The notes beneath the pieces were generated by a model. It was not told where the DNA came from. It did not search any database and saw only the letters and a list, made by a program, of their open reading frames with translations. Source: Thermoflexibacter ruber (GTDB taxonomy: Bacteria; Bacteroidota; Bacteroidia; Cytophagales; Thermoflexibacteraceae). From it: a stretch of 64,000 nucleotides of DNA. Numbering within the stretch: the first letter of the stretch is position 1; each line of letters starts with the position of its first letter. The stretch is from contig NZ_FONY01000030.1 of NCBI RefSeq assembly GCF_900113045.1, forward strand, positions 1-64,000, given 5' to 3'. A program made the position numbers and the translations under genes. Of the stretch, positions 1 through 64,000 are shown piece by piece.

Positions 1-251
1 TGCTGTGCCACACTCAACTTGCCTGTATAACCTTGATAATTATCTTGTAAATAGGCTTCCAAACCTACTTGCTCATATCGCTGCCGATAGTTCCTCACTG
101 TTCCTTCACTGATGCCTAAACTGGCACTAATCACCTCCATACTTTGACCCAAATGAAGCATTAAAAGCACAGTTATCTTCTTGTACGCTCTGGCATAGCG
201 TTCATTGTGTTGTAACTCCCTTAGTAAATCATAGTCTGCTTGTGATAACAT
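1..251 (-). CDS. IS630-type transposase, N-terminal part (cut by window edge)
   Basis: Reading the minus strand from the ATG at 251 gives an open frame that runs off the left edge (about 83 residues visible). It encodes a helix-turn-helix domain with the segment LGISEGTVRNYRQRYEQVG and a following QDNYQGYTGKLS stretch. This is the usual N-terminal DNA-binding half of IS630/Tc1-type transposases (winged HTH_29-like). The DDE catalytic part would lie outside the window, so intactness cannot be judged. The only insertion-sequence-like gene seen in the window. Alternative: a stand-alone HTH protein, less likely given the sequence pattern. Confidence 0.75.
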   Translation of the reverse strand, partial: MLSQADYDLLRELQHNERYARAYKKITVLLMLHLGQSMEVISASLGISEGTVRNYRQRYEQVGLEAYLQDNYQGYTGKLSVAQ

Positions 252-364
252 TTTTACTAATTTGATTACCAAATATTGTACTTTTTTCGTAATTTTCCTA
301 ATCCAAATTTCAAAACCTTTTACTTTTTAGTATAAATAGGCTTTTAAAATGGTTTTAGCAATTT

Positions 365-1042
365 ATGCAGATTTTGCATATTTTTGTGGATAAAAATGGT
401 AAAAGGAAGATGACTAAAACTTTTGAAAAATGGAAAATAGGAGAGCTGCACCACACCTTTGGGCTTAGAAGACACAATGAAAACTTTGCACCGCTTGACA
501 CTTGGTTGGCTTCACAAACCACTTTTGACAGTACAGAAGAAAAAGCACTTCGTAAACTTGCCAAAGAGCTAAGCATTAATGCTATCATTTGGAATGAAGA
601 CGAACTCAAATTTATGTTCATAAGTCAGTTGATAGCGATTGCAGACCTACAAACTGCTCATGCAAAGATATTTACACAAAGACCTCTCTCCGCAGAAGTA
701 AATGGAATAAAAATCAACGGGATTGTAGATTTTGTCATTGCTAATGGTATTGACGAGCCTGAACATCCTTTTTTCTTCCTACATGAATATAAGCAAGAGA
801 AAAAAAGTGCCAATGACCCACTTGCTCAACTTTTGGCGGAAATGTTAGTTGCACAAGCACATAATGGAGATAACACCTTATATGGCTGCTATGTGATGGG
901 TAGATTTTGGTTTTTTATTATCTTGGAGGGCAAAGACTATGCAGTAAGCAATGCCTATAATGCTTCTGATGAAGATATTTTCCAAATTGTAAGTATTCTA
1001 AGAGCCGTAAAAACGAAGATTGAAGAAAAAGAAAAGAATTGA
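365..1042 (+). CDS. Uncharacterised protein with PD-(D/E)XK nuclease-like core
   Basis: A 225-residue soluble protein of no family I can name. Residues 119-143 look like the core of a PD-(D/E)XK nuclease fold: GIVDFVIA (D122) followed after a short turn by LHEYKQEKK (E141, K143), then a helix with DPLAQLLAEM and a Gln at 155. An upstream acidic helix (NEDE, around 78-81) could supply a further ligand. These are inferences from pattern. It has no signal peptide. The ATG at 410 (MTKTFEKWKIGELHHTFGL) is an alternative start because residues 1-15 look unlike folded protein. It lies next to an IS630-type transposase but is not part of that element by any evidence here. Confidence 0.6.
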   Translation: MQILHIFVDKNGKRKMTKTFEKWKIGELHHTFGLRRHNENFAPLDTWLASQTTFDSTEEKALRKLAKELSINAIIWNEDELKFMFISQLIAIADLQTAHAKIFTQRPLSAEVNGIKINGIVDFVIANGIDEPEHPFFFLHEYKQEKKSANDPLAQLLAEMLVAQAHNGDNTLYGCYVMGRFWFFIILEGKDYAVSNAYNASDEDIFQIVSILRAVKTKIEEKEKN

Positions 1043-1102
1043 GCAATCGTGAGATAGGAGCAATCTCATCTATTGATATTCAAGAAATCTGTTCTTTGAT
1101 TC

Positions 1103-1147
1103 TGCCCCTCCCTTGCCCTTCCAATGGAGAGGGCTGAGTGGGGCAGG
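1103..1147. repeat. GC-rich palindromic repeat element, intergenic copy
   Basis: A GC-rich island in AT-rich intergenic DNA. The ends TGCCCC (1103-1108) and GGGGCA (1140-1145) are perfect complements, and an inner stem pairs GCCCTTCC (1115-1122) with GGAGAGGGC (1126-1134) around an AAT loop with one bulged base. Its reverse complement resembles the segment at 45885-45918 inside the helicase gene, so both look like copies of one dispersed palindromic element. Confidence 0.6.
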
Positions 1148-1205
1148 AGAAATCAGGAACGAATATCTATTGAAACCTAATAAAACTTATGAAATTTTTT
1201 GTTCT

Positions 1206-4200
1206 CTACCTTCCCTCTGGCACCCTCACAGGATTAGGGCTTTGTTGCTTATAGAGGTCATTGAATTTTTGCACGTCTTCAGTCAGGATTTTTTGCATTT
1301 CTGCCTTGCGTTGTTGCCAAGTAGCACTCAGGTCTTGCAAGCGTTTCTTTGCTCCTTCAGTAACAGCAGGGTTGTTAGTATCGACTATTTCCTCTTTCAA
1401 GTGAGCAAAATCCGCATTGAGTTTATTGGGGAAGTTAATCACATCTTGAAAAGTTTTTTGCTTTCTTTGGATAAGTTCTCCCTCTAAGTCATTGATTTTC
1501 TTCATCAATTTTTCTGCCTCTTCCTTCAAAGATTTGCTTTCACTCATTTCGCTGATGATTTTGATTTGCTCTTTGACCTTGTTCATTTTGTTCACTCCTT
1601 CGTGAATTTCATTAAGTTGATTGTAAATCTGTTCCAAAACTTTTGCCTGTTCTTCGTACTGAGCAGCAGTCGCTTTAATACGTGGGTCGGGCAGTAGCTC
1701 AAAAGTTTGGCTCATTTCCTTGCCCATGAGTTTGATTTTGACAGTATATTTCCCTGGTTTTACTCTGTAACCCGCCAAGCTATTGGGTAAGAAAATATCT
1801 GGTACAAGTACTTGATTTTCAGTTCTAAAATCCCAAACGATGCGATTCATGCCTTCAGAAGTTTCCAAAGTAGGGTCGCCTGTAATTCGCAAAGGATTAG
1901 GCACGACTACGTCTTTTTTAGAAGAGTAAGAACGCACTATTTTCCCACTTGGGTCTATGATGTCAAGGGTCAAAGTGCTGTCTGTCTTGGCTTTAAGATA
2001 ATAAAAAATCATCACTCCATTGGGTGGGTTTTGCCCTTCACTTCCTCCACTCCCTCCATTCAGTTTGTAAGTATCTCTGGGCTTAAATAGGTGCATATCC
2101 GCCTTTGCTACTTCCTGATTGAGTTGGTGCAAAGGGGTCAAATCGTCTAAAATCCAGAAGGAACGACCCGAAGTAGCTGCAACCAAATCGTTTTGATGAA
2201 CGACTAAGTCATTGATAGGAGTTACAGGCATATTTAGTTGGAAATCCTGCCAATTTGCCCCACCATCAAAAGAGAGATACAAGGCGTGTTCCGTGCCTGC
2301 ATAAAGTAAGTCTTTGCGTTTGGGGTCTTCTCTGACTACTCTGGCAAAGTGATTGTCTTTGATTCCATTGGTAATTTTTGTCCAAGTTTTGCCGTAATCT
2401 GTTGTTTTGTAGATATAAGGCTGATAATCATTGGTTTTGTATTTTATCAAGGTAATATAGGCGGTTGCTTTGTCGTGAGGGGAAATCTCAATCGCATTGA
2501 TAATTCCTTCACCTATGTTAGGGGGAGTAATGTTTTGCCAAGTTTTTCCTTCGTCTTTGGTGAGGTGTACTAAGCCGTCATCAGTGCCTACGTAAATCGT
2601 ACCTGCCTCATGAGGAGACTCCATGACATACATAATCGTGTTGTAAACTTCGCCGCCTGCTCCTTCATTGGTAAGGGAGGTTCCTCCCCAACCTTGTTTA
2701 TTTTTTTCATTACGAGTTAAATCTGGGCTAATTTCTGTCCAGCTCATGCCTTTATCAGAGGATTTTAAAAGTACATGCCCAGCATGGTAAAGCGTTGATT
2801 TGTTGTGTTTGGAAACTAAAATAGGTGCGTTCCAATTAAAGCGGTATTTCACGTTTTGGGCTTGTGTTGCCAAACCTAAGTAAGGGTACGCCATGATGCT
2901 TTTTGCTTCGCCTGTTTTTGTATCTAACATATCAATTATTCCTTGATAACAACCACCAAAAACAATGTCGGGATTCTCGGGGTCAAAAGCTAAATACGCA
3001 CTTTCGCAACCTGCTGAGATTGACCAATCTTTCCAAGTAATGCCATTGCCGTCGGTGCGACTGGCGATTTTTACCGAAGTATTATCTTGCTGACCTCCAT
3101 AGACGTTGTAAGGGAACTGATTATCTACACTTACTCTATAAAACTGCGAAGTAGGTTGGTTTTGTTGGGTCGACCAAGATTTTCCATAGTTAAAGGAAAC
3201 ATTTGCACCGCCATCATTGGCATTAATCATGTTTTTGTTGTCTTTGGGGTTAATCCAAAGGTCGTGATTGTCGCCGTGGGGCGTGGGAACAGGAGTAAAA
3301 GTTTTTCCGCCGTCAATAGAGCGTAAGGTTGGGGCATTAAGTACATATACTGTTTCGGTATCTTGTGGGTCTGCATAGATTTCTATGTAGTACCAAGCTC
3401 GAGCCACCGTAGTTCTATCTTTGGAAGTCTGCGTCCAAGTTTCTCCTCCGTCATTAGAGCGATAAACACCTGCTTTTTCTCCCTCTGCTTCTATGTTAGC
3501 ATAGACGACTTCTGAGTTTGCTCTGGAAACTGAAACGCCAATTTTGCCCATTTTTTCAGGCAGCCCTTTGCTTAATTTTTTCCAAGTTTCTCCTCCGTCA
3601 GTGGATTTCAAAATAGCACAACCTTCCCCACCACTTTGTACTTGCCAAGGTGTCCTGCGGTGTTCCCACATCGCAGCATACAAGATACGAGGGTTATTCA
3701 TGTCCATGCTCAAATCTACTGCTCCCGTGTTCTCATCGGTATAAAGGACTTGTTTCCAAGACTTTCCTCCATCTGTACTTTTGTAAATGCCTCTGTCCCT
3801 GCTCGCCCCATGCAAAGCTCCCTGAGCTGCGACATAAACAATATCTGCATTTTGAGGATGAACGCAAATCTCTGCAATGTGCAAAGTCTTTTCCAAACCT
3901 AAGTGTGACCAAGTTTTCCCTGCATCGGTGGACTTATAGACCCCGTCGCCAAAGGAAGTAGCTACTCCACGTACAGCGTGTTCGCCCATGCCTACATAAA
4001 TTACATTGGGGTCGTTTTCTGCTACTGTAATCGCTCCTACCGAGCTTGTTTTGAAGGTATTATCAGAGATATTTTTCCAAGAAATCCCTGCATCTTCAGT
4101 TTTCCAGACCCCACTACCTACGCCCCCAAAGTAATAGACCAAAGGCTGTCCCACTACTCCAGTGGCTGTTACAGACCTGCCCCCACGAAAGGGACCGATG

Positions 4201-4397
4201 TTTCGCCACTCCATAGCAGAGTACAAAGACTTGTCAAAAATTTCAGTAGCTCGTGCTTGCCTTTTTTGGGCAAAAAGCTCTTGTGTGCTTAGCTTTGCTT
4301 GTAAAAACACAAGCAAAAGGAAGATTACAGTAATTAGTTTTGTACGTAAAAATATGTACAAAAGAGTGAGTGAAAGTCGCTTCATGGTATTAATCAT
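1206..4397 (-). CDS. Secreted BNR/sortilin-type beta-propeller protein
   Basis: A 1063-residue exported protein. The N-terminus has a basic start and a long hydrophobic stretch (roughly residues 8-40) typical of a signal peptide or anchor; ATG at 4385 (MKRLSL) is an alternative start. The body carries many Asp-box/BNR motifs such as STDGGKSW, STDGGETW, SNDGGETW, TKDEGKTW and TTDYGKTW, the pattern of VPS10/sortilin-like and glycosyl-hydrolase-like propellers. After the propeller comes a beta-sandwich-like region, then a charged coiled-coil of about 150 residues (KVLEQIYNQLNEIHEG onward) at the C-terminus. No T9SS sorting domain is visible. Proteins of this type in Bacteroidota are usually annotated as glycosyl hydrolase or WD40/YVTN/BNR-like; substrate unknown. 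Transcribed alone, toward the palindromic repeat. Confidence 0.85.
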   Translation of the reverse strand: MINTMKRLSLTLLYIFLRTKLITVIFLLLVFLQAKLSTQELFAQKRQARATEIFDKSLYSAMEWRNIGPFRGGRSVTATGVVGQPLVYYFGGVGSGVWKTEDAGISWKNISDNTFKTSSVGAITVAENDPNVIYVGMGEHAVRGVATSFGDGVYKSTDAGKTWSHLGLEKTLHIAEICVHPQNADIVYVAAQGALHGASRDRGIYKSTDGGKSWKQVLYTDENTGAVDLSMDMNNPRILYAAMWEHRRTPWQVQSGGEGCAILKSTDGGETWKKLSKGLPEKMGKIGVSVSRANSEVVYANIEAEGEKAGVYRSNDGGETWTQTSKDRTTVARAWYYIEIYADPQDTETVYVLNAPTLRSIDGGKTFTPVPTPHGDNHDLWINPKDNKNMINANDGGANVSFNYGKSWSTQQNQPTSQFYRVSVDNQFPYNVYGGQQDNTSVKIASRTDGNGITWKDWSISAGCESAYLAFDPENPDIVFGGCYQGIIDMLDTKTGEAKSIMAYPYLGLATQAQNVKYRFNWNAPILVSKHNKSTLYHAGHVLLKSSDKGMSWTEISPDLTRNEKNKQGWGGTSLTNEGAGGEVYNTIMYVMESPHEAGTIYVGTDDGLVHLTKDEGKTWQNITPPNIGEGIINAIEISPHDKATAYITLIKYKTNDYQPYIYKTTDYGKTWTKITNGIKDNHFARVVREDPKRKDLLYAGTEHALYLSFDGGANWQDFQLNMPVTPINDLVVHQNDLVAATSGRSFWILDDLTPLHQLNQEVAKADMHLFKPRDTYKLNGGSGGSEGQNPPNGVMIFYYLKAKTDSTLTLDIIDPSGKIVRSYSSKKDVVVPNPLRITGDPTLETSEGMNRIVWDFRTENQVLVPDIFLPNSLAGYRVKPGKYTVKIKLMGKEMSQTFELLPDPRIKATAAQYEEQAKVLEQIYNQLNEIHEGVNKMNKVKEQIKIISEMSESKSLKEEAEKLMKKINDLEGELIQRKQKTFQDVINFPNKLNADFAHLKEEIVDTNNPAVTEGAKKRLQDLSATWQQRKAEMQKILTEDVQKFNDLYKQQSPNPVRVPEGR

Positions 4398-4505
4398 TTA
4401 TTGATAATTGCTTATTGCTAAGGTAAGGAAGGGGTAGGGAAAAGAAAAATTTTAATTCATAAACTTTTTTGTAAAAGCATAGTTTTTTAAGCAAATGATT
4501 TTATT

Positions 4506-4859
4506 ATGAACTACTTTCTTGATGAAACAGCCTATCAGCAAATACTGTATTTGATAGAACTTTCCTCTCAGATGGATAAGTTAGGTCAAAAAAATGACTT
4601 GTATTTTTTACTTGGTTCTAAGCACATCGCTAAAGACAGAGTAATCGATAAAATATCTAATAGCAAAGGTTTGCGTAAGTGGTTACTTCTATGTGTGTAT
4701 TGTAAAAATCCTTTACAACTGTATTGGAAAATGTTATCCCATATCTATAGGAGTATCAAAAATGCACTTTCAGAGGAGTTTTGGAACAAAGAAGTAAGGT
4801 CGCATCTCAAGCATAAGCCCAAAGTAGAAAAAAAACGATTTACTTACCTTTACAATTAG
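4506..4859 (+). CDS. Hypothetical small basic protein
   Basis: A 117-residue protein beginning MNYFLDETAYQQILYLI. It is helical-looking, cytoplasmic, rich in Lys and aromatic residues, and ends in a basic tail (HLKHKPKVEKKRF). I recognise no domain or motif. It lies 78 bp upstream of the enoyl-CoA hydratase gene on the same strand, but a TATCTTTG -7-like element in between suggests separate transcription. Start is the first ATG in an otherwise stop-rich upstream region. Confidence 0.55.
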   Translation: MNYFLDETAYQQILYLIELSSQMDKLGQKNDLYFLLGSKHIAKDRVIDKISNSKGLRKWLLLCVYCKNPLQLYWKMLSHIYRSIKNALSEEFWNKEVRSHLKHKPKVEKKRFTYLYN

Positions 4860-4883
4860 TAATTCTTTTCCTCTATTTTTTCC

Positions 4884-4891
4884 TATCTTTG
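4884..4891 (+). promoter_or_regulatory. Bacteroidota -7 promoter element of the enoyl-CoA hydratase gene
   Basis: TATCTTTG matches the Bacteroidota -7 consensus TAnnTTTG and lies 46 bases before the ATG at 4938. No clear TTTG sits at the expected -33 spacing, so the call rests on one box. Confidence 0.4.
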
Positions 4892-4937
4892 GCAAGTAAA
4901 GTTACTATTTTTTTAATATTTATATTTCTCATTCTCT

Positions 4938-5708
4938 ATGCAATTTGAAAATTTACTTTGGGAGGTAAAAGACCAAATCCTTTTACTTACTATCAATAGA
5001 CCTAATAAACTTAACGCACTTAACCAACAAACCATGCGTGAAATTAGTCAAGCCTTTGATGCGATTTACCAAGAGGAAAATATCAAAGGGGTGGTACTAA
5101 CAGGGGCAGGAGAAAAAGCTTTTGTAGCTGGCGCAGATATTTCTGAATTTATTGGCATGGCTGGCACAGATGCTAAAGCGATGGCTCAAAAAGGGCATGA
5201 GATATTTTTTAAAATAGAAAACTGTCCTAAACCTGTGATTGCGGCGGTGAACGGTTTTGCTCTTGGAGGAGGTTGCGAGTTGGCTATGGCTTGTCATATT
5301 CGCCTTGCCTCCGAAAATGCTAAGTTTGGACAGCCAGAGGTCAATTTGGGAATTATCCCTGGTTATGGAGGTACTCAAAGGCTCACCCAACTCATCGGCA
5401 AGGGAAAAGCCTTAGAACTAATGATGACGGCAGACATGATAGGAGCTTCAGAAGCACTTAGTTGGGGCTTGGTAAACTATGTACTTCCTGCCGAGCAACT
5501 TTTACCGAAGGCTTTTGAAATGTTAGAAAAAATCAAGCAAAAAGCCCCTGTGGCAATTGCTCAGGTAATTCGCTCTGCCAATGCGGTTTATCAAAATGGC
5601 TATGAAGTGGAGGCAGATGCTTTTGCTAAGTCAGCTTCTACGCAAGACTTCAAAGAGGGAGCAGGTGCTTTTTTGGAAAAAAGGAAGCCCAATTTTCAAG
5701 GTAAGTAA
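4938..5708 (+). CDS. Enoyl-CoA hydratase/isomerase (crotonase family)
   Basis: A 256-residue crotonase, the usual length for a stand-alone enoyl-CoA hydratase (hydration of trans-2-enoyl-CoA, fatty-acid beta-oxidation or a crotonyl-CoA step). The family oxyanion-hole segments are present (AGADISEF at 64-71 and GFALGGGCELA at 106-116), with the two catalytic glutamates at E114 and E134 (FGQPEVNLGIIPGYGGTQR). The C-terminal trimerisation region ends normally with LEKRKPNFQGK. The membrane-protein gene at 5714 follows after only 5 bp, so they are probably co-transcribed. Substrate chain length cannot be told from sequence. Confidence 0.92.
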   Translation: MQFENLLWEVKDQILLLTINRPNKLNALNQQTMREISQAFDAIYQEENIKGVVLTGAGEKAFVAGADISEFIGMAGTDAKAMAQKGHEIFFKIENCPKPVIAAVNGFALGGGCELAMACHIRLASENAKFGQPEVNLGIIPGYGGTQRLTQLIGKGKALELMMTADMIGASEALSWGLVNYVLPAEQLLPKAFEMLEKIKQKAPVAIAQVIRSANAVYQNGYEVEADAFAKSASTQDFKEGAGAFLEKRKPNFQGK

Positions 5709-5713
5709 GGGTA

Positions 5714-6187
5714 ATGATATTGAAAGAAGTAGCTATTTTTCCTTATTACAAACAGACCTTTGTATCTTCTTATACTCAAGAACAAATCTTGGAGCGATTG
5801 AGAGAGTTTACCAAAGAGGAAGGCAAAGAAAGTAACCCTGTTAGACGTGAATTTAATGGAAAAATAGATACAGATGGTTTTCAAATTTCTCGTATGATAA
5901 CCCAAGCCAATACTTTTTTGCCAGTGATAAAGGGAAAAATAGAAGGTACAAAAACAGGGAGCATTCTTTTCATCACTTGCGAGATGTTCTACACCACCAA
6001 AATTTTGCTTTTTATCTGGACGGTCATTCCTTTGCTGATTTTTCTTTTGACTTTGCTCTTTGTCCAAGGATATTTCTATCCGCTTTTAGCTTTGTTCTTT
6101 GGTTTATTTAACTATATTGTGAGTGTAGCCAACTTTCATCGGCAGAGAAAGATAAGTATGCAAATTTTGGACAAGATTTTGTCATGA
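5714..6187 (+). CDS. Hypothetical membrane protein
   Basis: A 157-residue protein with a soluble N-terminal half of about 95 residues (MILKEVAIFPYYKQTFVSS...) followed by two adjacent hydrophobic segments, roughly residues 97-117 (ILLFIWTVIPLLIFLLTLLF) and 119-140, and a short basic tail. I recognise no family. It starts 5 bp after the enoyl-CoA hydratase stop codon, which suggests translation from the same message. Confidence 0.65.
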   Translation: MILKEVAIFPYYKQTFVSSYTQEQILERLREFTKEEGKESNPVRREFNGKIDTDGFQISRMITQANTFLPVIKGKIEGTKTGSILFITCEMFYTTKILLFIWTVIPLLIFLLTLLFVQGYFYPLLALFFGLFNYIVSVANFHRQRKISMQILDKILS

Positions 6188-6262
6188 TTTTTTGGTTCGC
6201 AGTTTGTTATTAAAACCTGTAGTTCATTGGGGCATCATTTTTTGATTATCTGCTTTTTTATT

Positions 6263-7666
6263 ATGTTATATAAAAGACTGTTTTACCTCTTACTCATCGG
6301 CTTTTACAGCCCGTATTTCGTTTATGCCCAGTATGCTACTGGGTGCTTGGTTGACTCAGCCAAATACATGGAAGTTCCTATGAGCGCACCTTTGATGCGT
6401 GGAGATTACAAAGTGCCAGCCTCTGCTTCGCTCAAAGAATACTGCCCTATTCCGGGCGACCAAGGCAATTTGGGCACCTGTACGGCTTGGTCTGCTGCTT
6501 ATGCTTCTCGTACTATTCTTTATGCCAAACGCAAAAATATCTCTACAAAAGAGGCTATTATGAATATGGCTTTCTCTCCTTCTTATGTATATAACCAAAT
6601 CAAAATTACAGGAGATTGCTTTTATGGAGCGTATATCTCTGATGCGCTGTATTTACTCAAAACCCAAGGTTGCCTATCTTTCAAAGAATTTGGTTATGAT
6701 TGCGAGAGAGAAGTAAAAGCGTCAGAAAAAGCAAGGGCTGGCAAGTTTGTCATTCAAGATTATAAACGGCTTTTTATGTACGGAGTAAACAATAACCTTG
6801 CAGGAGGGATTATTAAAGTAGTGAAAAAAAGCCTCTCCGAAGGGAAACCTGTCATTGTTTCTATGCGTTGCTTTGCATCTCTGGAAAAAGCCAAAGGTAT
6901 TTGGAATCCACCTACCTCTAACGATGCCAATAAAGGGTATCATGCAATGACTGTCATAGGCTATGACGATAACAAGTTTGGCGGGGCAGTAGAAATCATG
7001 AATAGCTGGGGACCTGCTTGGGGGAACGAGGGATTTATCTGGATAAAATACAGTGATTTTGAGAAAAACTGCGTAGAGGCTTACGAAGTAGGTGATTTCC
7101 CTGCCGAGGCTATAGACAGCAAACCCGAGCAAGAAGTTTTTTTTGCAGGAGAAGTTTCTTTTAAAAAATCTGACGGGCAAGTCATGTCTGCTTCCCTCAA
7201 AAACGGTATTTATAAAATGAAGCAAAACTACTACTCTGGCACAGCATTTCAGTTTTTTGTCAGTCATCAAGAACCCGTGTACATGTATGCCATAGGTACT
7301 GATTTGAGCAATAAGTTTTCCGTACTTTTCCCTTACGATAAATTTACCAGCCCTCTTTTAGGGTATAAGAGGGGAACGGTAGCTTTCCCAAGCGAAGACC
7401 ATTTCTTGCAGTTAGACCAAACCAAAGGCAGCGATTTTGTCTGTGTGCTGTATGCTAAGAAGCCTTTGGACATTGACGACTTAGTAAAAAAAATGGAATC
7501 AGGGACAGGCTCTGTTAAAGATAGGGTGTATCAGGCGATTGGTAGCAGGGCAATTATTCCTTTCCAAACACAATACAAGCAGGATAAAATTAGTTTTTCC
7601 GTAAAAACTACCCATGCAGAGCAGTCTTTAGTAGTGCCACTTATCATAGAAATAGGACATCAGTAA
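6263..7666 (+). CDS. Secreted papain-family (C1) cysteine protease with DUF4384-like C-terminus
   Basis: A 467-residue exported peptidase from the ATG at 6263; an upstream in-frame TTG at 6227 is possible but the ATG opens directly onto a signal peptide (LFYLLLIGFYSPYFVYAQ). The papain catalytic set is complete: GDQGNLGTCTAWS with Gln in the oxyanion hole and nucleophile C73, H227 in GYHAMTVIGYDD, and N247 in NSWGPAWGNEGF. There is no obvious long propeptide. From about residue 290 a second region (VFFAGEVSFKKSDGQ... FQFFVSHQEPVYMYAIGTD... KGSDFVCVLYAKKPLDI) resembles the DUF4384 beta-domain that often accompanies caspase- and papain-like peptidases in Bacteroidota. It ends in a hydrophobic LVVPLIIEIGHQ. 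Likely acts in the periplasm or outside the cell. Confidence 0.85.
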   Translation: MLYKRLFYLLLIGFYSPYFVYAQYATGCLVDSAKYMEVPMSAPLMRGDYKVPASASLKEYCPIPGDQGNLGTCTAWSAAYASRTILYAKRKNISTKEAIMNMAFSPSYVYNQIKITGDCFYGAYISDALYLLKTQGCLSFKEFGYDCEREVKASEKARAGKFVIQDYKRLFMYGVNNNLAGGIIKVVKKSLSEGKPVIVSMRCFASLEKAKGIWNPPTSNDANKGYHAMTVIGYDDNKFGGAVEIMNSWGPAWGNEGFIWIKYSDFEKNCVEAYEVGDFPAEAIDSKPEQEVFFAGEVSFKKSDGQVMSASLKNGIYKMKQNYYSGTAFQFFVSHQEPVYMYAIGTDLSNKFSVLFPYDKFTSPLLGYKRGTVAFPSEDHFLQLDQTKGSDFVCVLYAKKPLDIDDLVKKMESGTGSVKDRVYQAIGSRAIIPFQTQYKQDKISFSVKTTHAEQSLVVPLIIEIGHQ

Positions 7667-7869
7667 CAAATAGTATAATCTATTTCACTTCACTAAATAT
7701 TTTTTAAAAATAGTATTTAATAAAGCAAATTTTGTACTTTAGCAAGTTATTTGCCCTATGGTATGCCTTTTGATAAATGCATATATTACCTCTCTTGCTT
7801 TTTTACCTAAAATAAATATTCACTGATGGATAGCCTTAGTATAGTATTGATTCAACTTTTGATTAGAGA

Positions 7870-9843
7870 ATGTCCTATTTTTTTTCTAAAAAATACTTAT
7901 TAATTGTTGGTTTTTTATTCTTACTGCATTTAGACGTGTTTTCTCGACAGAATGAGATAGACAGTCTAAAACGTCTTTTACTTGTTTCTAAGGACACCGT
8001 TTACATAAAAATCCTCACTGATATATGCTGGAGATACAGAAATATCAACTCTGATTCGGCAGAAAAATATGGGAAAGAAGCCCTCCGATTGGCTGAGAAA
8101 GCCAATAAGCCTTATCTTATTACACTTGCTAACCAATATCTTGGCGTGATTGCTCAAAGTAAAGGGAAATATGCAGAAAGTCTGGAGTACTATTACAAGG
8201 TCATAGAACTTGCTGAGAAGTATAACTACACGGAAAGATTAGGGTATCTTTACCAAAGTATGGGGAGGATGAACCAACAGCAAGGCAACTATGAGCAGGC
8301 TATCAAATATACCCAACAAAGCATAGTTATTTTTAAGAAACTGAATCATCAATTAGGCTTATCTTATTGCTACCTGACCTTAGGAGAAGTTTATACTAAA
8401 ATTCGTGATTACCCCAAAGCTATGAACTTTTACCAGCAATCTTTATCACTTCGCCAAAAAATGAACAGTAAAGAAGGTGTAGGAGCGGTATATTCTCTCA
8501 TCGGAGAAACACTGTTACAGCAAGGGAAGTACGAAGAAGCATTAGAGTCTTTGCGCAAGGCAGAAACTATTTTTTTAAGCTTACAAGATATAAGAGGGCA
8601 GATTACTGTATTCAATAGAATGGCAAGAGTCTATACTTTTCAAAAGAAATGGGAAAATGCCCTTGCTTATTCTAAGAAAAGCGAGCAATTAGCCCAACAA
8701 ACAGGCATTACAGAAATTATCAAAGATGTCTATACGAATATCATAGATATCTATGTTGGTAAAAATGACTATGTCAATGCCTATCATTATCAGCGTATGC
8801 TTTCAGAATACAAAGATAGCCTGTTGGACAGAGAGAAGGAGGAGAAAAATCAAGAAATACAAGCTAAGTACCAGACTGACAAGCGACTGCAAGACATAGA
8901 ACTCCTCAAAGCAGAAAATCAAAACCAACGAATTATCATTTACCTGAGTTTTGTCATCGCTTTTTTATTGCTTATTACAGGTATAGTTTTTTACTTTAAT
9001 ATTCAACAAAGGAAAAGGCATAATGAACAACTACTTTTCCAAAAAAAGCAAATCCAAGACACTAATGATAAGTTAGCGCAATTGAATAAGGACATTTTAG
9101 CCCAAAATGTATCTATTACTCAACAAAAAGAAGAGCAGGAAAAAATCAACCATTTCAAAGATAAACTTTTTTCTATTATCTCCCATGACCTGCGCAATCC
9201 GCTTGCTTCGCTCAAAGGTGCGCTTGAGCTATTAAATGCAGACTTTTTGTCCGCACAGGAGAAAAATAATTTGATAGATAGGCTCTCTAATGACTTACAA
9301 GCAACTTCTTACCTTTTGGACAATCTACTCAACTGGACAAGAACACAGATGCAAGGATTGAAAATAGATAAAACAGAAGTAAACCTAAGCAGCATAATAG
9401 AAGAAAACTTTAACTTGTTCAGACCTCAAGCTGAGAACAAAAAAATATCGCTACAATCTAATATTCCTGCGGATATTTATGTTACGGCAGATGTAGAAAT
9501 GACCAAGCTAATAGTACGAAACTTGATTCATAATGCTATCAAATATACCTCTTTTATGGGAACTGTCAGGGTCAATGCTTTTCTTATAGATGACTATGTA
9601 ATTACGGCTGTGCAGGATACAGGAAGGGGAATGACTAAGCAAGAACAAGACAAACTTTTTGGAATCGAGCATTTTTCTAAGCAAGGTACGTCTAATGAGA
9701 AAGGGAGTGGCTTGGGTCTGCTCCTTGTCAAAGATTTCGTAGAAAAAAACAATGGCACAATTTGGGTAGAAAGTATTGAAAATGAAGGTAGTACATTTAG
9801 CTTTACCCTGCCCAGAGTGTATAAAGGAGGTCATTCTTCATGA
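7870..9843 (+). CDS. TPR-containing sensor histidine kinase (first of tandem pair)
   Basis: A 657-residue membrane histidine kinase. A signal-anchor (residues 8-25) exports a sensor region of about six tetratricopeptide repeats (roughly residues 45-320; e.g. GNYEQAIKYTQQSI, GKYEEALESLRKAE). One membrane segment follows (about 356-378, IIIYLSFVIAFLLLITGIVF), then a coiled coil, HisKA with phospho-acceptor H439 in FSIISHDLRNPLASLKG, and a HATPase with N-box NLIHNAIKYT, G1 DTGRGM and G2 GSGLGLLLVK. No receiver or DNA-binding domain is attached and no response regulator lies nearby. The stop codon overlaps the next kinase start (ATGA, 9840-9843), implying translational coupling with its paralogue. 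Confidence 0.92.
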   Translation: MSYFFSKKYLLIVGFLFLLHLDVFSRQNEIDSLKRLLLVSKDTVYIKILTDICWRYRNINSDSAEKYGKEALRLAEKANKPYLITLANQYLGVIAQSKGKYAESLEYYYKVIELAEKYNYTERLGYLYQSMGRMNQQQGNYEQAIKYTQQSIVIFKKLNHQLGLSYCYLTLGEVYTKIRDYPKAMNFYQQSLSLRQKMNSKEGVGAVYSLIGETLLQQGKYEEALESLRKAETIFLSLQDIRGQITVFNRMARVYTFQKKWENALAYSKKSEQLAQQTGITEIIKDVYTNIIDIYVGKNDYVNAYHYQRMLSEYKDSLLDREKEEKNQEIQAKYQTDKRLQDIELLKAENQNQRIIIYLSFVIAFLLLITGIVFYFNIQQRKRHNEQLLFQKKQIQDTNDKLAQLNKDILAQNVSITQQKEEQEKINHFKDKLFSIISHDLRNPLASLKGALELLNADFLSAQEKNNLIDRLSNDLQATSYLLDNLLNWTRTQMQGLKIDKTEVNLSSIIEENFNLFRPQAENKKISLQSNIPADIYVTADVEMTKLIVRNLIHNAIKYTSFMGTVRVNAFLIDDYVITAVQDTGRGMTKQEQDKLFGIEHFSKQGTSNEKGSGLGLLLVKDFVEKNNGTIWVESIENEGSTFSFTLPRVYKGGHSS

Positions 9844-11801
9844 AAGGGTATTTTTTTAAAATATTTTTACTTATTTATATCTTTTTTATTCACTTTCACC
9901 TCTCGGCACAAGTCAATAGAACTGATAGCTTAGAAATTATTTTACCTACTCTTACCGAAGACTCATTGAAAACGGCTGTATTGGTAGAACTATGCTGGGC
10001 TTATCGCAATATTAACATTAAAAAATCAGCGACATATTGCCAACAAGCCGAGAAATTGGCTCGTTCTAAACAATACACATATTTGCTTGCCAAAACGCTT
10101 AATCATCTTGGCTTGCTTCATAACAATAAAGCTGAGTATGACTTAGCTTTAGCTTATTATTTTGAGGCGTTAGGCATTGCTCAAACCAATTTGCATCAAG
10201 ACCAACTTGGCTATGCTTACCACAGCATTGCTGAAATTTATCGGAAAGACGAGCATAAAATACATCAAGCCCTCGTTTTTGTGAATAAAGCCTCACAAAT
10301 TTTTAAGGAAGGTAATTTTCCTGATGGCGTTGCTTTTTGTCATCTTACCTTAGGACGTATTGATACAGGGAGAAAAGCCTATCAGTCCGCACAAAAAAAT
10401 TATTCCATTGCTCTAAAAATTTGGAAAGAACTCAACAATGAAAACCTCATTGCCAATGTGTATTTTGACATGGGAGGGCTTTACAAAGAGCAAAAAGACT
10501 ACGAACAAGCATACACTTATCTGTACAGAGCTAATCTCACATTTAATAAGCTGAACAATATTAGGGGAAAGTTGTTGGTGCTAAATCAGTTAGCAGATAT
10601 TAATTTATTACAAAACCAGCCTGACTCTGTTATCATAAAATTGCAACATGGACTTTCTGTAGCTAAAAATTCTGGGATTACAGAACTTATAGAAGAATTT
10701 TATACATATTTAGCCAGTATTTACGCTTTTCAAAAAAATTATCAACAAGCCTACCAATACGAAAAAATCCTCAACCACTTCAAAGACAGCATCAAACAAA
10801 TAGAGAGAAACACTCAAATCGTTGAAACGGAAACTAAATATGACGTTACTAATAAGGTAAAAGCCATTCAAACCTTACAGCAGCAAAACGAAGAGAAGCA
10901 AGATATGCTTTATTTGCTTGGCATCGTGCTTTTAGGAACGATTATCATAGGCGTTTTTCTTTACAAAAATATCCGACAAAAACAAGAAGTCAATAGACAG
11001 CTAATTTTTCAAAGAGAGCAAATTAAAATACAAAACAACCAACTTGCACGCCTCAATGATGAAATCCTATTACAAAAAGAAGAACAAGTAAAACTCAATG
11101 CTTTTAAAAATAAACTGTTTTCTATCATTTCTCACGACCTACGCAATCCTCTGGCTTCATTGAAGGGAGCTATTTTACTTTTTAAAACACACCTATTGAC
11201 GGATTCAGAACAAGATAGTTTGATAGATAAGCTCTCTAATGATTTACAATCTACCTCTTACCTGCTCGACAATTTGTTGAACTGGACGCGCAGTCAAATG
11301 CAAGGTTTAAAAATATACCCCCAAACGGTTGTTTTATATGAATTAGTACAGGAAAATATAGAACTACTAACTTCTCAAGCCCAATTGAAAAATATCCATT
11401 TAGAAAATCAAATACCTAAAAATATAACTGTTTTTGCAGATGTAGAAATGATTAAAACTCTAATACGCAATCTCTTGCATAATGCAATAAAGTATAGTTT
11501 TCCTAAAGGAGTGGTACTTATTTCCGCCTATGTAAGTGAAGAAAAACAATGCGTAATCGTTGATGTCAAAGATAATGGCAGGGGCATAAGCAAAGAAGAG
11601 ATGAGTAAGCTATTTGGTAGCACCCATTTTTCTAAGCATGGCACAGCCAACGAAAAAGGAAGTGGCTTGGGTTTGCTTTTAAGTAAGGAATTTGTAGAAA
11701 AAAATGGAGGAGAATTATGGGTAGAAAGTGTTGAAAACAAAGGGAGTATATTTAGCTTCTCTCTACCATACGAGAGAGCAACTGAATATTACATTAAATA
11801 G
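9840..11801 (+). CDS. TPR-containing sensor histidine kinase (second of tandem pair)
   Basis: A 653-residue paralogue of the preceding kinase with the same order of parts: signal-anchor (about 5-22), TPR array (about 40-310, e.g. YDLALAYYFEALGIA, KDYEQAYTYLYRA), membrane segment near residue 355 (YLLGIVLLGTIIIGVFLY), coiled coil, HisKA with H432 in FSIISHDLRNPLASLKGA, N-box NLLHNAIKYS, G1 DNGRGIS and G2 GSGLGLLLSK. The kinase halves are much more alike than the sensor halves, as expected of a duplication followed by sensor divergence. It starts inside the stop of the first kinase and is followed after 9 bp by the DUF2520 gene. Confidence 0.92.
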   Translation: MKGYFFKIFLLIYIFFIHFHLSAQVNRTDSLEIILPTLTEDSLKTAVLVELCWAYRNINIKKSATYCQQAEKLARSKQYTYLLAKTLNHLGLLHNNKAEYDLALAYYFEALGIAQTNLHQDQLGYAYHSIAEIYRKDEHKIHQALVFVNKASQIFKEGNFPDGVAFCHLTLGRIDTGRKAYQSAQKNYSIALKIWKELNNENLIANVYFDMGGLYKEQKDYEQAYTYLYRANLTFNKLNNIRGKLLVLNQLADINLLQNQPDSVIIKLQHGLSVAKNSGITELIEEFYTYLASIYAFQKNYQQAYQYEKILNHFKDSIKQIERNTQIVETETKYDVTNKVKAIQTLQQQNEEKQDMLYLLGIVLLGTIIIGVFLYKNIRQKQEVNRQLIFQREQIKIQNNQLARLNDEILLQKEEQVKLNAFKNKLFSIISHDLRNPLASLKGAILLFKTHLLTDSEQDSLIDKLSNDLQSTSYLLDNLLNWTRSQMQGLKIYPQTVVLYELVQENIELLTSQAQLKNIHLENQIPKNITVFADVEMIKTLIRNLLHNAIKYSFPKGVVLISAYVSEEKQCVIVDVKDNGRGISKEEMSKLFGSTHFSKHGTANEKGSGLGLLLSKEFVEKNGGELWVESVENKGSIFSFSLPYERATEYYIK

Positions 11802-11810
11802 ATAGGCATT

Positions 11811-12596
11811 ATGTTTAGAATTGCTATTATAGGAGCGGGCAATGTAGCTTGGCACTTAGCAAGTAATTTAGAAAAAGAAGGGCATCAAATCACAGAGGTT
11901 TATAGCCGTAATTTAGCCAACGCCAAAGCATTAGCACGGACATTATGGAACGCTAAACCTACCAATAGCTTAGACTTTAGTCATTCACAAGCAAGTATTT
12001 TCTTAGTATGTGTTAGTGATAATGCTCTCCAAGAGGTAATAGAGCAGATTGCTTTGCCTGAGGAGGTGATTATCGCGCATACCTCTGGGACACATTCATT
12101 AGAGATATTAGAAAGAGCCAATGCCTATATTGGCGTTTTCTACCCTTTGCAGACCTTTACCAAAGACAAAGAAGTAAACTTTAAAAATGTGCCTATTTGC
12201 TTGGAAGCAAACGAAGCAGAAGTTTTAGAAGTATTGATAGAGTTGGCGGAGAGTATTAGCTCCCAAGTATATGAAATTAGCACACCTCAACGCCAAGTAT
12301 TGCACTTGTCGGCAGTCTTTGCTTGTAACTTCACTAATTTTTTGTTCACTATTAGTAAAGAAATTTTAGAAAGAAACGAAATGCCCTTTGACCTGCTCCA
12401 AAATCTAATACAAGAAACCGTACAAAAAGCGTTTGTACTATCTCCTGAAAATGCTCAAACAGGACCTGCCAAAAGAGGAGATACAAGCATTGTAGAGAAA
12501 CACTTGACTCTTTTAGAAAGCTACCCCGTAGAGTGGAAAGTCCTATATGAACTTTTTACCCAACAAATCAGGGCTTATTACCAAAACATTACCTAA
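11811..12596 (+). CDS. Rossmann-like and DUF2520 domain protein (oxidoreductase-like)
   Basis: A 261-residue cytoplasmic protein. The N-terminus is a dinucleotide-binding Rossmann motif (FRIAIIGAGNVAWHLASNLEKEG), like the F420-dependent NADP reductase and pyrroline-5-carboxylate reductase group, and the rest fits the DUF2520 helical C-terminal domain (LSAVFACNFTNFLFTIS... GPAKRGDTSIVEKHL). Its reaction is unknown to me. It follows the tandem kinases after 9 bp and probably shares their transcript. Its last 8 bp overlap the convergent lipoprotein gene on the other strand. Confidence 0.85.
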   Translation: MFRIAIIGAGNVAWHLASNLEKEGHQITEVYSRNLANAKALARTLWNAKPTNSLDFSHSQASIFLVCVSDNALQEVIEQIALPEEVIIAHTSGTHSLEILERANAYIGVFYPLQTFTKDKEVNFKNVPICLEANEAEVLEVLIELAESISSQVYEISTPQRQVLHLSAVFACNFTNFLFTISKEILERNEMPFDLLQNLIQETVQKAFVLSPENAQTGPAKRGDTSIVEKHLTLLESYPVEWKVLYELFTQQIRAYYQNIT

Positions 12597-13476
12597 TTAA
12601 ATCTGTCAAGTCATTGGCTCTCAAGACCTGTACATAAGTTGGTTCGGCATTATTAGGATTAAGTCTAAATACTCCTGCATCTCCTTGATTGAGTGTGGAT
12701 AGCACAGGATTGAGATTAGGCGGAACACTGGGGTAGCCTACATGAGTAATAAAGAGAATATTCCTATTACTGATAGCCTGTTCCCTAATAAGCCTAAAAG
12801 TATTAGCATAGCGATTGGCTTCGTCATAGACATAATAAGTCAGCAAAGGAGATGTTTCTATGTTTACGCCTAAGTTCATGAATTGGGCAGTTTGTATGCA
12901 TCGACAATACTCGCTGGAGATAATCCTGCCCACAGGAATTTTTAATACCCTCAAGGCTCGCCCCATTTTCTCAGACTGTACTCGCCCGTCGGGAATAGTT
13001 AGTTGGCGGGCTACGGTATTATCACAGCTTTTCCACCAATTAGTAGAGAAATCTCTGAAAGTATCCGAGCCATTGGCGGCAAGTGCATGACGAAACGAAA
13101 GTACATGACCACCTCTACGCAAAGCGCGAAATAGCTGTACCTGTGGACTTACAATAAAAGTACGTTGGATTTTTTGGGAAGTATCTGCCTTATTAATGAG
13201 TTGAACGGTGTAAATGCCTACATTTCTGGGAGTCCGATAAACAATATTAGTGCTATCACTGTTAGCACTAATAAAAATACCTCCATTGGCTTGAAGGATT
13301 CGCAAGCGGATAGATACATTCGCAGTAAACACAATATTAGTATCTGTGGGGACAAGCAGGCTATCGGCTACCTCACTTACCAAAGCCAAATTAGGACGAT
13401 TTTCCTCTTTTTTGCAGCTTGTCAGTAAGTAAGAGATAAGTAAAGAAAGAGTAGCTATGAGAAATATTTTTTTCAT
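12589..13476 (-). CDS. Lipoprotein with histidine phosphatase domain
   Basis: A 295-residue lipoprotein. The signal peptide ends in a lipobox (SYLLTSCKKEE, Cys near 21). Residues about 25-115 form an Ig-like beta region (LLVPTDTNIVFTANVS...). A histidine-phosphatase (phosphoglycerate mutase-like) domain follows, with the phospho-acceptor motif altered from RHG to RHA (VLSFRHALAANGSDTF), a downstream SSEYCRCIQTAQ segment and a second catalytic His in LFITHVGYP. Substrate unknown; it would sit on a membrane facing the periplasm. Convergent with, and overlapping by 8 bp, the DUF2520 gene. Confidence 0.8.
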   Translation of the reverse strand: MKKIFLIATLSLLISYLLTSCKKEENRPNLALVSEVADSLLVPTDTNIVFTANVSIRLRILQANGGIFISANSDSTNIVYRTPRNVGIYTVQLINKADTSQKIQRTFIVSPQVQLFRALRRGGHVLSFRHALAANGSDTFRDFSTNWWKSCDNTVARQLTIPDGRVQSEKMGRALRVLKIPVGRIISSEYCRCIQTAQFMNLGVNIETSPLLTYYVYDEANRYANTFRLIREQAISNRNILFITHVGYPSVPPNLNPVLSTLNQGDAGVFRLNPNNAEPTYVQVLRANDLTDLIR

Positions 13477-13559
13477 AAGTTTTTATATCAAATTTTCTAC
13501 AAAAATAAGCTAATTCTTGCATAGAGATTCTCCCCTATCTATTAATTTTTTTAATTATT

Positions 13560-13589
13560 TTTGTAAAGAATAAATAACTCTTATTTTTG
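13560..13589 (+). promoter_or_regulatory. Bacteroidota sigma-A promoter of the TerB-like gene
   Basis: TTTG (13560-13563) and TATTTTTG (13582-13589) are separated by 18 bases, matching the -33 TTTG / -7 TAnnTTTG arrangement. The ATG of the downstream gene is at 13614, leaving a leader of under 20 nt. Confidence 0.6.
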
Positions 13590-13613
13590 CAAATAACTAA
13601 TTGTTCAGCATAA

Positions 13614-13979
13614 ATGAGTAGCGAAGAGAAAAAAGCCTTTCTTTTACTGAAAAATGTGATTTTTAATTATCATGGTCGTGATGAAGACGAGCAGCAAATT
13701 ATTGAGGAAACTGTAGCAGAGTTAGATGCTGAAAAAGAACAAAAATGGGCTGAGGAGTTTATTGCAGAGGATTACTATGATGCTTTTGATAGAGCAAGAA
13801 ATTATTTGAGCAATGTAATGAATAGCCTTGACAAGAAAACCCGCATTCATTTTTTAGAATCCGTACACGAAGCAAACAATAAAAAAGGTTACATTAGCGA
13901 AATGGAGGCTATTGCAATGATTACTTTTGCAAGAGATTGGGATATTGAGAATGAATTTATAGAGATTATTAAAAGATAA
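13614..13979 (+). CDS. Small acidic TerB-like protein
   Basis: A 121-residue, strongly acidic, all-helical cytoplasmic protein. The C-terminal helices (FLESVHEANNKKGYISEMEAIAMITFARDW..) resemble the TerB/DjlA-type helical fold, where a late acidic motif precedes a helix monitoring 'next start' steps, but the match is weak and the function unknown. It stands alone behind a clear promoter, with 157 bp to the following gene. Confidence 0.55.
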   Translation: MSSEEKKAFLLLKNVIFNYHGRDEDEQQIIEETVAELDAEKEQKWAEEFIAEDYYDAFDRARNYLSNVMNSLDKKTRIHFLESVHEANNKKGYISEMEAIAMITFARDWDIENEFIEIIKR

Positions 13980-14136
13980 AGTCTTGTTTTTTGCAAAGAC
14001 GTCTAACAACCTTACTTGAAGTTACTCATTATAAAATCAACAGAATCAATAAAAACCTTACTTAGCCTAAGTCCATCTTTAAATAACATTTTCCTGCCTA
14101 CTTTTACATACATCAACATTATTTTTTTGAAGTCCC

Positions 14137-16545
14137 ATGAAAAACAAACTGAATCAATCACTTGGTAACTATATCGCTCATTTTCCTATAGAAAATGGTT
14201 TACAGTTTGAAACTACTTTGGGTAAGTTTCAGCTTATTGTTTATCAACATTCTATTATTCGTTTGAGGATTGTAAAAGAAGATTTTGAAGAGCGAGATTT
14301 TTCCTATTCCGTGATTGCCAAACCTGAGCCTTTGAGTTTTTTAATGGAAGAAAATGGCAATTCTTTCCGACTTATTACCAATACCTTGACGCTCCAAATC
14401 TCAAAAAATCCCATGCGTTTTTCTTTTTTTACCAAAGAAGGAAAACTTATCAACCAAGACGATGCTGCCTTCGGTACTTCGTGGATTGGAGAGCAGGTTA
14501 CTACTTATAAAATCTTGCAAGAAGGAGAACATTTCATTGGTTTAGGAGAAAAAACTGGCAATCTTGACCGCAGGGGACGTGCTTTTACGCACTGGAATAC
14601 TGACCGATTTGGCTATGATGAGGACTCAGACATGATTTATGCCTCTTTCCCTTTTTACATTGGGATAAATCAGAATTTGGCTTATGGAATTTTCATGGAC
14701 AATTCTTACAAATCTCATTTCAACTTTGGGGCATCTAATGACAGGTTTGTTTCTTTTTGCGCTGAAGATGGTGAGATGAATTACTATTTTATTCATAATG
14801 AATCTGTAAGCAAAATTATAGAGGACTATACCTTCCTCACAGGTAGAATGGAAATGCCTCCGCTTTGGAGTTTGGGCTATCAGCAGTGTCGCTATAGCTA
14901 CTACCCTGAGAGCGAAGTCCTTACCTTAGCCAGAACTTTCCGAGAAAAGCAAATTCCTGCTGATGTGATTTACTTGGATATTCACTATATGCAGGATTAT
15001 AAACTATTTACATGGGACGAAAAACGTTTTCCTGAGCCTGAGAAACTTATCAAAAAGTTAGAAGAAATGGGGTTCAAAGTAGTAGTGATGTGCGACCCGG
15101 GTATTAAGGTGGAAAAAGGCTACAAACCTTACGACAAAGCGATAAAAAAAGACCTTTTTGTTAAATATCCTGACGGAACGCCTTATACTGCCCAAGTCTG
15201 GCCTGGGTGGTGTCATTTTCCCGATTTTACTAAAGAGGAAACTCGGGCATGGTGGGGCGAAAGTTTTAAAGAGTATGTAAGCATGGGTTTAGAAGGCTTT
15301 TGGAACGACATGAACGAGCCTGCCTCTTGGGGACAGCGAACTCCTGACCTCATAGAGTTTGACATGGACGGTGAGAAAGCTTCTTTCAAAAGGGTGCATA
15401 ATCTCTATGGTATGCAAATGACAAGAGCAACTTTTGAGGGAACAAAAAAACTGCTCAAAGGCAGGCGACCTTTCTTGCTTACTCGTTCTGCTTTTTGCGG
15501 AAGTCAAAGATTTACAGCCATTTGGACAGGAGATAATACTTCCTCTGACGAACACATGATGACGGGTATTCGCTTAGTCAATGCGCTTGGGCTTTCAGGT
15601 ATGCCCGTCGCTGGCTATGATGTAGGTGGTTTTATTGGCGAACCTTCGGTGGCTCTTTTTGCGCGTTGGCTCTCTATAGGGGCTTTTTCTGCTTTCTTTC
15701 GCGGACATAGCATGATTAACTCCAAAGACCAAGAGCCTTGGAGCTACGGCGAGGAGGTAGAAGACATTGCTCGTAATTATATTTCATTGAGATACAAGCT
15801 CTTGCCTTATATTTACTCTTACTTTTATGAAGCCACCCGCAATGGCTTGCCCGTAGTGCGTAGCTTGGCGATTGACTATACTTTTGACGAAAACATTTAC
15901 TCCCCAAAGTTCCAAAATCAATACCTGTTTGGAGCAAATCTACTCGTTTGCCCTGTAGAAAGCTACAAAGAAATCACCAAAGTTTATCTACCCAAAGGAG
16001 CATGGTATTACCTCTATTCCAATACTTTATACCAAGGAGGAGAGGAAATTTATGCAGACTGCCCTCTGGAATTGTTACCTGTGTATGTAAAGGCAGGAGG
16101 CATCTTGCTCATGCAATCTTTGGTACAAAGTACAGGTGAAAAACACGATGGCATATTGGAAGTTCATGTTTACTATGGCACAGAAGGCTCTACTTTTATC
16201 TATTACGAAGATGACGGCAAAACCTATAAATATGAGAAAGGTAAGTATTACAAACGTAATATTTCTTATTTTCCTGAAAATCAAGCTATTGTTTTTTCTA
16301 TGGTAGAAGGAGATTACAAAAGTAGTTTTGATAAAATCAAATTAGTTTTGCACAATTTTGAGGGAGTAAAGAAAAACATAGAAGTAAACAATGAAAAGGT
16401 AAAAGTGATTAAAGAAGAACTTGAACTCCTGCCTCCTGTATCAAGTTTTGACCCACTTGGCAAGCAAAATACGAGCATCAAACAGATAAATAAAGTAGCA
16501 TTATTTGAAAATAGTGATAAAGAAATCATAGTAAGACTATCGTAA
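14137..16545 (+). CDS. Alpha-glucosidase, glycoside hydrolase family 31
   Basis: An 802-residue GH31 enzyme hydrolysing terminal alpha-glucosidic bonds. The N-terminal galactose-mutarotase-like domain leads into the catalytic barrel. The nucleophile is D391 in GFWNDMNEPASW and the acid/base D466 in WTGDNTSS, both canonical; GEKTGNLDRRGRAFTHWN and FFRGHSMINSKDQEPW are further family landmarks. The C-terminal beta-sandwich and DUF5110-like part (TFIYYEDDGKTYKYEKG) are complete. No signal peptide is seen, so it probably acts in the cytoplasm on imported oligosaccharides. A stand-alone gene, convergent with aroE. Confidence 0.95.
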   Translation: MKNKLNQSLGNYIAHFPIENGLQFETTLGKFQLIVYQHSIIRLRIVKEDFEERDFSYSVIAKPEPLSFLMEENGNSFRLITNTLTLQISKNPMRFSFFTKEGKLINQDDAAFGTSWIGEQVTTYKILQEGEHFIGLGEKTGNLDRRGRAFTHWNTDRFGYDEDSDMIYASFPFYIGINQNLAYGIFMDNSYKSHFNFGASNDRFVSFCAEDGEMNYYFIHNESVSKIIEDYTFLTGRMEMPPLWSLGYQQCRYSYYPESEVLTLARTFREKQIPADVIYLDIHYMQDYKLFTWDEKRFPEPEKLIKKLEEMGFKVVVMCDPGIKVEKGYKPYDKAIKKDLFVKYPDGTPYTAQVWPGWCHFPDFTKEETRAWWGESFKEYVSMGLEGFWNDMNEPASWGQRTPDLIEFDMDGEKASFKRVHNLYGMQMTRATFEGTKKLLKGRRPFLLTRSAFCGSQRFTAIWTGDNTSSDEHMMTGIRLVNALGLSGMPVAGYDVGGFIGEPSVALFARWLSIGAFSAFFRGHSMINSKDQEPWSYGEEVEDIARNYISLRYKLLPYIYSYFYEATRNGLPVVRSLAIDYTFDENIYSPKFQNQYLFGANLLVCPVESYKEITKVYLPKGAWYYLYSNTLYQGGEEIYADCPLELLPVYVKAGGILLMQSLVQSTGEKHDGILEVHVYYGTEGSTFIYYEDDGKTYKYEKGKYYKRNISYFPENQAIVFSMVEGDYKSSFDKIKLVLHNFEGVKKNIEVNNEKVKVIKEELELLPPVSSFDPLGKQNTSIKQINKVALFENSDKEIIVRLS

Positions 16546-16563
16546 CATCTTAACTATTTCCAA

Positions 16564-17304
16564 TTATTCATTCCAAATTTCCCATGATTTCTCGGCTTGG
16601 AGGTAAAGCATCTCCAAGCCATTTTTAACATTCGCCCCATTTTCTGCTCCTTTTTGCATAAATAGCGTATTTTCAGGATTATACACTAAGTCGTAGAGGT
16701 AATGATTTTCACCTAATAGGTGATAAGGAATCTCTGGGCAAGTTTCTATAAGAGGATACATTCCTAAGGGAGTAGTGTTGATAATGAGTTGATGAGATGA
16801 GAAAAAATCTTCATTTAACTGATTGTAAGTCAAAATATCAGGTTTTTCTGAATTTCTTGACACATACCTGTAAGGAATGTTCAAATCTTCTAAAACCACT
16901 TTGACGGCTTTTGAGGCTCCTCCCGTCCCCAAAATGAGGGCTTTGACCTCTGTATTTCCTGCTAAAAATTTTTCTAAGGAAATTTTAAACCCGTAATAAT
17001 CTGAGTTATAGCCTTTTAATTTTTTATTTTCTTGAATCTTAATGACATTGACTGCTCCTACGCGCTCTGCGGCAGGGTCTATTTCATGCAGAAAAGGTAA
17101 TACTTCTAATTTGTAAGGAATCGTAACATTTAAGCCTTTTAAATTTTCTTGATTCTCAATTAATTGAGGGAAATCATCAATACTTGGGATTTCAAAAAGT
17201 TCATACACTACTTGTTTAATCTGCTCTCTTTCAAACTTTTCTGTAAAGTACTTTTTTGAGAAAGAATGAGTAAGTTTCTTTCCGATTAAGCCAAAAATGC
17301 GCAT
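16564..17304 (-). CDS. aroE: Shikimate dehydrogenase
   Basis: A 246-residue NADP-dependent shikimate dehydrogenase (3-dehydroshikimate to shikimate, aromatic amino-acid pathway). Landmarks: substrate-binding S14 and S16 in GKKLTHSFSKKYF, catalytic K65 in GLNVTIPYK, the nucleotide loop LGTGGASKAV, and the NTTPLGMYP segment. Slightly shorter than the E. coli enzyme, as is usual in Bacteroidota. No other aro gene is adjacent. Confidence 0.93.
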   Translation of the reverse strand: MRIFGLIGKKLTHSFSKKYFTEKFEREQIKQVVYELFEIPSIDDFPQLIENQENLKGLNVTIPYKLEVLPFLHEIDPAAERVGAVNVIKIQENKKLKGYNSDYYGFKISLEKFLAGNTEVKALILGTGGASKAVKVVLEDLNIPYRYVSRNSEKPDILTYNQLNEDFFSSHQLIINTTPLGMYPLIETCPEIPYHLLGENHYLYDLVYNPENTLFMQKGAENGANVKNGLEMLYLQAEKSWEIWNE

Positions 17305-17506
17305 ATTTTCAAAATTTTAAATAGTTTTTTTTTGCAACTTTTGTCGAGAAAATTGGGTTTAAAAAGGAAATCCAGTCGGCAAATTTGTAAAACAATCCAC
17401 TAATTTAAAGTCAAAATAAATTAAAATATTTTAACTTTTAAAACTAAGATATTTGCAAATTAATTCTTAAATTGCTTTTGTAAGAATCATAAACCTAAAT
17501 AATGCT

Positions 17507-18655
17507 TTGACATTGAAATTTCCCGAAACTTTATACCAATTAGATGAAACTATACCGATGCACAAGAGTTTCATGGGCAAGTTTATAGGAGGCTTTATCC
17601 TTGCTTGGCTGAGCATTTGGTTTGGTGGCTTCTTTTTCAAATTTGCCTTTATCGTTAGTGCATTGGCTTTGCTTTTACCCTTAGTAGCTGAGTTTTGGAA
17701 AGGACAACTCAAATCTATTTTACTCACTACTGAATACTTAGAGTTGCGGACAGGTTTGGAGGAGCATCCTCAGCGAATTTATCTTTCAGACATCAAACGC
17801 GTTTCTTTGATAGAAAAAGAAAATCGTTATCATACTAAAAATCAATCTAATAGTGAATCTACTACTGTGCTGATAGATGAAAAAAAAGTCAAAGATTATG
17901 ATGCGGAGGCTAAGTGTACTATTAGTACTGTGGGAGGTAAAAAATATGAAATCAAAAGTGCCTACTTTCCTGAGGGAGAATTTGGCGAGTTTTTAGAAAA
18001 GCTACAAAAAGCCTATCACGAACGTTCTACTTCTTTCCAAATCAATAGCTCTACGTATGCTACTTTGGAAGAAGCAAGCCAAACAGCAGACCGAATTGAG
18101 CAAGTAATGTATGCGAATATCAGGCGGTTACAGGAAGATTTAGTACTCAAGAAAGATTTTGAGAAAAACATGATTGAGGCTTATAGGTCTATTTATAGAG
18201 TGCGGGACGCTTTTGATGTTTCTAAAAGTAATGCTAAAATCATTTATGAGTTTAAAAATATAGATTACTCTACAAGTTATATCTTGGAAAATGACTACCT
18301 GCCTGAACTTGATGAAGAAGGAATAGAGTTTGGTAAAAACTTGATAGAAGCAGCAAAAGAAAATCTGATTTTAGTAGAGCAACGCATTACTTTTTATAGA
18401 AGAATAGACAAAGAATTAGAAAAAATCAAACTCCAGCAGCAAAGTCGCAGAAAACTGCAAGCTGTAGCACAAAATCTAAAAGATTTGCAGTATAAAAATA
18501 CTACCAAAATGATAGACCAGTCTTTTTCCAACAATGCAGAGGATATGGAAGCAAAGGTTCTCAATGAATTAGAAGAACTTTCTCAGAAAGTCCGAAACAT
18601 AGACGATTTAGACGATTCTATTATCCTCAGACAGCATATTGCTTTATTTAAGTGA
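17507..18655 (+). CDS. Hypothetical membrane protein with C-terminal coiled coil
   Basis: A 382-residue protein I cannot assign. Residues about 28-65 hold two close membrane helices (GGFILAWLSIWFGGFFF and FIVSALALLLPLVAEFW), followed by a PH-like beta region (KSILLTTEYLELRTGLEEHPQRIYLSDIKRV) as in many bPH2/YdbS-type membrane proteins, then a long helical, coiled-coil part (170-370). The first codon available in the open frame is TTG at 17507, since a stop lies at 17468; ATG at 17558 (MHKSFMGK) is the alternative and keeps both membrane helices. Confidence 0.65.
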   Translation: MTLKFPETLYQLDETIPMHKSFMGKFIGGFILAWLSIWFGGFFFKFAFIVSALALLLPLVAEFWKGQLKSILLTTEYLELRTGLEEHPQRIYLSDIKRVSLIEKENRYHTKNQSNSESTTVLIDEKKVKDYDAEAKCTISTVGGKKYEIKSAYFPEGEFGEFLEKLQKAYHERSTSFQINSSTYATLEEASQTADRIEQVMYANIRRLQEDLVLKKDFEKNMIEAYRSIYRVRDAFDVSKSNAKIIYEFKNIDYSTSYILENDYLPELDEEGIEFGKNLIEAAKENLILVEQRITFYRRIDKELEKIKLQQQSRRKLQAVAQNLKDLQYKNTTKMIDQSFSNNAEDMEAKVLNELEELSQKVRNIDDLDDSIILRQHIALFK

Positions 18656-18733
18656 TAGGTTTGGTCTATCCAAATAATAATTTCTCCTCACATTGATATT
18701 TTTTATTCTCCTTGTTTTAATTTTGGGTTTAGC

Positions 18734-20326
18734 ATGATGAGTACCTTCAATATGAAAACCCTAATTATCTTTTTTATCTTTTTCTCCATAATTAGTTTTT
18801 CTTTTGCTCAATCTATCCCTCCCAAAAGAGAATTAAGAGCTGTATGGATAGCTACAGTTGCCAATATTGATTATCCATCAAGAAAAAACTTACACCCTTT
18901 TGAGCAACAGGACGAATTTAGAGCCTTAATCCAAAAACATAGGCAGGTGGGTATCAATGCTGTATTTGTGCAGGTGCGTCCAGCAACTGATGCCTTTTAT
19001 TATAGCGACAGAGAGCTTTGGTCGGAGTGGCTTAGTGGAAAGCAAGGGAACGAGCCTCGCCCTTTTTATGACCCTTTGGCATACATGATAGAAGAAGCCC
19101 ACAAAAACGGTATGGAGTTTCATGCTTGGTTCAATCCCTATCGTGCAGTTTTTGATACGGCTCGCTCCTCTGAAGTTCACCCTGAGCATATCACTAACCG
19201 CCGACCTGAATGGTTTATTCAATATGGTAAAACCAAATATTTTAATCCTGCCCTACCTCAAGTCAGAGAATATATCACCTCTATTATTACTGATGTAGTC
19301 AAGCGGTATCCTATTGATGGTGTGCATTTTGATGATTATTTCTATCCATATCCTATTGCCAATACCCCTCTTGATGACCAAAAAGACTTTGAGAGGTATG
19401 GACAGGATTTTAAAAATATTCAAGACTGGCGAAGGCATAATGTTAATTTACTCATAGAGTCCGTAGCTAAGAGTATTAGACAAACTAAACCCAAAGTAAA
19501 ATTTGGTGTAAGTCCATTTGGAGTGTGGAGAAATGAAAGAGATGAAAAACAAGGCTCAAAAACTATCACAGGCACAACAAGTTATGACCACTTATACGCA
19601 GATGTAAGGTATTGGTTAAAAAATGCTTGGATAGACTACGTAGTACCTCAGGTATATTTCCACTCCCAATTTAAGCATGCTCCCTACCAACAATTAGTTG
19701 ATTGGTGGGCGGCAAATGGCTTTGGCAAACATCTCTATATAGGTATGGCAGCGTACAAGATTGGTTCTAAAACAGATACTCTTTGGCAAAACTTATCAGA
19801 AATGCCCTCGCAACTTCGTTTCAACCGAGCCTGTGAAAATATCAAAGGAAGTGTATTTTTTAGTGCTAAATCTATTTTCAATAATAGCTTGCATGATTCT
19901 CTAAAAACTAATTTTTATCGCTACCCTGCCTTAGTGCCTCCTATGCCTTGGAAAGATAGTATTGCCGCTAATCCTCCAACAGACTTAGTTTTGCATAAAT
20001 CATACAAATCTGTCTTTTTGCAATGGAAAGTTCCTCAAAGAGCCAAAGACGGCGACGAGGCAGTTTACTATATTATTTATCGTTTCAATCATGATGAGCC
20101 AATTAACTTAGAAGATGCCAGCAAGATAGTCGGCATTAGGCGACAGCAAGGCGAGTTTTTTGTAGATAAAACAGTCAAGCATGGGGGCAAATATCGCTAT
20201 TTAGTTACTGCTCTTGACCAAATGCACAACGAAAGTTCTGCCTCCAATGTAGTCTTTGTCGATTTTGCCGACAGTTCTTGGCTTGATTTTGTCAAAGTAC
20301 TTTTAGAAATCTATTTCAAGCGTTAG
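18734..20326 (+). CDS. Secreted glycosyl hydrolase-like family 10 (GHL10/DUF187) protein
   Basis: A 530-residue exported protein. A signal peptide (MKTLIIFFIFFSIISFSFAQ; start may be the later Met at 18752) precedes the GHL10 barrel, recognised from ELRAVWIATVANIDYPSR, NAVFVQVRPATDAFY, HAWFNPYRAVF and DGVHFDDYFYPYP. In this family the barrel is thought to act on peptidoglycan-like or other glycans (YngK type), but the exact substrate is not established. From about residue 415 an Fn3-like domain (DLVLHKSYKSVFLQWKVP) follows. Convergent with the cyclophilin gene, 7 bp apart. Confidence 0.88.
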   Translation: MMSTFNMKTLIIFFIFFSIISFSFAQSIPPKRELRAVWIATVANIDYPSRKNLHPFEQQDEFRALIQKHRQVGINAVFVQVRPATDAFYYSDRELWSEWLSGKQGNEPRPFYDPLAYMIEEAHKNGMEFHAWFNPYRAVFDTARSSEVHPEHITNRRPEWFIQYGKTKYFNPALPQVREYITSIITDVVKRYPIDGVHFDDYFYPYPIANTPLDDQKDFERYGQDFKNIQDWRRHNVNLLIESVAKSIRQTKPKVKFGVSPFGVWRNERDEKQGSKTITGTTSYDHLYADVRYWLKNAWIDYVVPQVYFHSQFKHAPYQQLVDWWAANGFGKHLYIGMAAYKIGSKTDTLWQNLSEMPSQLRFNRACENIKGSVFFSAKSIFNNSLHDSLKTNFYRYPALVPPMPWKDSIAANPPTDLVLHKSYKSVFLQWKVPQRAKDGDEAVYYIIYRFNHDEPINLEDASKIVGIRRQQGEFFVDKTVKHGGKYRYLVTALDQMHNESSASNVVFVDFADSSWLDFVKVLLEIYFKR

Positions 20327-20333
20327 CGTGCCT

Positions 20334-20852
20334 TTACTCTTTCTTAGCTTCTCCTTTCGGAACTTTGTGGATTAAAATTTCTATGCGATTCATTTTGTCG
20401 CCTCTTTTAATTTTATCCAAATACTCAAAGTCATCTTCTATTACTTTTCCAAAACAAGTATGATTGCCATCAAAAGCCTCTGTATTATTGCGGTCTAAGC
20501 AGATAAAAAATTGCGAACTGCCTGTATCGCGTCCGCAGTTTGCCATAGAAAGCACACCTCTATCGTGTTTTTGCAACTCGCCTCCCAGCTCGCACTTAAT
20601 AGTGTAACCTGCACTTCCTGTGCCATCGCCTTTTGGACAACCCGTCTGCACCAAAGTCCCTGCTATTACCCGATGGAAAATCATATTTTTGTAAAATCCC
20701 AAATCTGCTAACCTGCAAAAGTTATCTACTGTTTTAGGGGCATCTTCTTCAAAAAGTTGCACGTGCATTACTCCATGCTCGGTATAGATTTTTGCAGTGC
20801 GAATAATCTCAAATTCTTCTTCCTCTTTTTTCGCAAATAAGCCAAAAAGCAT
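20334..20852 (-). CDS. Cyclophilin-type peptidyl-prolyl cis-trans isomerase
   Basis: A 172-residue cyclophilin that accelerates proline isomerisation during folding. Family landmarks are NFCRLADLGFYKNMIFHRVI, the GDGTGSAGYTIKCE segment, SMANCGRDTGSSQFFICL (Q/F active-site region) and HTCFGKVIED. No signal peptide, so a cytoplasmic form. The first 20 residues (KKEEEEFEIIRTAKIYTEHG) are an unusually acidic leader. Confidence 0.93.
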   Translation of the reverse strand: MLFGLFAKKEEEEFEIIRTAKIYTEHGVMHVQLFEEDAPKTVDNFCRLADLGFYKNMIFHRVIAGTLVQTGCPKGDGTGSAGYTIKCELGGELQKHDRGVLSMANCGRDTGSSQFFICLDRNNTEAFDGNHTCFGKVIEDDFEYLDKIKRGDKMNRIEILIHKVPKGEAKKE

Positions 20853-20961
20853 AATTTTTTCTGATTACTTGTCAAATTTTAGAGTAAAACTAACAACTTC
20901 TTTTCTTATTTGGTAATTTTAAATCAAAATAAAGTATTACCATTTTAATCTTATTTAGAAT

Positions 20962-23520
20962 ATGAGGAAGAAAATTACCTTTATACTTATCGTTTTTTGC
21001 TTTACGAGCATAACAGCTTATAGTCAGGAACTTAAGTATTACTTACCAGATAGTATTACTTATAACCCTGCTATCCCCACTCCTGAGTCGGTTATTGGGC
21101 ATAAAGTAGGGCAGTGGCACATAACTCATGATAAATTAGTGTATTACATGAGAGAGTTGGCAAAATCCTCTGACCGCATCAAGATAGAACAGACAGGCAA
21201 AACCTATGAAGACCGCCCCCAATTACTGCTTACGATTACTTCTCCGAAAAATCATGCAAACTTAGAGCAGATTCGCCAGCAACACTTAGACCTCTGCAAC
21301 CCTGCCAAATCTGCCAGTCTGAACATAGACAATATGCCCGTAGTAATTTGGCAAGGTTACAGCATACACGGTAACGAACCAAGTGGCTCTAATGCAGCTC
21401 TTTTGTATGCTTACTACTTGGCAGCGGCTCAAGGCCGGCAGATAGAAGAAGCCTTAGAAAATACGATTATTTTACTCGACCCTTCGTTCAACCCTGATGG
21501 GCTAAATCGCTTCGCTCACTGGGCAAATATGCACAAAAGCAAGCACTTAGTAACTGACCCTCAAAGTAGAGAGTTCAGCGAAGTGTGGCCCGGAGGCAGG
21601 TTTAACCACTATTGGTTTGACTTGAACCGAGATTGGCTACCCGCTCAACACCTTGAAAGTCAAAACCGTCTGAAAAAATTTCACGAATGGAAACCCAATG
21701 TACTGACTGACCACCATGAAATGGGGTCTAACTCTACCTTCTTTTTCCAGCCCGGTGTTCCCTCTCGCACCAATCCACTTACTCCTGCTAAAAATCAAGA
21801 ATTGACAGGGAAAATTGGCAAGTTTCACGCGGCATTTTTAGACAGGATAGGCTCGCTCTACTACACCAAAGAGGGTTTTGACGATTTTTATTACGGCAAA
21901 GGTTCTACTTATCCCGATATTCAAGGGGCAGTAGGTATCCTATTCGAGCAGGGAAGTTCTCGCGGACACGCTCAAGAAACTATCCATGGCGTGCTTACCT
22001 TCCCTTTTACCATTCGCAATCAGTTTACTACCTCACTTTCTACTTTGGAAGCGGCAAAAAACCTCCGTAAGGAACTGCTTAATTATCAAAGAGAATCTTT
22101 CCAAACGGCAGTCCAGCAAGCCAATGCTTCTCCAATTAAAGGATACATTGTAGGGGACAGAAACGACAGGGCAAAAACCTATCATTTCTTAGAAATGTTA
22201 GAACGTCATCAAATAGAAATTTACGAGTTGAAAGGCAAAATTACCGTAGATAACCAAGAGTTTGAGAGTGGCTCGGCTTTCATTATTCCTACTAACCAGC
22301 CTCAGTATAGACTAATAACCACTATTTTCCAAAAAGAACTCAAATTCAAGGATAGCTTGTTTTACGATGTTTCTGCTTGGACTATGCCTTTGGCTTTTAA
22401 TCTGCCTTATGCCGAACTCAAATCTTTGAATAATACTATTTTAGGCAATAAACTTTCTCAAGCTATTTTCCCTATGGGCGAGGTAGTAGGGGGCAGAAGT
22501 GAATATGCTTACCTCTTTGAGTGGGACGAGTATTATGCCCCTAAGATGCTCTATGCCGTGCTAAATAGTGGGCTTATTGCCAAAGTAGCTACTGACCCCT
22601 TCGAGATTGTTACGGCAAATGGAAATATGAAATTTGACTATGGAACTATCATGATTCCCGCAAAAAATCAAGCAAAAAGTGAAGATGAAATTTATCAGTT
22701 AATTGAAAATCAAGCAAAAACTAATGGAATCAAAGCCTATGCAGTAAAAACAGGCTTAGTATCTGACGGCATAGATTTAGGGAGCAATAGCTTTTCTATT
22801 TTGGAAGCCCCCAAAGTTGCTATGCTGGTAGGTGCAGGCGTAGCCGCAAGCGATGCAGGTGAAATTTGGCACTTAGCCGACCAGCGTTTTGGCTTGCCTA
22901 TTACCATGATAGATGTCAATAATTTCAATGGGGCTAACATTGATAAGTACAATACTTTAATCATGGTAAGCGGGAGCTATGGAAGTGTAAATAAAGATAA
23001 AATCAAAAATTGGGTGCAAAATGGTGGTTCATTGGTGCTTTTTGAAACGGCTATTGAGTGGGGAGCAAATGGTTTAGTAAACATCAACTTAAAGAAAAGC
23101 AAGGCAGACAGCCTGAAAGTAGCAAGTTATGCAGATTTAGAAAATAATTTGGGGGCGCAGGAAATGGGCGGTAGTATCTTCCAAGCCAAAGTAGATTTGA
23201 CCCACCCACTTTTGTATGGTTATAATACGTCAAATTTGAGCTTTTTCAAGGCAAATAGTGTGTATATGCAAAGAAACTCAAACCCTTACAGCACTCCCGC
23301 CCAATACACCGCTAACCCATTGCAGAGCGGATATATTTCTAAGGCAAATGCTGAGATGATGCGAAATGTTGCCGCCATCAATGTCAATGCCTTGGGTAGA
23401 GGGAGAGTAATTTCCATAGATAACGACCTAAATTTCAGGGCATTCTGGTTCGGTGGAACAAAACTATTTATGAATACTTTATTTTTTGGTAAGGTCATAG
23501 ACGCAAGGTCTGCAAGGTAA
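20962..23520 (+). CDS. Secreted M14-family zinc carboxypeptidase
   Basis: An 852-residue exported metallopeptidase. Signal peptide at 1-21 (KITFILIVFCFTSITAYSQ). The M14 zinc site is seen as H136 and E139 in GYSIHGNEPSGSN and a further His pair at 251-252 in TDHHEMGSN, with a NPDGLNRF segment as in carboxypeptidases. The C-terminal half (about 400-850) is a large beta/glutamine-amidotransferase-like region (KVAMLVGAGVAASDAGEIWHL, GRGRVISIDNDLNFRAFW) typical of long Bacteroidota M14 proteins. Probably trims peptides outside the cytoplasm. It is followed by a hairpin that could end its transcript. Confidence 0.9.
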   Translation: MRKKITFILIVFCFTSITAYSQELKYYLPDSITYNPAIPTPESVIGHKVGQWHITHDKLVYYMRELAKSSDRIKIEQTGKTYEDRPQLLLTITSPKNHANLEQIRQQHLDLCNPAKSASLNIDNMPVVIWQGYSIHGNEPSGSNAALLYAYYLAAAQGRQIEEALENTIILLDPSFNPDGLNRFAHWANMHKSKHLVTDPQSREFSEVWPGGRFNHYWFDLNRDWLPAQHLESQNRLKKFHEWKPNVLTDHHEMGSNSTFFFQPGVPSRTNPLTPAKNQELTGKIGKFHAAFLDRIGSLYYTKEGFDDFYYGKGSTYPDIQGAVGILFEQGSSRGHAQETIHGVLTFPFTIRNQFTTSLSTLEAAKNLRKELLNYQRESFQTAVQQANASPIKGYIVGDRNDRAKTYHFLEMLERHQIEIYELKGKITVDNQEFESGSAFIIPTNQPQYRLITTIFQKELKFKDSLFYDVSAWTMPLAFNLPYAELKSLNNTILGNKLSQAIFPMGEVVGGRSEYAYLFEWDEYYAPKMLYAVLNSGLIAKVATDPFEIVTANGNMKFDYGTIMIPAKNQAKSEDEIYQLIENQAKTNGIKAYAVKTGLVSDGIDLGSNSFSILEAPKVAMLVGAGVAASDAGEIWHLADQRFGLPITMIDVNNFNGANIDKYNTLIMVSGSYGSVNKDKIKNWVQNGGSLVLFETAIEWGANGLVNINLKKSKADSLKVASYADLENNLGAQEMGGSIFQAKVDLTHPLLYGYNTSNLSFFKANSVYMQRNSNPYSTPAQYTANPLQSGYISKANAEMMRNVAAINVNALGRGRVISIDNDLNFRAFWFGGTKLFMNTLFFGKVIDARSAR

Positions 23521-23534
23521 TATCAATAAAATCT

Positions 23535-23585
23535 AATTGCTGACATCTGTAAGTTTTCTAAAAAAATTTATAAATGTCAGCAATT
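23535..23585 (+). terminator. Hairpin after the M14 peptidase gene
   Basis: A perfect 12-bp inverted repeat: AATTGCTGACAT (23535-23546) and ATGTCAGCAATT (23574-23585), with a 27-nt loop, 14 bp after the stop codon. The T-run is weak (ACTTTAAT), so it may protect or end the transcript. Confidence 0.5.
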
Positions 23586-23609
23586 ACTTTAATAAATCTG
23601 TCATTTTTT

Positions 23610-23617
23610 TATCTTTG
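23610..23617 (+). promoter_or_regulatory. -7 promoter element of the STAS-like gene
   Basis: TATCTTTG fits the TAnnTTTG consensus, 52 bases before the ATG at 23670. No clean -33 box was seen. Confidence 0.35.
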
Positions 23618-23669
23618 TGTATGAGAGGAAATTCTCAAGCTCAGTGTCCAACTAAAACTATTTTCAAGA

Positions 23670-24089
23670 ATGAAAAATGAACTAAAAGACCAAGAGGGTA
23701 AAGTTTTCTTTACCTTAGAATATTTACAAGACAAAGGTATATTTTATGCCGCATGGTTTGGCTCTTATCTGTCCGTTGAACAAGTAAAGCAAGGAGCACT
23801 CCTGTTTCTTGATGAAATTGCCTCGCACTCTACCTCTAAGCTGATGAATGATAATAGACAACTGGAAGGCGTTTGGGACGAAGCAAATGAATGGTTAGCC
23901 ACCGAATGGATGCCTGCCGTCATCGTGAGGGGCTTAAAGAAGTTTGCCCATATTTACTCTCCAGACTTATATGCCAGACTATCCGCCGAGTTTATGCAGG
24001 ATAATAGCCAGCAGTTTCCTGAAGGTTTTGACCTTCGTTTATTTGATAATCAGGAAGATGCAGAGAAGTGGTTACTATCAGAGGATTAA
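23670..24089 (+). CDS. STAS/SpoIIAA-like small protein (first of pair)
   Basis: A 139-residue cytoplasmic protein with a beta-alpha arrangement (FTLEYLQDKGIFYAAWFGSYLSVEQVKQGALLFLDEI, then LMNDNRQLEG, then a second half ending LFDNQEDAEKWL). This layout is that of the STAS/SEC14-like domain proteins found as short single-domain genes in Cytophagales. Role not known; possibly an anti-anti-sigma-like binding protein, which is inference. The next gene at 24246 has the same architecture. Confidence 0.55.
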   Translation: MKNELKDQEGKVFFTLEYLQDKGIFYAAWFGSYLSVEQVKQGALLFLDEIASHSTSKLMNDNRQLEGVWDEANEWLATEWMPAVIVRGLKKFAHIYSPDLYARLSAEFMQDNSQQFPEGFDLRLFDNQEDAEKWLLSED

Positions 24090-24195
24090 ACCAAAGATAT
24101 GTCTTTCTGCACATTTGCTTTCAGTTCAAAATTTTTTAAATTTTAGTAACTTTTACTCATTTTTCACGTTAAACTTTAAAAAATGCAAAAAAAAC

Positions 24196-24226
24196 TTGGT
24201 TAAGTGAAAAAATACACATAATTTTG
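24196..24226 (+). promoter_or_regulatory. Bacteroidota sigma-A promoter of the second STAS-like gene
   Basis: TTG (24196-24198) and TAATTTTG (24219-24226), 20 bases apart, match the -33/-7 pattern. ATG at 24246 follows by about 20 bases. Confidence 0.55.
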
Positions 24227-24245
24227 ATTATGTAATTTTAAGCAA

Positions 24246-24683
24246 ATGATGACGGAAGAAACACTACATAAACTATCAACAAACAAAAGTCTTACCCCTA
24301 TTTTCAAAGACATTTGTGCAGAAACGTATCATGTAAAAGAAGGCAACATCATCTACTTAGTGATGAAAGGGCTAACTAAAAATCAGTGCTATCAAACCAA
24401 TGCTGAGAGAGCCTTATCAGCCTTAGTAAGATTCAACAGTTGCAAAATGTTGATTGATTTTCGCAACTTAGTGATGCTTTCTCCCCAAGACCAACAATGG
24501 ATGGAGGAAGTATGGCAGAGGCAAGCTGTCAAAGTAGGATTGCATCAATTGGCGATAGTCATGCCTGATGGCTTATTTGCTATACTTAGTACTAATAAAT
24601 TGATAGAAGCTATTAAAAAACATGCTTCATTTGATACAGAAAGCTTTTTAAACGATACAGAAGCCTATGATTGGCTTGTCTAA
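24246..24683 (+). CDS. STAS/SpoIIAA-like small protein (second of pair)
   Basis: A 145-residue cytoplasmic protein of the same layout as the gene at 23670: early beta strands (IIYLVMKGLTKNQCYQTNAERALSALV), a central KMLIDFRNLVMLSPQDQQWMEEVW, and a C-terminal strand-helix ending FLNDTEAYDWLV. The two share position-by-position features, such as a helix of about 15 residues, an LxDxRxL central strand and a terminal W-L, but low identity. It has its own promoter. Function unknown. Confidence 0.55.
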   Translation: MMTEETLHKLSTNKSLTPIFKDICAETYHVKEGNIIYLVMKGLTKNQCYQTNAERALSALVRFNSCKMLIDFRNLVMLSPQDQQWMEEVWQRQAVKVGLHQLAIVMPDGLFAILSTNKLIEAIKKHASFDTESFLNDTEAYDWLV

Positions 24684-24805
24684 TAAATCTATTGCTTGTT
24701 CTTAAAATACTTGCAAGACCTCTATGTTACTCGGTAAAAATTTAAAATAGAAATACAAAAAGCCTCATCAAATTTTAATAATTAGAATAGTTCCCCAAAG
24801 AAGGA

Positions 24806-24899
24806 TGCTCGTTGCTTCTTAATCGATAGCTGCGACTTAAAATAAGAAGCAAATTAACTTTATGCGGGCAACCTTGCCTAAACATAGTCTTAGGACAAG
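24806..24899 (+). ncRNA. Candidate structured leader RNA or small RNA
   Basis: No gene covers 24684-24938, yet 24806-24899 folds well on paper. TGCTCG (24806-24811) pairs with CGGGCA (24865-24870, one G-U). It is directly stacked on a perfect 10-bp stem TTGCTTCTTA (24812-24821)/TAAGAAGCAA (24843-24852), with a 12-nt bulge on the 3' side and a small TCG/CGA stem in the loop. A second hairpin pairs CTTGCCTAA (24873-24881) with TTAGGaCAAG (24890-24899, one bulged A). It ends 39 bp before the L,D-transpeptidase start. I recognise no known riboswitch class. Confidence 0.35.
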
Positions 24900-24938
24900 A
24901 ACAATACGTATTAATATCTATAAAATACTCGAATTGAT

Positions 24939-25709
24939 ATGCAGTATTTATCTAATCCTTTCAGAACCGTACTACTTTTCTCCTCATTGATATTACTATC
25001 AGCTTATCCTATGAATGCCCAATTTTTAAGTAACCAACTTGCCCAAACCAGAGTAAAAGAAGCTCAGAAGGCAAAAGATGTACTCATGCAACGGCTTTTC
25101 ACAGAAAAAGGCTTGTCGTATCCTCCTAAAGAATTGTTTTTCAGAGCCTTTAAAAAGGAAAACTTATTTGAGATGTGGGCAAAAGATGATAAAACAGGAA
25201 AGTTTGTTTTAGTAAAAACCTATGATATTTGCTATGCCTCTGGCAGTTTAGGTCCTAAAAGAAAGTAAGGCGACTTGCAAGTCCCTGAAGGCTTTTACCA
25301 CGTGGACTGTTACAACCCTCAAAGCAATTTTTATCTCTCCGTAAGAATTAATTACCCCAATGCTTCTGACAGAATCTTGAGTCCGCACAAGCGTAAGTTA
25401 GGCGGCGATATTTGCATTCATGGTTCTTGTGTTTCCATTGGTTGCATTTCTATCCAAGACGAGAATATCAAAGAAGTATATTGGCTTATGATTCAGGCAC
25501 ACGGCGCAGGACAGAAAGAAATTCCTGTGCATATTTTCCCTTCTCACTTAGACGAGCAGAGTTTTGCAAGTTTAAAAAAAGAATATCAGGGAGATACAGA
25601 AAAACTCACGCTTTGGGAAAACTTACAAACAGGGTATCTTTATTTTGAGAAAAACAAAAAGCTACCTAAAATCACTGTTAATGACAAAGGAATGTATATT
25701 TTTAAGTAA
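24939..25709 (+). pseudogene. YkuD-type L,D-transpeptidase interrupted by one in-frame stop
   Basis: Two open segments, 24939-25268 and from codon 25269 to 25709, lie in the same frame and are split only by TAA at 25266-25268. Together they give a 256-codon secreted protein: signal peptide (TVLLFSSLILLSAYPMNAQ), then a YkuD L,D-transpeptidase domain. The stop falls inside the conserved GPKRKxGDLQVPEGFYHV segment, where the family normally has Glu or Gln, so one base change (GAA or CAA to TAA) explains it. The active-site motif downstream is intact: H161 and nucleophile C169 in HGSCVSIGCISI. No other damage is visible, so the lesion is recent, or a sequencing error, or readthrough occurs. The family crosslinks peptidoglycan or attaches proteins to it. 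Confidence 0.8.
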
Positions 25710-25786
25710 TTTTCTGCGATGCCTTATTGAATTTTTTTTAATCTTCGCAAATTAAGAGCAACATATACTAATCCTATAAATTACCT

Positions 25787-26722
25787 ATGCAAGTAAATGA
25801 CAAGACCATCATTTTTTCCACACAAAATTACAGCTACTTAAAAGAGGAAATTTTGCAAAGTAGTCATTTTGAGGAAGGTAATATAGAAATACAAACTTTC
25901 CCCGATGGAGAGCATTATTACAGAATTTTGTCTGAGGTAGAATACAAGGAGGTTGCCTTGATTGGAGGCACTATCTCAGACAAGGATACCTTAGAATTGT
26001 ATGATATAGCTTGTGGATTGGTAGAAGGGGGAGCAAGGAAACTAAACATCATCATTCCTTTTTATGGTTATTCCACTATGGAGCGAGCAGTCAAAAAAGG
26101 AGAAATAGTTACCGCCAAAACGCGCGCTCGCCTGCTTTCTGCTATTCCACAAGCCTATTTTGGGAATAGAGTTATCTTCATTGATTTACACTCAGAGGGC
26201 ATACCTCACTACTTGGAAGGGGGTATTAGAGCGATTCATCTCTATGCCAAACCCATCATTTCTACGATAGCCACTCATTTGGCAGGGAAAAATTTTGTGC
26301 TTGCCTCTACAGATGCAGGTAGGGCAAAGTGGGTAGAATCTTTGGCAAATGACATAGGCGTAGAGGCGGCTTTCGTGTATAAAAGGCGTATGAGCGGTAG
26401 CAATACCAGAGTTACAGGCGTAAATGCAGATGTGAAAGGAAAAACTGTAATCATTTATGACGACATGATTCGTACAGGAGGTTCGCTTTTGCAAGCAGCA
26501 AAGGCTTACAAAGAAGCAGGCGCAGCACAAATTTATGTACTTGCTACTCATGGCATATTCCCAAATGAAGCAGTTAAAAAGCTACAAATGAGTAATTTGA
26601 TTGAAAAGATAGTAGTAACTAATACACACCCTCAGGCGTTAGCACTCCAAAGTGATTTTTTGCAAGTAGCTTCCGTAGCTGGACTTATTTCAGAAAATTT
26701 GATAACGATTCGTAGTTTTTGA
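25787..26722 (+). CDS. Ribose-phosphate pyrophosphokinase (PRPP synthetase) family
   Basis: A 311-residue protein of the PRPP synthetase family (ribose 5-phosphate plus ATP to PRPP, feeding purine, pyrimidine, His and Trp synthesis). Landmarks: the FPDGEHYYRI segment near 39-48, a substrate loop with YKRRMSGS, and the PRPP-binding motif VIIYDDMIRTGGSL. The usual DLHADQIQGFF region instead reads DLHSEGIPHYLEGG, so this is a divergent branch and may be a paralogue of the main enzyme rather than prs itself. It lies 77 bp after the interrupted transpeptidase. Confidence 0.85.
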   Translation: MQVNDKTIIFSTQNYSYLKEEILQSSHFEEGNIEIQTFPDGEHYYRILSEVEYKEVALIGGTISDKDTLELYDIACGLVEGGARKLNIIIPFYGYSTMERAVKKGEIVTAKTRARLLSAIPQAYFGNRVIFIDLHSEGIPHYLEGGIRAIHLYAKPIISTIATHLAGKNFVLASTDAGRAKWVESLANDIGVEAAFVYKRRMSGSNTRVTGVNADVKGKTVIIYDDMIRTGGSLLQAAKAYKEAGAAQIYVLATHGIFPNEAVKKLQMSNLIEKIVVTNTHPQALALQSDFLQVASVAGLISENLITIRSF

Positions 26723-26824
26723 GATTTTTTGAATGGTGTGCATAGTATTTGTTATTATATAAGATAATATTATTCATTTACTTTCCTAAATTTGCAAGAT
26801 ACATAAGTATTATTGATTTATGGA

Positions 26825-27469
26825 ATGAAAAGAAGAGTTTTGATAGGAATATTTTGCCTGATATGGAGCCTTGTCAAGGCTCAGGACGAACCTAAGTTTA
26901 GAATAACTCACTTCTCTACTTATACTCATGCCTCTTGTGGAGCGGCAAGTGGGGTAACTTTTGAAAAAGGTTATTTGAGAGTTCCTAAATCTAATGCTTG
27001 GGTAGAAGTGATGTTGTTTTTACAGCGTAAAGACGGCTCTTTTCAAAAGCATCATTTTGAACATCAAGGAACAGCAGTGATACAGCTAAATCTATCAGAC
27101 TGCAGATATACAGGCAATTATTATGCTTATGTGTGCTATGCCGACGATGAGAACTGCAAATTTCCTACTGAGCAGCAAGTCATAGAGAAACATCATCAAA
27201 CCGTTCACAACAAACCTCCAGAGTTTAAAATTACACGTACCATTCCTAATCCAAAATGTAGAGAAGAAGGTATAATTTTTGAAACAGGCTGGGTGTATTC
27301 CCCTACGGGAGGCAAAGTTGATATTACTCTTTTTTTAGAAAAAAAAGATGGTAGCTGGCGCAAGCAGCACTTTACTCACCAAGGTACAGGTGCTATCAGG
27401 TTAGATATTGATGACTGTAACCTTACAGGAAAGTACAAAACAATCGTAAGTTATAATAATACTAACTAA
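26825..27469 (+). CDS. Secreted protein of two copies of an unrecognised Cys-containing domain
   Basis: A 214-residue exported protein starting at ATG 26825, right after a -7-like TAAATTTG (26787-26794); the in-frame TTG at 26813 is less likely. Signal peptide MKRRVLIGIFCLIWSLVKAQ. The rest is two repeats of about 90 residues sharing F-x-I-T, a Cys, F-E-x-G, then V-x-x-x-L-F-L-x-x-K-D-G-S-x-x-K-x-H-F-x-H-Q-G-T, then I-x-L-x-x-x-D-C, TG-x-Y and V-x-Y. The paired cysteines suggest disulfides. I recognise no domain. The gene is 109 bp upstream of the giant T9SS protease, but no direct link to it can be shown. Confidence 0.65.
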   Translation: MKRRVLIGIFCLIWSLVKAQDEPKFRITHFSTYTHASCGAASGVTFEKGYLRVPKSNAWVEVMLFLQRKDGSFQKHHFEHQGTAVIQLNLSDCRYTGNYYAYVCYADDENCKFPTEQQVIEKHHQTVHNKPPEFKITRTIPNPKCREEGIIFETGWVYSPTGGKVDITLFLEKKDGSWRKQHFTHQGTGAIRLDIDDCNLTGKYKTIVSYNNTN

Positions 27470-27578
27470 CAGATATAAAACGAGATAAGATAAAATTTTT
27501 CATATCTTTTGCAACTTAATTTCAACTTCTTTACGTACATAACCAATAAATCCCCTTACCCTTAATAAAAGAAAGTAT

Positions 27579-30500
27579 ATGCAAAATAGATATTTATCGT
27601 TTTTCATATTAGTAGCTTTTGAAGTAAGCATTCTTTTATTATTACATTCATTTGATTCAAAAGCACAGATAATTGATAACCAGCATAATCAAAAAATAAA
27701 TCCCAACTTATCCATGCGCTTAGGAGCAGAGGATTTCTTGGATAGTTTTTTCAACCATAAAGAAAAGTTAAGCGATGCTTTATACAATTCTTATTATTAC
27801 TTACTTGTAGAATTTGCCCAAACCCCTACTCAGCAGAGCGTCGCATCTTTGCAGAAACAAGGCATAGCCCTTCTCCAATTTATTAAAAAAAATACCTATT
27901 TAGCCAAAATTCCCTTCTTCATCAATACAGCAAGTCTAAAAAATATAGGTATCAAGACTATCCAAAAATTTGAGATAAAAGATAAAATAGAAAAGACTTT
28001 ATTGAGTGAAACACGTCCACAACCTATTGAAGTTAGCTTTCTTGTAAGCACTCAAATCCCCCAAGAAGTAATTAGACAAGCATTTTCCGAAATAGGCATT
28101 AGTGATTTTATTTATCAGGAACAACTAAATACAGTCATTGCAAGGCTTGCTCCTGCTCAGATACTAAAAATAGCCAATAAGCCCTACATACTTTGGGCAG
28201 AGAAAAACCCAGAACAACTCATGACGCTTGGAAATATAATCAGAGAGCATTATAGAGTCGACCCTTTGGAAAATGTCTATGGACTGACGGGAAAGAATGT
28301 GAACATTGGCGTTTGGGACGGTGGGTTTGCAGGACCGCACATAGATTTTATCGATAGAGTTACCCAAGTTCAACCAACTAACTTAGGCAATGTATTAGGT
28401 TCTCACGCTACTCACGTAGTAGGGAACATGGCAGGAGCAGGTACCAGAGACCCTGCTATGCGTGGAGTAGCTACCGAAGCAAGTATTTTTGTGTATGATA
28501 TTACTAATCCTCCTCCTTTTGAGAATTATATTCCCTTCGAGATGCTAAGGGCAATAGATGACTACCAAATAGTCATTACACAAAACTCTTATGGAAGTTC
28601 ACCTAACTGCAATACGGGTATGCCTTATACCGTAACGAGCCGTAGTATTGACCAACTTGCTTATGTTTATCCTTATTTGACGCATCATTTTGCCGCAGGC
28701 AACTCTCGCCTCAATTGTGCAGGCACTTTTCCGCCCAATGGAGGTTATCGCTCTACGGTACAATCCTCAAAAAATTCTATTCACGTAGGAGCATTGGAGA
28801 GAGATAATGTAAACATATTATCCTTTTTTGCTTTTTCTATTGCCTCAAGCTGGGGACCAAACCAAGATGGTAGCCTTTCTCCTCATGTAGTTTCTTTAGG
28901 CAGAGCCGTTGATGCTCCACACCCTCACTCTTCCTATGAAGGCACAGACTCATGGACAGGGACATCACATTCCTGCCCTACAGTTTCAGGAGTGTCTGCC
29001 TTACTTTTTCAGCGTTACAAAGAACTTAATGCCAATACCAATCCGCGAGCTTCCTTAATCAAAGCCTTGGTATGCAACGGTGCTACGGATTTGGGAAATC
29101 CTTATCCTGATTATCAGTTTGGTTTTGGTCGGCTCAATGCCTTAAAGTCTTTAAAAATATTGAACGAAGGAAATTACCTTGTTGATAATGTATCTCATGG
29201 TAATACCAAAACCTACTCTGCTCAAATCAACGTTCCTGCCAATACCAAAAGACTAAAAGTAATGCTTTGCTGGACAGACCCACCTGCCATGCCAGCTACT
29301 ATACCTGCCTTGATTAATAATCTGGACTTACAAATACAACACGACCCAAGTACTACGACTTATTTGCCTTGGGTCTTAAATCCTTCTGCTCCTGCTTCTG
29401 TGGCTGTCAGAGGAATAGATAACCTGAACAATATCGAACAAGTAACGATAGAAGACCCTGACGCAGGAACTTACACTATTCAAGTAAGCGGCACAAATAT
29501 CAACTTCCCTGCGGGAGGTAGCCAAGAGTTTGCTTTGGCGTGGCTGGTAGAGCCTGAGTATATAGAAGTTACTTATCCTGCGGGTGGCGAAAAGTTGAAG
29601 CCAAGTGTGAATGAGGTAATTCAATGGGACGCAGAAGGTATAGCAGGTGGAGATTACACCATTGAGTTTTACGACGGTAGTAGTTGGAATACCATTGCCA
29701 ATGTAACTATTCCAGACAATAGACTTCTACGCTACACTTGGCTCACGCCTAATATTATCACCGACCAAGCAAAAATTAGAATTAGCGGAACAAAAATGTC
29801 AGGTGGCACCACTTCCGATGAATCTGACTTGGCTTTTACTATTATGGGCGTACCAAGAGGAATTTCTACTACGATGATTACTGCCACTCCGCAAAATAAT
29901 CAGATACAGTTAGACTGGCTTCCTGTGAGTGGGGCTGATTTCTACGATATTTATAAAATCAGACAGTTTGATAATTTCTCTGGAGAAGGGAAATGGCAGT
30001 TGGTAGGCACGGTAGCCGCACCTACGACTACTTTTACTTCTACGGGTTTAGTAAATGGAGGTTGGTATTTCCACACGGTAAGAGCAAGAACCAATACCGG
30101 TGTAGTTAGTGAAAGAGGCTATGCCACAGCACGCATTATTCCCTCTGGAGTAGGTGCAGGTACAGACCTTAGGCTGATGAGTATTCTCGCCCCAACTAAT
30201 AATATCTGTCAAACCAATAATACAGTAACCGTTAGAATACGAAATTCGGGGCTTAATCCCATTGTTGCGGGTACTCCCATACCTCTTTCTTTTCAAATCA
30301 ACACAGAAGTTCCTGTTACAGAAACACTCACCTTAGCGAATGATTTAGGCATCAATGGAGAAATAGATTATACCTTTACTACTTCTGCTAATTTTACTTC
30401 TTTTGGAGAAAATACGCTCAGAGCATCAGTCAATCTGCCTTCTGATGAGGTCAAAGATAATGATGTAATGAGTTTAAAAGTCCAAAGAAACACAAATACA

Positions 30501-33500
30501 CTTCCTTTGTCTATCGCAGCAAACCCTTCTGCTACCTACTGCAATACGGTTATACTTTCTGCTCAAAACTTCCCCGTCGATACTTACTATGTTCAAAATA
30601 TCCCACTTGCTACCGAAAATATGGCAAGTGCTAACTTAGTAGCTTTGGGAGATGATGATTTCAAAAAGTTTCCTATTGGATTTAATTTTAATTTTTATGG
30701 GAACACTTACAGCGAGTTTTATATCAACTCCAATGGATTTATTGGTTTTGATGGCTTTGACCATGATTTTGCCCCAAGTGTAAAAAGGCTAATTCCCAAT
30801 ACTTTAACCCCTAATAATTTTATTGCTTTTGCATGGTCAGACCTCGACCCCTCAGCAGCAGGGACAGTGAAATACCAAGTTTTTGGAACTGCTCCTAATA
30901 GAAAATTAGTAGTCGAGTTTTTAAATGTACCTTATTACAGTGCTACTCCCCCAAGTCCAAATAGAGTAAATGCCCAAGTCATCTTGTACGAAACTACCAA
31001 TGTTGTAGAGATTCACTCTATCAATATTCAAGTAAGTACCTTTGCCTCTATGATTATGGGGTTGGAAAGTAGCGGCGGGAAAAGGGGCGTAGTTATTCCA
31101 GGACGAAACGATACCTACTGGTCAGTAACCAACGAAGGATTGCGATTTACTCCATCGAGTACTACTCTGACCTGGTTCCCTAATGGAGAAACTACACCCT
31201 TTATTACAACTAATATCTCTGGAAATGTGGGATTTAGAGTTACAGAAAATACATGTATCTATAGTACTTCTATTAATATTTCCAATTCTTGTGATGTTAG
31301 CCCCGTAAATTTTACTTCCTTATTTCCATCAGACAATAGTGTTAGCGTACCTTTGAATACCAATTTACAGATACAATTCAATAAACAAGTAAAGGCTGGC
31401 GTAGGAAATATTACTATCACGGGAGGAACAAGTCCTGTGGTTATTCCTATTACAGGTGGAGGTACAGGGACAGTAACTTTTAGCGGCAATACGGTAACTA
31501 TCAATCCCACCGCAGATTTGGAGGGCAACACTAACTATCATATTTTAATAGATGCAGGGGCTATCCTTGACTTTGCTACCCCTGCCAATGCTTTTGCTGG
31601 CATTAGCGATGCCACTACTTGGAATTTTAGCACTATTAACCACGCACCTGTATTAGACAATACTGGTGTTTTTACACTTGGTATGATAGACGAAGATGCT
31701 ACTAACCCTGCGGGTAATACAGTAAGTCAGATAATTGCCTCAGCAGGAGGAGATAGAATTACCGATATAGACGCTAATGCACAAGAAGGCATTGCTGTTA
31801 TTGATGCTGACCAAACTAATGGCACTTGGCAATATTCGCTGGATAATGGCATCACTTGGACAAACTTTGGCACTCCCTCGTCTGCTATTGCCTTACTGCT
31901 TCCCACTGATGCCAGAATCCGATCTGTCCCCAATCCAGATTTTTATGGTACTGCTAACTTTACTTTTAGGGCATGGGACAGGACTACAGGAATAGCAGGA
32001 GGTACAGCAGATATTTCCTTACCTACAAGCTATGGTGGAAGCACTGCATTCAGCATCAATACTGCCAATGCCAGCATCAAGGTCAATGCAAGACCTACTA
32101 TTACCTCTATTGCCAATCAAGTTACTAACGAAGATACACCCACCTCTCCTATCAACTTTACTATCGGCGACCCCGATAATTTGGTAAGTAGTCTGACATT
32201 AACCGTTACATCTTCTAATACTTCCTTAGTACCAAATGCGAATATTGCCATAGGAGGTACAGGAGCAACCCGAAACTTAGTGATTACACCAGGATTGAAT
32301 CAGTTTGGAGGAACGGTTATTAGTATTACCGTTAGCGATGGGCGAATCAGTCAATCTATCAATTTTATTTTAACTGTCAATTCTGTCAATGACTCTCCTA
32401 TTATCAGTAGTTTTACAAGGAATGTTGCAAATATTTTCTCCATTAATTTCTTTCCAAGTGATTTTATAGGTGTGTATAGTGATATAGAAAATGATGAATT
32501 GGCAAAAATCAGAATTGTATCTTTGCCCGCTAACGGTAGTTTGACTTGGGACAACCTGCCTGTAGCAGTAAATCAAGAAATTAATAGAGCTGACATCAAC
32601 TTATTGAGATATACGCCGAATATAACTTTTGTAGGGAATGACGGCTTTCTCTGGCGAGCTTCTGATGGTACGGACTATTCTACTATGACTGCCCAAGTGA
32701 TTATCAACGTAAGCTCGGGAAACTCCGCACCTGTGATTAGCAGTTTTTCAAAAGTAACCTCAAAAAATCAAATCCTTAATTTTTCCATTTCAGACTTTAC
32801 TACTGCCTACACCGATGCAGACAATAACGATTTGGTAAAAATAAAAATTACAGAATTACCTTCTAAAGGAGAATTATTCCTTGATAATATTTTAGTTACG
32901 CTCAACCAACAAATCAATCGCTTAGATTTGAGCAAACTCACTTACCGACCTCTTTATGATTATTTTGGAAATGATGCCTTTTCTTGGAACGCTTTTGATG
33001 GGTACGTATATGCTACCACACCTGCACAAGTCAATTTGACTATTCTGCTTGGCAATCAAGCCCCTGTGGTATATGATGTAAATAAAAATGTAAATGAAAA
33101 TACCACTTTAAACTTTGCAATCACAGATTTTACTGATGCTTACGCAGATGCTGACAATAATGAGTTGGCAAAAATTATTATTCTTTCTTTACCAACTAAT
33201 GGCACTTTACTTTTTGATAATACTCCTGTAACAACCAACCAAGAAATTCCTAAAAATTTCCTTCATCGTCTTGCTTATAGTCCTAATACTGATTTTGTTG
33301 GCAATGATGTTTTTGTTTGGAACGCTTCTGATGGCTTGGTATATGCCAATGTCAGTGCCAATGTAAATATCAATATAATTTATGTAAACAAACCACCTTT
33401 GATAAGTAATATCATAAAGCAAGGAATAGAGAACCAACAAATTAGCTTTAAACCTGTGGACTTTAATAATGCTTTTGCAGACATAGAAAATGACAACTTA

Positions 33501-34271
33501 GAAAAGATAAAAATACTTTCTCTGCCTGAAAAAGGCATATTGTACTGGAACAAAACCCCTGTAAATACGCATCAAGAAATTTTAAGGCAAGACCTTGATA
33601 TTCTATATTATGTTCCTAATAGGGATTATTATGGAAATGATGGCTTTACTTGGAATGGAGCAGACCCTATCCAATATGCTACTATCCCTGCCCAAGTAAT
33701 TTTCAATATTTTACCCATCATTCCTAATATTCCCACAGGCTTACAAGCACACGCAGGGAGCGAAAAAGTTTGGCTCACTTGGGACGCTAATCCTGAATCT
33801 AATATTGCCTATTATGAAATTTATATGTTTTCCACCAACCAGCCTTTGCGATTAGTAGGCACAAGCAATACAAATAGCTTTGTGGTTTACAACTTGAAAA
33901 ATGCCACAAGCTATGCTTTCAGAATTAGGGCTGTTACGCGCTCAGGCATAGTCAGTGAACTTTCTCCTACCGTACAAGCCAGACCTTCCATCATCTTGGC
34001 AGAAAATAATAACTTGATAGAGAATAGTTTGAGTATTTATCCTAACCCAACAAAAAAAGAAATCACCATAGAAATAGCACTCATCAAGCCAGCATTGGTG
34101 AAAATTACTTTAGTAGATTTATTGGGGAGAGAAATAGAACAGATAGATATTTTTAAGCTACAAAATTCTATCAGTCAAATCGTTAATTTGGAAAAGTTAG
34201 CTCATGGAATGTATTTTGTTCGCATAGAGGCAGGAGAACTCAAAGCAGTTAGGAAAGTCGTCAAAGAATAA
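27579..34271 (+). CDS. Giant secreted subtilisin-like protease with T9SS type A sorting domain
   Basis: A 2230-residue protein, the largest in the window. Signal peptide at 1-30, then a pro-region of about 200 residues. The S8 peptidase domain has D247 in GVWDGGFAG (usual DTG is DGG), H276 in SHATHVVGNMAG and S463 in GTSHSCPTVSG. After a jelly-roll-like P domain (about 540-670) come Ig/Fn3-like domains (Fn3 near 765-850), a CARDB-like part, an SbsA-type Ig domain (SLFPSDNSVSVPLNTNL), then four tandem repeats of about 111 residues (roughly 1604-2048), an Fn3 domain and a C-terminal T9SS type A signal (SLSIYPNPTKKEITIEI... GMYFVRIEAGELKAVRKVVKE). It is probably secreted by the type IX system and attached to the cell surface. 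Confidence 0.93.
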   Translation: MQNRYLSFFILVAFEVSILLLLHSFDSKAQIIDNQHNQKINPNLSMRLGAEDFLDSFFNHKEKLSDALYNSYYYLLVEFAQTPTQQSVASLQKQGIALLQFIKKNTYLAKIPFFINTASLKNIGIKTIQKFEIKDKIEKTLLSETRPQPIEVSFLVSTQIPQEVIRQAFSEIGISDFIYQEQLNTVIARLAPAQILKIANKPYILWAEKNPEQLMTLGNIIREHYRVDPLENVYGLTGKNVNIGVWDGGFAGPHIDFIDRVTQVQPTNLGNVLGSHATHVVGNMAGAGTRDPAMRGVATEASIFVYDITNPPPFENYIPFEMLRAIDDYQIVITQNSYGSSPNCNTGMPYTVTSRSIDQLAYVYPYLTHHFAAGNSRLNCAGTFPPNGGYRSTVQSSKNSIHVGALERDNVNILSFFAFSIASSWGPNQDGSLSPHVVSLGRAVDAPHPHSSYEGTDSWTGTSHSCPTVSGVSALLFQRYKELNANTNPRASLIKALVCNGATDLGNPYPDYQFGFGRLNALKSLKILNEGNYLVDNVSHGNTKTYSAQINVPANTKRLKVMLCWTDPPAMPATIPALINNLDLQIQHDPSTTTYLPWVLNPSAPASVAVRGIDNLNNIEQVTIEDPDAGTYTIQVSGTNINFPAGGSQEFALAWLVEPEYIEVTYPAGGEKLKPSVNEVIQWDAEGIAGGDYTIEFYDGSSWNTIANVTIPDNRLLRYTWLTPNIITDQAKIRISGTKMSGGTTSDESDLAFTIMGVPRGISTTMITATPQNNQIQLDWLPVSGADFYDIYKIRQFDNFSGEGKWQLVGTVAAPTTTFTSTGLVNGGWYFHTVRARTNTGVVSERGYATARIIPSGVGAGTDLRLMSILAPTNNICQTNNTVTVRIRNSGLNPIVAGTPIPLSFQINTEVPVTETLTLANDLGINGEIDYTFTTSANFTSFGENTLRASVNLPSDEVKDNDVMSLKVQRNTNTLPLSIAANPSATYCNTVILSAQNFPVDTYYVQNIPLATENMASANLVALGDDDFKKFPIGFNFNFYGNTYSEFYINSNGFIGFDGFDHDFAPSVKRLIPNTLTPNNFIAFAWSDLDPSAAGTVKYQVFGTAPNRKLVVEFLNVPYYSATPPSPNRVNAQVILYETTNVVEIHSINIQVSTFASMIMGLESSGGKRGVVIPGRNDTYWSVTNEGLRFTPSSTTLTWFPNGETTPFITTNISGNVGFRVTENTCIYSTSINISNSCDVSPVNFTSLFPSDNSVSVPLNTNLQIQFNKQVKAGVGNITITGGTSPVVIPITGGGTGTVTFSGNTVTINPTADLEGNTNYHILIDAGAILDFATPANAFAGISDATTWNFSTINHAPVLDNTGVFTLGMIDEDATNPAGNTVSQIIASAGGDRITDIDANAQEGIAVIDADQTNGTWQYSLDNGITWTNFGTPSSAIALLLPTDARIRSVPNPDFYGTANFTFRAWDRTTGIAGGTADISLPTSYGGSTAFSINTANASIKVNARPTITSIANQVTNEDTPTSPINFTIGDPDNLVSSLTLTVTSSNTSLVPNANIAIGGTGATRNLVITPGLNQFGGTVISITVSDGRISQSINFILTVNSVNDSPIISSFTRNVANIFSINFFPSDFIGVYSDIENDELAKIRIVSLPANGSLTWDNLPVAVNQEINRADINLLRYTPNITFVGNDGFLWRASDGTDYSTMTAQVIINVSSGNSAPVISSFSKVTSKNQILNFSISDFTTAYTDADNNDLVKIKITELPSKGELFLDNILVTLNQQINRLDLSKLTYRPLYDYFGNDAFSWNAFDGYVYATTPAQVNLTILLGNQAPVVYDVNKNVNENTTLNFAITDFTDAYADADNNELAKIIILSLPTNGTLLFDNTPVTTNQEIPKNFLHRLAYSPNTDFVGNDVFVWNASDGLVYANVSANVNINIIYVNKPPLISNIIKQGIENQQISFKPVDFNNAFADIENDNLEKIKILSLPEKGILYWNKTPVNTHQEILRQDLDILYYVPNRDYYGNDGFTWNGADPIQYATIPAQVIFNILPIIPNIPTGLQAHAGSEKVWLTWDANPESNIAYYEIYMFSTNQPLRLVGTSNTNSFVVYNLKNATSYAFRIRAVTRSGIVSELSPTVQARPSIILAENNNLIENSLSIYPNPTKKEITIEIALIKPALVKITLVDLLGREIEQIDIFKLQNSISQIVNLEKLAHGMYFVRIEAGELKAVRKVVKE
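32388..33720 (+). repeat. Four tandem 111-residue cadherin/Ig-like repeats within the giant protease
   Basis: Coding repeats, about 333 bp each, recognised at protein level by N-x-x-P-x-I at the start, a DF-x-x-x-Y-x-D-x-(E/D)-N(D/N) stretch, L-x-K-I-x-I-x-x-L-P, G-x-L-x-x-(D/N)-N, and a terminal F-x-G-N-D-x-F-x-W-x-A-x-D-G. DNA identity between copies is low, so the duplication is old. Each resembles the Ig/cadherin-like stalk modules of surface proteins. Confidence 0.75.
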
Positions 34272-34322
34272 GAAATCTATTGGAAAATATACTTTTGGAA
34301 AAACTAATTCATGCTTTTTCTA

Positions 34323-34330
34323 TACCTTTG
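34323..34330 (+). promoter_or_regulatory. -7 promoter element of purH
   Basis: TACCTTTG matches TAnnTTTG and is followed 35 bases later by the ATG at 34366. A TTTG lies 25 bases upstream, somewhat longer than the usual spacing. Confidence 0.4.
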
Positions 34331-34365
34331 CCGAGTTGAACAATAGTACATAATCAATTTATTTC

Positions 34366-35889
34366 ATGGATAAGAAAATTACTTCTGCACTAATTTCAGT
34401 TTTTTATAAAGATAACCTTGCCCCTGTCGTAGAACTATTAGGCAAGCAAGGTGTAAAAATATTTTCCACAGGAGGCACACAGAAGTTCATAGAAGATTTA
34501 GGCGTTCAAGTTACTGCCGTAGAGGACTTGACCTCTTATCCCTCTATTTTTGGAGGAAGGGTAAAGACTTTACACCCCAAAGTTTTTGGAGGAATACTCT
34601 ATCGCCGTGATAATCAAGAGGATATTTCTCAATCTAAGCAATATGAAATTCCTGCTATAGATTTAGTCATTGTGGACTTATACCCTTTTGAGGAAACAGT
34701 GGGTAAGGGAGCGAGTGAGGAAGATATTATTGAAAAAATTGATATTGGGGGTATTTCACTGATTAGAGCCGCCGCTAAAAATTTCCAAGATGTGTTGATA
34801 GTTTCGTCAAGGGAGCAGTACCCTGCCTTGCTTACGCTCTTGCAAGAAAAAAATGGGATTACTTCACTTGCTTACCGCAAAAAATTTGCCGCCCAAGCCT
34901 TTGATATTACTTCACACTATGACACTGCTATTTTTAATTATTTTAACCAATTTGAAAACGAAAATCAGGTATTTAAACAAAGCATTCGCCAAAGCCAAAT
35001 GCTTCGCTATGGAGAAAACCCTCACCAAAAAGGTGTTTTCTATGGGAATTTGAGCCAAATGTTCGAGCAGTTACACGGGAAAGAACTATCTTACAATAAC
35101 TTAGTGGACATAGATGCAGCAGTTTCCTTGATAGCCGAGTTTGATGAAACGGCTTTTGCTATCTTGAAACATACTAACGCCTGTGGCATGGCTATCGGCA
35201 ATACTCCTAAAGAGGCTTACTTGAAAGCTCTTGAAGCAGACCCTATTTCTGCTTTTGGAGGAGTGATAGTTACCAATAAGCCAGTGGATTTGCCCTGTGC
35301 AGAGGAACTGAATAAGTTATTTTTTGAAGTCTTGATAGCACCCACATTTTCAGAAGATGCCTTAAACTTGCTTCAAACAAAGAAAAATAGAATTTTACTT
35401 TTGCAAAAACGTGTAAAGCTTTCAGATAAACAGTTTAAAACTTTGCTCAATGGAGTAATAGAGCAAGACAAAGATTTGAAAACAGAAACAGAGGCAGACT
35501 TGAAAGTAGTTACTCAGCGCGCTCCTACTGCCGTAGAGGTAAAGTCGTTGCTCTTTGCTAATAAAATAGTAAAACATACCAAATCGAATACTATTGTCTT
35601 AGCTAATGATAATCAGCTATTTGCAAGTGGAGTTGGGCAGACATCAAGAGTAGATGCACTCAAACAAGCCATAGAAAAAGCAAAACATTTTGGTTTCGAT
35701 TTGACAAAAGCAGTCATGGCTTCTGATGCTTTTTTTCCTTTCCCAGACTGTGTAGAAATAGCAGATAAAGAAGGAATTAAAGCAGTTATTCAGCCCGGTG
35801 GTTCTATCAAAGATGCCGATTCTATCGCTTACTGTGATGCTCATAATATGGCAATGGTCTTTACAGGCGTAAGACATTTTAAGCATTAA
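34366..35889 (+). CDS. purH: Bifunctional AICAR transformylase / IMP cyclohydrolase
   Basis: A 507-residue PurH that catalyses the last two steps of IMP synthesis. The N-terminal IMP cyclohydrolase part (about 1-190; FSTGGTQKFIEDLG, SYPSIFGGRVKTLHPKVFGG, IDIGGISLIRAAAKNF) and the C-terminal transformylase part (RYGENPHQKGVFYG, ILKHTNACGMA, KHTKSNTIVLANDN, SDAFFPFPDCVE, VIQPGGSIKD) are both complete. The usual length for the family. Single gene behind a TACCTTTG -7 element, convergent with rnhB (9 bp apart). Confidence 0.97.
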   Translation: MDKKITSALISVFYKDNLAPVVELLGKQGVKIFSTGGTQKFIEDLGVQVTAVEDLTSYPSIFGGRVKTLHPKVFGGILYRRDNQEDISQSKQYEIPAIDLVIVDLYPFEETVGKGASEEDIIEKIDIGGISLIRAAAKNFQDVLIVSSREQYPALLTLLQEKNGITSLAYRKKFAAQAFDITSHYDTAIFNYFNQFENENQVFKQSIRQSQMLRYGENPHQKGVFYGNLSQMFEQLHGKELSYNNLVDIDAAVSLIAEFDETAFAILKHTNACGMAIGNTPKEAYLKALEADPISAFGGVIVTNKPVDLPCAEELNKLFFEVLIAPTFSEDALNLLQTKKNRILLLQKRVKLSDKQFKTLLNGVIEQDKDLKTETEADLKVVTQRAPTAVEVKSLLFANKIVKHTKSNTIVLANDNQLFASGVGQTSRVDALKQAIEKAKHFGFDLTKAVMASDAFFPFPDCVEIADKEGIKAVIQPGGSIKDADSIAYCDAHNMAMVFTGVRHFKH

Positions 35890-35898
35890 ACTATTTCC

Positions 35899-36474
35899 CT
35901 ATCCCAATCTAAAACTTTTGCGATGTAAGTCTGTGATTCCATGAATCTTGATAGCTTCGTAATGAGTTTTAGTGGGATAGCCTACATTGCTTTCCCAAGC
36001 ATAAAAAGGGAACTCTTGGGCATATTTTTCCATGATTTTATCTCTTTCTGTTTTAGCAATGATAGAGGCAGCGGCAATAGAAAGAAATTTTCCGTCGCCT
36101 TTGATTATACATTCGTGCAAAATAAAAGGATAGGGTTTAAAATACTTTCCATCTATAAGCAAAAGTTCAGGTGCAGGAAATAATCGCTCTACGGCGCGGT
36201 GCATTGCCAAGATAGAGGCTTGCAAAATATTGATTTGGTCTATTTCCTGCGGCGAAGCCAATCCAATGCCTATGCTCATCGCTTGTTTTTCAATTTCTAA
36301 GCGTAACTCTTCTCTTTGTTTCTTGTTGAGTTTTTTTGAGTCCGTAAGCCACTCGTGTTGATAGTCTTTGGGTAGAATTACTGCGGCGGCTACTACGGGT
36401 CCTGCCAAACACCCTCTCCCAGCCTCATCTACGCCAGCCTCGACCAGATTAGGAGTAAAAGAAGAAAGTAGCAT
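35899..36474 (-). CDS. rnhB: Ribonuclease HII
   Basis: A 191-residue RNase HII, which removes RNA from RNA-DNA hybrids and single ribonucleotides from DNA. The catalytic acids are D16 and E17 (VEAGVDEAGRGCLAGP), D108 (LLLIDGKYF) and D127 (IKGDGKFLSIAAASIIAKTERD). Its ATG overlaps by one base the TGA of the biotin-carrier gene (TGATG at 36472-36476), so it is translationally coupled and ends the minus-strand run that starts at 40699. Confidence 0.96.
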   Translation of the reverse strand: MLLSSFTPNLVEAGVDEAGRGCLAGPVVAAAVILPKDYQHEWLTDSKKLNKKQREELRLEIEKQAMSIGIGLASPQEIDQINILQASILAMHRAVERLFPAPELLLIDGKYFKPYPFILHECIIKGDGKFLSIAAASIIAKTERDKIMEKYAQEFPFYAWESNVGYPTKTHYEAIKIHGITDLHRKSFRLG

Positions 36475-36971
36475 CAGTCAAATACGATTAAAACATGATT
36501 TTTTTCTACTCTATCTCCCCTGCTCGTTTTGATGCTTTTTACCGTTCCCTCGCCTGTGGATTTAATCATATTTTCCATTTTCATTGCTTCTAAAATAAGC
36601 AAGTTATCTCCTTTTTTTACCTTATCTCCTTCTTTTACTAAAATATCCAGAATCAAACCGGGCATAGGAGCTTTGAGGTCATTGAGTTTCTGCTTGCTTG
36701 CCTTCCCCATACCTAACTGCTCTAATAAAAGGTCGAATCTGTCTTGTACAGCAATTTGATAGGTATTACCATTGATTTTAACTGTAAAAGACTTTTCCGC
36801 ATAGTCTGCCTTGACTATTTCCGCATTATAGGAACGGTTTTGATAAAGAATATGAAAATGATTACTTCCCAAAGGTTGTATATCTCCGTCAAAAACTTCT
36901 TGGTTGATGGTCAATGTGTCTTTATGATTTTCTACTTCAAAAGAGGCATTATTTATATTGATTTTCAACAT
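36474..36971 (-). CDS. Biotin carboxyl carrier protein
   Basis: A 165-residue protein with a biotinyl (biotin/lipoyl-attachment) domain at its C-terminus; the biotin lysine is K131 in LLILEAMKMENMI, preceded by APMPGLILDILVKEGDKV. The N-terminal 95 residues are a beta-rich linker that does not resemble AccB of the fatty-acid pathway. Carriers of this size serve propionyl-/acyl-CoA carboxylases or oxaloacetate-type decarboxylases in Bacteroidota; the carboxylase partners are not in this window, so the substrate remains open. Its stop overlaps the rnhB start. Confidence 0.88.
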   Translation of the reverse strand: MLKININNASFEVENHKDTLTINQEVFDGDIQPLGSNHFHILYQNRSYNAEIVKADYAEKSFTVKINGNTYQIAVQDRFDLLLEQLGMGKASKQKLNDLKAPMPGLILDILVKEGDKVKKGDNLLILEAMKMENMIKSTGEGTVKSIKTSRGDRVEKNHVLIVFD

Positions 36972-37002
36972 GATGTATTTATTGTTTAGAAAACTATCTA
37001 TT

Positions 37003-38004
37003 TTATATCTTCACTACTATCTTTCCAAACTGCTTGCTTGACCTCATTTCATCAAAAGCAGAAATAATCTCATCAAAAGGTCTGATGCTATCTATCAAAG
37101 GGACTATTTTATTGGTATTTACAAAAGAGAGCATCTCAGCAAATTCTTGGTCGTTGCCCATAGTCGTTCCTTGAATTTTGATTTGATAGTAAAAAATGCG
37201 ATATAAGTCTAAGGTAGTAGGGAGTCCTTGTGTAGCCCCATAAGATACGATTCTGCCTGCGGGTTTCATCATGCGAATAAAATCGCTAAATCCTTTTCCC
37301 CCACCACTATCTATGACCAAATCAAAGCCTTTGGATTTCTCTAAAAGTTCCTTGTTCCAATTACTTTCCTTGTAATTGGCACCGTCAACTGCTCCAGCTT
37401 GCAGGGCTTTGTCTATTTTTTCTTGGCTTCCAGAAGTGATATATATATTTGCTTTGGCGGCTAAGGCAAACTGTAAAGCCAAAGTAGCTACCCCGCCTCC
37501 AATTCCTGAAATCAGCATATTTTCTCCCTCTTTGAACTCTCCATGATTGAAAATAGCGCGATAAGCTGTCAGCCCTCCCAAAGGTAATGCAGAGGCTTGC
37601 TCATCGGTAAGATGCTCAGGTTTAAGGTGAAGACGATGATTTTTTACTACAATATACTCAGCAAAAGTCCCGTGCGTAGGCATTCCCAGAATCTGATAAT
37701 GACGAGCTTGAAACTTAGGATTATCGCCCCAATCAATGTTTGGATTGATAATCACCTTTTTGCCTACCCAATGACTATCTATTTCGCTCCCTACTTTTTC
37801 TACTATACCACAGCCATCAGAGCCAAGTGTTGTATGAGGTTTAATATTTGGATACTTGTCTTCTCGTATCCATTGGTCGCGTCGGTTCAAGGCGGCGGCA
37901 GTAAGTTTTACCAACACTTCTCCCTCCTCGGGCTTAGGGATAGGCACCTCTACAAGTTTAATTTTCTCTTTGGGATTATCGGTTATTTGTAGTGCTTTCA
38001 TCAT
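37003..38004 (-). CDS. Zinc-type (MDR) alcohol dehydrogenase family protein
   Basis: A 333-residue medium-chain dehydrogenase/reductase. GroES-like N-terminus (EGEVLVKLTAAALNRRDQWIREDKY, LGSDGCGIVEKVGSE) and Rossmann NAD(P) domain (ENMLISGIGGGVATLALQFALAAKANIYITSG). The catalytic zinc Cys/His set of true alcohol dehydrogenases is not evident and the structural-zinc Cys cluster is missing, so quinone reductase-type chemistry is more likely. Gap of 31 bp to the biotin carrier gene and 53 bp to the upstream hydrolase gene, same strand. Confidence 0.88.
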   Translation of the reverse strand: MMKALQITDNPKEKIKLVEVPIPKPEEGEVLVKLTAAALNRRDQWIREDKYPNIKPHTTLGSDGCGIVEKVGSEIDSHWVGKKVIINPNIDWGDNPKFQARHYQILGMPTHGTFAEYIVVKNHRLHLKPEHLTDEQASALPLGGLTAYRAIFNHGEFKEGENMLISGIGGGVATLALQFALAAKANIYITSGSQEKIDKALQAGAVDGANYKESNWNKELLEKSKGFDLVIDSGGGKGFSDFIRMMKPAGRIVSYGATQGLPTTLDLYRIFYYQIKIQGTTMGNDQEFAEMLSFVNTNKIVPLIDSIRPFDEIISAFDEMRSSKQFGKIVVKI

Positions 38005-38057
38005 ATAGTTTTGAGTTTTGAATGTCTATCAAGACCAAATTTATAGAATTTTTGGCT

Positions 38058-38867
38058 TCATTTGCCTAATATTTTGCCTAACTTTTCTTCATAAATGTAA
38101 AAAGTATTCAAATCGTTGTGGTCGCCGCCTTCTATGGTAATGAACTCATCACGGGCTTTGAGCAACGGTTTTAATTTGAAACCTGAGCTATATGGCACGG
38201 TGCGGTCATAAGTCCCATGAAAAATCGTAATTGGACAGCGTACCTCTGTAATCCATTCATTACTTGGGAGTTTATATTTTAAAAGCAGATGATAAGGAAA
38301 GTAAGGGAAGTGATAGCCCGCTACATCGCTTAGGTTAAAATAAGGTGTTTCTAAAATCAAGTAGTTGGGTGCATTCATTGCCGACAGGTAAGTTGCCATG
38401 CCTGTACCCAATGACCTCCCATAAACAATGATTTGATTTTCAGAGAAATGCTTTTTAGTAAAATCATAAACTGCTTGTGCATCATTCAGTAAGTTTTCCT
38501 CATTTAGTTGTCCTGTACTCTTGCCGTAAGTGCGGTAGTCCCAAAGAATGATGTCATAACCAAATCGCATGAGGTCATCTACGATGCTTGCCCAGCGTTG
38601 AATATTTCCTGCGTTACCATGACAATACAAAATAACTCCCTTCGGATTAGCTATTTTGAACCAGACCAGATTAATTTTCCCTCTATTTTCCGTGTTTAAG
38701 AAATTTTCCTCATATTCTTTAATCCATTGGCTATCAAATTTATAGCGATAGTTTTCTGAAAGGGAAACAGGTAAAAAAAGGATTTTTTCTTGTAAAAAAT
38801 ATAATATTGCACAAGCGACCAAATACAAACTTGTCAAAATTTTTAATATGAGGAAGGCGATTTTCAT
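38058..38867 (-). CDS. Membrane-anchored alpha/beta hydrolase
   Basis: A 269-residue protein with a hydrophobic N-terminus (residues 4-26, FLILKILTSLYLVACAILYF) and an alpha/beta hydrolase fold: oxyanion HGNAGN at about 81-86, nucleophile serine in IIVYGRSLGTGMA, acid in HGTYDRTVPY and terminal His in EGGDHNDL. This resembles BEM46/YfhR-like peptidase-type hydrolases. Substrate unknown. Starts 2 bp after the amylase stop, so co-transcribed with it. Confidence 0.87.
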   Translation of the reverse strand: MKIAFLILKILTSLYLVACAILYFLQEKILFLPVSLSENYRYKFDSQWIKEYEENFLNTENRGKINLVWFKIANPKGVILYCHGNAGNIQRWASIVDDLMRFGYDIILWDYRTYGKSTGQLNEENLLNDAQAVYDFTKKHFSENQIIVYGRSLGTGMATYLSAMNAPNYLILETPYFNLSDVAGYHFPYFPYHLLLKYKLPSNEWITEVRCPITIFHGTYDRTVPYSSGFKLKPLLKARDEFITIEGGDHNDLNTFYIYEEKLGKILGK

Positions 38868-38869
38868 GC

Positions 38870-40699
38870 TTATTTTTCTATGCTGTAAATATAACTTCCC
38901 AAAGGAGAAAGTTTTAGCTGTATGGCTTCGTTAGTTTTAAATGAAAGTGTTTTTCCATTTAAAAATAGTTCTTTCAGTTTGTATTCTTCTCCTTCTGAAA
39001 GCCCCATGAGTGCTAAGGCATTACTTGGAATTTTTAGGCGAATGTCTTTGGGTTGAGCATCTGCATCAAAATTTACGACTACCAATAGTTTTTGATTTTC
39101 TGTAAATCTCAAAAACGCATAGATTTTGTGAATGTTATAATTATTCGTATTAGCAGACTGCAAGTCATACAAGCTCCCTAATCTAATTGCTTCATTTTGA
39201 GTACAAAAATTCAATAAGGTTGTATAAAAATGTAGAATTTCTTTTTCTGGTTCTTCCAATGCTCCTCCATCAAACTTGCCTCCATTCATCAACTTTTGAT
39301 GGGCGGGCACGCTCCAATAATCAAAAATAGTAGTCCTTCCGTCTTCTCCACCAAAACCTTCTACACCGCCCCCTTTTTCGCCTACTTCCTGACCGAAATA
39401 TATCATGACAGGACCTGAGTTGAGCAAGGCACTTACTACCATAGCGGGAAAAGCTTTTCGTGGGTCGCCTGCAAAATCTTGACTTGCTATGCGTTGCTCA
39501 TCATGATTTTCCAAAAAACGTAACATTTGGTTATTATAACCTTCGGTTTGTTTCCAATTTTTTGTAATGTCGGAAGCACTTGCCCTATTTTGAATAACAG
39601 TTTTTAGTGTGTCGTACAAGCCTACTTTGTCATACAAGTAGTCAAATTTCCCGATGTCGAGGTAGTTTTTGTACTCGTTAGGATTGTAAATCTCCGCAAT
39701 AAAAATAATGTTAGGATTGACTTGTTTGATTTGAGGGATTACCCAATTCCAGAACTCTACAGGCACCATTTCTGCCATATCACAGCGAAAGCCATCTACT
39801 TTTTTTTCTGTCCAATATAGCAGTATTTCCTTCATTTTTACCCATGTATTAGGAATACGCTCAGGGCTAAAATATTTTTTCCTGCCGTTTTGAATGTCTA
39901 TCCCGTAGTTGAGTTTAATGGTTTCAAACCAATCGTTAATGCTGGGTGCGTGAGAAAAAACATCATTTCCAGTAGCTTTGGCTGGGGCTTCCTCATATAC
40001 TCCATTTTTCGTTTTTACTTTCAGGAAATCAGGAAGTTGATATTCCTTAGGTACAATGAATTTAGAATTGGGGAGATAGTAAAAGTTATTATCTATATCA
40101 AAGGCTTTTGTTACATCGTCATCTTCGCCTAAGTCCTTGATATGGGCAGGTTTAGCATCGGATTTATAATTGCGAGCTACATGGTTCGGCACAAAATCTA
40201 TGATGACTTTCATGCCCTCTTGGTGGGTACGCGCTACCAAAGCCTCAAATTCTTTTATGCGATTAGGCACATCTACTGCCAAATCAGGGTTTACATCAAA
40301 ATAGTCCTTAATAGCATAAGGCGAGCCAGCCATACCTTTGACTACGTCAGCATCATCTAAGGGAATGCCATACTTCGTGTTGTCGTTCATAGTAGCATGC
40401 TCGATGATACCTGTAAACCAAATGTGTGTGAATCCCATTTTTTTAATTGCTTTGAGGGCAATTTCATCAAAGTCATTCATCTTTCCTACGCCATTTTCTT
40501 CTATTGTTCCGTACCGTTTGTTAGTAGTATTTTTATTGCCAAAAAGTCGTGTAAAAACTTGATAGATAATAATTTTATGGTCGCTGACCTGTTCTTTCAA
40601 TAGGTTTGGGTCGTTCATGTCTTTTGTCATTTGTTTGTCATCACAAGCTAAAGTAAGTAGAAATACCAAGAGCATCAGGCATATAGTCAAATTTTTCAT
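38870..40699 (-). CDS. Alpha-amylase family (GH13) lipoprotein
   Basis: A 609-residue GH13 enzyme attached as a lipoprotein (signal with lipobox LLTLAC, Cys near 19). Barrel landmarks: MKVIIDFVPNHVARN (region I), DGFRCDMAEMVP (nucleophile Asp), NIIFIAEIYNPNEY (acid/base Glu) and RFLENHDEQRIAS (transition-state Asp). A C-terminal beta domain (KIYAFLRFTENQKLLVVVNFD) closes the protein. Likely hydrolyses alpha-glucans in the periplasm or on the outer surface. First gene of the minus-strand run of five down to rnhB. Note that it carries no T9SS signal. Confidence 0.95.
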   Translation of the reverse strand: MKNLTICLMLLVFLLTLACDDKQMTKDMNDPNLLKEQVSDHKIIIYQVFTRLFGNKNTTNKRYGTIEENGVGKMNDFDEIALKAIKKMGFTHIWFTGIIEHATMNDNTKYGIPLDDADVVKGMAGSPYAIKDYFDVNPDLAVDVPNRIKEFEALVARTHQEGMKVIIDFVPNHVARNYKSDAKPAHIKDLGEDDDVTKAFDIDNNFYYLPNSKFIVPKEYQLPDFLKVKTKNGVYEEAPAKATGNDVFSHAPSINDWFETIKLNYGIDIQNGRKKYFSPERIPNTWVKMKEILLYWTEKKVDGFRCDMAEMVPVEFWNWVIPQIKQVNPNIIFIAEIYNPNEYKNYLDIGKFDYLYDKVGLYDTLKTVIQNRASASDITKNWKQTEGYNNQMLRFLENHDEQRIASQDFAGDPRKAFPAMVVSALLNSGPVMIYFGQEVGEKGGGVEGFGGEDGRTTIFDYWSVPAHQKLMNGGKFDGGALEEPEKEILHFYTTLLNFCTQNEAIRLGSLYDLQSANTNNYNIHKIYAFLRFTENQKLLVVVNFDADAQPKDIRLKIPSNALALMGLSEGEEYKLKELFLNGKTLSFKTNEAIQLKLSPLGSYIYSIEK

Positions 40700-40969
40700 T
40701 TTCAGAGATTTACTTTGTTTTTCACCGAGATAAATAGATAGTCTTGTCCAAAGATAAAAAAATTTTAATGATTTAGGCGTTCATCAATTATACTAAAACA
40801 TCAATTTTAATTTTATTGTACTCAAAACTAAAAAGTTTGCAAAAGTTTACGAAAAAAAAGATTAGTTTTGTCCAACAACTTTACTTATCTTGTGCTTCAA
40901 CATTTTTGCTAATGAAGTAAGTCCAACAAATCATAAAACAAATTTTCAACTCATTAACTATTTAAAACT

Positions 40970-41848
40970 ATGCCTGTACGTATTGTAAAAGATAATCCAG
41001 ACGAAATGGTTGTCAATGACAATTTTAATTTTGATAACCCACAAAACCAAGTAAAAGGTAATCAAGGTGGTGGGGGAATAGACCTTTCTTTCCTTAATGA
41101 CCTTCTTGGAGGTGGAGGACAAAAAGGAGGAGGTAATATCTTAGATTTGCTTGGCGGCGGTGGACAAGGAAGTAGTGGAGGCGGCGGCATCTTGGACTTG
41201 CTTGGAGGAGGACAAACTAACCAAGACGGTGGAGGTCTATTAGGTGGACTTATTAATAGCTTTTTGGGAGGGCAAGGAGGTAATAGACAACAAGTCAATA
41301 ATAGCAACAATACCAACAGTTTGCTCTCTGTATTGGGTAGTATGGCAGTGAATGCCTGTATTAACTACGCCGTCAATGCCTTTATGAACAAGGGAGGCGG
41401 TCGCTCATTTAGCAAGGGGGCACCTCCAAGTAAAGAAGACGTAGATGGCTTGCTTAATGAGAGGTTAAACTCTGCGGAGGTATGCGTCAGTTTGTGGTCG
41501 CATACAGTATTTGCAGACCAAGAATTACAAGCCCAAGAAGAACAGGTTTTAGAACAACTTATTAGTGATACTGTAAACCAACTGTTTCCTCCCTCAATAG
41601 CCAATCAAACTGAGGTGCGTCAGATACTTGTGGACAGAGTTCACAATCCTTTAGACTACGATGAGGTAGTTGGTCTGGCACGCCAAGATTACAATTTTGC
41701 AGGACAACTTTATCAACAAGCCTGTTTGTTGATAGCTGCCGATAAGATGTTAGGAGGAGAGGAAGATAACTACATTCACCATTTAGCTTCTGATTTAGGT
41801 TTACAACCAAGCGATGCCCAAGCTATCCGTCAAAAGTTTGGTTTGTAA
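40970..41848 (+). CDS. Gly-rich protein with TerB/DUF533-like C-terminal domain
   Basis: A 292-residue cytoplasmic-looking protein. Residues about 30-115 are low-complexity, built of GGGG, LLGGG and ILDLLGGG blocks. Residues about 150-292 are helical (DVDGLLNERLNSAEVCVSLWSH... LLIAADKMLGGEEDNYIHHLASDLGLQPSDAQAIRQKFGL) and match the TerB/DUF533 (YebE-like) fold, with a metal-site-like acidic motif. Function unknown. Single gene flanked by a strong hairpin terminator. Confidence 0.75.
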   Translation: MPVRIVKDNPDEMVVNDNFNFDNPQNQVKGNQGGGGIDLSFLNDLLGGGGQKGGGNILDLLGGGGQGSSGGGGILDLLGGGQTNQDGGGLLGGLINSFLGGQGGNRQQVNNSNNTNSLLSVLGSMAVNACINYAVNAFMNKGGGRSFSKGAPPSKEDVDGLLNERLNSAEVCVSLWSHTVFADQELQAQEEQVLEQLISDTVNQLFPPSIANQTEVRQILVDRVHNPLDYDEVVGLARQDYNFAGQLYQQACLLIAADKMLGGEEDNYIHHLASDLGLQPSDAQAIRQKFGL

Positions 41849-41865
41849 AACGATTTTAACCTCAA

Positions 41866-41905
41866 AAAACCCTTATAAGCATGTATTTTGGCTTGTAAGG
41901 GTTTT
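41866..41905 (+). terminator. Intrinsic terminator of the Gly-rich protein gene
   Basis: Inverted repeat AAAACCCTTATAAGC (41866-41880) and GCTTGTAAGGGTTTT (41891-41905) with one internal mismatch and a 10-nt loop, 17 bp past the stop codon, followed by GCTTTTTG. Confidence 0.75.
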
Positions 41906-41997
41906 GCTTTTTGAGAATATAAATTTGCAAATTTCAAAAAAATATACTTATCTTGTTTGCAAAAATTAAAAGCGAAAAAATTGTTGAAAGCTCGTTC

Positions 41998-42744
41998 ATG
42001 GATAGAGAAAATAAGAAAGTTGCCTTAGTTACAGGTTGTACAGGTGGTTTAGGTACGGCTATTTGCAAAAAACTTTACAAAGATGGCTATATGGTAGTAG
42101 GAAACTACCTTACACATTCAAAAGGCGAGGCATGGTCAATAGCAATGCAAGAACAGGGTTTTGAAATTCCTATATACCAATGCGATATAACAGATTATGA
42201 TAAGGTTGGCGAAATGATAAAACTCATTGAAACTGAAGTTGGAGGCATAGATATTTTGGTAAATAATGCCGCCATTACCAAAGATGGGCAGTTCAGGAAA
42301 ATGACCTATGAGCGTTGGGACTTAGTATTAAAAACAAACTTATATAGTGTATTTAACTGTACGCGACACGTCATTAATCAAATGGTAGAGCGTCAGTACG
42401 GAAGAATTATTAATATATCCTCTGTTAATGCTCAAAGAGGACAGTTTGGGCAAGTAAACTATGCCGCCGCCAAAGCAGGCGTACATGGTTTTACTAAAAC
42501 TTTGGCTGTAGAAGTAGCTAATAAAGGCATTACCGTCAATACGATTTCTCCCGGCTACATCGCAACAGATATGGTCATGTCTATTGCAGAAGACGTGAGG
42601 AGGAAAATTATTGAAAGTATCCCTGTAGGTAGGTTAGGAGGGACAGAAGAAATTGCTTATTTAGTTTCTTTCTTGGCTTCCGAAGAGTCAAGTTTTATTA
42701 CAGGCGCAAACTATGCCATCAATGGTGGACAACACATGTATTGA
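41998..42744 (+). CDS. Acetoacetyl-CoA reductase (PhaB-type SDR)
   Basis: A 248-residue short-chain dehydrogenase from the ATG at 41998 (MDRENKKVALVTG). Nucleotide loop TGCTGGLG at 12-19, N114, S141/S142, Y155 and K159 in the YAAAK motif. The end VNTISPGYIATDMV... ANYAINGGQHMY is the PhaB (acetoacetyl-CoA reductase, polyhydroxyalkanoate pathway) signature and less like FabG. No PhaC synthase or PhaA thiolase is in the window, so the product may feed another route. The stop is followed one base later by the ATG of the SiaC-like reading frame. Confidence 0.85.
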   Translation: MDRENKKVALVTGCTGGLGTAICKKLYKDGYMVVGNYLTHSKGEAWSIAMQEQGFEIPIYQCDITDYDKVGEMIKLIETEVGGIDILVNNAAITKDGQFRKMTYERWDLVLKTNLYSVFNCTRHVINQMVERQYGRIINISSVNAQRGQFGQVNYAAAKAGVHGFTKTLAVEVANKGITVNTISPGYIATDMVMSIAEDVRRKIIESIPVGRLGGTEEIAYLVSFLASEESSFITGANYAINGGQHMY

Positions 42745-42745
42745 T

Positions 42746-42795
42746 ATGGAAAATTTGGAAATACAAGGGCAACTTAGTACATTTTTACACCTTCG
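42746..42795 (+). other. N-terminal coding remnant of the SiaC-like gene, out of frame with the body
   Basis: Starting one base after the reductase stop, ATG GAA AAT TTG... reads MENLEIQGQLST, which resembles the SiaC/DUF1987 N-terminus (L-x-I-x-x-T-x-x-T-P-x-I). It runs into TTTTT (42782-42786) and ends at TGA (42797-42799) after LHLR. The expected next residues, TPSVNF, are encoded in the other frame from 42787. The heptamer A TTT TTA at the junction would allow a -1 shift. Confidence 0.6.
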
Positions 42796-43140
42796 GTGAA
42801 TTTCTCTGCAGAAACAGGTATTTGCGAACTCTCAGGAGAGTCTTACTTAGAAGATGCTTTCCAATTCTATGATATACTGATGAATTGGGTAAATCAGTAT
42901 TTCGAGGAGGGCAATAATGAATTAGAAATGAATATCCGACTTACTTATTTCAATACAAGTTCTTCAAGAGCCATATTAGACCTCCTGCGCCTACTCAAAA
43001 ACTATCAAGAAAGTAGGGATTACAAAGTCATCGTCAATTGGTACTACCCCAATCCCGACTATGACGAAATGAAAGCAGAAGCTGAGGACTATATAGATGA
43101 AACAGGGCTGTCCATGAACCTTATTCCTTATTCCGTGTAA
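42796..43140 (+). CDS. SiaC-family (DUF1987) regulatory phosphoprotein
   Basis: A 114-residue open frame from GTG at 42796. It contains the SiaC/DUF1987 core: SAETGICELSGESYLEDAFQFYDILM, then IRLTYFNTSSSRAILDLL with the phosphorylatable Thr/Ser region, then VIVNWYYPNPD. In Pseudomonas, SiaC is switched by the kinase SiaB and the phosphatase SiaA and activates c-di-GMP synthesis; that biology is from the family and is not shown here. The natural start is probably the ATG at 42746, with a frameshift between (see that entry). If GTG is real, the first 17 residues of the family are lost. Confidence 0.8.
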   Translation: MNFSAETGICELSGESYLEDAFQFYDILMNWVNQYFEEGNNELEMNIRLTYFNTSSSRAILDLLRLLKNYQESRDYKVIVNWYYPNPDYDEMKAEAEDYIDETGLSMNLIPYSV

Positions 43141-43229
43141 AAGGGTGCTTCGTATAGATACTTTTTCTCATCGTAAAAATCTTAATTACAAAGTAATTTA
43201 AAAAAGAAGAATACTTTTAGAAAAAACCT

Positions 43230-46200
43230 TTGCAAAAAAAATTCAACATATACCGCAGTTCCGCAGGTTCAGGTAAGACCTTCACTCTCACCAAAGAATA
43301 TCTCAAATTGGTGTTGGCTACGCCTGCCTCTCCTTCATTTAAGGCGGATTATTTCAAACATATCTTGGCGGTTACTTTTACTCACGATGCCGCCAATGAA
43401 ATGAAAGACCGAATCGTGAATAGCTTATACAGAATAGCTAATCTGTGTGATAACGAAGAAGATAGCTTACTTTTTGCTATCCTTGCCGAACTTCAAGAGG
43501 AATATCCTGAAAAGCACTTCACAAGAAAAACCTTGCAGGAAAGAGCAGAAAAAGTTTTTGCTAAACTTTTGCACAACTACTCTGACTTTGCGGTTAGCAC
43601 GATTGACTCTTTCAATAATCGAATTGTGCAGTCTTTTACCAGGGACATGGGCTTGCCTTATAACTATATGATTGAATTAGAACAAGATGAAGTATTGGAG
43701 CAGGCAACAAAATTGCTATTGGAAGAGGCAGGCGAAAAGGGCAATCGGGATTTGACAAATATTTTAGTAGATTTTGCTCTCAGACAAGTAGATGAGGAGA
43801 AATCTTGGAATATTGAAAAACTCTTGCAAGAGTTTGGCACAAATGTCTTTCAGGAAGCGAAAAAACCTTTGATTGCTCAGTTGGAAAAACTGACAAAAAA
43901 GGACTTCATAGAGATTAAAAATGACCTTTCTGAGTACAAAAATGCGGTAGAAAAAGAAATCAAAGACTTGGCAGCCCAAGGAATGAGGGCAATTCAGAAC
44001 ACAGGTTTTGAGGAGAAAGATTTTTTTCAGGGTTCAAAAGGGCTTTATGGTTTCTTTAAAAAATATAGCCAAGAGATAGATGGCAAGTTTTTTATAGAGT
44101 TTGCCAATAGTTATGTAAAAAAAACGATTGAAAGTGATGATGCTTGGGAAAGTGGGGATTTAAAAAAGAAAAAACTGACTATTCCAGAAACCTTGAAAAT
44201 GAGGTTGAGAGAAATTTTTAGTAAGTTAGATAGGTTAAAAGGCAAATATAAATCTAATTATTTGATAATCATTAATTTGATTCCTTATATTTACTTGCTG
44301 GCGACCATTAATGAACTGGACAAAAAGTTGAAAAAGCTGATGAGTGAAAAAAACAAAGTCCACATTAGCGATTTTAACCATAAAATTAATCAAATAGTTG
44401 AAAAAGAGCCTATTCCGTATATTTATGAACGTATTGGAGAACGCTTCAAACACATCTTGATAGACGAGTTCCAAGATACTTCTCAAATGCAGTGGCACAA
44501 TCTCATTCCTCTGATTTCCAACTCTTTGGGTTTTGATTTTCCTAATATGCTGGTAGGAGATGCCAAGCAAGCGATTTACCGATGGCGCAGTGGGAATGCG
44601 GATTTGATAGTGAGTCTGCCCTATGTTCCTACTGCTGCCCCTAACTCGCCTGTGGCAGAGAATGCAGAGATTTTTCAGTGGCATTTCAACGCAAAAAACT
44701 TGGATAGAAACTTTCGTAGCAAAGCACAAATCATAGAGTTTAACAACGAGCTTTTTGAGCATATTGCTAACCAATACGGGAGAGAGTTTCCTGCACTCAA
44801 AGATTACTATGAAGGAGTAAGGCAAAAAGTAGATGAAAAAAAGCAGGGTGGACACGTGCAAGTGAGTTTTTTAAGCAAAGACAAGGACTACGACGAGGCT
44901 ACTTTTGAGGAATGTTTGTCAATCGTCAAAGATTTGGTAGAAAACAAAGGCTATACATACAGAGATATTGCCATTTTGGTACGAACCAATACCAAAGCAA
45001 GCAAGTTAGCCGAGAAATTCTTAGAACAAAAAATTCAAGTAATTTCCTCAGAATCATTACTTTTGACTTACTCGCCCAAAGTCAATTTCATTGTGAGTTT
45101 CTTGCGGATAATGACCCAACCTCTCAATCCCTCAGCAAAGGCAGACTTGTTGTATTTTCTCTACGACCACTTCAACAATGAGTTAGGAGCAAATCTTCCT
45201 TTTGATGACAACACCCACTTAGCGATTAGCGAAGTTTGCAATAGCTTCAAATTTAAGGACTTTGCCAGCTTTATTAAAACTAATTTTAAAACGCCTATCA
45301 ATTTTAAAACCCTACAATACCTTTCCATTTACGAAATTGCAGAGGACTTGATTCGCACTTTCCAACTCAATTTTGACAGCAAGCAACAAATTTATTTGCA
45401 AAAACTGCTTGATGTCATGCTTGATTATGGGTTGCGAAACTCAAATAACCTGCCTGACTTTTTAGAGTATTGGGAAATGCAGAAAAGCAAAATTTCCATT
45501 ACCAGCCCTGAAACGGGCAACGCCATTCGTATCATGACTATCCACAAATCTAAGGGTTTGCAATTTCCTGTGGTAATTCTGCCTTATGCCGATTGGGAAA
45601 CTACGCCCAAGCATGGAGAAAAGTTGTGGCTTTCTTGGGAAAATACGATTGCTCCAAAACTGAAAACAGTCATTCTGCCTGTAAAAAAAGAACTCTTAGA
45701 AACTGAGTTTGCTGAGGAGTACCAAAAAGAAATACAAGCTACTTTCATAGATGCGATAAACTTGCTCTATGTTGCCCTCACTCGCCCAGAGGAAAAACTG
45801 TATGTGCTTGGCAAAGAGAGTAATAAAAGCAAAGATGGAAAGCCAAGTAGCGTGCAAGAGTTGTTGAATGTGTATGTGGAATCATGCCCCACCCCAGCCC
45901 TCCCCGAAGGAGAGGGAGTAGAAACACCCTTTGCAGAAGGGGAGAGGCAAAATGGGCAAGTGTATATCCTCAAAAATGATGATAGTCCCAAGTCTTCTCA
46001 AAAAGATAACAAAGTAGCTGATACCTACGAATTATCTTATTTTTTAAGTACAGAGTGTAGGGACAAAATTCGCATGAGACGGGACGATAAAAAGGTAAAA
46101 ATCCACTTACAGCACGAGGTAAAAGGAGAGTACAATATTGACATTCAAGGGCTTTATGATGCAAGGAAACAAGGTTTGCTGATTCACCATGCTTTTGAAA

Positions 46201-46640
46201 GGGTGAAATACAAAACTGACATAGGAAGGGCAGTGCAAAAGTTAGTGAATGAAGGCTACATTACAGAAGAAGAAAAAGAAGGAATAGAAGTTAAAATGCA
46301 CCAAATCATTGCTTTACCCGAAATACAAGCATTTTATGAACCCCAAGAAGGAAGGCGGATTTTTAATGAGAAGGAGTTGGTGGTGAAAGTAGAAAGTAAT
46401 AGTTTTTTGAGTGATAACACCCAAAAAAAGGAAGAGAAGGTATTGCGACCTGATAGAATAATAGTTGATAATGAACTAATTACTATTATTGATTACAAAA
46501 CGGGTATAGAAAAAATCCAAGAGCATACGCGCCAAGTCAATGAATACGCCAAAGCACTCTTAGCCATAGATACTTTCAAAGATTTTGAAATTCAGCAGTT
46601 TATTGTTTATACTGAGGAGTTGAGAATAGTAAAGGTATGA
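43230..46640 (+). CDS. UvrD-family helicase fused to PD-(D/E)XK nuclease (AddA/RecB-like)
   Basis: An 1136-residue DNA helicase-nuclease. TTG at 43230 is the only plausible start because a TAG lies in frame four codons upstream. Walker A GSGKT at 13-17 (SSAGSGKTFTL), motif II ILIDEFQDTSQ, motif III region GDAKQAIYRWR, late motifs MTIHKSKGLQFPVVILPYAD and INLLYVALTRPEEKLYVLG. The nuclease core RPDRIIVDNE..IDYKTG is at the C-terminus. Family members repair double-strand breaks with an AddB partner, which is not seen nearby. Residues about 886-908 (CPTPALPEGEGVETPFAEGE) are encoded by a palindromic repeat element (see 45885). Confidence 0.9.
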   Translation: MQKKFNIYRSSAGSGKTFTLTKEYLKLVLATPASPSFKADYFKHILAVTFTHDAANEMKDRIVNSLYRIANLCDNEEDSLLFAILAELQEEYPEKHFTRKTLQERAEKVFAKLLHNYSDFAVSTIDSFNNRIVQSFTRDMGLPYNYMIELEQDEVLEQATKLLLEEAGEKGNRDLTNILVDFALRQVDEEKSWNIEKLLQEFGTNVFQEAKKPLIAQLEKLTKKDFIEIKNDLSEYKNAVEKEIKDLAAQGMRAIQNTGFEEKDFFQGSKGLYGFFKKYSQEIDGKFFIEFANSYVKKTIESDDAWESGDLKKKKLTIPETLKMRLREIFSKLDRLKGKYKSNYLIIINLIPYIYLLATINELDKKLKKLMSEKNKVHISDFNHKINQIVEKEPIPYIYERIGERFKHILIDEFQDTSQMQWHNLIPLISNSLGFDFPNMLVGDAKQAIYRWRSGNADLIVSLPYVPTAAPNSPVAENAEIFQWHFNAKNLDRNFRSKAQIIEFNNELFEHIANQYGREFPALKDYYEGVRQKVDEKKQGGHVQVSFLSKDKDYDEATFEECLSIVKDLVENKGYTYRDIAILVRTNTKASKLAEKFLEQKIQVISSESLLLTYSPKVNFIVSFLRIMTQPLNPSAKADLLYFLYDHFNNELGANLPFDDNTHLAISEVCNSFKFKDFASFIKTNFKTPINFKTLQYLSIYEIAEDLIRTFQLNFDSKQQIYLQKLLDVMLDYGLRNSNNLPDFLEYWEMQKSKISITSPETGNAIRIMTIHKSKGLQFPVVILPYADWETTPKHGEKLWLSWENTIAPKLKTVILPVKKELLETEFAEEYQKEIQATFIDAINLLYVALTRPEEKLYVLGKESNKSKDGKPSSVQELLNVYVESCPTPALPEGEGVETPFAEGERQNGQVYILKNDDSPKSSQKDNKVADTYELSYFLSTECRDKIRMRRDDKKVKIHLQHEVKGEYNIDIQGLYDARKQGLLIHHAFERVKYKTDIGRAVQKLVNEGYITEEEKEGIEVKMHQIIALPEIQAFYEPQEGRRIFNEKELVVKVESNSFLSDNTQKKEEKVLRPDRIIVDNELITIIDYKTGIEKIQEHTRQVNEYAKALLAIDTFKDFEIQQFIVYTEELRIVKV
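45885..45950 (+). repeat. GC-rich palindromic repeat element inserted in frame in the helicase gene
   Basis: TGCCCCACCCCAGCCCTCCCC with GGAGAGGGAG, then CACCC, AGAAGGGGAGAGGC, stands out in AT-rich coding DNA and resembles the reverse complement of the intergenic copy at 1103-1147. It keeps the helicase frame open, adding about 20 residues between motif VI and the nuclease domain. The 3' limit is uncertain. Confidence 0.55.
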
Positions 46641-46663
46641 ATAAACTGTTTAAAAGTCGATTT

Positions 46664-46695
46664 TTTGCATGGCATCAAAATATCGTCTAATTTCG
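46664..46695 (+). promoter_or_regulatory. Bacteroidota-type promoter of the glycosyltransferase gene
   Basis: TTTG (46664-46667) and TAATTTCG (46688-46695, one mismatch to TAnnTTTG) are 20 bases apart; ATG at 46718. Confidence 0.45.
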
Positions 46696-46717
46696 CCTTT
46701 TATTTACGCAAAGATTT

Positions 46718-48445
46718 ATGCAACAAAACTGGAAAATCTACTTGCCTTTCTTGGGGATTCTCTTAGTGTATATTGTGGGTATGTTCTTGGATATCATGGA
46801 CATAGATGCGGCTCAGTACGCTTCTATTTCTTTGGAAATGGCAAATAATGGAAGTTATTTGGAAGTTTTGCATCGGGGGGAGGATTATTTAGACAAACCT
46901 CCTCTGCTTTTTTGGGTGTCTGCCTTGATTTTCAAAATCTTAGGAGTGAGCAATTTTACTTATCGCCTTATACCTGTTCTGGTTTGTATCTTAGGTATTT
47001 ATTCTACTTATCGCCTCGCCAAACTCTTTTACCCTCAAAGAGTGGCTTACCTTTCTGCGATTTTTTGTGCTTCCTCTTTCAGTGTTTTTTTAATGAATCA
47101 TGATGTCCGAACCGACACGATGCTCATGGGCTGGACTATTTTTTCAATATGGCAATTAGCTGAATACGTGGAGTTTGAGAAATGGAAAAATCTATTGTTG
47201 GGCTTTGTAGGCATTGGCTTGGCTATGCTGGCTAAGGGACCGATAGGCTTGATGGTGCCTGTATTAGCACTTAGTACGCACTTTATTTTGACTAAAAAAT
47301 ATGCTTTCTTTTTTCGCTGGCAATGGTTAGTAGGTTTAATTATTGTTGGTTTGATTTTGTTGCCTATGTGCATAGGTTTGTACCAACAGTTTGATTTGCA
47401 CCCTGAGAAAGAAATAGAAGGGCAAAAAAATACCTCTGGCTTGTATTTTTTCTTCTGGAAACAAAGTTTTGGAAGGCTCACTGGCGAAAATATGTGGCAA
47501 GATGATTCAGACCCTTTTTTCTTTGTGCATACCTACATTTGGACGGTTTTGCCTTGGGGCTTGTTAGTGTTTTTTGCTTTTTATGACTTAGCTAAAAAGG
47601 TATTTATCAAGATTTTTAAACCCTATTTTTTTAGTCAATTCGAGGGAGAGAAAGAGGAATATCTTACTTTGGGAGGTTTTATTTTGCCTTTCATAGCCTT
47701 ATCTATGTCACAGTACAAACTCCCACACTATATCAATATCGTTATCCCACTAAGTTCTATATTTACTGCAAGATATGTATATATTTTATTGCAAAACCCT
47801 CAATACAAGAACTTACTTAAAATAGCTTTTGGCATACAATGGGCAAATGTAGTGGTAGTATGGTTGATAGGTTTGCTTTTTGCTACTTGGGTTTTCCCTT
47901 TGGAAAATGTATTGATTTGGCTGATTATTATTCCTTTACTTATTTTTTCTTTTTACATAGGATTCAAAGGACAGACTCGCTTTCAAAGATTAATTCTCCC
48001 CTCACTTACTACTATCATTGGTGTATTTTTTATTTTGAATAGCCATTTCTATCCTTCGCTTTTTGAATACCAAATAGGAAGTGTGATAGGCAAGTATCTA
48101 AAAACACAAAAAGATTTTCCTTCGGATAAATTTGCTGTTTTACATAGGATTAGTGGTGATGGCAAAGATATTTTTATCCATACAGTAGATTTTTATAGCC
48201 AAAAAACTCAACCTTTTTTCTATGAAACAGAGGATTTTGTCAAAACAATAAAATTAGGGGAAAAATGGATAGTATATACAGATGAAGTTGGTTTAGAAGA
48301 ACTAAAAGCAAAAGGACAAGTGGAAATCTTGCAAACTTTTGACAAATACCATGTAACACAGCTTACACCGACTTTCCTGAATCCTCAAAGCAGGCGTCAA
48401 GCCACCAATAAAGTATATTTGCTCAGCTTTATTTACTCGCCATAA
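46718..48445 (+). CDS. ArnT/PMT-like membrane glycosyltransferase (GT-C fold)
   Basis: A 575-residue multi-membrane protein. The N-terminal loop DIMDIDAAQYASISLEMANN with the acidic D-x-A motif, followed by GEDYLDKPPLLFWVSALIF, is typical of GT39/PMT and ArnT glycosyltransferases, which take lipid-linked sugars and add them to lipid or protein on the outer face of the inner membrane. About 10 hydrophobic segments follow, and a short periplasmic C-terminal domain. Substrate unknown. Single gene with its own promoter. Confidence 0.85.
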   Translation: MQQNWKIYLPFLGILLVYIVGMFLDIMDIDAAQYASISLEMANNGSYLEVLHRGEDYLDKPPLLFWVSALIFKILGVSNFTYRLIPVLVCILGIYSTYRLAKLFYPQRVAYLSAIFCASSFSVFLMNHDVRTDTMLMGWTIFSIWQLAEYVEFEKWKNLLLGFVGIGLAMLAKGPIGLMVPVLALSTHFILTKKYAFFFRWQWLVGLIIVGLILLPMCIGLYQQFDLHPEKEIEGQKNTSGLYFFFWKQSFGRLTGENMWQDDSDPFFFVHTYIWTVLPWGLLVFFAFYDLAKKVFIKIFKPYFFSQFEGEKEEYLTLGGFILPFIALSMSQYKLPHYINIVIPLSSIFTARYVYILLQNPQYKNLLKIAFGIQWANVVVVWLIGLLFATWVFPLENVLIWLIIIPLLIFSFYIGFKGQTRFQRLILPSLTTIIGVFFILNSHFYPSLFEYQIGSVIGKYLKTQKDFPSDKFAVLHRISGDGKDIFIHTVDFYSQKTQPFFYETEDFVKTIKLGEKWIVYTDEVGLEELKAKGQVEILQTFDKYHVTQLTPTFLNPQSRRQATNKVYLLSFIYSP

Positions 48446-48588
48446 AAATTTTGGCAAAAAAATTATTGGAAAAATCATAACTTTTCTTTAATTTGTACTG
48501 TTTAATGCTTTAAAACAAAATACTGTACTTTTTGCTTGCTCATTGTTCAGATTTTTTGATTTTCAGTATTTTATATAAGAGCTTTACG

Positions 48589-49362
48589 ATGCTTTACTAT
48601 AAGACTTACACACAAGCAGAATCAAAAGAATGGGTAGTGCTTGTTCATGGAGCGGGCGGTAGCTCTACAATTTGGTTCAAGCAGTTAAAAGATTTTATCA
48701 AGCATTTTAACGTGTTGTTGGTGGACTTGCGTGGACATGGCAAGTCTAAGGATATTTTTTGGAATCAAGAATACTCTTTTAAGGAAGTAAGCAAAGATGT
48801 AGTAGATGTACTGAACCATGTAGGTATCCAATCTGCCCATTTTATAGGTGTTTCATTAGGAACAATCGTGATTCGCAATATTGCAGAAGTAGATAATTCT
48901 AAAATCAAATCTATGATTTTGGGTGGAGCAATTACAAGGCTCAATATTCGCTCGCAGTTCTTGATGCGCATTGCTGATTGGCTCAAAAGAGTACTTCCTT
49001 TTATTTGGATTTATACTATTTTTGCCCATATCCTGATGCCTCGCCGAAGGCACAGAGAATCAAGGAGTTTGTTTATCCGAGAAGCTAAAAACCTGCGTCA
49101 ATCAGAGTTTTTGCGTTGGTTTACGCTGACAGCAGAAATTAATCCCTTACTACGGTATTTTAATGAAAAAGAAATCCCTGTGCCTACTCTCTATATTATG
49201 GGAGATGAGGACTACATGTTCCTCCCACAAGTAAAACGCTTAGTAAAGCAACACAAATTTTCTAAACTTTTTGTAGTGGAAAACTGCGGGCATGTATGCA
49301 ATGTAGAGCAGCCAGAGATTTTCAATGAATTATCAATAGAGTTTATAAAGAATCATTCTTAA
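48589..49362 (+). CDS. Alpha/beta hydrolase
   Basis: A 257-residue hydrolase from the ATG at 48589; an in-frame TTG at 48532 adds only a poor leader. It has VLVHGAGGSSTIWFKQ (oxyanion), VDLRGHGKS, nucleophile serine in HFIGVSLGTIVIRN, Asp in IMGDEDYMF and a terminal His in ENCGHVCNVEQPE. A cap region of about 70 residues separates them, including a basic hydrophobic segment (MRIADWLKRVLPFIWIYTIFA). Substrate unknown. Confidence 0.87.
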   Translation: MLYYKTYTQAESKEWVVLVHGAGGSSTIWFKQLKDFIKHFNVLLVDLRGHGKSKDIFWNQEYSFKEVSKDVVDVLNHVGIQSAHFIGVSLGTIVIRNIAEVDNSKIKSMILGGAITRLNIRSQFLMRIADWLKRVLPFIWIYTIFAHILMPRRRHRESRSLFIREAKNLRQSEFLRWFTLTAEINPLLRYFNEKEIPVPTLYIMGDEDYMFLPQVKRLVKQHKFSKLFVVENCGHVCNVEQPEIFNELSIEFIKNHS

Positions 49363-49415
49363 CCCATTTGCCAAGCTTAATTTTTTTACTAATCTTATAA
49401 ACCTAAGCAACATCA

Positions 49416-50531
49416 ATGTATCAAACCATAAAAATCACTAATATTGAAATTTTTAAACTCAATATTCCTCTCAAAAACCCCTTTATTATCTCCTTAGGAA
49501 CGATTACAGATGCCAATAATATTATTGTTAAGATTCATACCAATCAAGGTCTATACGGAATCGGCGAAGGTTGTCCTTATATCTATATTGTAGGTGAAAC
49601 ACAACAATCTGATTTTGAGATAGCTAAACAAATAGCTATTTTACTCAAAAATAAAAACCCTTTGCAGATAGAGGAAAGATTAGCAGAGATTAACAAAGCT
49701 GTTAAGTTGAATCCAACTATAAAGAGTGCCTTTGATATGGCTTTGTACGACCTTTTGGCAAAGTATGCACAAATGCCCTTATACGCTCTATTGGGAGGGA
49801 AGAATGATAGGCAGATTTTTACTGATATGACTGTAAGTCTGAATACGCCAGAACTTATGGCAGCAGAAGCCTTAAAGTTTAAATCACAAGGTTTTCATTC
49901 TATCAAAGTCAAATTAGGCACAAATAAGAAAGATGATGTAAGCCGCATAGAGGCGATTAGGGAAGCAATCGGCGAGGAGATACCCTTGCGCATTGATGCT
50001 AATCAAGGCTGGGACTGCACCACAGCAATTGCTACCTTGAAAGCATTAGAAAGGTATGATATAGAACACTGCGAAGAGCCGATACCTCGCTGGAATAGCT
50101 GGGACTTAGTAAAGGTCAGAAATGCAAGTCCTATTCCTATCATGGCTGATGAATCTTTGTTTGACGAGCATGATGCTTTTCGCTTGGCAAGCATGGGGGC
50201 TTGTGATTACTTTAATATCAAACTCTCCAAATCAGGAGGCATTCATACTGCTTTGAAAATCACAAGTATTGCTGAGGCAGCAGGCATAAAGTTGCAAGTG
50301 GGCTGTATGTCAGAAAGTCGCTTAGCATTGACCGCACTTGCTCACATAGTCATGGCAAGAAAAAATATTGTTCACTTTGATATGGACTCTGCTTTGATGC
50401 TTTCCCAAGACCCCGTAATAGGAGGGATTCAGTACTTAGAAAATGGGGAAATTGTCCTACCTGAAAGTATAGGCATTGGAGCAGATATAGAGGATAACTA
50501 CCTAAAACAGATGGAAAAGATTGTTATTTGA
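49416..50531 (+). CDS. Dipeptide epimerase (enolase superfamily)
   Basis: A 371-residue enolase-superfamily enzyme most like the L-Ala-D/L-Glu epimerases. Capping domain 1-125; barrel with K164/K166 (HSIKVKLG), metal ligands D194 (RIDANQGW), E220 (EEPIP) and D245 (ADES), and second catalytic K269 (NIKLSKSGG). Family members epimerise dipeptides from murein recycling; other dipeptides are possible. Follows the alpha/beta hydrolase after 53 bp. Confidence 0.9.
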   Translation: MYQTIKITNIEIFKLNIPLKNPFIISLGTITDANNIIVKIHTNQGLYGIGEGCPYIYIVGETQQSDFEIAKQIAILLKNKNPLQIEERLAEINKAVKLNPTIKSAFDMALYDLLAKYAQMPLYALLGGKNDRQIFTDMTVSLNTPELMAAEALKFKSQGFHSIKVKLGTNKKDDVSRIEAIREAIGEEIPLRIDANQGWDCTTAIATLKALERYDIEHCEEPIPRWNSWDLVKVRNASPIPIMADESLFDEHDAFRLASMGACDYFNIKLSKSGGIHTALKITSIAEAAGIKLQVGCMSESRLALTALAHIVMARKNIVHFDMDSALMLSQDPVIGGIQYLENGEIVLPESIGIGADIEDNYLKQMEKIVI

Positions 50532-50610
50532 GGCAATACTAAACTGCCGTGAAATTAGATTTCTCACCCGTTTACAATCAATAAGCTAACCCAATCACTT
50601 TACCTATTTT

Positions 50611-50697
50611 GGAACACAGATTTTACGGATTAAACAGATTTTCACTGATGAGTTAGTCAAATATCATTATCAGTAAAATCCGTATTATCTGTGTTCC
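50611..50697. repeat. Imperfect inverted-repeat element (MITE-like) between convergent genes
   Basis: GGAACACAGAT (50611-50621) and ATCTGTGTTCC (50687-50697) are perfect 11-bp complements. Inside, TACGGATT and a CTGAT motif on the left also match the reverse complement of the right side, with a 9-base insertion, giving a stem of about 35 bp. It lies between the convergent epimerase and NagB-LmbE genes, where it could also act as a bidirectional terminator. Confidence 0.7.
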
Positions 50698-50793
50698 ATA
50701 AATAGCCTGACATAAACAAATATTAAGAACGACTTGCTTGCCTGAAGTTCCTGTCTGACTATCAGAATTTTGCCAAATTACTTGAAGCAATCT

Positions 50794-52728
50794 TTAAAAC
50801 TTATACCTGACAAAAGCCTCTATAGCTTCGTATTCTGCCAGACCCAATTTATCGTACATCTTAGCCGTTGCTTTGTTGCGGTCTTCAGCTCTTTGCCAAA
50901 ATTCTCTGGCATCTGAACCAGGGAAAAGCGGTCTATCTTTTTGAGATTGGTGTTTGAAAATGGCTCTACGCTTACGCAATAACTCTTGTGGGCTAATAGG
51001 CACAGCCATTTCTATTTGGTCTATGTCCCACTCTTGCCATGCCCCTCTATAGAGCCATACATAGCAGTCTTTGAGCCATTTTGCTCCTTCGGCTTTGATG
51101 CGTTCAAGGGCTTGAAAAATAGCACTCAAGCATACCCTATGCGTGCCGTGAGGGTCTGAGAGGTCGCCTGCGGCGTAGATTTGGTGAGGCTTAATTTCTT
51201 GCAACAAATTGACAATGATTTGTATATCTTCTTCACTGAGTGGTTTTTTCTTGACCCTACCTGTTTCATAAAAAGGCATATCCAAGAAATGTGCCTTAGC
51301 ATCGCTTATGCCACTTGCCCTGCAACCTGCCTTCGCTTCTCCTCTGCGAATTAACCCTTTTATGAGTTGTACTTCGTGAGAATCTACTTGTCCGGGTGCT
51401 TTATTGACAATAGAAGAAAGCACTTTTTGGTACAAATTGGCTGTTTCTTCCTTAGCTATCCCTAATGCTGAGCAGTATTCTCTTACAAAATCTGCAAAAC
51501 GTAGGGCATCATCGTCAAAAACAGCGATATTGCCAGAGGTTTGGTAGGCAACGTGGACATCATGCCCTTGGTCAACTAAGCGAATAAAAGTTCCGCCCAT
51601 AGAAATTACATCATCGTCAGGATGAGGGCTAAAAATAACTACTCTCTTAGGAAAGGGTTTGGCTCTTTCTGGTCTTGAGGAGTCATCTGCATTGGGTTTG
51701 CCTCCTGGCCAGCCTGTAATTGTATGCTGCAACTCATTAAACACTTGGATATTGATATTATACGCAGGACCGTGTTGGGTGATTAAGTCGCTCATGCCAT
51801 GCTCTGCATAGTCCTTGTCTGTAAGTTTCAAAATTGGCTTATCTACTTGTTGGCATAGCCATACTACTCCTCTGCGAATCAGACGGCTTGTCCAATCACA
51901 AGTACCCACTAACCAAGGTGTTTTGGTTCTCGTAAGCTCGGCAGATGCCGCCTCGTCAAGCACGATAGTAGCGTTATGGTGGGTTTGTAAGAAAGTGGCG
52001 GGTACACTATCTGTGATTTGCCCTTCTACAGTGGTTTTGATGATTTTGGCTTTGCCCTCGCCCCAAGCCATGAGAATAATCCTTCTTGATTTTAGGATAG
52101 TACCTACCCCCATAGTAATCGCTGTTCTTGGTACATTCTCTTCCCCAAAGAAATCACTTGCTGCATCTACTCTGGTAAGGTGGTCAAGGGTAATCATACG
52201 AGTAACAGAATCTTTAGGCGACCCCGGTTCATTAAAACCAATATGCCCTGTGCGCCCAATCCCTAATATTTGCAAGTCTAACCCACCGACTTCGGCGATT
52301 TTTCTTTCGTACTCAAAACAAAAACGGCTCACATCTTTGATGTCTATAGTTCCGTCGGGAATGTGAATATTGTGCTTATCAATGTCTATGTGGTCAAAAA
52401 GGTACTCATTCATGAAGCGTACATAGCTTTGCAAAGCATCGGGATTCATGGGGTAGTACTCATCTAAGTTAAAAGTAACTACATTTCTAAAACTTAGCCC
52501 TTCTTCTTTGTGCATTCTTACCAATTCTCCATACAGGCGAGTAGGAGTAGAGCCTGTTGCTAAGCCAAGTACAGCTATTTCGCCTTTGGTTTGCTTAATG
52601 CGTATCAGAGAAGCTATTTCTTGGGCTACTGCCCTACAAGCCTCGCCGCTATCTTTGTAAATTTCCGTTGGGATTTTCTCAAATCTTTTGAGTTTATCCA
52701 TTTCGGAAGCAGTCTTGTAATTTCCCAT
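50794..52728 (-). CDS. nagB: Glucosamine-6-phosphate deaminase fused to LmbE/PIG-L domain
   Basis: A 644-residue fusion. Residues about 15-300 are NagB (glucosamine-6-phosphate to fructose-6-phosphate plus ammonia): LGLATGSTPTRLYGEL, FNLDEYYPM, GIGRTGHIGFNEPG and HHNATIVLDE. From about 365 to the end is a PIG-L/LmbE-type deacetylase domain with zinc motif VIFSPHPDDDVISMGG and later DLSDPHGTHRVC. Stand-alone NagB is about 265 residues. The LmbE half could remove N-acetyl groups before deamination. This fused form is common in Bacteroidota; whether both halves act in sequence is inference. Confidence 0.93.
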   Translation of the reverse strand: MGNYKTASEMDKLKRFEKIPTEIYKDSGEACRAVAQEIASLIRIKQTKGEIAVLGLATGSTPTRLYGELVRMHKEEGLSFRNVVTFNLDEYYPMNPDALQSYVRFMNEYLFDHIDIDKHNIHIPDGTIDIKDVSRFCFEYERKIAEVGGLDLQILGIGRTGHIGFNEPGSPKDSVTRMITLDHLTRVDAASDFFGEENVPRTAITMGVGTILKSRRIILMAWGEGKAKIIKTTVEGQITDSVPATFLQTHHNATIVLDEAASAELTRTKTPWLVGTCDWTSRLIRRGVVWLCQQVDKPILKLTDKDYAEHGMSDLITQHGPAYNINIQVFNELQHTITGWPGGKPNADDSSRPERAKPFPKRVVIFSPHPDDDVISMGGTFIRLVDQGHDVHVAYQTSGNIAVFDDDALRFADFVREYCSALGIAKEETANLYQKVLSSIVNKAPGQVDSHEVQLIKGLIRRGEAKAGCRASGISDAKAHFLDMPFYETGRVKKKPLSEEDIQIIVNLLQEIKPHQIYAAGDLSDPHGTHRVCLSAIFQALERIKAEGAKWLKDCYVWLYRGAWQEWDIDQIEMAVPISPQELLRKRRAIFKHQSQKDRPLFPGSDAREFWQRAEDRNKATAKMYDKLGLAEYEAIEAFVRYKF

Positions 52729-53016
52729 AATTACTGAAAATTGTGAGTTTGAAGTTTACTAAAAATTATGATTTGATTTGTTGTTATCCTTTATTTATGA
52801 TGACCCTAATAGACCTTTGAATATAGCATGCCAATGTGCATCACAAGAGCAAGAAGTTGATAGCAAGTTTTTACTCTGATGAGGGGCATGTGATTTAAAA
52901 TTCCTAAAATTACAAGATAATCGTAGAATCAAAAGGGAAAAGACAAACTTTTTTCAATCTCACAAATTTTTCAGAAAAAAACAATCCTTATATTTCTTTC
53001 TTACCTATTAGAAATC

Positions 53017-54516
53017 TTAGAACTTTATCCCAATCAAAAGTACATCGTCCATTTGCACATTTTTTCCTTTCCACTCGCGGTAGATTTTTTCAATTTGATT
53101 CTCATGCTCTTTGAAGTCATATACTTGGAGGTCGTGTAGCAATTCTCTTAATCGCTTTGTGCCAAACTTGGTTTTGTTGGTTCTGTCAAATTGGTCGGCT
53201 ATGCCGTCTGTGCAGATATAGATAATGTCATCTGGGAGAAGGTCTATTTCATGCAGTGTAAAAGTCTTGTATTCATAAAAGCTACTGCCTATAGGGTTCT
53301 TATCGCCCTTGTACTCTATCAGTTCTTTGTTTCGGACTAAATACAAAGGTCTTTGCGCCCCAGCAAAATAAATTTTTTGAAAGTCTATGTCAAACATCAG
53401 TAGGGCTACGTCCATGCCGTCTCTCAGGTCAGAACTTTGCTCATCTTGCTTGAGCTGTTTGCGAATATTTGTATCTAATTCGTAGAGAATCTGGGCAGGT
53501 TGAGTAATCTTTAACTCATTTACTATTTGCGAAAGAGAGTTCATACCTAACATAGCCATCATCGCACCAGAAACCCCATGTCCTGTACAATCTGCCACGG
53601 CAATAAATACACCTCCTCCTCTTCTATCGTTAGTAACAGATGAATATACAGGCTGCACAGGCTCAAACCAGTAAAAATCACCACTGACTATATCTTTGGG
53701 AGAGTGAAACACAAAGGACTCGGGCAAATAATGTCTAATTTCAGCAATTTTGGGAAGCATCGCTGACTGAATACGCCTTGCATAGTTCATACTATCGGTA
53801 ATCTGCTTGTTCTTACGCATAATTTCGCGATTCTTGTCCTCCAACTCATCTCTTTGGGCTACTATCTCCTCGTTGAGATGTACCAAATTGTCCCTTTGTG
53901 CCGAGATTTCTTCCTTTTGCTGATACAACTCTGCATTTTTAAATTCCACGTTTTGACGTAGGTATTCTGTTTCCTTTTTGAAAAGCTCTAAGGTGAAGAA
54001 AATTAACACAAAAGGCATAACCAAATTAATGTGATGAAAATACTCCATCACAGGAACTTTCACCAAAGGCTGGTAGCCCCATTGGAAATATATTTTTACA
54101 AAAACAAATGCGGCAACACAGAGAATAGAAAATATAATGACATAAAGACGCTCATTGTATATGAGTGCTACAAAAACGACCCCCCAAAAGGCATAGTTTT
54201 CTATGATTAACTCCTCGCCAAAGATAATAGAAAAAATGACGAATAAAAATATGCTGTGAGCAATTAGCACAAACTTGGCGAATTGGTAGCGATGCTTATA
54301 ATGCAAGTAATAGGCTAACAAGGCTACTATAACGTTAGAAAAGTTAATCGATGCAGCAATTAACTCATTAATTGCCAAAGAAGATAAAGTATAAGCAATA
54401 CTTACCAATATCAGCAAAGCCACCACCATATTGATGACTTTAATGTTCCTCTTTTTCGTAAAGTTCATATCAGGAGTTACTCCAATATGTATCGTTTCTT
54501 GCCAAAGATTTTTCAT
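53017..54516 (-). CDS. Membrane SpoIIE-type serine phosphatase (PP2C)
   Basis: A 499-residue protein. Residues about 25-185 hold six membrane helices in pairs (VVALLILVSIAYTLSSLAI, FSNVIVALLAYYLHY, IFLFVIFSIIFG, and so on), then a coiled coil (about 190-260), then a SpoIIE/PP2C phosphatase with DFYWFEP, VADCTGHGVSGAMMAML, DGMDVALLMFD and ICTDGIADQFD. These act on phospho-serine in regulator switches. The SiaC-like gene at 42796 encodes the class of substrate such phosphatases act on. Confidence 0.92.
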   Translation of the reverse strand: MKNLWQETIHIGVTPDMNFTKKRNIKVINMVVALLILVSIAYTLSSLAINELIAASINFSNVIVALLAYYLHYKHRYQFAKFVLIAHSIFLFVIFSIIFGEELIIENYAFWGVVFVALIYNERLYVIIFSILCVAAFVFVKIYFQWGYQPLVKVPVMEYFHHINLVMPFVLIFFTLELFKKETEYLRQNVEFKNAELYQQKEEISAQRDNLVHLNEEIVAQRDELEDKNREIMRKNKQITDSMNYARRIQSAMLPKIAEIRHYLPESFVFHSPKDIVSGDFYWFEPVQPVYSSVTNDRRGGGVFIAVADCTGHGVSGAMMAMLGMNSLSQIVNELKITQPAQILYELDTNIRKQLKQDEQSSDLRDGMDVALLMFDIDFQKIYFAGAQRPLYLVRNKELIEYKGDKNPIGSSFYEYKTFTLHEIDLLPDDIIYICTDGIADQFDRTNKTKFGTKRLRELLHDLQVYDFKEHENQIEKIYREWKGKNVQMDDVLLIGIKF

Positions 54517-55024
54517 GGTGTTGGCACTGTTAGGTAGTAAAAGAAATCAAAAGTTTAAAAGTAGTTGTTCCCAACCATTGGCTTTGTTCTGATAGAGTAA
54601 AGTAAATTGATAGAGCAAAATTGTACTTTTTTTATAAAGTAATTGTACTTGTAAAGTGTTATATGTGGGGTAATATTTTAACCAAATCTAAGTGTTAGAT
54701 ACCAAATATCCAAAAAAAATTAGATTTTTTTAGATATTTTTGTAATATTCTTGGAATATTTACATAGTTACAATGAAATTGTTAAATTGTAATTAATCAA
54801 GATACAGTCAGTCATGCCAAAATACTATGAAAAACATAAAAAGACAAAATTTTTATACTAACAGGGGGGATAATTCGGTAAATTACAATGCTAATAAGAT
54901 AAAGAGTGCGTAAAGGTAGGCAAATATTTTGATATAAATATTATTTTACAAAGAAAAAATAGGATTTTTATATGAAATAGGAAGTTGGTTTTTGTTATTT
55001 TAAGCACAATATTTCTTTGAAAGA
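54517..55024. other. 508-bp intergenic region between ccmB and the phosphatase gene
   Basis: AT-rich, no convincing gene. Close to the phosphatase start are two short direct repeats: TGATAGAG at 54590-54597 and 54608-54615, and ATTGTACTT at 54620-54628 and 54642-54650. They could be regulator sites. The 21-base stretch at 54949-54969 is nearly the same as 61173-61194. Confidence 0.5.
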
Positions 55025-55696
55025 TTAACTTCTCCAGAGGTAAGGGAAAAGCAAATACGAAATACTCAACACAATGAGATTGATGGCTAATAAAGTGCTG
55101 ATTTCCTTGTAGCTTATGCTTAATGCCAAACCGTCCATAGCATTTTTAGAAATCTTGATTAATAACAGCAATAAAGGAATAATGACAGGAAAGCCAAGCA
55201 CAGCCATTAAAGTACCTCCTTGTGTGGACTTGGAGGCGATGGCAGAAATCATACTCAAGGTAGCAGAGAACCCAAGACCTCCCAGAAGAATATTGATGAA
55301 AAAAAGTAGTTTGTCTTGGACAGGGTTGCCTAAGACCGTAGAATAAATCAAGTAGCCAATAAAAGACATCAACCACATCAACAGTGTGTTGTAAATAATT
55401 TTGGACAAAATAATTGCTTCTGGGCTAACAAGCATGTAATAGTATATCTGCCTTCCTTCACTTTCTTGCATAAAACTTTTTGCAATCGCATTGGTAGCTG
55501 TAAAGAGAAGAATTATCCAAAACAAAGCATTCCAAGTCAGTGGGTTAAGCTGACTTTTTTGGAGATTAAAACTTAAATAACATACGAAAATGGTACTAAT
55601 AATATACAGAAGGATACCGTTGAAAGCATATTTACGCCTCCATTCTAAGGTAATTTCCTTTTTAAGCAAGGTAATAATCTCCTTAAATAAGTGCAT
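55025..55696 (-). CDS. ccmB: Heme exporter protein CcmB
   Basis: A 223-residue inner-membrane protein from the ATG at 55696 (MHLFKEIITLLKKEITLEWRRKY); a TTG farther up would add 17 residues that are out of character. Six membrane segments and the CcmB hallmark of helix and loop order (FMQESEGRQIYYYMLVSP, FINILLGGLGFSATLSMISAI). CcmB is the membrane partner of the CcmA ATPase in cytochrome c maturation. No other ccm gene is adjacent. Confidence 0.88.
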   Translation of the reverse strand: MHLFKEIITLLKKEITLEWRRKYAFNGILLYIISTIFVCYLSFNLQKSQLNPLTWNALFWIILLFTATNAIAKSFMQESEGRQIYYYMLVSPEAIILSKIIYNTLLMWLMSFIGYLIYSTVLGNPVQDKLLFFINILLGGLGFSATLSMISAIASKSTQGGTLMAVLGFPVIIPLLLLLIKISKNAMDGLALSISYKEISTLLAINLIVLSISYLLFPYLWRS

Positions 55697-55780
55697 TAAA
55701 AAAGATTTTTTGTAGTTTAATGCTACAAAAGTAATCCTTTTAATCAATTTTAGATAAAAATACTCAGCAAAAGCAAACTT

Positions 55781-57172
55781 TTAAACAGTATAACCCAGTA
55801 GTTTTAACATGGACTGGCTGCTCTGCTCATCGCTAAAGAGTTTGGTGGTGATGTTTCCTTCCGCATCTTTGTCTATTAAAACGTGCTTAGCAGAGGGAAT
55901 AAGGCAATGTTGAATGCCTCCATAGCCTCCCAGAGATTCTTGGTATGCCCCTGTGTGGAAAAATCCAATGTATTGCTTTTCTTTATTTTCCTGTATTTCA
56001 GGCATATAGATATTGATAGTATAAGCCTGTGTGTTATAGTAGTCATCACTATCGCAAGTCATGCCTCCCAGATTTACTTGCTTTGCCTCCTCGTTCCAAT
56101 GATTGACAGGAAGCATCACAAATTTTTGCCCAATTCCCCAAGTATCAGGAAGATGAGTAATGAAAGAGCCATCTATCATGTACCAAAGTTCTCTTTCGTT
56201 TTGCAGTTTCTGTCCTTCTACTGAAAAAATATGCGCTCCGCTCTCTCCCACTGTAAAACTACCAAATTCTGTATAGATATTAGGCATAGGTACGAAATTC
56301 TTGTTGCAAACATACTTGATGATTCGCACTATTTCATTAATCATGTGTTCGTAGTTATAGTCGAAATGCAAAGAAGTTTGGATGGGCATTCCCCCTCCTA
56401 TATCTACGGTATCTAACTCAGGACAAATCTTTTTTAACTCACAATATTTGTAAATGAAGCGATTGAGTTCACTCCAATAGTAGGCAGTATCTCTAATTCC
56501 TGAATTGATGAAAAAGTGAAGCATTTTTAGGCTAAACTTTGGGTTCTCGTGGATTTTTGCCTTGTAAAAATCTATGATGTCGTTATATCGCAAACCTAAG
56601 CGAGAGGTGTAAAATGAAAAATCAGGTTTCTCGTCTGCTGCCACTCTAATCCCCAATTGGATAGGTTTGCTTAACGTTTGATATGCCTCAAACTCTTCCA
56701 TATTGTCCAAGATAGGAATACAGTTATCAAACCCACTTTCTATGAGTTCTATGATGAGTTTTTTGTAAATTTCTTTTTTAAATCCATTACAAATTACATA
56801 GCGGTCATTGTCTATCAAGCCGTCTTTATACAGGTTTTTTACAATCTCGATATCATAGGCAGAGGAAGTTTCTATATGTGCCCCGTGCTTTACTACTTCC
56901 TCTAAGACAAATCTGAAATGCGAAGACTTAGTACAATAAAAGTAAGTATAGTTCCCTTCATAAGCATTTTTCTCTATGGCTTTGCGGAACAGTTCTCTTG
57001 CTTTTTCTATCTGAGAACCGATTTTGGGCAAGTAAGTCAATCGCAAAGGTGTCCCATATTCTTTAACGATGTCCATGAGGCGTACATCATTAAAAAACAG
57101 TTCGTCATTCTCTACCTTGAAAATAGGTGTAGGAAAATGAAAGGTTTGCTCAATTAAGTCTATGTATCGCAT
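55781..57172 (-). CDS. speA: Biosynthetic arginine decarboxylase
   Basis: A 463-residue PLP fold-III enzyme giving agmatine for polyamine synthesis. The PLP lysine is probably K82 in YFYCTKSSHFRF. Further landmarks are HGAHIETSSAYDIEIV, the LGIRVAADEKPDF region, VDIGGGMPIQTSL (glycine-rich phosphate loop) and the C-terminal CDSDDYY and GAYQESLGGYGG. Shorter than the E. coli enzyme (about 660 residues) but of the length found in Bacteroidota. Decarboxylase substrate identity is inferred from the family pattern. Confidence 0.88.
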   Translation of the reverse strand: MRYIDLIEQTFHFPTPIFKVENDELFFNDVRLMDIVKEYGTPLRLTYLPKIGSQIEKARELFRKAIEKNAYEGNYTYFYCTKSSHFRFVLEEVVKHGAHIETSSAYDIEIVKNLYKDGLIDNDRYVICNGFKKEIYKKLIIELIESGFDNCIPILDNMEEFEAYQTLSKPIQLGIRVAADEKPDFSFYTSRLGLRYNDIIDFYKAKIHENPKFSLKMLHFFINSGIRDTAYYWSELNRFIYKYCELKKICPELDTVDIGGGMPIQTSLHFDYNYEHMINEIVRIIKYVCNKNFVPMPNIYTEFGSFTVGESGAHIFSVEGQKLQNERELWYMIDGSFITHLPDTWGIGQKFVMLPVNHWNEEAKQVNLGGMTCDSDDYYNTQAYTINIYMPEIQENKEKQYIGFFHTGAYQESLGGYGGIQHCLIPSAKHVLIDKDAEGNITTKLFSDEQSSQSMLKLLGYTV

Positions 57173-57340
57173 TTTTAGTTTTCTTATTATTTATCAACAA
57201 GTTATACTATTACTATCCAATTAAACCACAATTATCGTATATTATTTACAAAGTTGATAACAATGGTGTTTTAAGTTTTAATGAAATTATCTTAGCAAGT
57301 TTATTTTTGATGCGACAGGTAAGAGGAAGACTGCATACAT

Positions 57341-57376
57341 AAAAAAATTTGGCAAACAAGTAGTAGTTTGCCAAAT
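57341..57376 (-). terminator. Intrinsic terminator of sufB
   Basis: On the minus strand an 11-bp perfect stem, ATTTGGCAAAC and GTTTGCCAAAT (57366-57376 and 57347-57357), with an 8-nt loop, is followed directly by a run of T residues. It lies about 45 bp past the sufB stop. Confidence 0.8.
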
Positions 57377-57420
57377 CAAAGTGAACACAAATAAGTAGGA
57401 GTAGTAAAATATTTTTTTGA

Positions 57421-58866
57421 TTAGCCCACGCTACCTTCTAAGCTAATAGCTAATAACTTTTGCGCTTCTACTGCAAATTCCATAGGAAGTTGGTTAAGTA
57501 CCTCTTTGGCATAGCCATTGACTATCAGAGCAACTGCTTCCTCAGTCGGGATACCCCTTTGGTTGCAGTAAAAGATTTGGTCTTCGCCAATTTTTGAAGT
57601 AGTTGCCTCATGCTCTACTTTAGCACTTGGGTTTTCTACTTCTATATAGGGGAAAGTGTGCGCCCCACATTTATCTCCCATAAGCAGAGAGTCGCATTGG
57701 GAGAAATTTCTTGCATTCTCAGCACGCTTTGCTATCTGTACTAAACCACGATAAGAATTTTGGCTTTTTCCTGCGGAGATACCTTTGGAAACAATACGGC
57801 TTTTCGTGTTTTTACCCAAATGTATCATCTTAGTTCCTGTGTCTGCTTGCTGGAAGTGATTGGTAATAGCTACAGAATAAAACTCCCCGATAGAATTATC
57901 TCCTTTCAAAACACAGCTTGGATATTTCCATGTAATTGCTGAGCCTGTTTCTACCTGCGTCCAAGAGATTTTAGAATTATCCCCCGCACAAATTCCACGT
58001 TTGGTTACAAAGTTATATACCCCTCCTCTACCTTCTTTGTCGCCGGGATACCAATTTTGCACGGTAGAGTATTTAATTTCTGCGTCTTTCAAGGCAATAA
58101 GTTCTACTACGGCAGCATGGAGCTGATGCTCGTCACGCATAGGAGCAGTACACCCCTCTAAATAGCTTACATAAGAACCTTCATCTGCAATTATCAATGT
58201 TCTCTCAAACTGTCCCGTACCTGCCGCATTGATGCGAAAGTAGGTAGATAGTTCCATAGGACAGCGTACTCCTTTGGGAATATAGCAAAAAGAACCGTCA
58301 GAAAACACAGCAGAGTTCAAAGCAGAGAAATAATTGTCATTTTGAGGCACAACAGAACCGATATACTTTTTTACTAAATCTGGGTGTTCGCGGATTGCCT
58401 CGCTCATAGAGCAGAAAATAATACCTAACTCTGCCAATTTTTCTTTGAAGGTAGTAGCTACAGAAACGCTATCAATCACCGCATCTATGGCTACACCTGC
58501 CAATCTCTTTTGCTCTGAAAGGGAAATACCTAATTTCTCAAAAGTGGCTAATAACTCTGGGTCGACCTCTTCTAAGCTATTCAGTTTAGCTTTTTGCTTA
58601 GGGGCAGAGTAATAGATAAGATTTTGATAATCAATGGCAGGATAGACTACATTTGCCCATTTAGGTTCCTTCAACGTAAGCCAATGGCGGTAAGCCTTTA
58701 AACGCCACTCCGTCATCCATTCTGGTTCATTTTTTTTGGTAGAGAGCAAGCGAATAATATCTTCGTTTAGTCCTTTGGGAATCTGCTCGGTTTCAAAGTT
58801 GCTAACAAATCCGTATTTATATTCAGATTGGGTATAATTCTCCAAAAGTTCTGTACTGTTGTCCAT
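57421..58866 (-). CDS. sufB: Fe-S cluster assembly scaffold SufB
   Basis: A 481-residue SufB, the scaffold of the SufBCD complex that builds Fe-S clusters. Typical stretches are [78 protein letters not shown] and [21 protein letters not shown], and the length is normal. The usual sufC-sufD-sufS do not follow: a strong terminator ends the transcript, so it is transcribed alone. A -7 box and a palindrome lie just upstream. Confidence 0.96.
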
Positions 58867-58911
58867 ATCAATTCAAAAAATCTTTGTTAGTATTGCCTTC
58901 ACTAAATTATG

Positions 58912-58919
58912 CAAATATA
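58912..58919 (-). promoter_or_regulatory. -7 promoter element of sufB
   Basis: On the minus strand, TATATTTG matches TAnnTTTG, 45 bases before the ATG at 58866. The -33 position lies inside the palindrome at 58932-58948. Confidence 0.55.
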
Positions 58920-58931
58920 CAACAATAATAA

Positions 58932-58948
58932 TTTAGAATTGTTCTAAA
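58932..58948. promoter_or_regulatory. 17-bp palindromic operator candidate between sufB and the PPTase gene
   Basis: TTTAGAA-TTG-TTCTAAA is a perfect 7-bp inverted repeat with a 3-bp centre. It begins 12 bases upstream of the sufB -7 box, so it covers where the -33 box would be and where a repressor would block the polymerase. It also lies about 30 bp before the divergent gene at 58978. Confidence 0.5.
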
Positions 58949-58977
58949 CTAAATATATTTTTTTTGATAACAAGAAA

Positions 58978-59619
58978 ATGCCAATTATTTATAGTGAGCA
59001 GATAGAAAAGAATGCCATTTGGGGAGTTTGGGAAATAACGGAAAACGAAAATTCCTTGATGAGCATGTTAAATGGGAAAATAGCCATAGAAAAATTGGAT
59101 ATGATTACGCATCGCCAAAAAAGAATAGAATGGTTAGGGGCAAGAGCCTTAGTCTGTGAATTAGTGGAACGCTTTGAGGAAAGTGTTTGTGAAATTGCCA
59201 ATGATGATTTAGGTAAACCTTACCTAAAAAACCAACCTTTACACCTTTCTATCTCTCATAGTAAAAAATATGCAGTGGCTATCCTGCATAGACATAGTTC
59301 AGTAGGAATTGATATTGAACTGTCAAGTAACAAAGTACTAAATAATATTCACAGGCTTTGCAACGAAGCGGAAATACTTGATATAGACAATGATATACAG
59401 AAAGCTACTATGGCTTGGTGTGCCAAAGAAGCTCTTTACAAGTACTATGGGAAAAAAAAACTGGATTTTAAAAAAAACATTTTCCTATCTATTTCACAAA
59501 ATCAAATAGATGGAAAAATAGTTATAGATGAATTAGAACAGACCCCAAAGTTATTCAGTAAGACATGGAAGGACTATACGATTGTGTATTGCTTTGACTC
59601 AGATGTAGAAAATCAATAA
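58978..59619 (+). CDS. 4'-phosphopantetheinyl transferase superfamily protein
   Basis: A 213-residue PPTase (Sfp/AcpT-like) that adds the phosphopantetheine arm of CoA to carrier proteins. The magnesium motif is D112 and E114 (VGIDIEL) and the second motif is WCAKEALYKYYG (W147, K150, E151, K155). LSISHSKKYAVAIL is the usual H-x-S-x-S-x-x segment. Carrier protein unknown. Divergent from sufB across the palindrome, and convergent with the TPR gene across a bidirectional terminator. Confidence 0.88.
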   Translation: MPIIYSEQIEKNAIWGVWEITENENSLMSMLNGKIAIEKLDMITHRQKRIEWLGARALVCELVERFEESVCEIANDDLGKPYLKNQPLHLSISHSKKYAVAILHRHSSVGIDIELSSNKVLNNIHRLCNEAEILDIDNDIQKATMAWCAKEALYKYYGKKKLDFKKNIFLSISQNQIDGKIVIDELEQTPKLFSKTWKDYTIVYCFDSDVENQ

Positions 59620-59650
59620 AGGGAGAGTTTTCTGCCCCCTCCCTTTATTG
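59614..59650. terminator. Bidirectional intrinsic terminator
   Basis: Perfect 12-bp stem CAATAAAGGGAG (59614-59625) and CTCCCTTTATTG (59639-59650), 13-nt loop, overlapping the stop of the PPTase gene and 13 bp from the end of the convergent TPR gene. Confidence 0.75.
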
Positions 59651-59662
59651 GTATGTTTCAGA

Positions 59663-60979
59663 TTAGTTTTTCAAACTTTTCAACTCTATTTCTGCTACTG
59701 CCCTATAAGGACTCTTTAGCAAACGAACCAAGGTTTGCTTGGCTAATTCTGAGTTACCTGCACTTTTGGCATTGAAAGCATGTAACATCACAAAGTCAAG
59801 AGGCGGATTTCCATTACTTTTGAGAACTTCTTGAATGACAGTTTCAGCTTCTTTGTACGCTCCTTTATGGTGCAAAGCAAGTGCTTTGTAGTATTTTTGT
59901 TTCAAATCATTAGGATTATGCTTAATTGCAGCATTAGCGACTGCGAGAGCTTGCTCATATTCCTCAGAGTCAAAATATAGTTCCACCAACTCTGCATAAT
60001 ACTTCTCTTTATTTGCAGGATTTTGTTCTACCCTAATAATTGTTTCCAAATGTTTTTTGAGTTCTGTATTTTTTTTGCTGATTTCTTTCTTAGAAATCTG
60101 TGCTTTTAAAAGATGGAGATTGGGCAGACTCTTGTCTATTTTCTCTGCAATATCTATGTAATGCAAAGCCGCTTTGTCATTTCTGAACCTATGATAAATG
60201 GTTGCTACGTTGAGGAAATGCTTACCACTGTACTGCTCAATCTTATTGGCGAACTCTCCCACTTTGGCTTTTTCCCATGCCTTGTGCGCTTTTGTATATT
60301 CGTTTATGTGAAAGTAAGCAAAACCTAACTCATAATAATATTTTGCTGCCTCATTGGCAGGTATATCTTTCAGTTGGCTCTCTACTGCAGTAATGCTATT
60401 GATAGCATTCTGATAATCATGGCTCATATTGGCAAGACGCGCAAGGTAATGCACCGCTTTCAAGTCTTTTGGAGAATAGCTATGCAAGTCCTTAGCTTTC
60501 TCGTAAGCTGTTGCAAAATCTCCATCTTTGATATATTTTTGCATTACTATAGACTTGTATTTAATCTTATTTGTAACTTCTGGGTCAAACTTTGCCGCCG
60601 AGTCATAGCAGGCTAAGGCTTTGGCATCATTGCCTTGCTGACGATAAATTTGTGCTAACAAGACGTAAGCGGGTGCATAATCATGTTTTAACTTAAACAG
60701 GCTCTCCAATGACTCTAATGAAGATTCATTCTTACGAGTTTCATATTCTGCTAAAGCCTTGCCGTACAAATACATAAAATTATGAGGTTCATTGCGAAGA
60801 GCCTTCTTGTACTCTGTCAATGCCTCGTCATATTGCTTTAATTTTCTGAATCTTTCTGCATCTACATAGTGAGATAGCCCATCGTGCAATCCCTGAGCCT
60901 CTGCAGAAAAGGAAGAGAAGATAAACACAATGAAGACAAAGCAAGATGATATGATACCGATTATATTAATACTTTTCAT
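59663..60979 (-). CDS. Secreted TPR-repeat protein
   Basis: A 438-residue protein with a signal peptide (IISSCFVFIVFIFSSFSAEAQ, about 9-29) and tetratricopeptide repeats through almost the entire length, such as QYDEALTEYKKALRNEPHN, GNDAKALACYDSAAKFDPE, NEYTKAHKAWEKAK, EYEQALAVANAAIKHNPN and GAYKEAETVIQEVLKSNGN. TPR proteins of this sort act as periplasmic scaffolds, often linked with surface or secretion systems, but no partner is visible here. Convergent with the PPTase gene. Confidence 0.88.
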   Translation of the reverse strand: MKSINIIGIISSCFVFIVFIFSSFSAEAQGLHDGLSHYVDAERFRKLKQYDEALTEYKKALRNEPHNFMYLYGKALAEYETRKNESSLESLESLFKLKHDYAPAYVLLAQIYRQQGNDAKALACYDSAAKFDPEVTNKIKYKSIVMQKYIKDGDFATAYEKAKDLHSYSPKDLKAVHYLARLANMSHDYQNAINSITAVESQLKDIPANEAAKYYYELGFAYFHINEYTKAHKAWEKAKVGEFANKIEQYSGKHFLNVATIYHRFRNDKAALHYIDIAEKIDKSLPNLHLLKAQISKKEISKKNTELKKHLETIIRVEQNPANKEKYYAELVELYFDSEEYEQALAVANAAIKHNPNDLKQKYYKALALHHKGAYKEAETVIQEVLKSNGNPPLDFVMLHAFNAKSAGNSELAKQTLVRLLKSPYRAVAEIELKSLKN

Positions 60980-61353
60980 TTTATTTTAACTTTTATAAGT
61001 CCCGTAAATCTATTTCATGTGAGAATAAGTATTTAGTAAAATTTGCACTTATTATGAATATATCCTAAATAACGCAACATAACTCTCTCTTATTATAGTT
61101 ACGTAAGTAATTTAAAATCAGTTGTATTTTTAACACTTTTTTTACTTACTTTGCGTTAAAAATAGTATTTAGCAAAGAAAAAAATAGGATTTTTCCTATA
61201 AATTTTTCTTGCCTATTTTACTATAAATCTATGCAATTCTTTAACCAAAATTTAATTTGAAAAAGTATTTATTTTGAAGAAGATTTAATCACTAACTTGC
61301 TAAGCACCAGCAAATATAACCAAGATTGCTTTTACTTGTTCTTATTTATCGAG
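60980..61353. other. 374-bp divergent intergenic region
   Basis: AT-rich with no gene. It carries the start regions of the TPR gene (minus) and the ligase gene (plus). TTTG (61273-61276) and TAACTTG (61293-61299), 16 bases apart, is a weak promoter for the ligase and suggests that the ATG at 61354 is the real start. 61173-61194 is nearly identical to 54949-54969. Confidence 0.45.
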
Positions 61354-62475
61354 ATGTTTATTTATTTCCATGATTTCTGCCTTTCCTTCCAAGAAGTTGC
61401 CAAACTTAATATTGCACAAATAGAAAATTTGGGCAAGCCCTACCTCAAGCAAACACTTGCATTTTGCTGGGAGTGGCTCCAAGGTAAAGAACTTTTCCAA
61501 CTTCAAACTTCTGGAAGCACAGGCTCGCCAAAAACGATTCAGGTTGCTCGCTGGCAAATGCAGGCAAGTGCCAGCCTAACCGCCCAAGTGCTTCATTTGC
61601 AAAAAGATGACACTGCCTTAGTTTGTCTAAATACTGCCTATATCGGGGGGAAAATGATGCTTGTGAGAGGTTTAGAGATAGGTATGCCGCTCCTTGTTAC
61701 TGAACCCTCTGCTAATCCTTTTCAAAACTTAAAAATTACAGATAAAGATTTTCAATTCGGTCAATATACTTTTCAAAGTCTTGATTTTATTGCCCTTGTG
61801 CCTCTACAATTATTTACTATTTTAAAAGAGGAAAAAAATAAATTAGATAGTTTTCACAAACTAAAAATCATCGTAGGCGGCGCACCTGTCAATGCAGAAT
61901 TAGAAAATCTCGTTCAGATGATTCCTAATCCTGTATATGCTACTTATGGCATGACTGAAACAGTTTCACACATTGCATTGAGGCGGTTAAATGGTAAAGA
62001 GCGGTCGTCTTATTATCAAGTCCTGCCACAAACAAGCATAGGGCAAGATGATAGAGAGTGTCTTACTATTATTTCTCCTGTTACTAATTTTGAAAAAGTT
62101 ATTACAAATGATAAGGTACGCCTTATTGATGAGCATACCTTTGAATGGATTGGGCGGGTAGATAATATCATTAATAGTGGGGGTATCAAAATTCAAATAG
62201 AAAAGATAGAGCTGGAGATAGATAAAGTATTGGCTTTCTGCCAAGTTTTTCGGCGTTTTGTTGTCATAGGTTTACCTGATGATAAGTTAGGACAGTCAGC
62301 GGTGTTGGTGATAGAAGGAGAACCCCTCCATCAGGAAATTGAAAATAACATATATACCCTATTGAAAATAAACCTCAATAGATACGAAGTTCCTAAAAAA
62401 ATATATTATTTAGTTTCTTTCCCTGAAACTCCTACCGCAAAAATAGACCGAATAAGCATAGGCAAGATGCTATGA
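61354..62475 (+). CDS. Acyl-CoA synthetase, o-succinylbenzoate-CoA ligase (MenE)-like
   Basis: A 373-residue AMP-binding enzyme from ATG 61354; the upstream TTG at 61297 falls in a promoter-like stretch. It has the adenylate-forming core LQTSGSTGSPKTIQVAR (P loop), VYATYGMTETVSHIALR, FEWIGRVDNIINSGGIKIQIEKIE and the C-terminal catalytic Lys region PETPTAKIDR. This short form with little N-terminal domain resembles the MenE proteins of Bacteroidota (OSB plus CoA, menaquinone synthesis). No other men gene is adjacent, so substrate assignment is not certain. Confidence 0.8.
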   Translation: MFIYFHDFCLSFQEVAKLNIAQIENLGKPYLKQTLAFCWEWLQGKELFQLQTSGSTGSPKTIQVARWQMQASASLTAQVLHLQKDDTALVCLNTAYIGGKMMLVRGLEIGMPLLVTEPSANPFQNLKITDKDFQFGQYTFQSLDFIALVPLQLFTILKEEKNKLDSFHKLKIIVGGAPVNAELENLVQMIPNPVYATYGMTETVSHIALRRLNGKERSSYYQVLPQTSIGQDDRECLTIISPVTNFEKVITNDKVRLIDEHTFEWIGRVDNIINSGGIKIQIEKIELEIDKVLAFCQVFRRFVVIGLPDDKLGQSAVLVIEGEPLHQEIENNIYTLLKINLNRYEVPKKIYYLVSFPETPTAKIDRISIGKML

Positions 62476-64000
62476 TTTTTCTGCACTCTGCTCTATTTCG
62501 GGAGGTGTATTGGATTTTTCTATCTTTTTCATTCGTTTGAGCAGTCTTGCAGTAATATTAAGAAAGTCAGCTTCTGTAATAATCCCCACTAAAACGCCTT
62601 TGTTTACTACGGGTAAGCAACCGATGCGATTGCTCATCATTAGGTCTATGGCGTCGTTGATAGTAGCATACGGAGAAATCGTAATTGGGTCTTTTATCAT
62701 CAAGTCCTCTATGGTAAAGCTCTGACTTCCTTGCATATCTCTATTTCTGAAATGCCTGAGCAAGTTGCGGTTAGTTATCAATCCAATTAATACGCCTTTT
62801 TCGTTCTCGATAGGTAGATAGCGAATCCGCTTCCAATCAGTCATGTCTGCGGCTAACTCTGGAATGTCATCTTTGCTTACGGTAAAGAGGTCAGTAGTCA
62901 TAAACTCCTCTACCAGCAGAGAAGAAGGGGCATAGTCGGCAATATCTTCTACTTGCGCTTCTTGCCACTTGCTTACGGGGAGATTTTGCTCTTGGTACTT
63001 CATCATTGCGCCTGTAATGGCTAAGGGAATATCGTCTTTGGCAGTCTGTTTAGCAAGTTTGGAAAAAGAACTTAGCACCCAACGCGAGCCTGTGTTACCA
63101 GTAGAATTTCGCTCTTGGATAATGCCTAAATATTTTTCTATGTCATCTTTTCTAACATTTGCTTTTTTTAATCCTTCCCTTGCTATTGGAATCAACTCTT
63201 TTTCAATGAGTTCCATATCAATAATTTTCTTGCCATTTGCCCAGACAAATTTAGACCCCAACCCCGCCCTTGCCGCAATCAAAAAGTTAGATTTGGCATC
63301 GTCAAAATCCATGACTTTGGTAATATCAGGGTACACCTCTGTAAATCCATTCATTAACCCTATCCAAAAAGCGGCATTAGCAACCTCATCTACTACCGAA
63401 GGACCCGCAGGAAATACCCTATTTTCTATGCGTAAATGAGGTTTGCCATTGGGGCTAATTCCATAACAAGCTCTATTCCAACGATATACTGTTGAATTGT
63501 GAATACTTAATGCACGCAATTTAGGGGTAATACCTTTTTCTATGGACTCCAGCACATCTTCTTCTATATCAGACATGAACATAATCCTGAAACGCATTAC
63601 GTCCTCTTTATATAAGTTAAGGATAGAACCTCTAAGCCATTGTGTGCCAAAGGTTACGCGAGGGCTTCGCTCTCTCAAATGCTCTGTGGCTAATCGGGTG
63701 TCTATGGATTGACGGAAAAGAGCGATTCGTGTTTCGCTCCAAAGCCTTTTATTGAACAAAATAGGCGAGTTGGTACTTACTGCTAAGACAGGTGCGGCAA
63801 TGGCTTGAGCAATGTTGTATTTATTAACAAACTCATCTGGTTTAATTTGTAAATGCACTTGAAAACTCGTGTTACAAGCCTCTATTAGCGCAGAGTCCGT
63901 AATCACGCTCAACTCATCGGGTCCCTCAATTCTGAGTTCGTATTTGTCCCCTCTTAGGCTACTAATAGCCTCCATGAGCGCATAGTAGCGAGGATTAGGG
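62470..64000 (-). CDS. Glutamate-cysteine ligase (GCS2)-type and two CBS domain protein (5' end cut by window edge)
   Basis: At least 509 residues; no start in the window, since the frame stays open to the right edge (PRYYALMEAISSLRGDKYEL). The N-terminal part is a GCS2/YbdK-type carboxylate-amine ligase (SFQVHLQIKPDEF, SNSPILFNKRLWSETRIALFRQS). The last about 120 residues are two CBS domains (MTTDLFTVSKDDIPEL and MIKDPITISPYATINDAIDLMM), which usually bind adenine nucleotides. This GCS2-CBS arrangement is seen in Bacteroidota; its substrate is not known. Its final 6 bp overlap the convergent ligase gene. Confidence 0.87.
   Translation of the reverse strand, partial: PNPRYYALMEAISSLRGDKYELRIEGPDELSVITDSALIEACNTSFQVHLQIKPDEFVNKYNIAQAIAAPVLAVSTNSPILFNKRLWSETRIALFRQSIDTRLATEHLRERSPRVTFGTQWLRGSILNLYKEDVMRFRIMFMSDIEEDVLESIEKGITPKLRALSIHNSTVYRWNRACYGISPNGKPHLRIENRVFPAGPSVVDEVANAAFWIGLMNGFTEVYPDITKVMDFDDAKSNFLIAARAGLGSKFVWANGKKIIDMELIEKELIPIAREGLKKANVRKDDIEKYLGIIQERNSTGNTGSRWVLSSFSKLAKQTAKDDIPLAITGAMMKYQEQNLPVSKWQEAQVEDIADYAPSSLLVEEFMTTDLFTVSKDDIPELAADMTDWKRIRYLPIENEKGVLIGLITNRNLLRHFRNRDMQGSQSFTIEDLMIKDPITISPYATINDAIDLMMSNRIGCLPVVNKGVLVGIITEADFLNITARLLKRMKKIEKSNTPPEIEQSAEKS

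Follow-up and report, generated by a model that had tools for sequence, protein, structure and literature searches.

A palindromic element in frame in a bacterial helicase gene and the possible relation of its family to DUF559 nuclease genes

A short palindromic element lies in frame in a helicase gene of Thermoflexibacter ruber, within the 64,000-nucleotide stretch of contig NZ_FONY01000030.1 that was analyzed here (the window). Genome comparisons show the segment to be absent from the congeneric orthologues of the helicase, and its relatives to be dispersed across the own and related genomes and often in frame in other genes. They also show that, in related genomes, inverted palindromes bracket DUF559 genes, with whole units in frame inside essential genes. 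The window copy is probably a non-autonomous remnant of a mobile element in which palindromes accompany a gene for DUF559, the putative mobiliser; the host would tolerate it as an added stretch of peptide. Bacteria commonly carry short palindromic repeats, and we know of no settled mover for them outside RAYT systems.

The element and its host helicase

The features discussed are collected in Table 1. The initial annotation had placed a GC-rich stretch in frame within an AT-rich helicase gene, and both its location and its frame are borne out by the sequence and the ORF listing. With boundaries taken from its end repeats, the element has 65% GC, compared with 37.8% for the helicase ORF. No other 63-nt window of this ORF away from the element is as GC-rich, and only seven 63-nt windows in the 64 kb, the element's own counted, reach its value. 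The description of the stretch as a nearly palindromic run holds for its hairpins and inverted ends, but not for the overall architecture, in which two hairpins lie side by side, with imperfect inverted repeats at the ends, in place of one long palindrome. GTAG is present at 45918, directly after the first hairpin. The second half is fuller in several same-genus copies than in the window element. For comparison with the 3' repeat, the insert in the homologous helicase of G040, a genome from another family of the order, ends in GGGGTGAGGC. As single-stranded DNA, 45880-45955 folds only moderately better than its shuffles (z -1.84; 7 of 200 shuffles as good). The element with a few extra bases is free of stop codons in five of the six reading frames.

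Table 1. Positions in the window of the helicase gene, the palindromic element with its parts, and an intergenic relative.
Feature	Position	Strand	Remarks and basis
Host ORF, UvrD/AddA-like helicase	43230..46640	+	1136 aa; ORF listing; Pfam UvrD-helicase, UvrD_C
Palindromic element, inserted	45886..45948	+	63 nt, encodes CPTPALPEGEGVETPFAEGER with one host-codon base on each side; sequence
5' terminal inverted repeat GCCCCACCCC	45886..45895	+	Sequence; similar ends in other copies
First hairpin CCCTCCCC-GAA-GGAGAGGG	45898..45916	+	Sequence; aligned among family copies
Second hairpin, decayed, CCCTT-TGCAG-AAGGG	45927..45941	+	Sequence
3' terminal inverted repeat GGGGAGAGGC	45939..45948	+	Sequence; imperfect inverse of the 5' end
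Intergenic relative, single palindrome TGCCCC...GGGGCA	1103..1145	+	R1 37.6 bits; in R1 seed

The host protein, which we take to be AddA-like, has only helicase domains as Pfam matches (UvrD-helicase, E 1.7e-35; UvrD_C, E 6.7e-27), and UvrD_C stops at residue 859, ahead of the insert. The G040 homologue has weak NCBIfam matches to AddA/RecB. The search for helicase homologues was positive in 52 of 59 genomes, own genome counted, and 30 loci, the window locus included, were aligned. A scan of a set of genome contigs with the helicase found no relative.

The two same-genus orthologues, from G001 (76% amino acid identity) and G002 (74%), lack the insert: ten residues separate their VES-like and GQ-like anchors, versus 23 in the window protein. 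By eye, the palindromic peptide is absent as well from 27 further aligned homologues, some of them partial in this region. The proposed comparison with orthologues thus came out as expected, and the apparent insertion, in frame and missing from the orthologues, behaves as an RPE-like element would. The flanks, however, do not match exactly, contrary to the prediction. An addition of about 20 residues had been claimed; the element does encode the peptide given in Table 1, but the helicase is longer by 13 residues net, rather than by 21. Either, therefore, the element took the place of some 8-10 residues of the host, or its 3' half consists in part of host sequence that has diverged. This discrepancy is the weakest point in the window element's own case.

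Related copies in the genome and genus

Seven seed copies, both window copies among them, went into a covariance model, R1. It matches the helicase element at 45885-45918 and confirms the related intergenic sequence that had been noticed at 1103, though both of these copies had seeded it. A search of the window with the pattern of the 1103 copy, allowing up to three mismatches, returned that copy alone, and the element is absent among the 20 repeat families listed of at least 60 in the window. Positions 1098-1201 align with a copy on contig C95 (L015 350-452) over 104 nt at 89% identity; the blastn E-value between the C95 and 1103 copies is 4.3e-16. The 3' flank of the 1103 copy is also common to a copy on contig C56 (L016 1501-1559; 59 nt, 83%). 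Since the three copies have this flank in common, the 1103 copy may belong to a longer intergenic repeat. The ORF at 3-272 on the minus strand, which runs off the window end, looks to us like a helix-turn-helix transposase fragment.

A further copy was found by blastn of the own genome (C52:61225, E 5.5e-5). A degenerate pattern matched four places in this genome, the window element included, versus none for the reversed pattern; one of the four (C70) is not clearly a family member. R1 gave 35, 30, 43, 16, 46, 73 and 125 matches (E<=1) in seven genomes of the host's family. An element counted as in-gene when it was in frame with a surrounding ORF of 200 aa or more and had no fewer than 50 aa of that ORF to either side. 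The counts cover the better-scoring R1 matches among those listed (12 elements versus 35 matches at E<=1 in the own genome) and, for G008 and G009, a subset of the matches. Elements in frame made up 8/12 in the own genome (G000), 8/14 and 7/9 in the congeners G001 and G002, 21/23 in G005, 6/22 in G009 and 1/12 in G008, the last two having their examined copies mostly outside genes. The habit of sitting in genes thus varies by genome. The initial annotation had compared the element with the palindromic elements (RPEs) of Rickettsia and had expected further copies, some in other genes. Such copies exist, and the finding that 8 of the 12 examined in the own genome are in frame in long ORFs, together with the absence of the segment from the orthologues, supports the RPE-like reading.

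Host proteins in the own genome include MetH, an FAD-linked oxidase, a hybrid histidine kinase with two inserts, Cas1, a UDPGT-like transferase and an ORF that we take to be RHS-like. In the congeners they include KdpA, a CzcA/AcrB-type pump, a C39 ABC exporter, type ISP restriction proteins, A2M and CysN. Compared with solved homologues, the KdpA insert (query 165-193) faces six residues and the MetH insert (query 214-239) none; in CysN, query 174-217 faces six residues, a span that exceeds the element. The gaps are smaller or less sharp for the CzcA-like pump and the C39 exporter, and the Cas1 match simply stops just ahead of the insert. A pair of RHS-like paralogues in the own genome, 89% identical overall in their alignment, has 42 versus 18 nt at the insert.

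Matches to the pattern CCCCACCCC-N1-6-CCCTCCCC are present in 24 of 98 genomes, the own genome being one of them, compared with a single match for its reversed control. Several genomes contain inverted pairs of it about 100 bp apart, an arrangement similar to REPINs. The C52 and MetH copies and the pairs in G040 and G068 are of this inverted-pair type, while some family copies are single; the second half of the window copy is decayed. Compound elements in G005 (L153-L169) have AGCCCCC(T/C)AACCCCC-type hairpins around a central palindrome, with up to three elements per ORF. A second palindrome-like repeat, around GTGAGGACACC and perhaps representing another palindrome family, adjoins the element in coding sequence (L151 at about 1242, CysN of G002); stretches resembling it are present in L127 and L144, and one exact match was found in 231 loci.

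DUF559 genes between inverted palindromes

The loop of MetH that carries a palindromic insert in the own genome and G001, and a variant in G009, holds in G005 an in-frame segment of 243 residues, in which palindromic peptides surround DUF559 (E 2.8e-34). Among the best 80 of 595 MetH loci, the loop is short (41 residues) in 43 of the 49 measured, 31 of the 80 being unmeasured, and tblastn detected no DUF559 in these 80. Longer loops that are not this palindrome are present in G006, G010, G012 and G002, indicating that the loop is permissive in general.

A search for PF04480 (DUF559) gave 72 matches in 43 of 98 genomes. As counted from the table of matches, 28 of the 55 with E<=1e-20 lie in ORFs of at least 500 aa. 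Pfam places embedded DUF559 domains in a UvrD/RecB-like helicase, LeuRS, MetH, IleRS and MutS, with more LeuRS, IleRS and MetH proteins and one type ISP protein as further hosts. By Pfam, these embedded domains belong to the same family as other DUF559 (PF04480) proteins, which is labelled there as of unknown function. Complete palindrome-DUF559-palindrome units are in frame inside LeuRS, IleRS, MetH, MutS and the G040 helicase. The last of these is homologous to the window protein but carries its insert at a different place. G055, a congener of G040, has an empty site (37 versus 517 nt), and the host DNA beside the site is 79.6% and 76.6% identical on the two sides. The insert opens with GCCTCACCCCCCAACCCCCTCTCC and closes with the inverse of GCCTCACCCCCCAACCCCCTCTCC, and DUF559 is the only Pfam domain between the inverted ends of this compact unit of 480 nt net. 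The LeuRS units are found at about one site in four genomes (L362 of G002, L359, L360 and L369), just before the editing-domain motif FTTR(x)DTIFGV.

All 40 DUF559 domains compared, embedded copies included, have the same residues in four columns (D, E, D and H). We take the fold to be that of a PD-(D/E)XK-like nuclease, in which these residues presumably have catalytic roles. One FastTree tree, read without support values, places the LeuRS copy of G091 next to its MetH copy and groups the helicase copy of G040 with a stand-alone copy of G081; these cross-gene neighbours suggest that the domain has moved between genes.

Inteins and intron-borne homing endonucleases are nuclease domains embedded in conserved essential genes. 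The DUF559 units are like them in having an embedded nuclease and an empty site in a relative, but searches for splicing domains and intron families in them gave nothing. Neither intein nor Hint families were detected at E 1e-5 in 12 embedded proteins (Pfam) or in five (NCBIfam), Rfam gave no match at gathering score in seven DUF559 loci and the window helicase locus, and the reading frame runs uninterrupted through the units. An identity as intein or intron was rejected on these grounds.

The association was assessed at 39 DUF559 loci, chosen from the 72 matches with preference for long ORFs and palindrome-rich genomes. An R1 match lies within 350 bp of DUF559 on both sides at 14 loci, on one side at 11 and on neither at 14. 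Within DUF559 or at most 350 bp from it are 51 of the 67 R1 matches, the counted flanks amounting to 27.3 of 185.9 kb. Inverted repeats identified without the model, with thresholds derived from single-base shuffles, bracket 26 of 37 DUF559 domains (two loci were dropped for runs of N), whereas 4 of 156 places drawn at random from these loci are so bracketed (Fisher p 1.6e-19). In a second set with one locus per genome, consisting of the best loci from 30 of the 43 DUF559-bearing genomes, the domain is bracketed in 23 of 30; the 4/156 controls come from the 37-locus set. Phylum-wide, PF04480 is present in 221 of 392 genomes, and inverted repeats exceed the locus's own shuffles at 17 of 25 DUF559 loci (those of 29 that were long enough and free of N). 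The sole same-genus DUF559, in LeuRS of G002, has weak flanking palindromes (R1 20.9 and 18.9 bits), and its flanks score 19 in the inverted-repeat test, under the threshold (L335). Outside Bacteroidota, six DUF559 plasmid loci, hand-chosen among 30 listed of 40 records, gave two strong results, two marginal ones and two not above shuffles. Plasmids of Pseudanabaena (NZ_AP017561.1, L448) and Deinococcus psychrotolerans (NZ_CP034185.1, L450) carry DUF559 with long flanking inverted repeats. The genes concerned, WP_126390741.1 in Pseudanabaena and WP_124874550.1 in Deinococcus, are stand-alone units between palindromes.

Twenty REPINs were picked from inverted pattern pairs in G040, G068 and G081. 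All except L436 match DUF559 units by blastn (19/20), one of them over 55/55 nt of a unit end, and the interiors of the six REPINs inspected differ. In sharing their ends with these units, the short copies resemble MITEs in relation to a parent element. At the level of genomes, 16 have both the palindrome and DUF559, 8 the palindrome only, 27 DUF559 only and 47 neither (Fisher p 0.017, uncorrected for kinship); this co-occurrence is modest and constitutes weak evidence. DUF559 genes bracketed by inverted repeats are found in the relatives, whereas the own genome has no PF04480 match, so that a DUF559 mobiliser would have been lost or would act from elsewhere.

Candidate movers and relation to known repeats

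We propose that a non-autonomous, REPIN-like copy inserted in frame in the helicase linker. DUF559 would move full units and short copies alike, probably through nicks or cuts made in the hairpins or close to them, after which host repair would make the copy. Insertions in coding DNA would survive where the host protein works with an extra peptide or nuclease domain, presumably because stop codons are almost absent from the C-rich palindromes and the insertion sites are in loops or linkers.

Alternatively, DUF559 may be cargo: another activity would move the palindromes, which DUF559 units use as landing places or ends. We regard this as possible but unlikely. It would account for the 14 of 39 DUF559 loci with no nearby R1 match and for the 8 of 24 palindrome-bearing genomes in which DUF559 is missing, but Pfam finds nothing else between the inverted ends of the G040 helicase unit, and the acidic and histidine columns are kept even in embedded domains.

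Movement by RAYT (a Y1 tyrosine transposase), as for the REPs and REPINs of gammaproteobacteria, would make DUF559 irrelevant. The paired inverted palindromes about 100 bp apart do resemble REPINs. In addition, Y1_Tnp genes are present in the own genome (two) and in 10 of 11 relatives tested, and some inverted repeat above threshold flanks 15 of 32 Y1 loci, with rough gene bounds. However, none of the 32 Y1_Tnp loci has an R1 palindrome (E<=0.5) within its fetched flank of about 1.5 kb, so that a RAYT/Y1 transposase was rejected as neighbour of the palindromes, and palindrome-rich G008 (73 R1 matches) has no Y1_Tnp match. This explanation therefore appears improbable. A conserved GTAG/CGTC tag was not found either: among 41 R1 matches in the genus, GTAG is present at the 5' end in three and at the 3' end in three, and CGTC in none.

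That the added peptide has been selected because it serves the host, for instance by making the linker more flexible, is very doubtful. The presence of the MetH insert in G000 as well as in G001 could reflect retention since a common ancestor, or repeated use of the loop, but several reading frames are used and, by eye, the resulting peptides differ among unrelated proteins. Ordinary linker expansion, in which GC-rich sequence slipped or drifted and no mobile element took part, would suit the variable linker length among helicase homologues and the decayed second hairpin, but is hardly credible given that comparable sequence with comparable ends turns up repeatedly in unrelated genes and between genes, that the RHS-like paralogues differ by such an insert, and that the chance copies it needs are at odds with control patterns giving zero or one match.

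DUF559-driven movement, the reading we prefer, can be set beside systems already described. The resemblance to Rickettsia RPEs is one of behaviour. Those elements, treated in PMC3733652, are likewise short palindromic DNA in frame in unrelated genes that adds a peptide; they belong to another phylum, and the inverted palindromes of the window family additionally bracket a nuclease gene. PMC3733652 also describes REPs inside ORFs in several species, with a UvrD/REP helicase and recBCD among the hosts, and equates some of them with Rickettsia RPEs; it states that REP dimers and groups in ORFs code for 20-30 residues, that CGTC repeats occur in Bacteroidetes and that most REPs are intergenic. REPs and dimers inside ORFs, and repair-protein hosts, are common to those GTAG/CGTC-tagged REPs and the window family, but the latter has no conserved tag, no RAYT link was found for it, and most of its examined copies are in genes in four genomes. 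Since in-gene REPs have been described before, the window insert alone is a further case of a known phenomenon. REPINs, the subject of PMC3116915, also consist of two inverted palindromes forming one dispersed unit, linked there to a Y1 transposase and in the window family to DUF559.

Flavobacterium and other Bacteroidota are rich in REPs according to PMC12306157, whose main text makes no mention of DUF559. By title, abstract and term counts, none of the papers listed in searches of the openly licensed literature has a link between DUF559 and palindromes as its topic. PMC12308824 describes recombination hotspots in Legionella that are repeated segments with a transposase and DUF559, in keeping with a mobile role of DUF559.

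It seems reasonably likely that the units represent a widespread class of mobile DNA, in which a DUF559 endonuclease gene between inverted GC-rich palindromes forms non-splicing, in-frame inserts in essential genes (LeuRS, IleRS, MetH, MutS and a RecB/AddA-like helicase), and of which internally deleted forms would make up many of the REP-like palindromes of Bacteroidota, perhaps also of cyanobacteria and Deinococcus. The recurrent link with a family as large as DUF559 makes the question of what moves these palindromes directly testable. If the proposal is correct, DUF559 would be the missing mobiliser for palindromes that RAYT does not explain, and this selfish DNA would persist as an additional domain of essential proteins, with no splicing to remove it. 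Such inserts would then be a source of new protein segments as well as of annotation errors.
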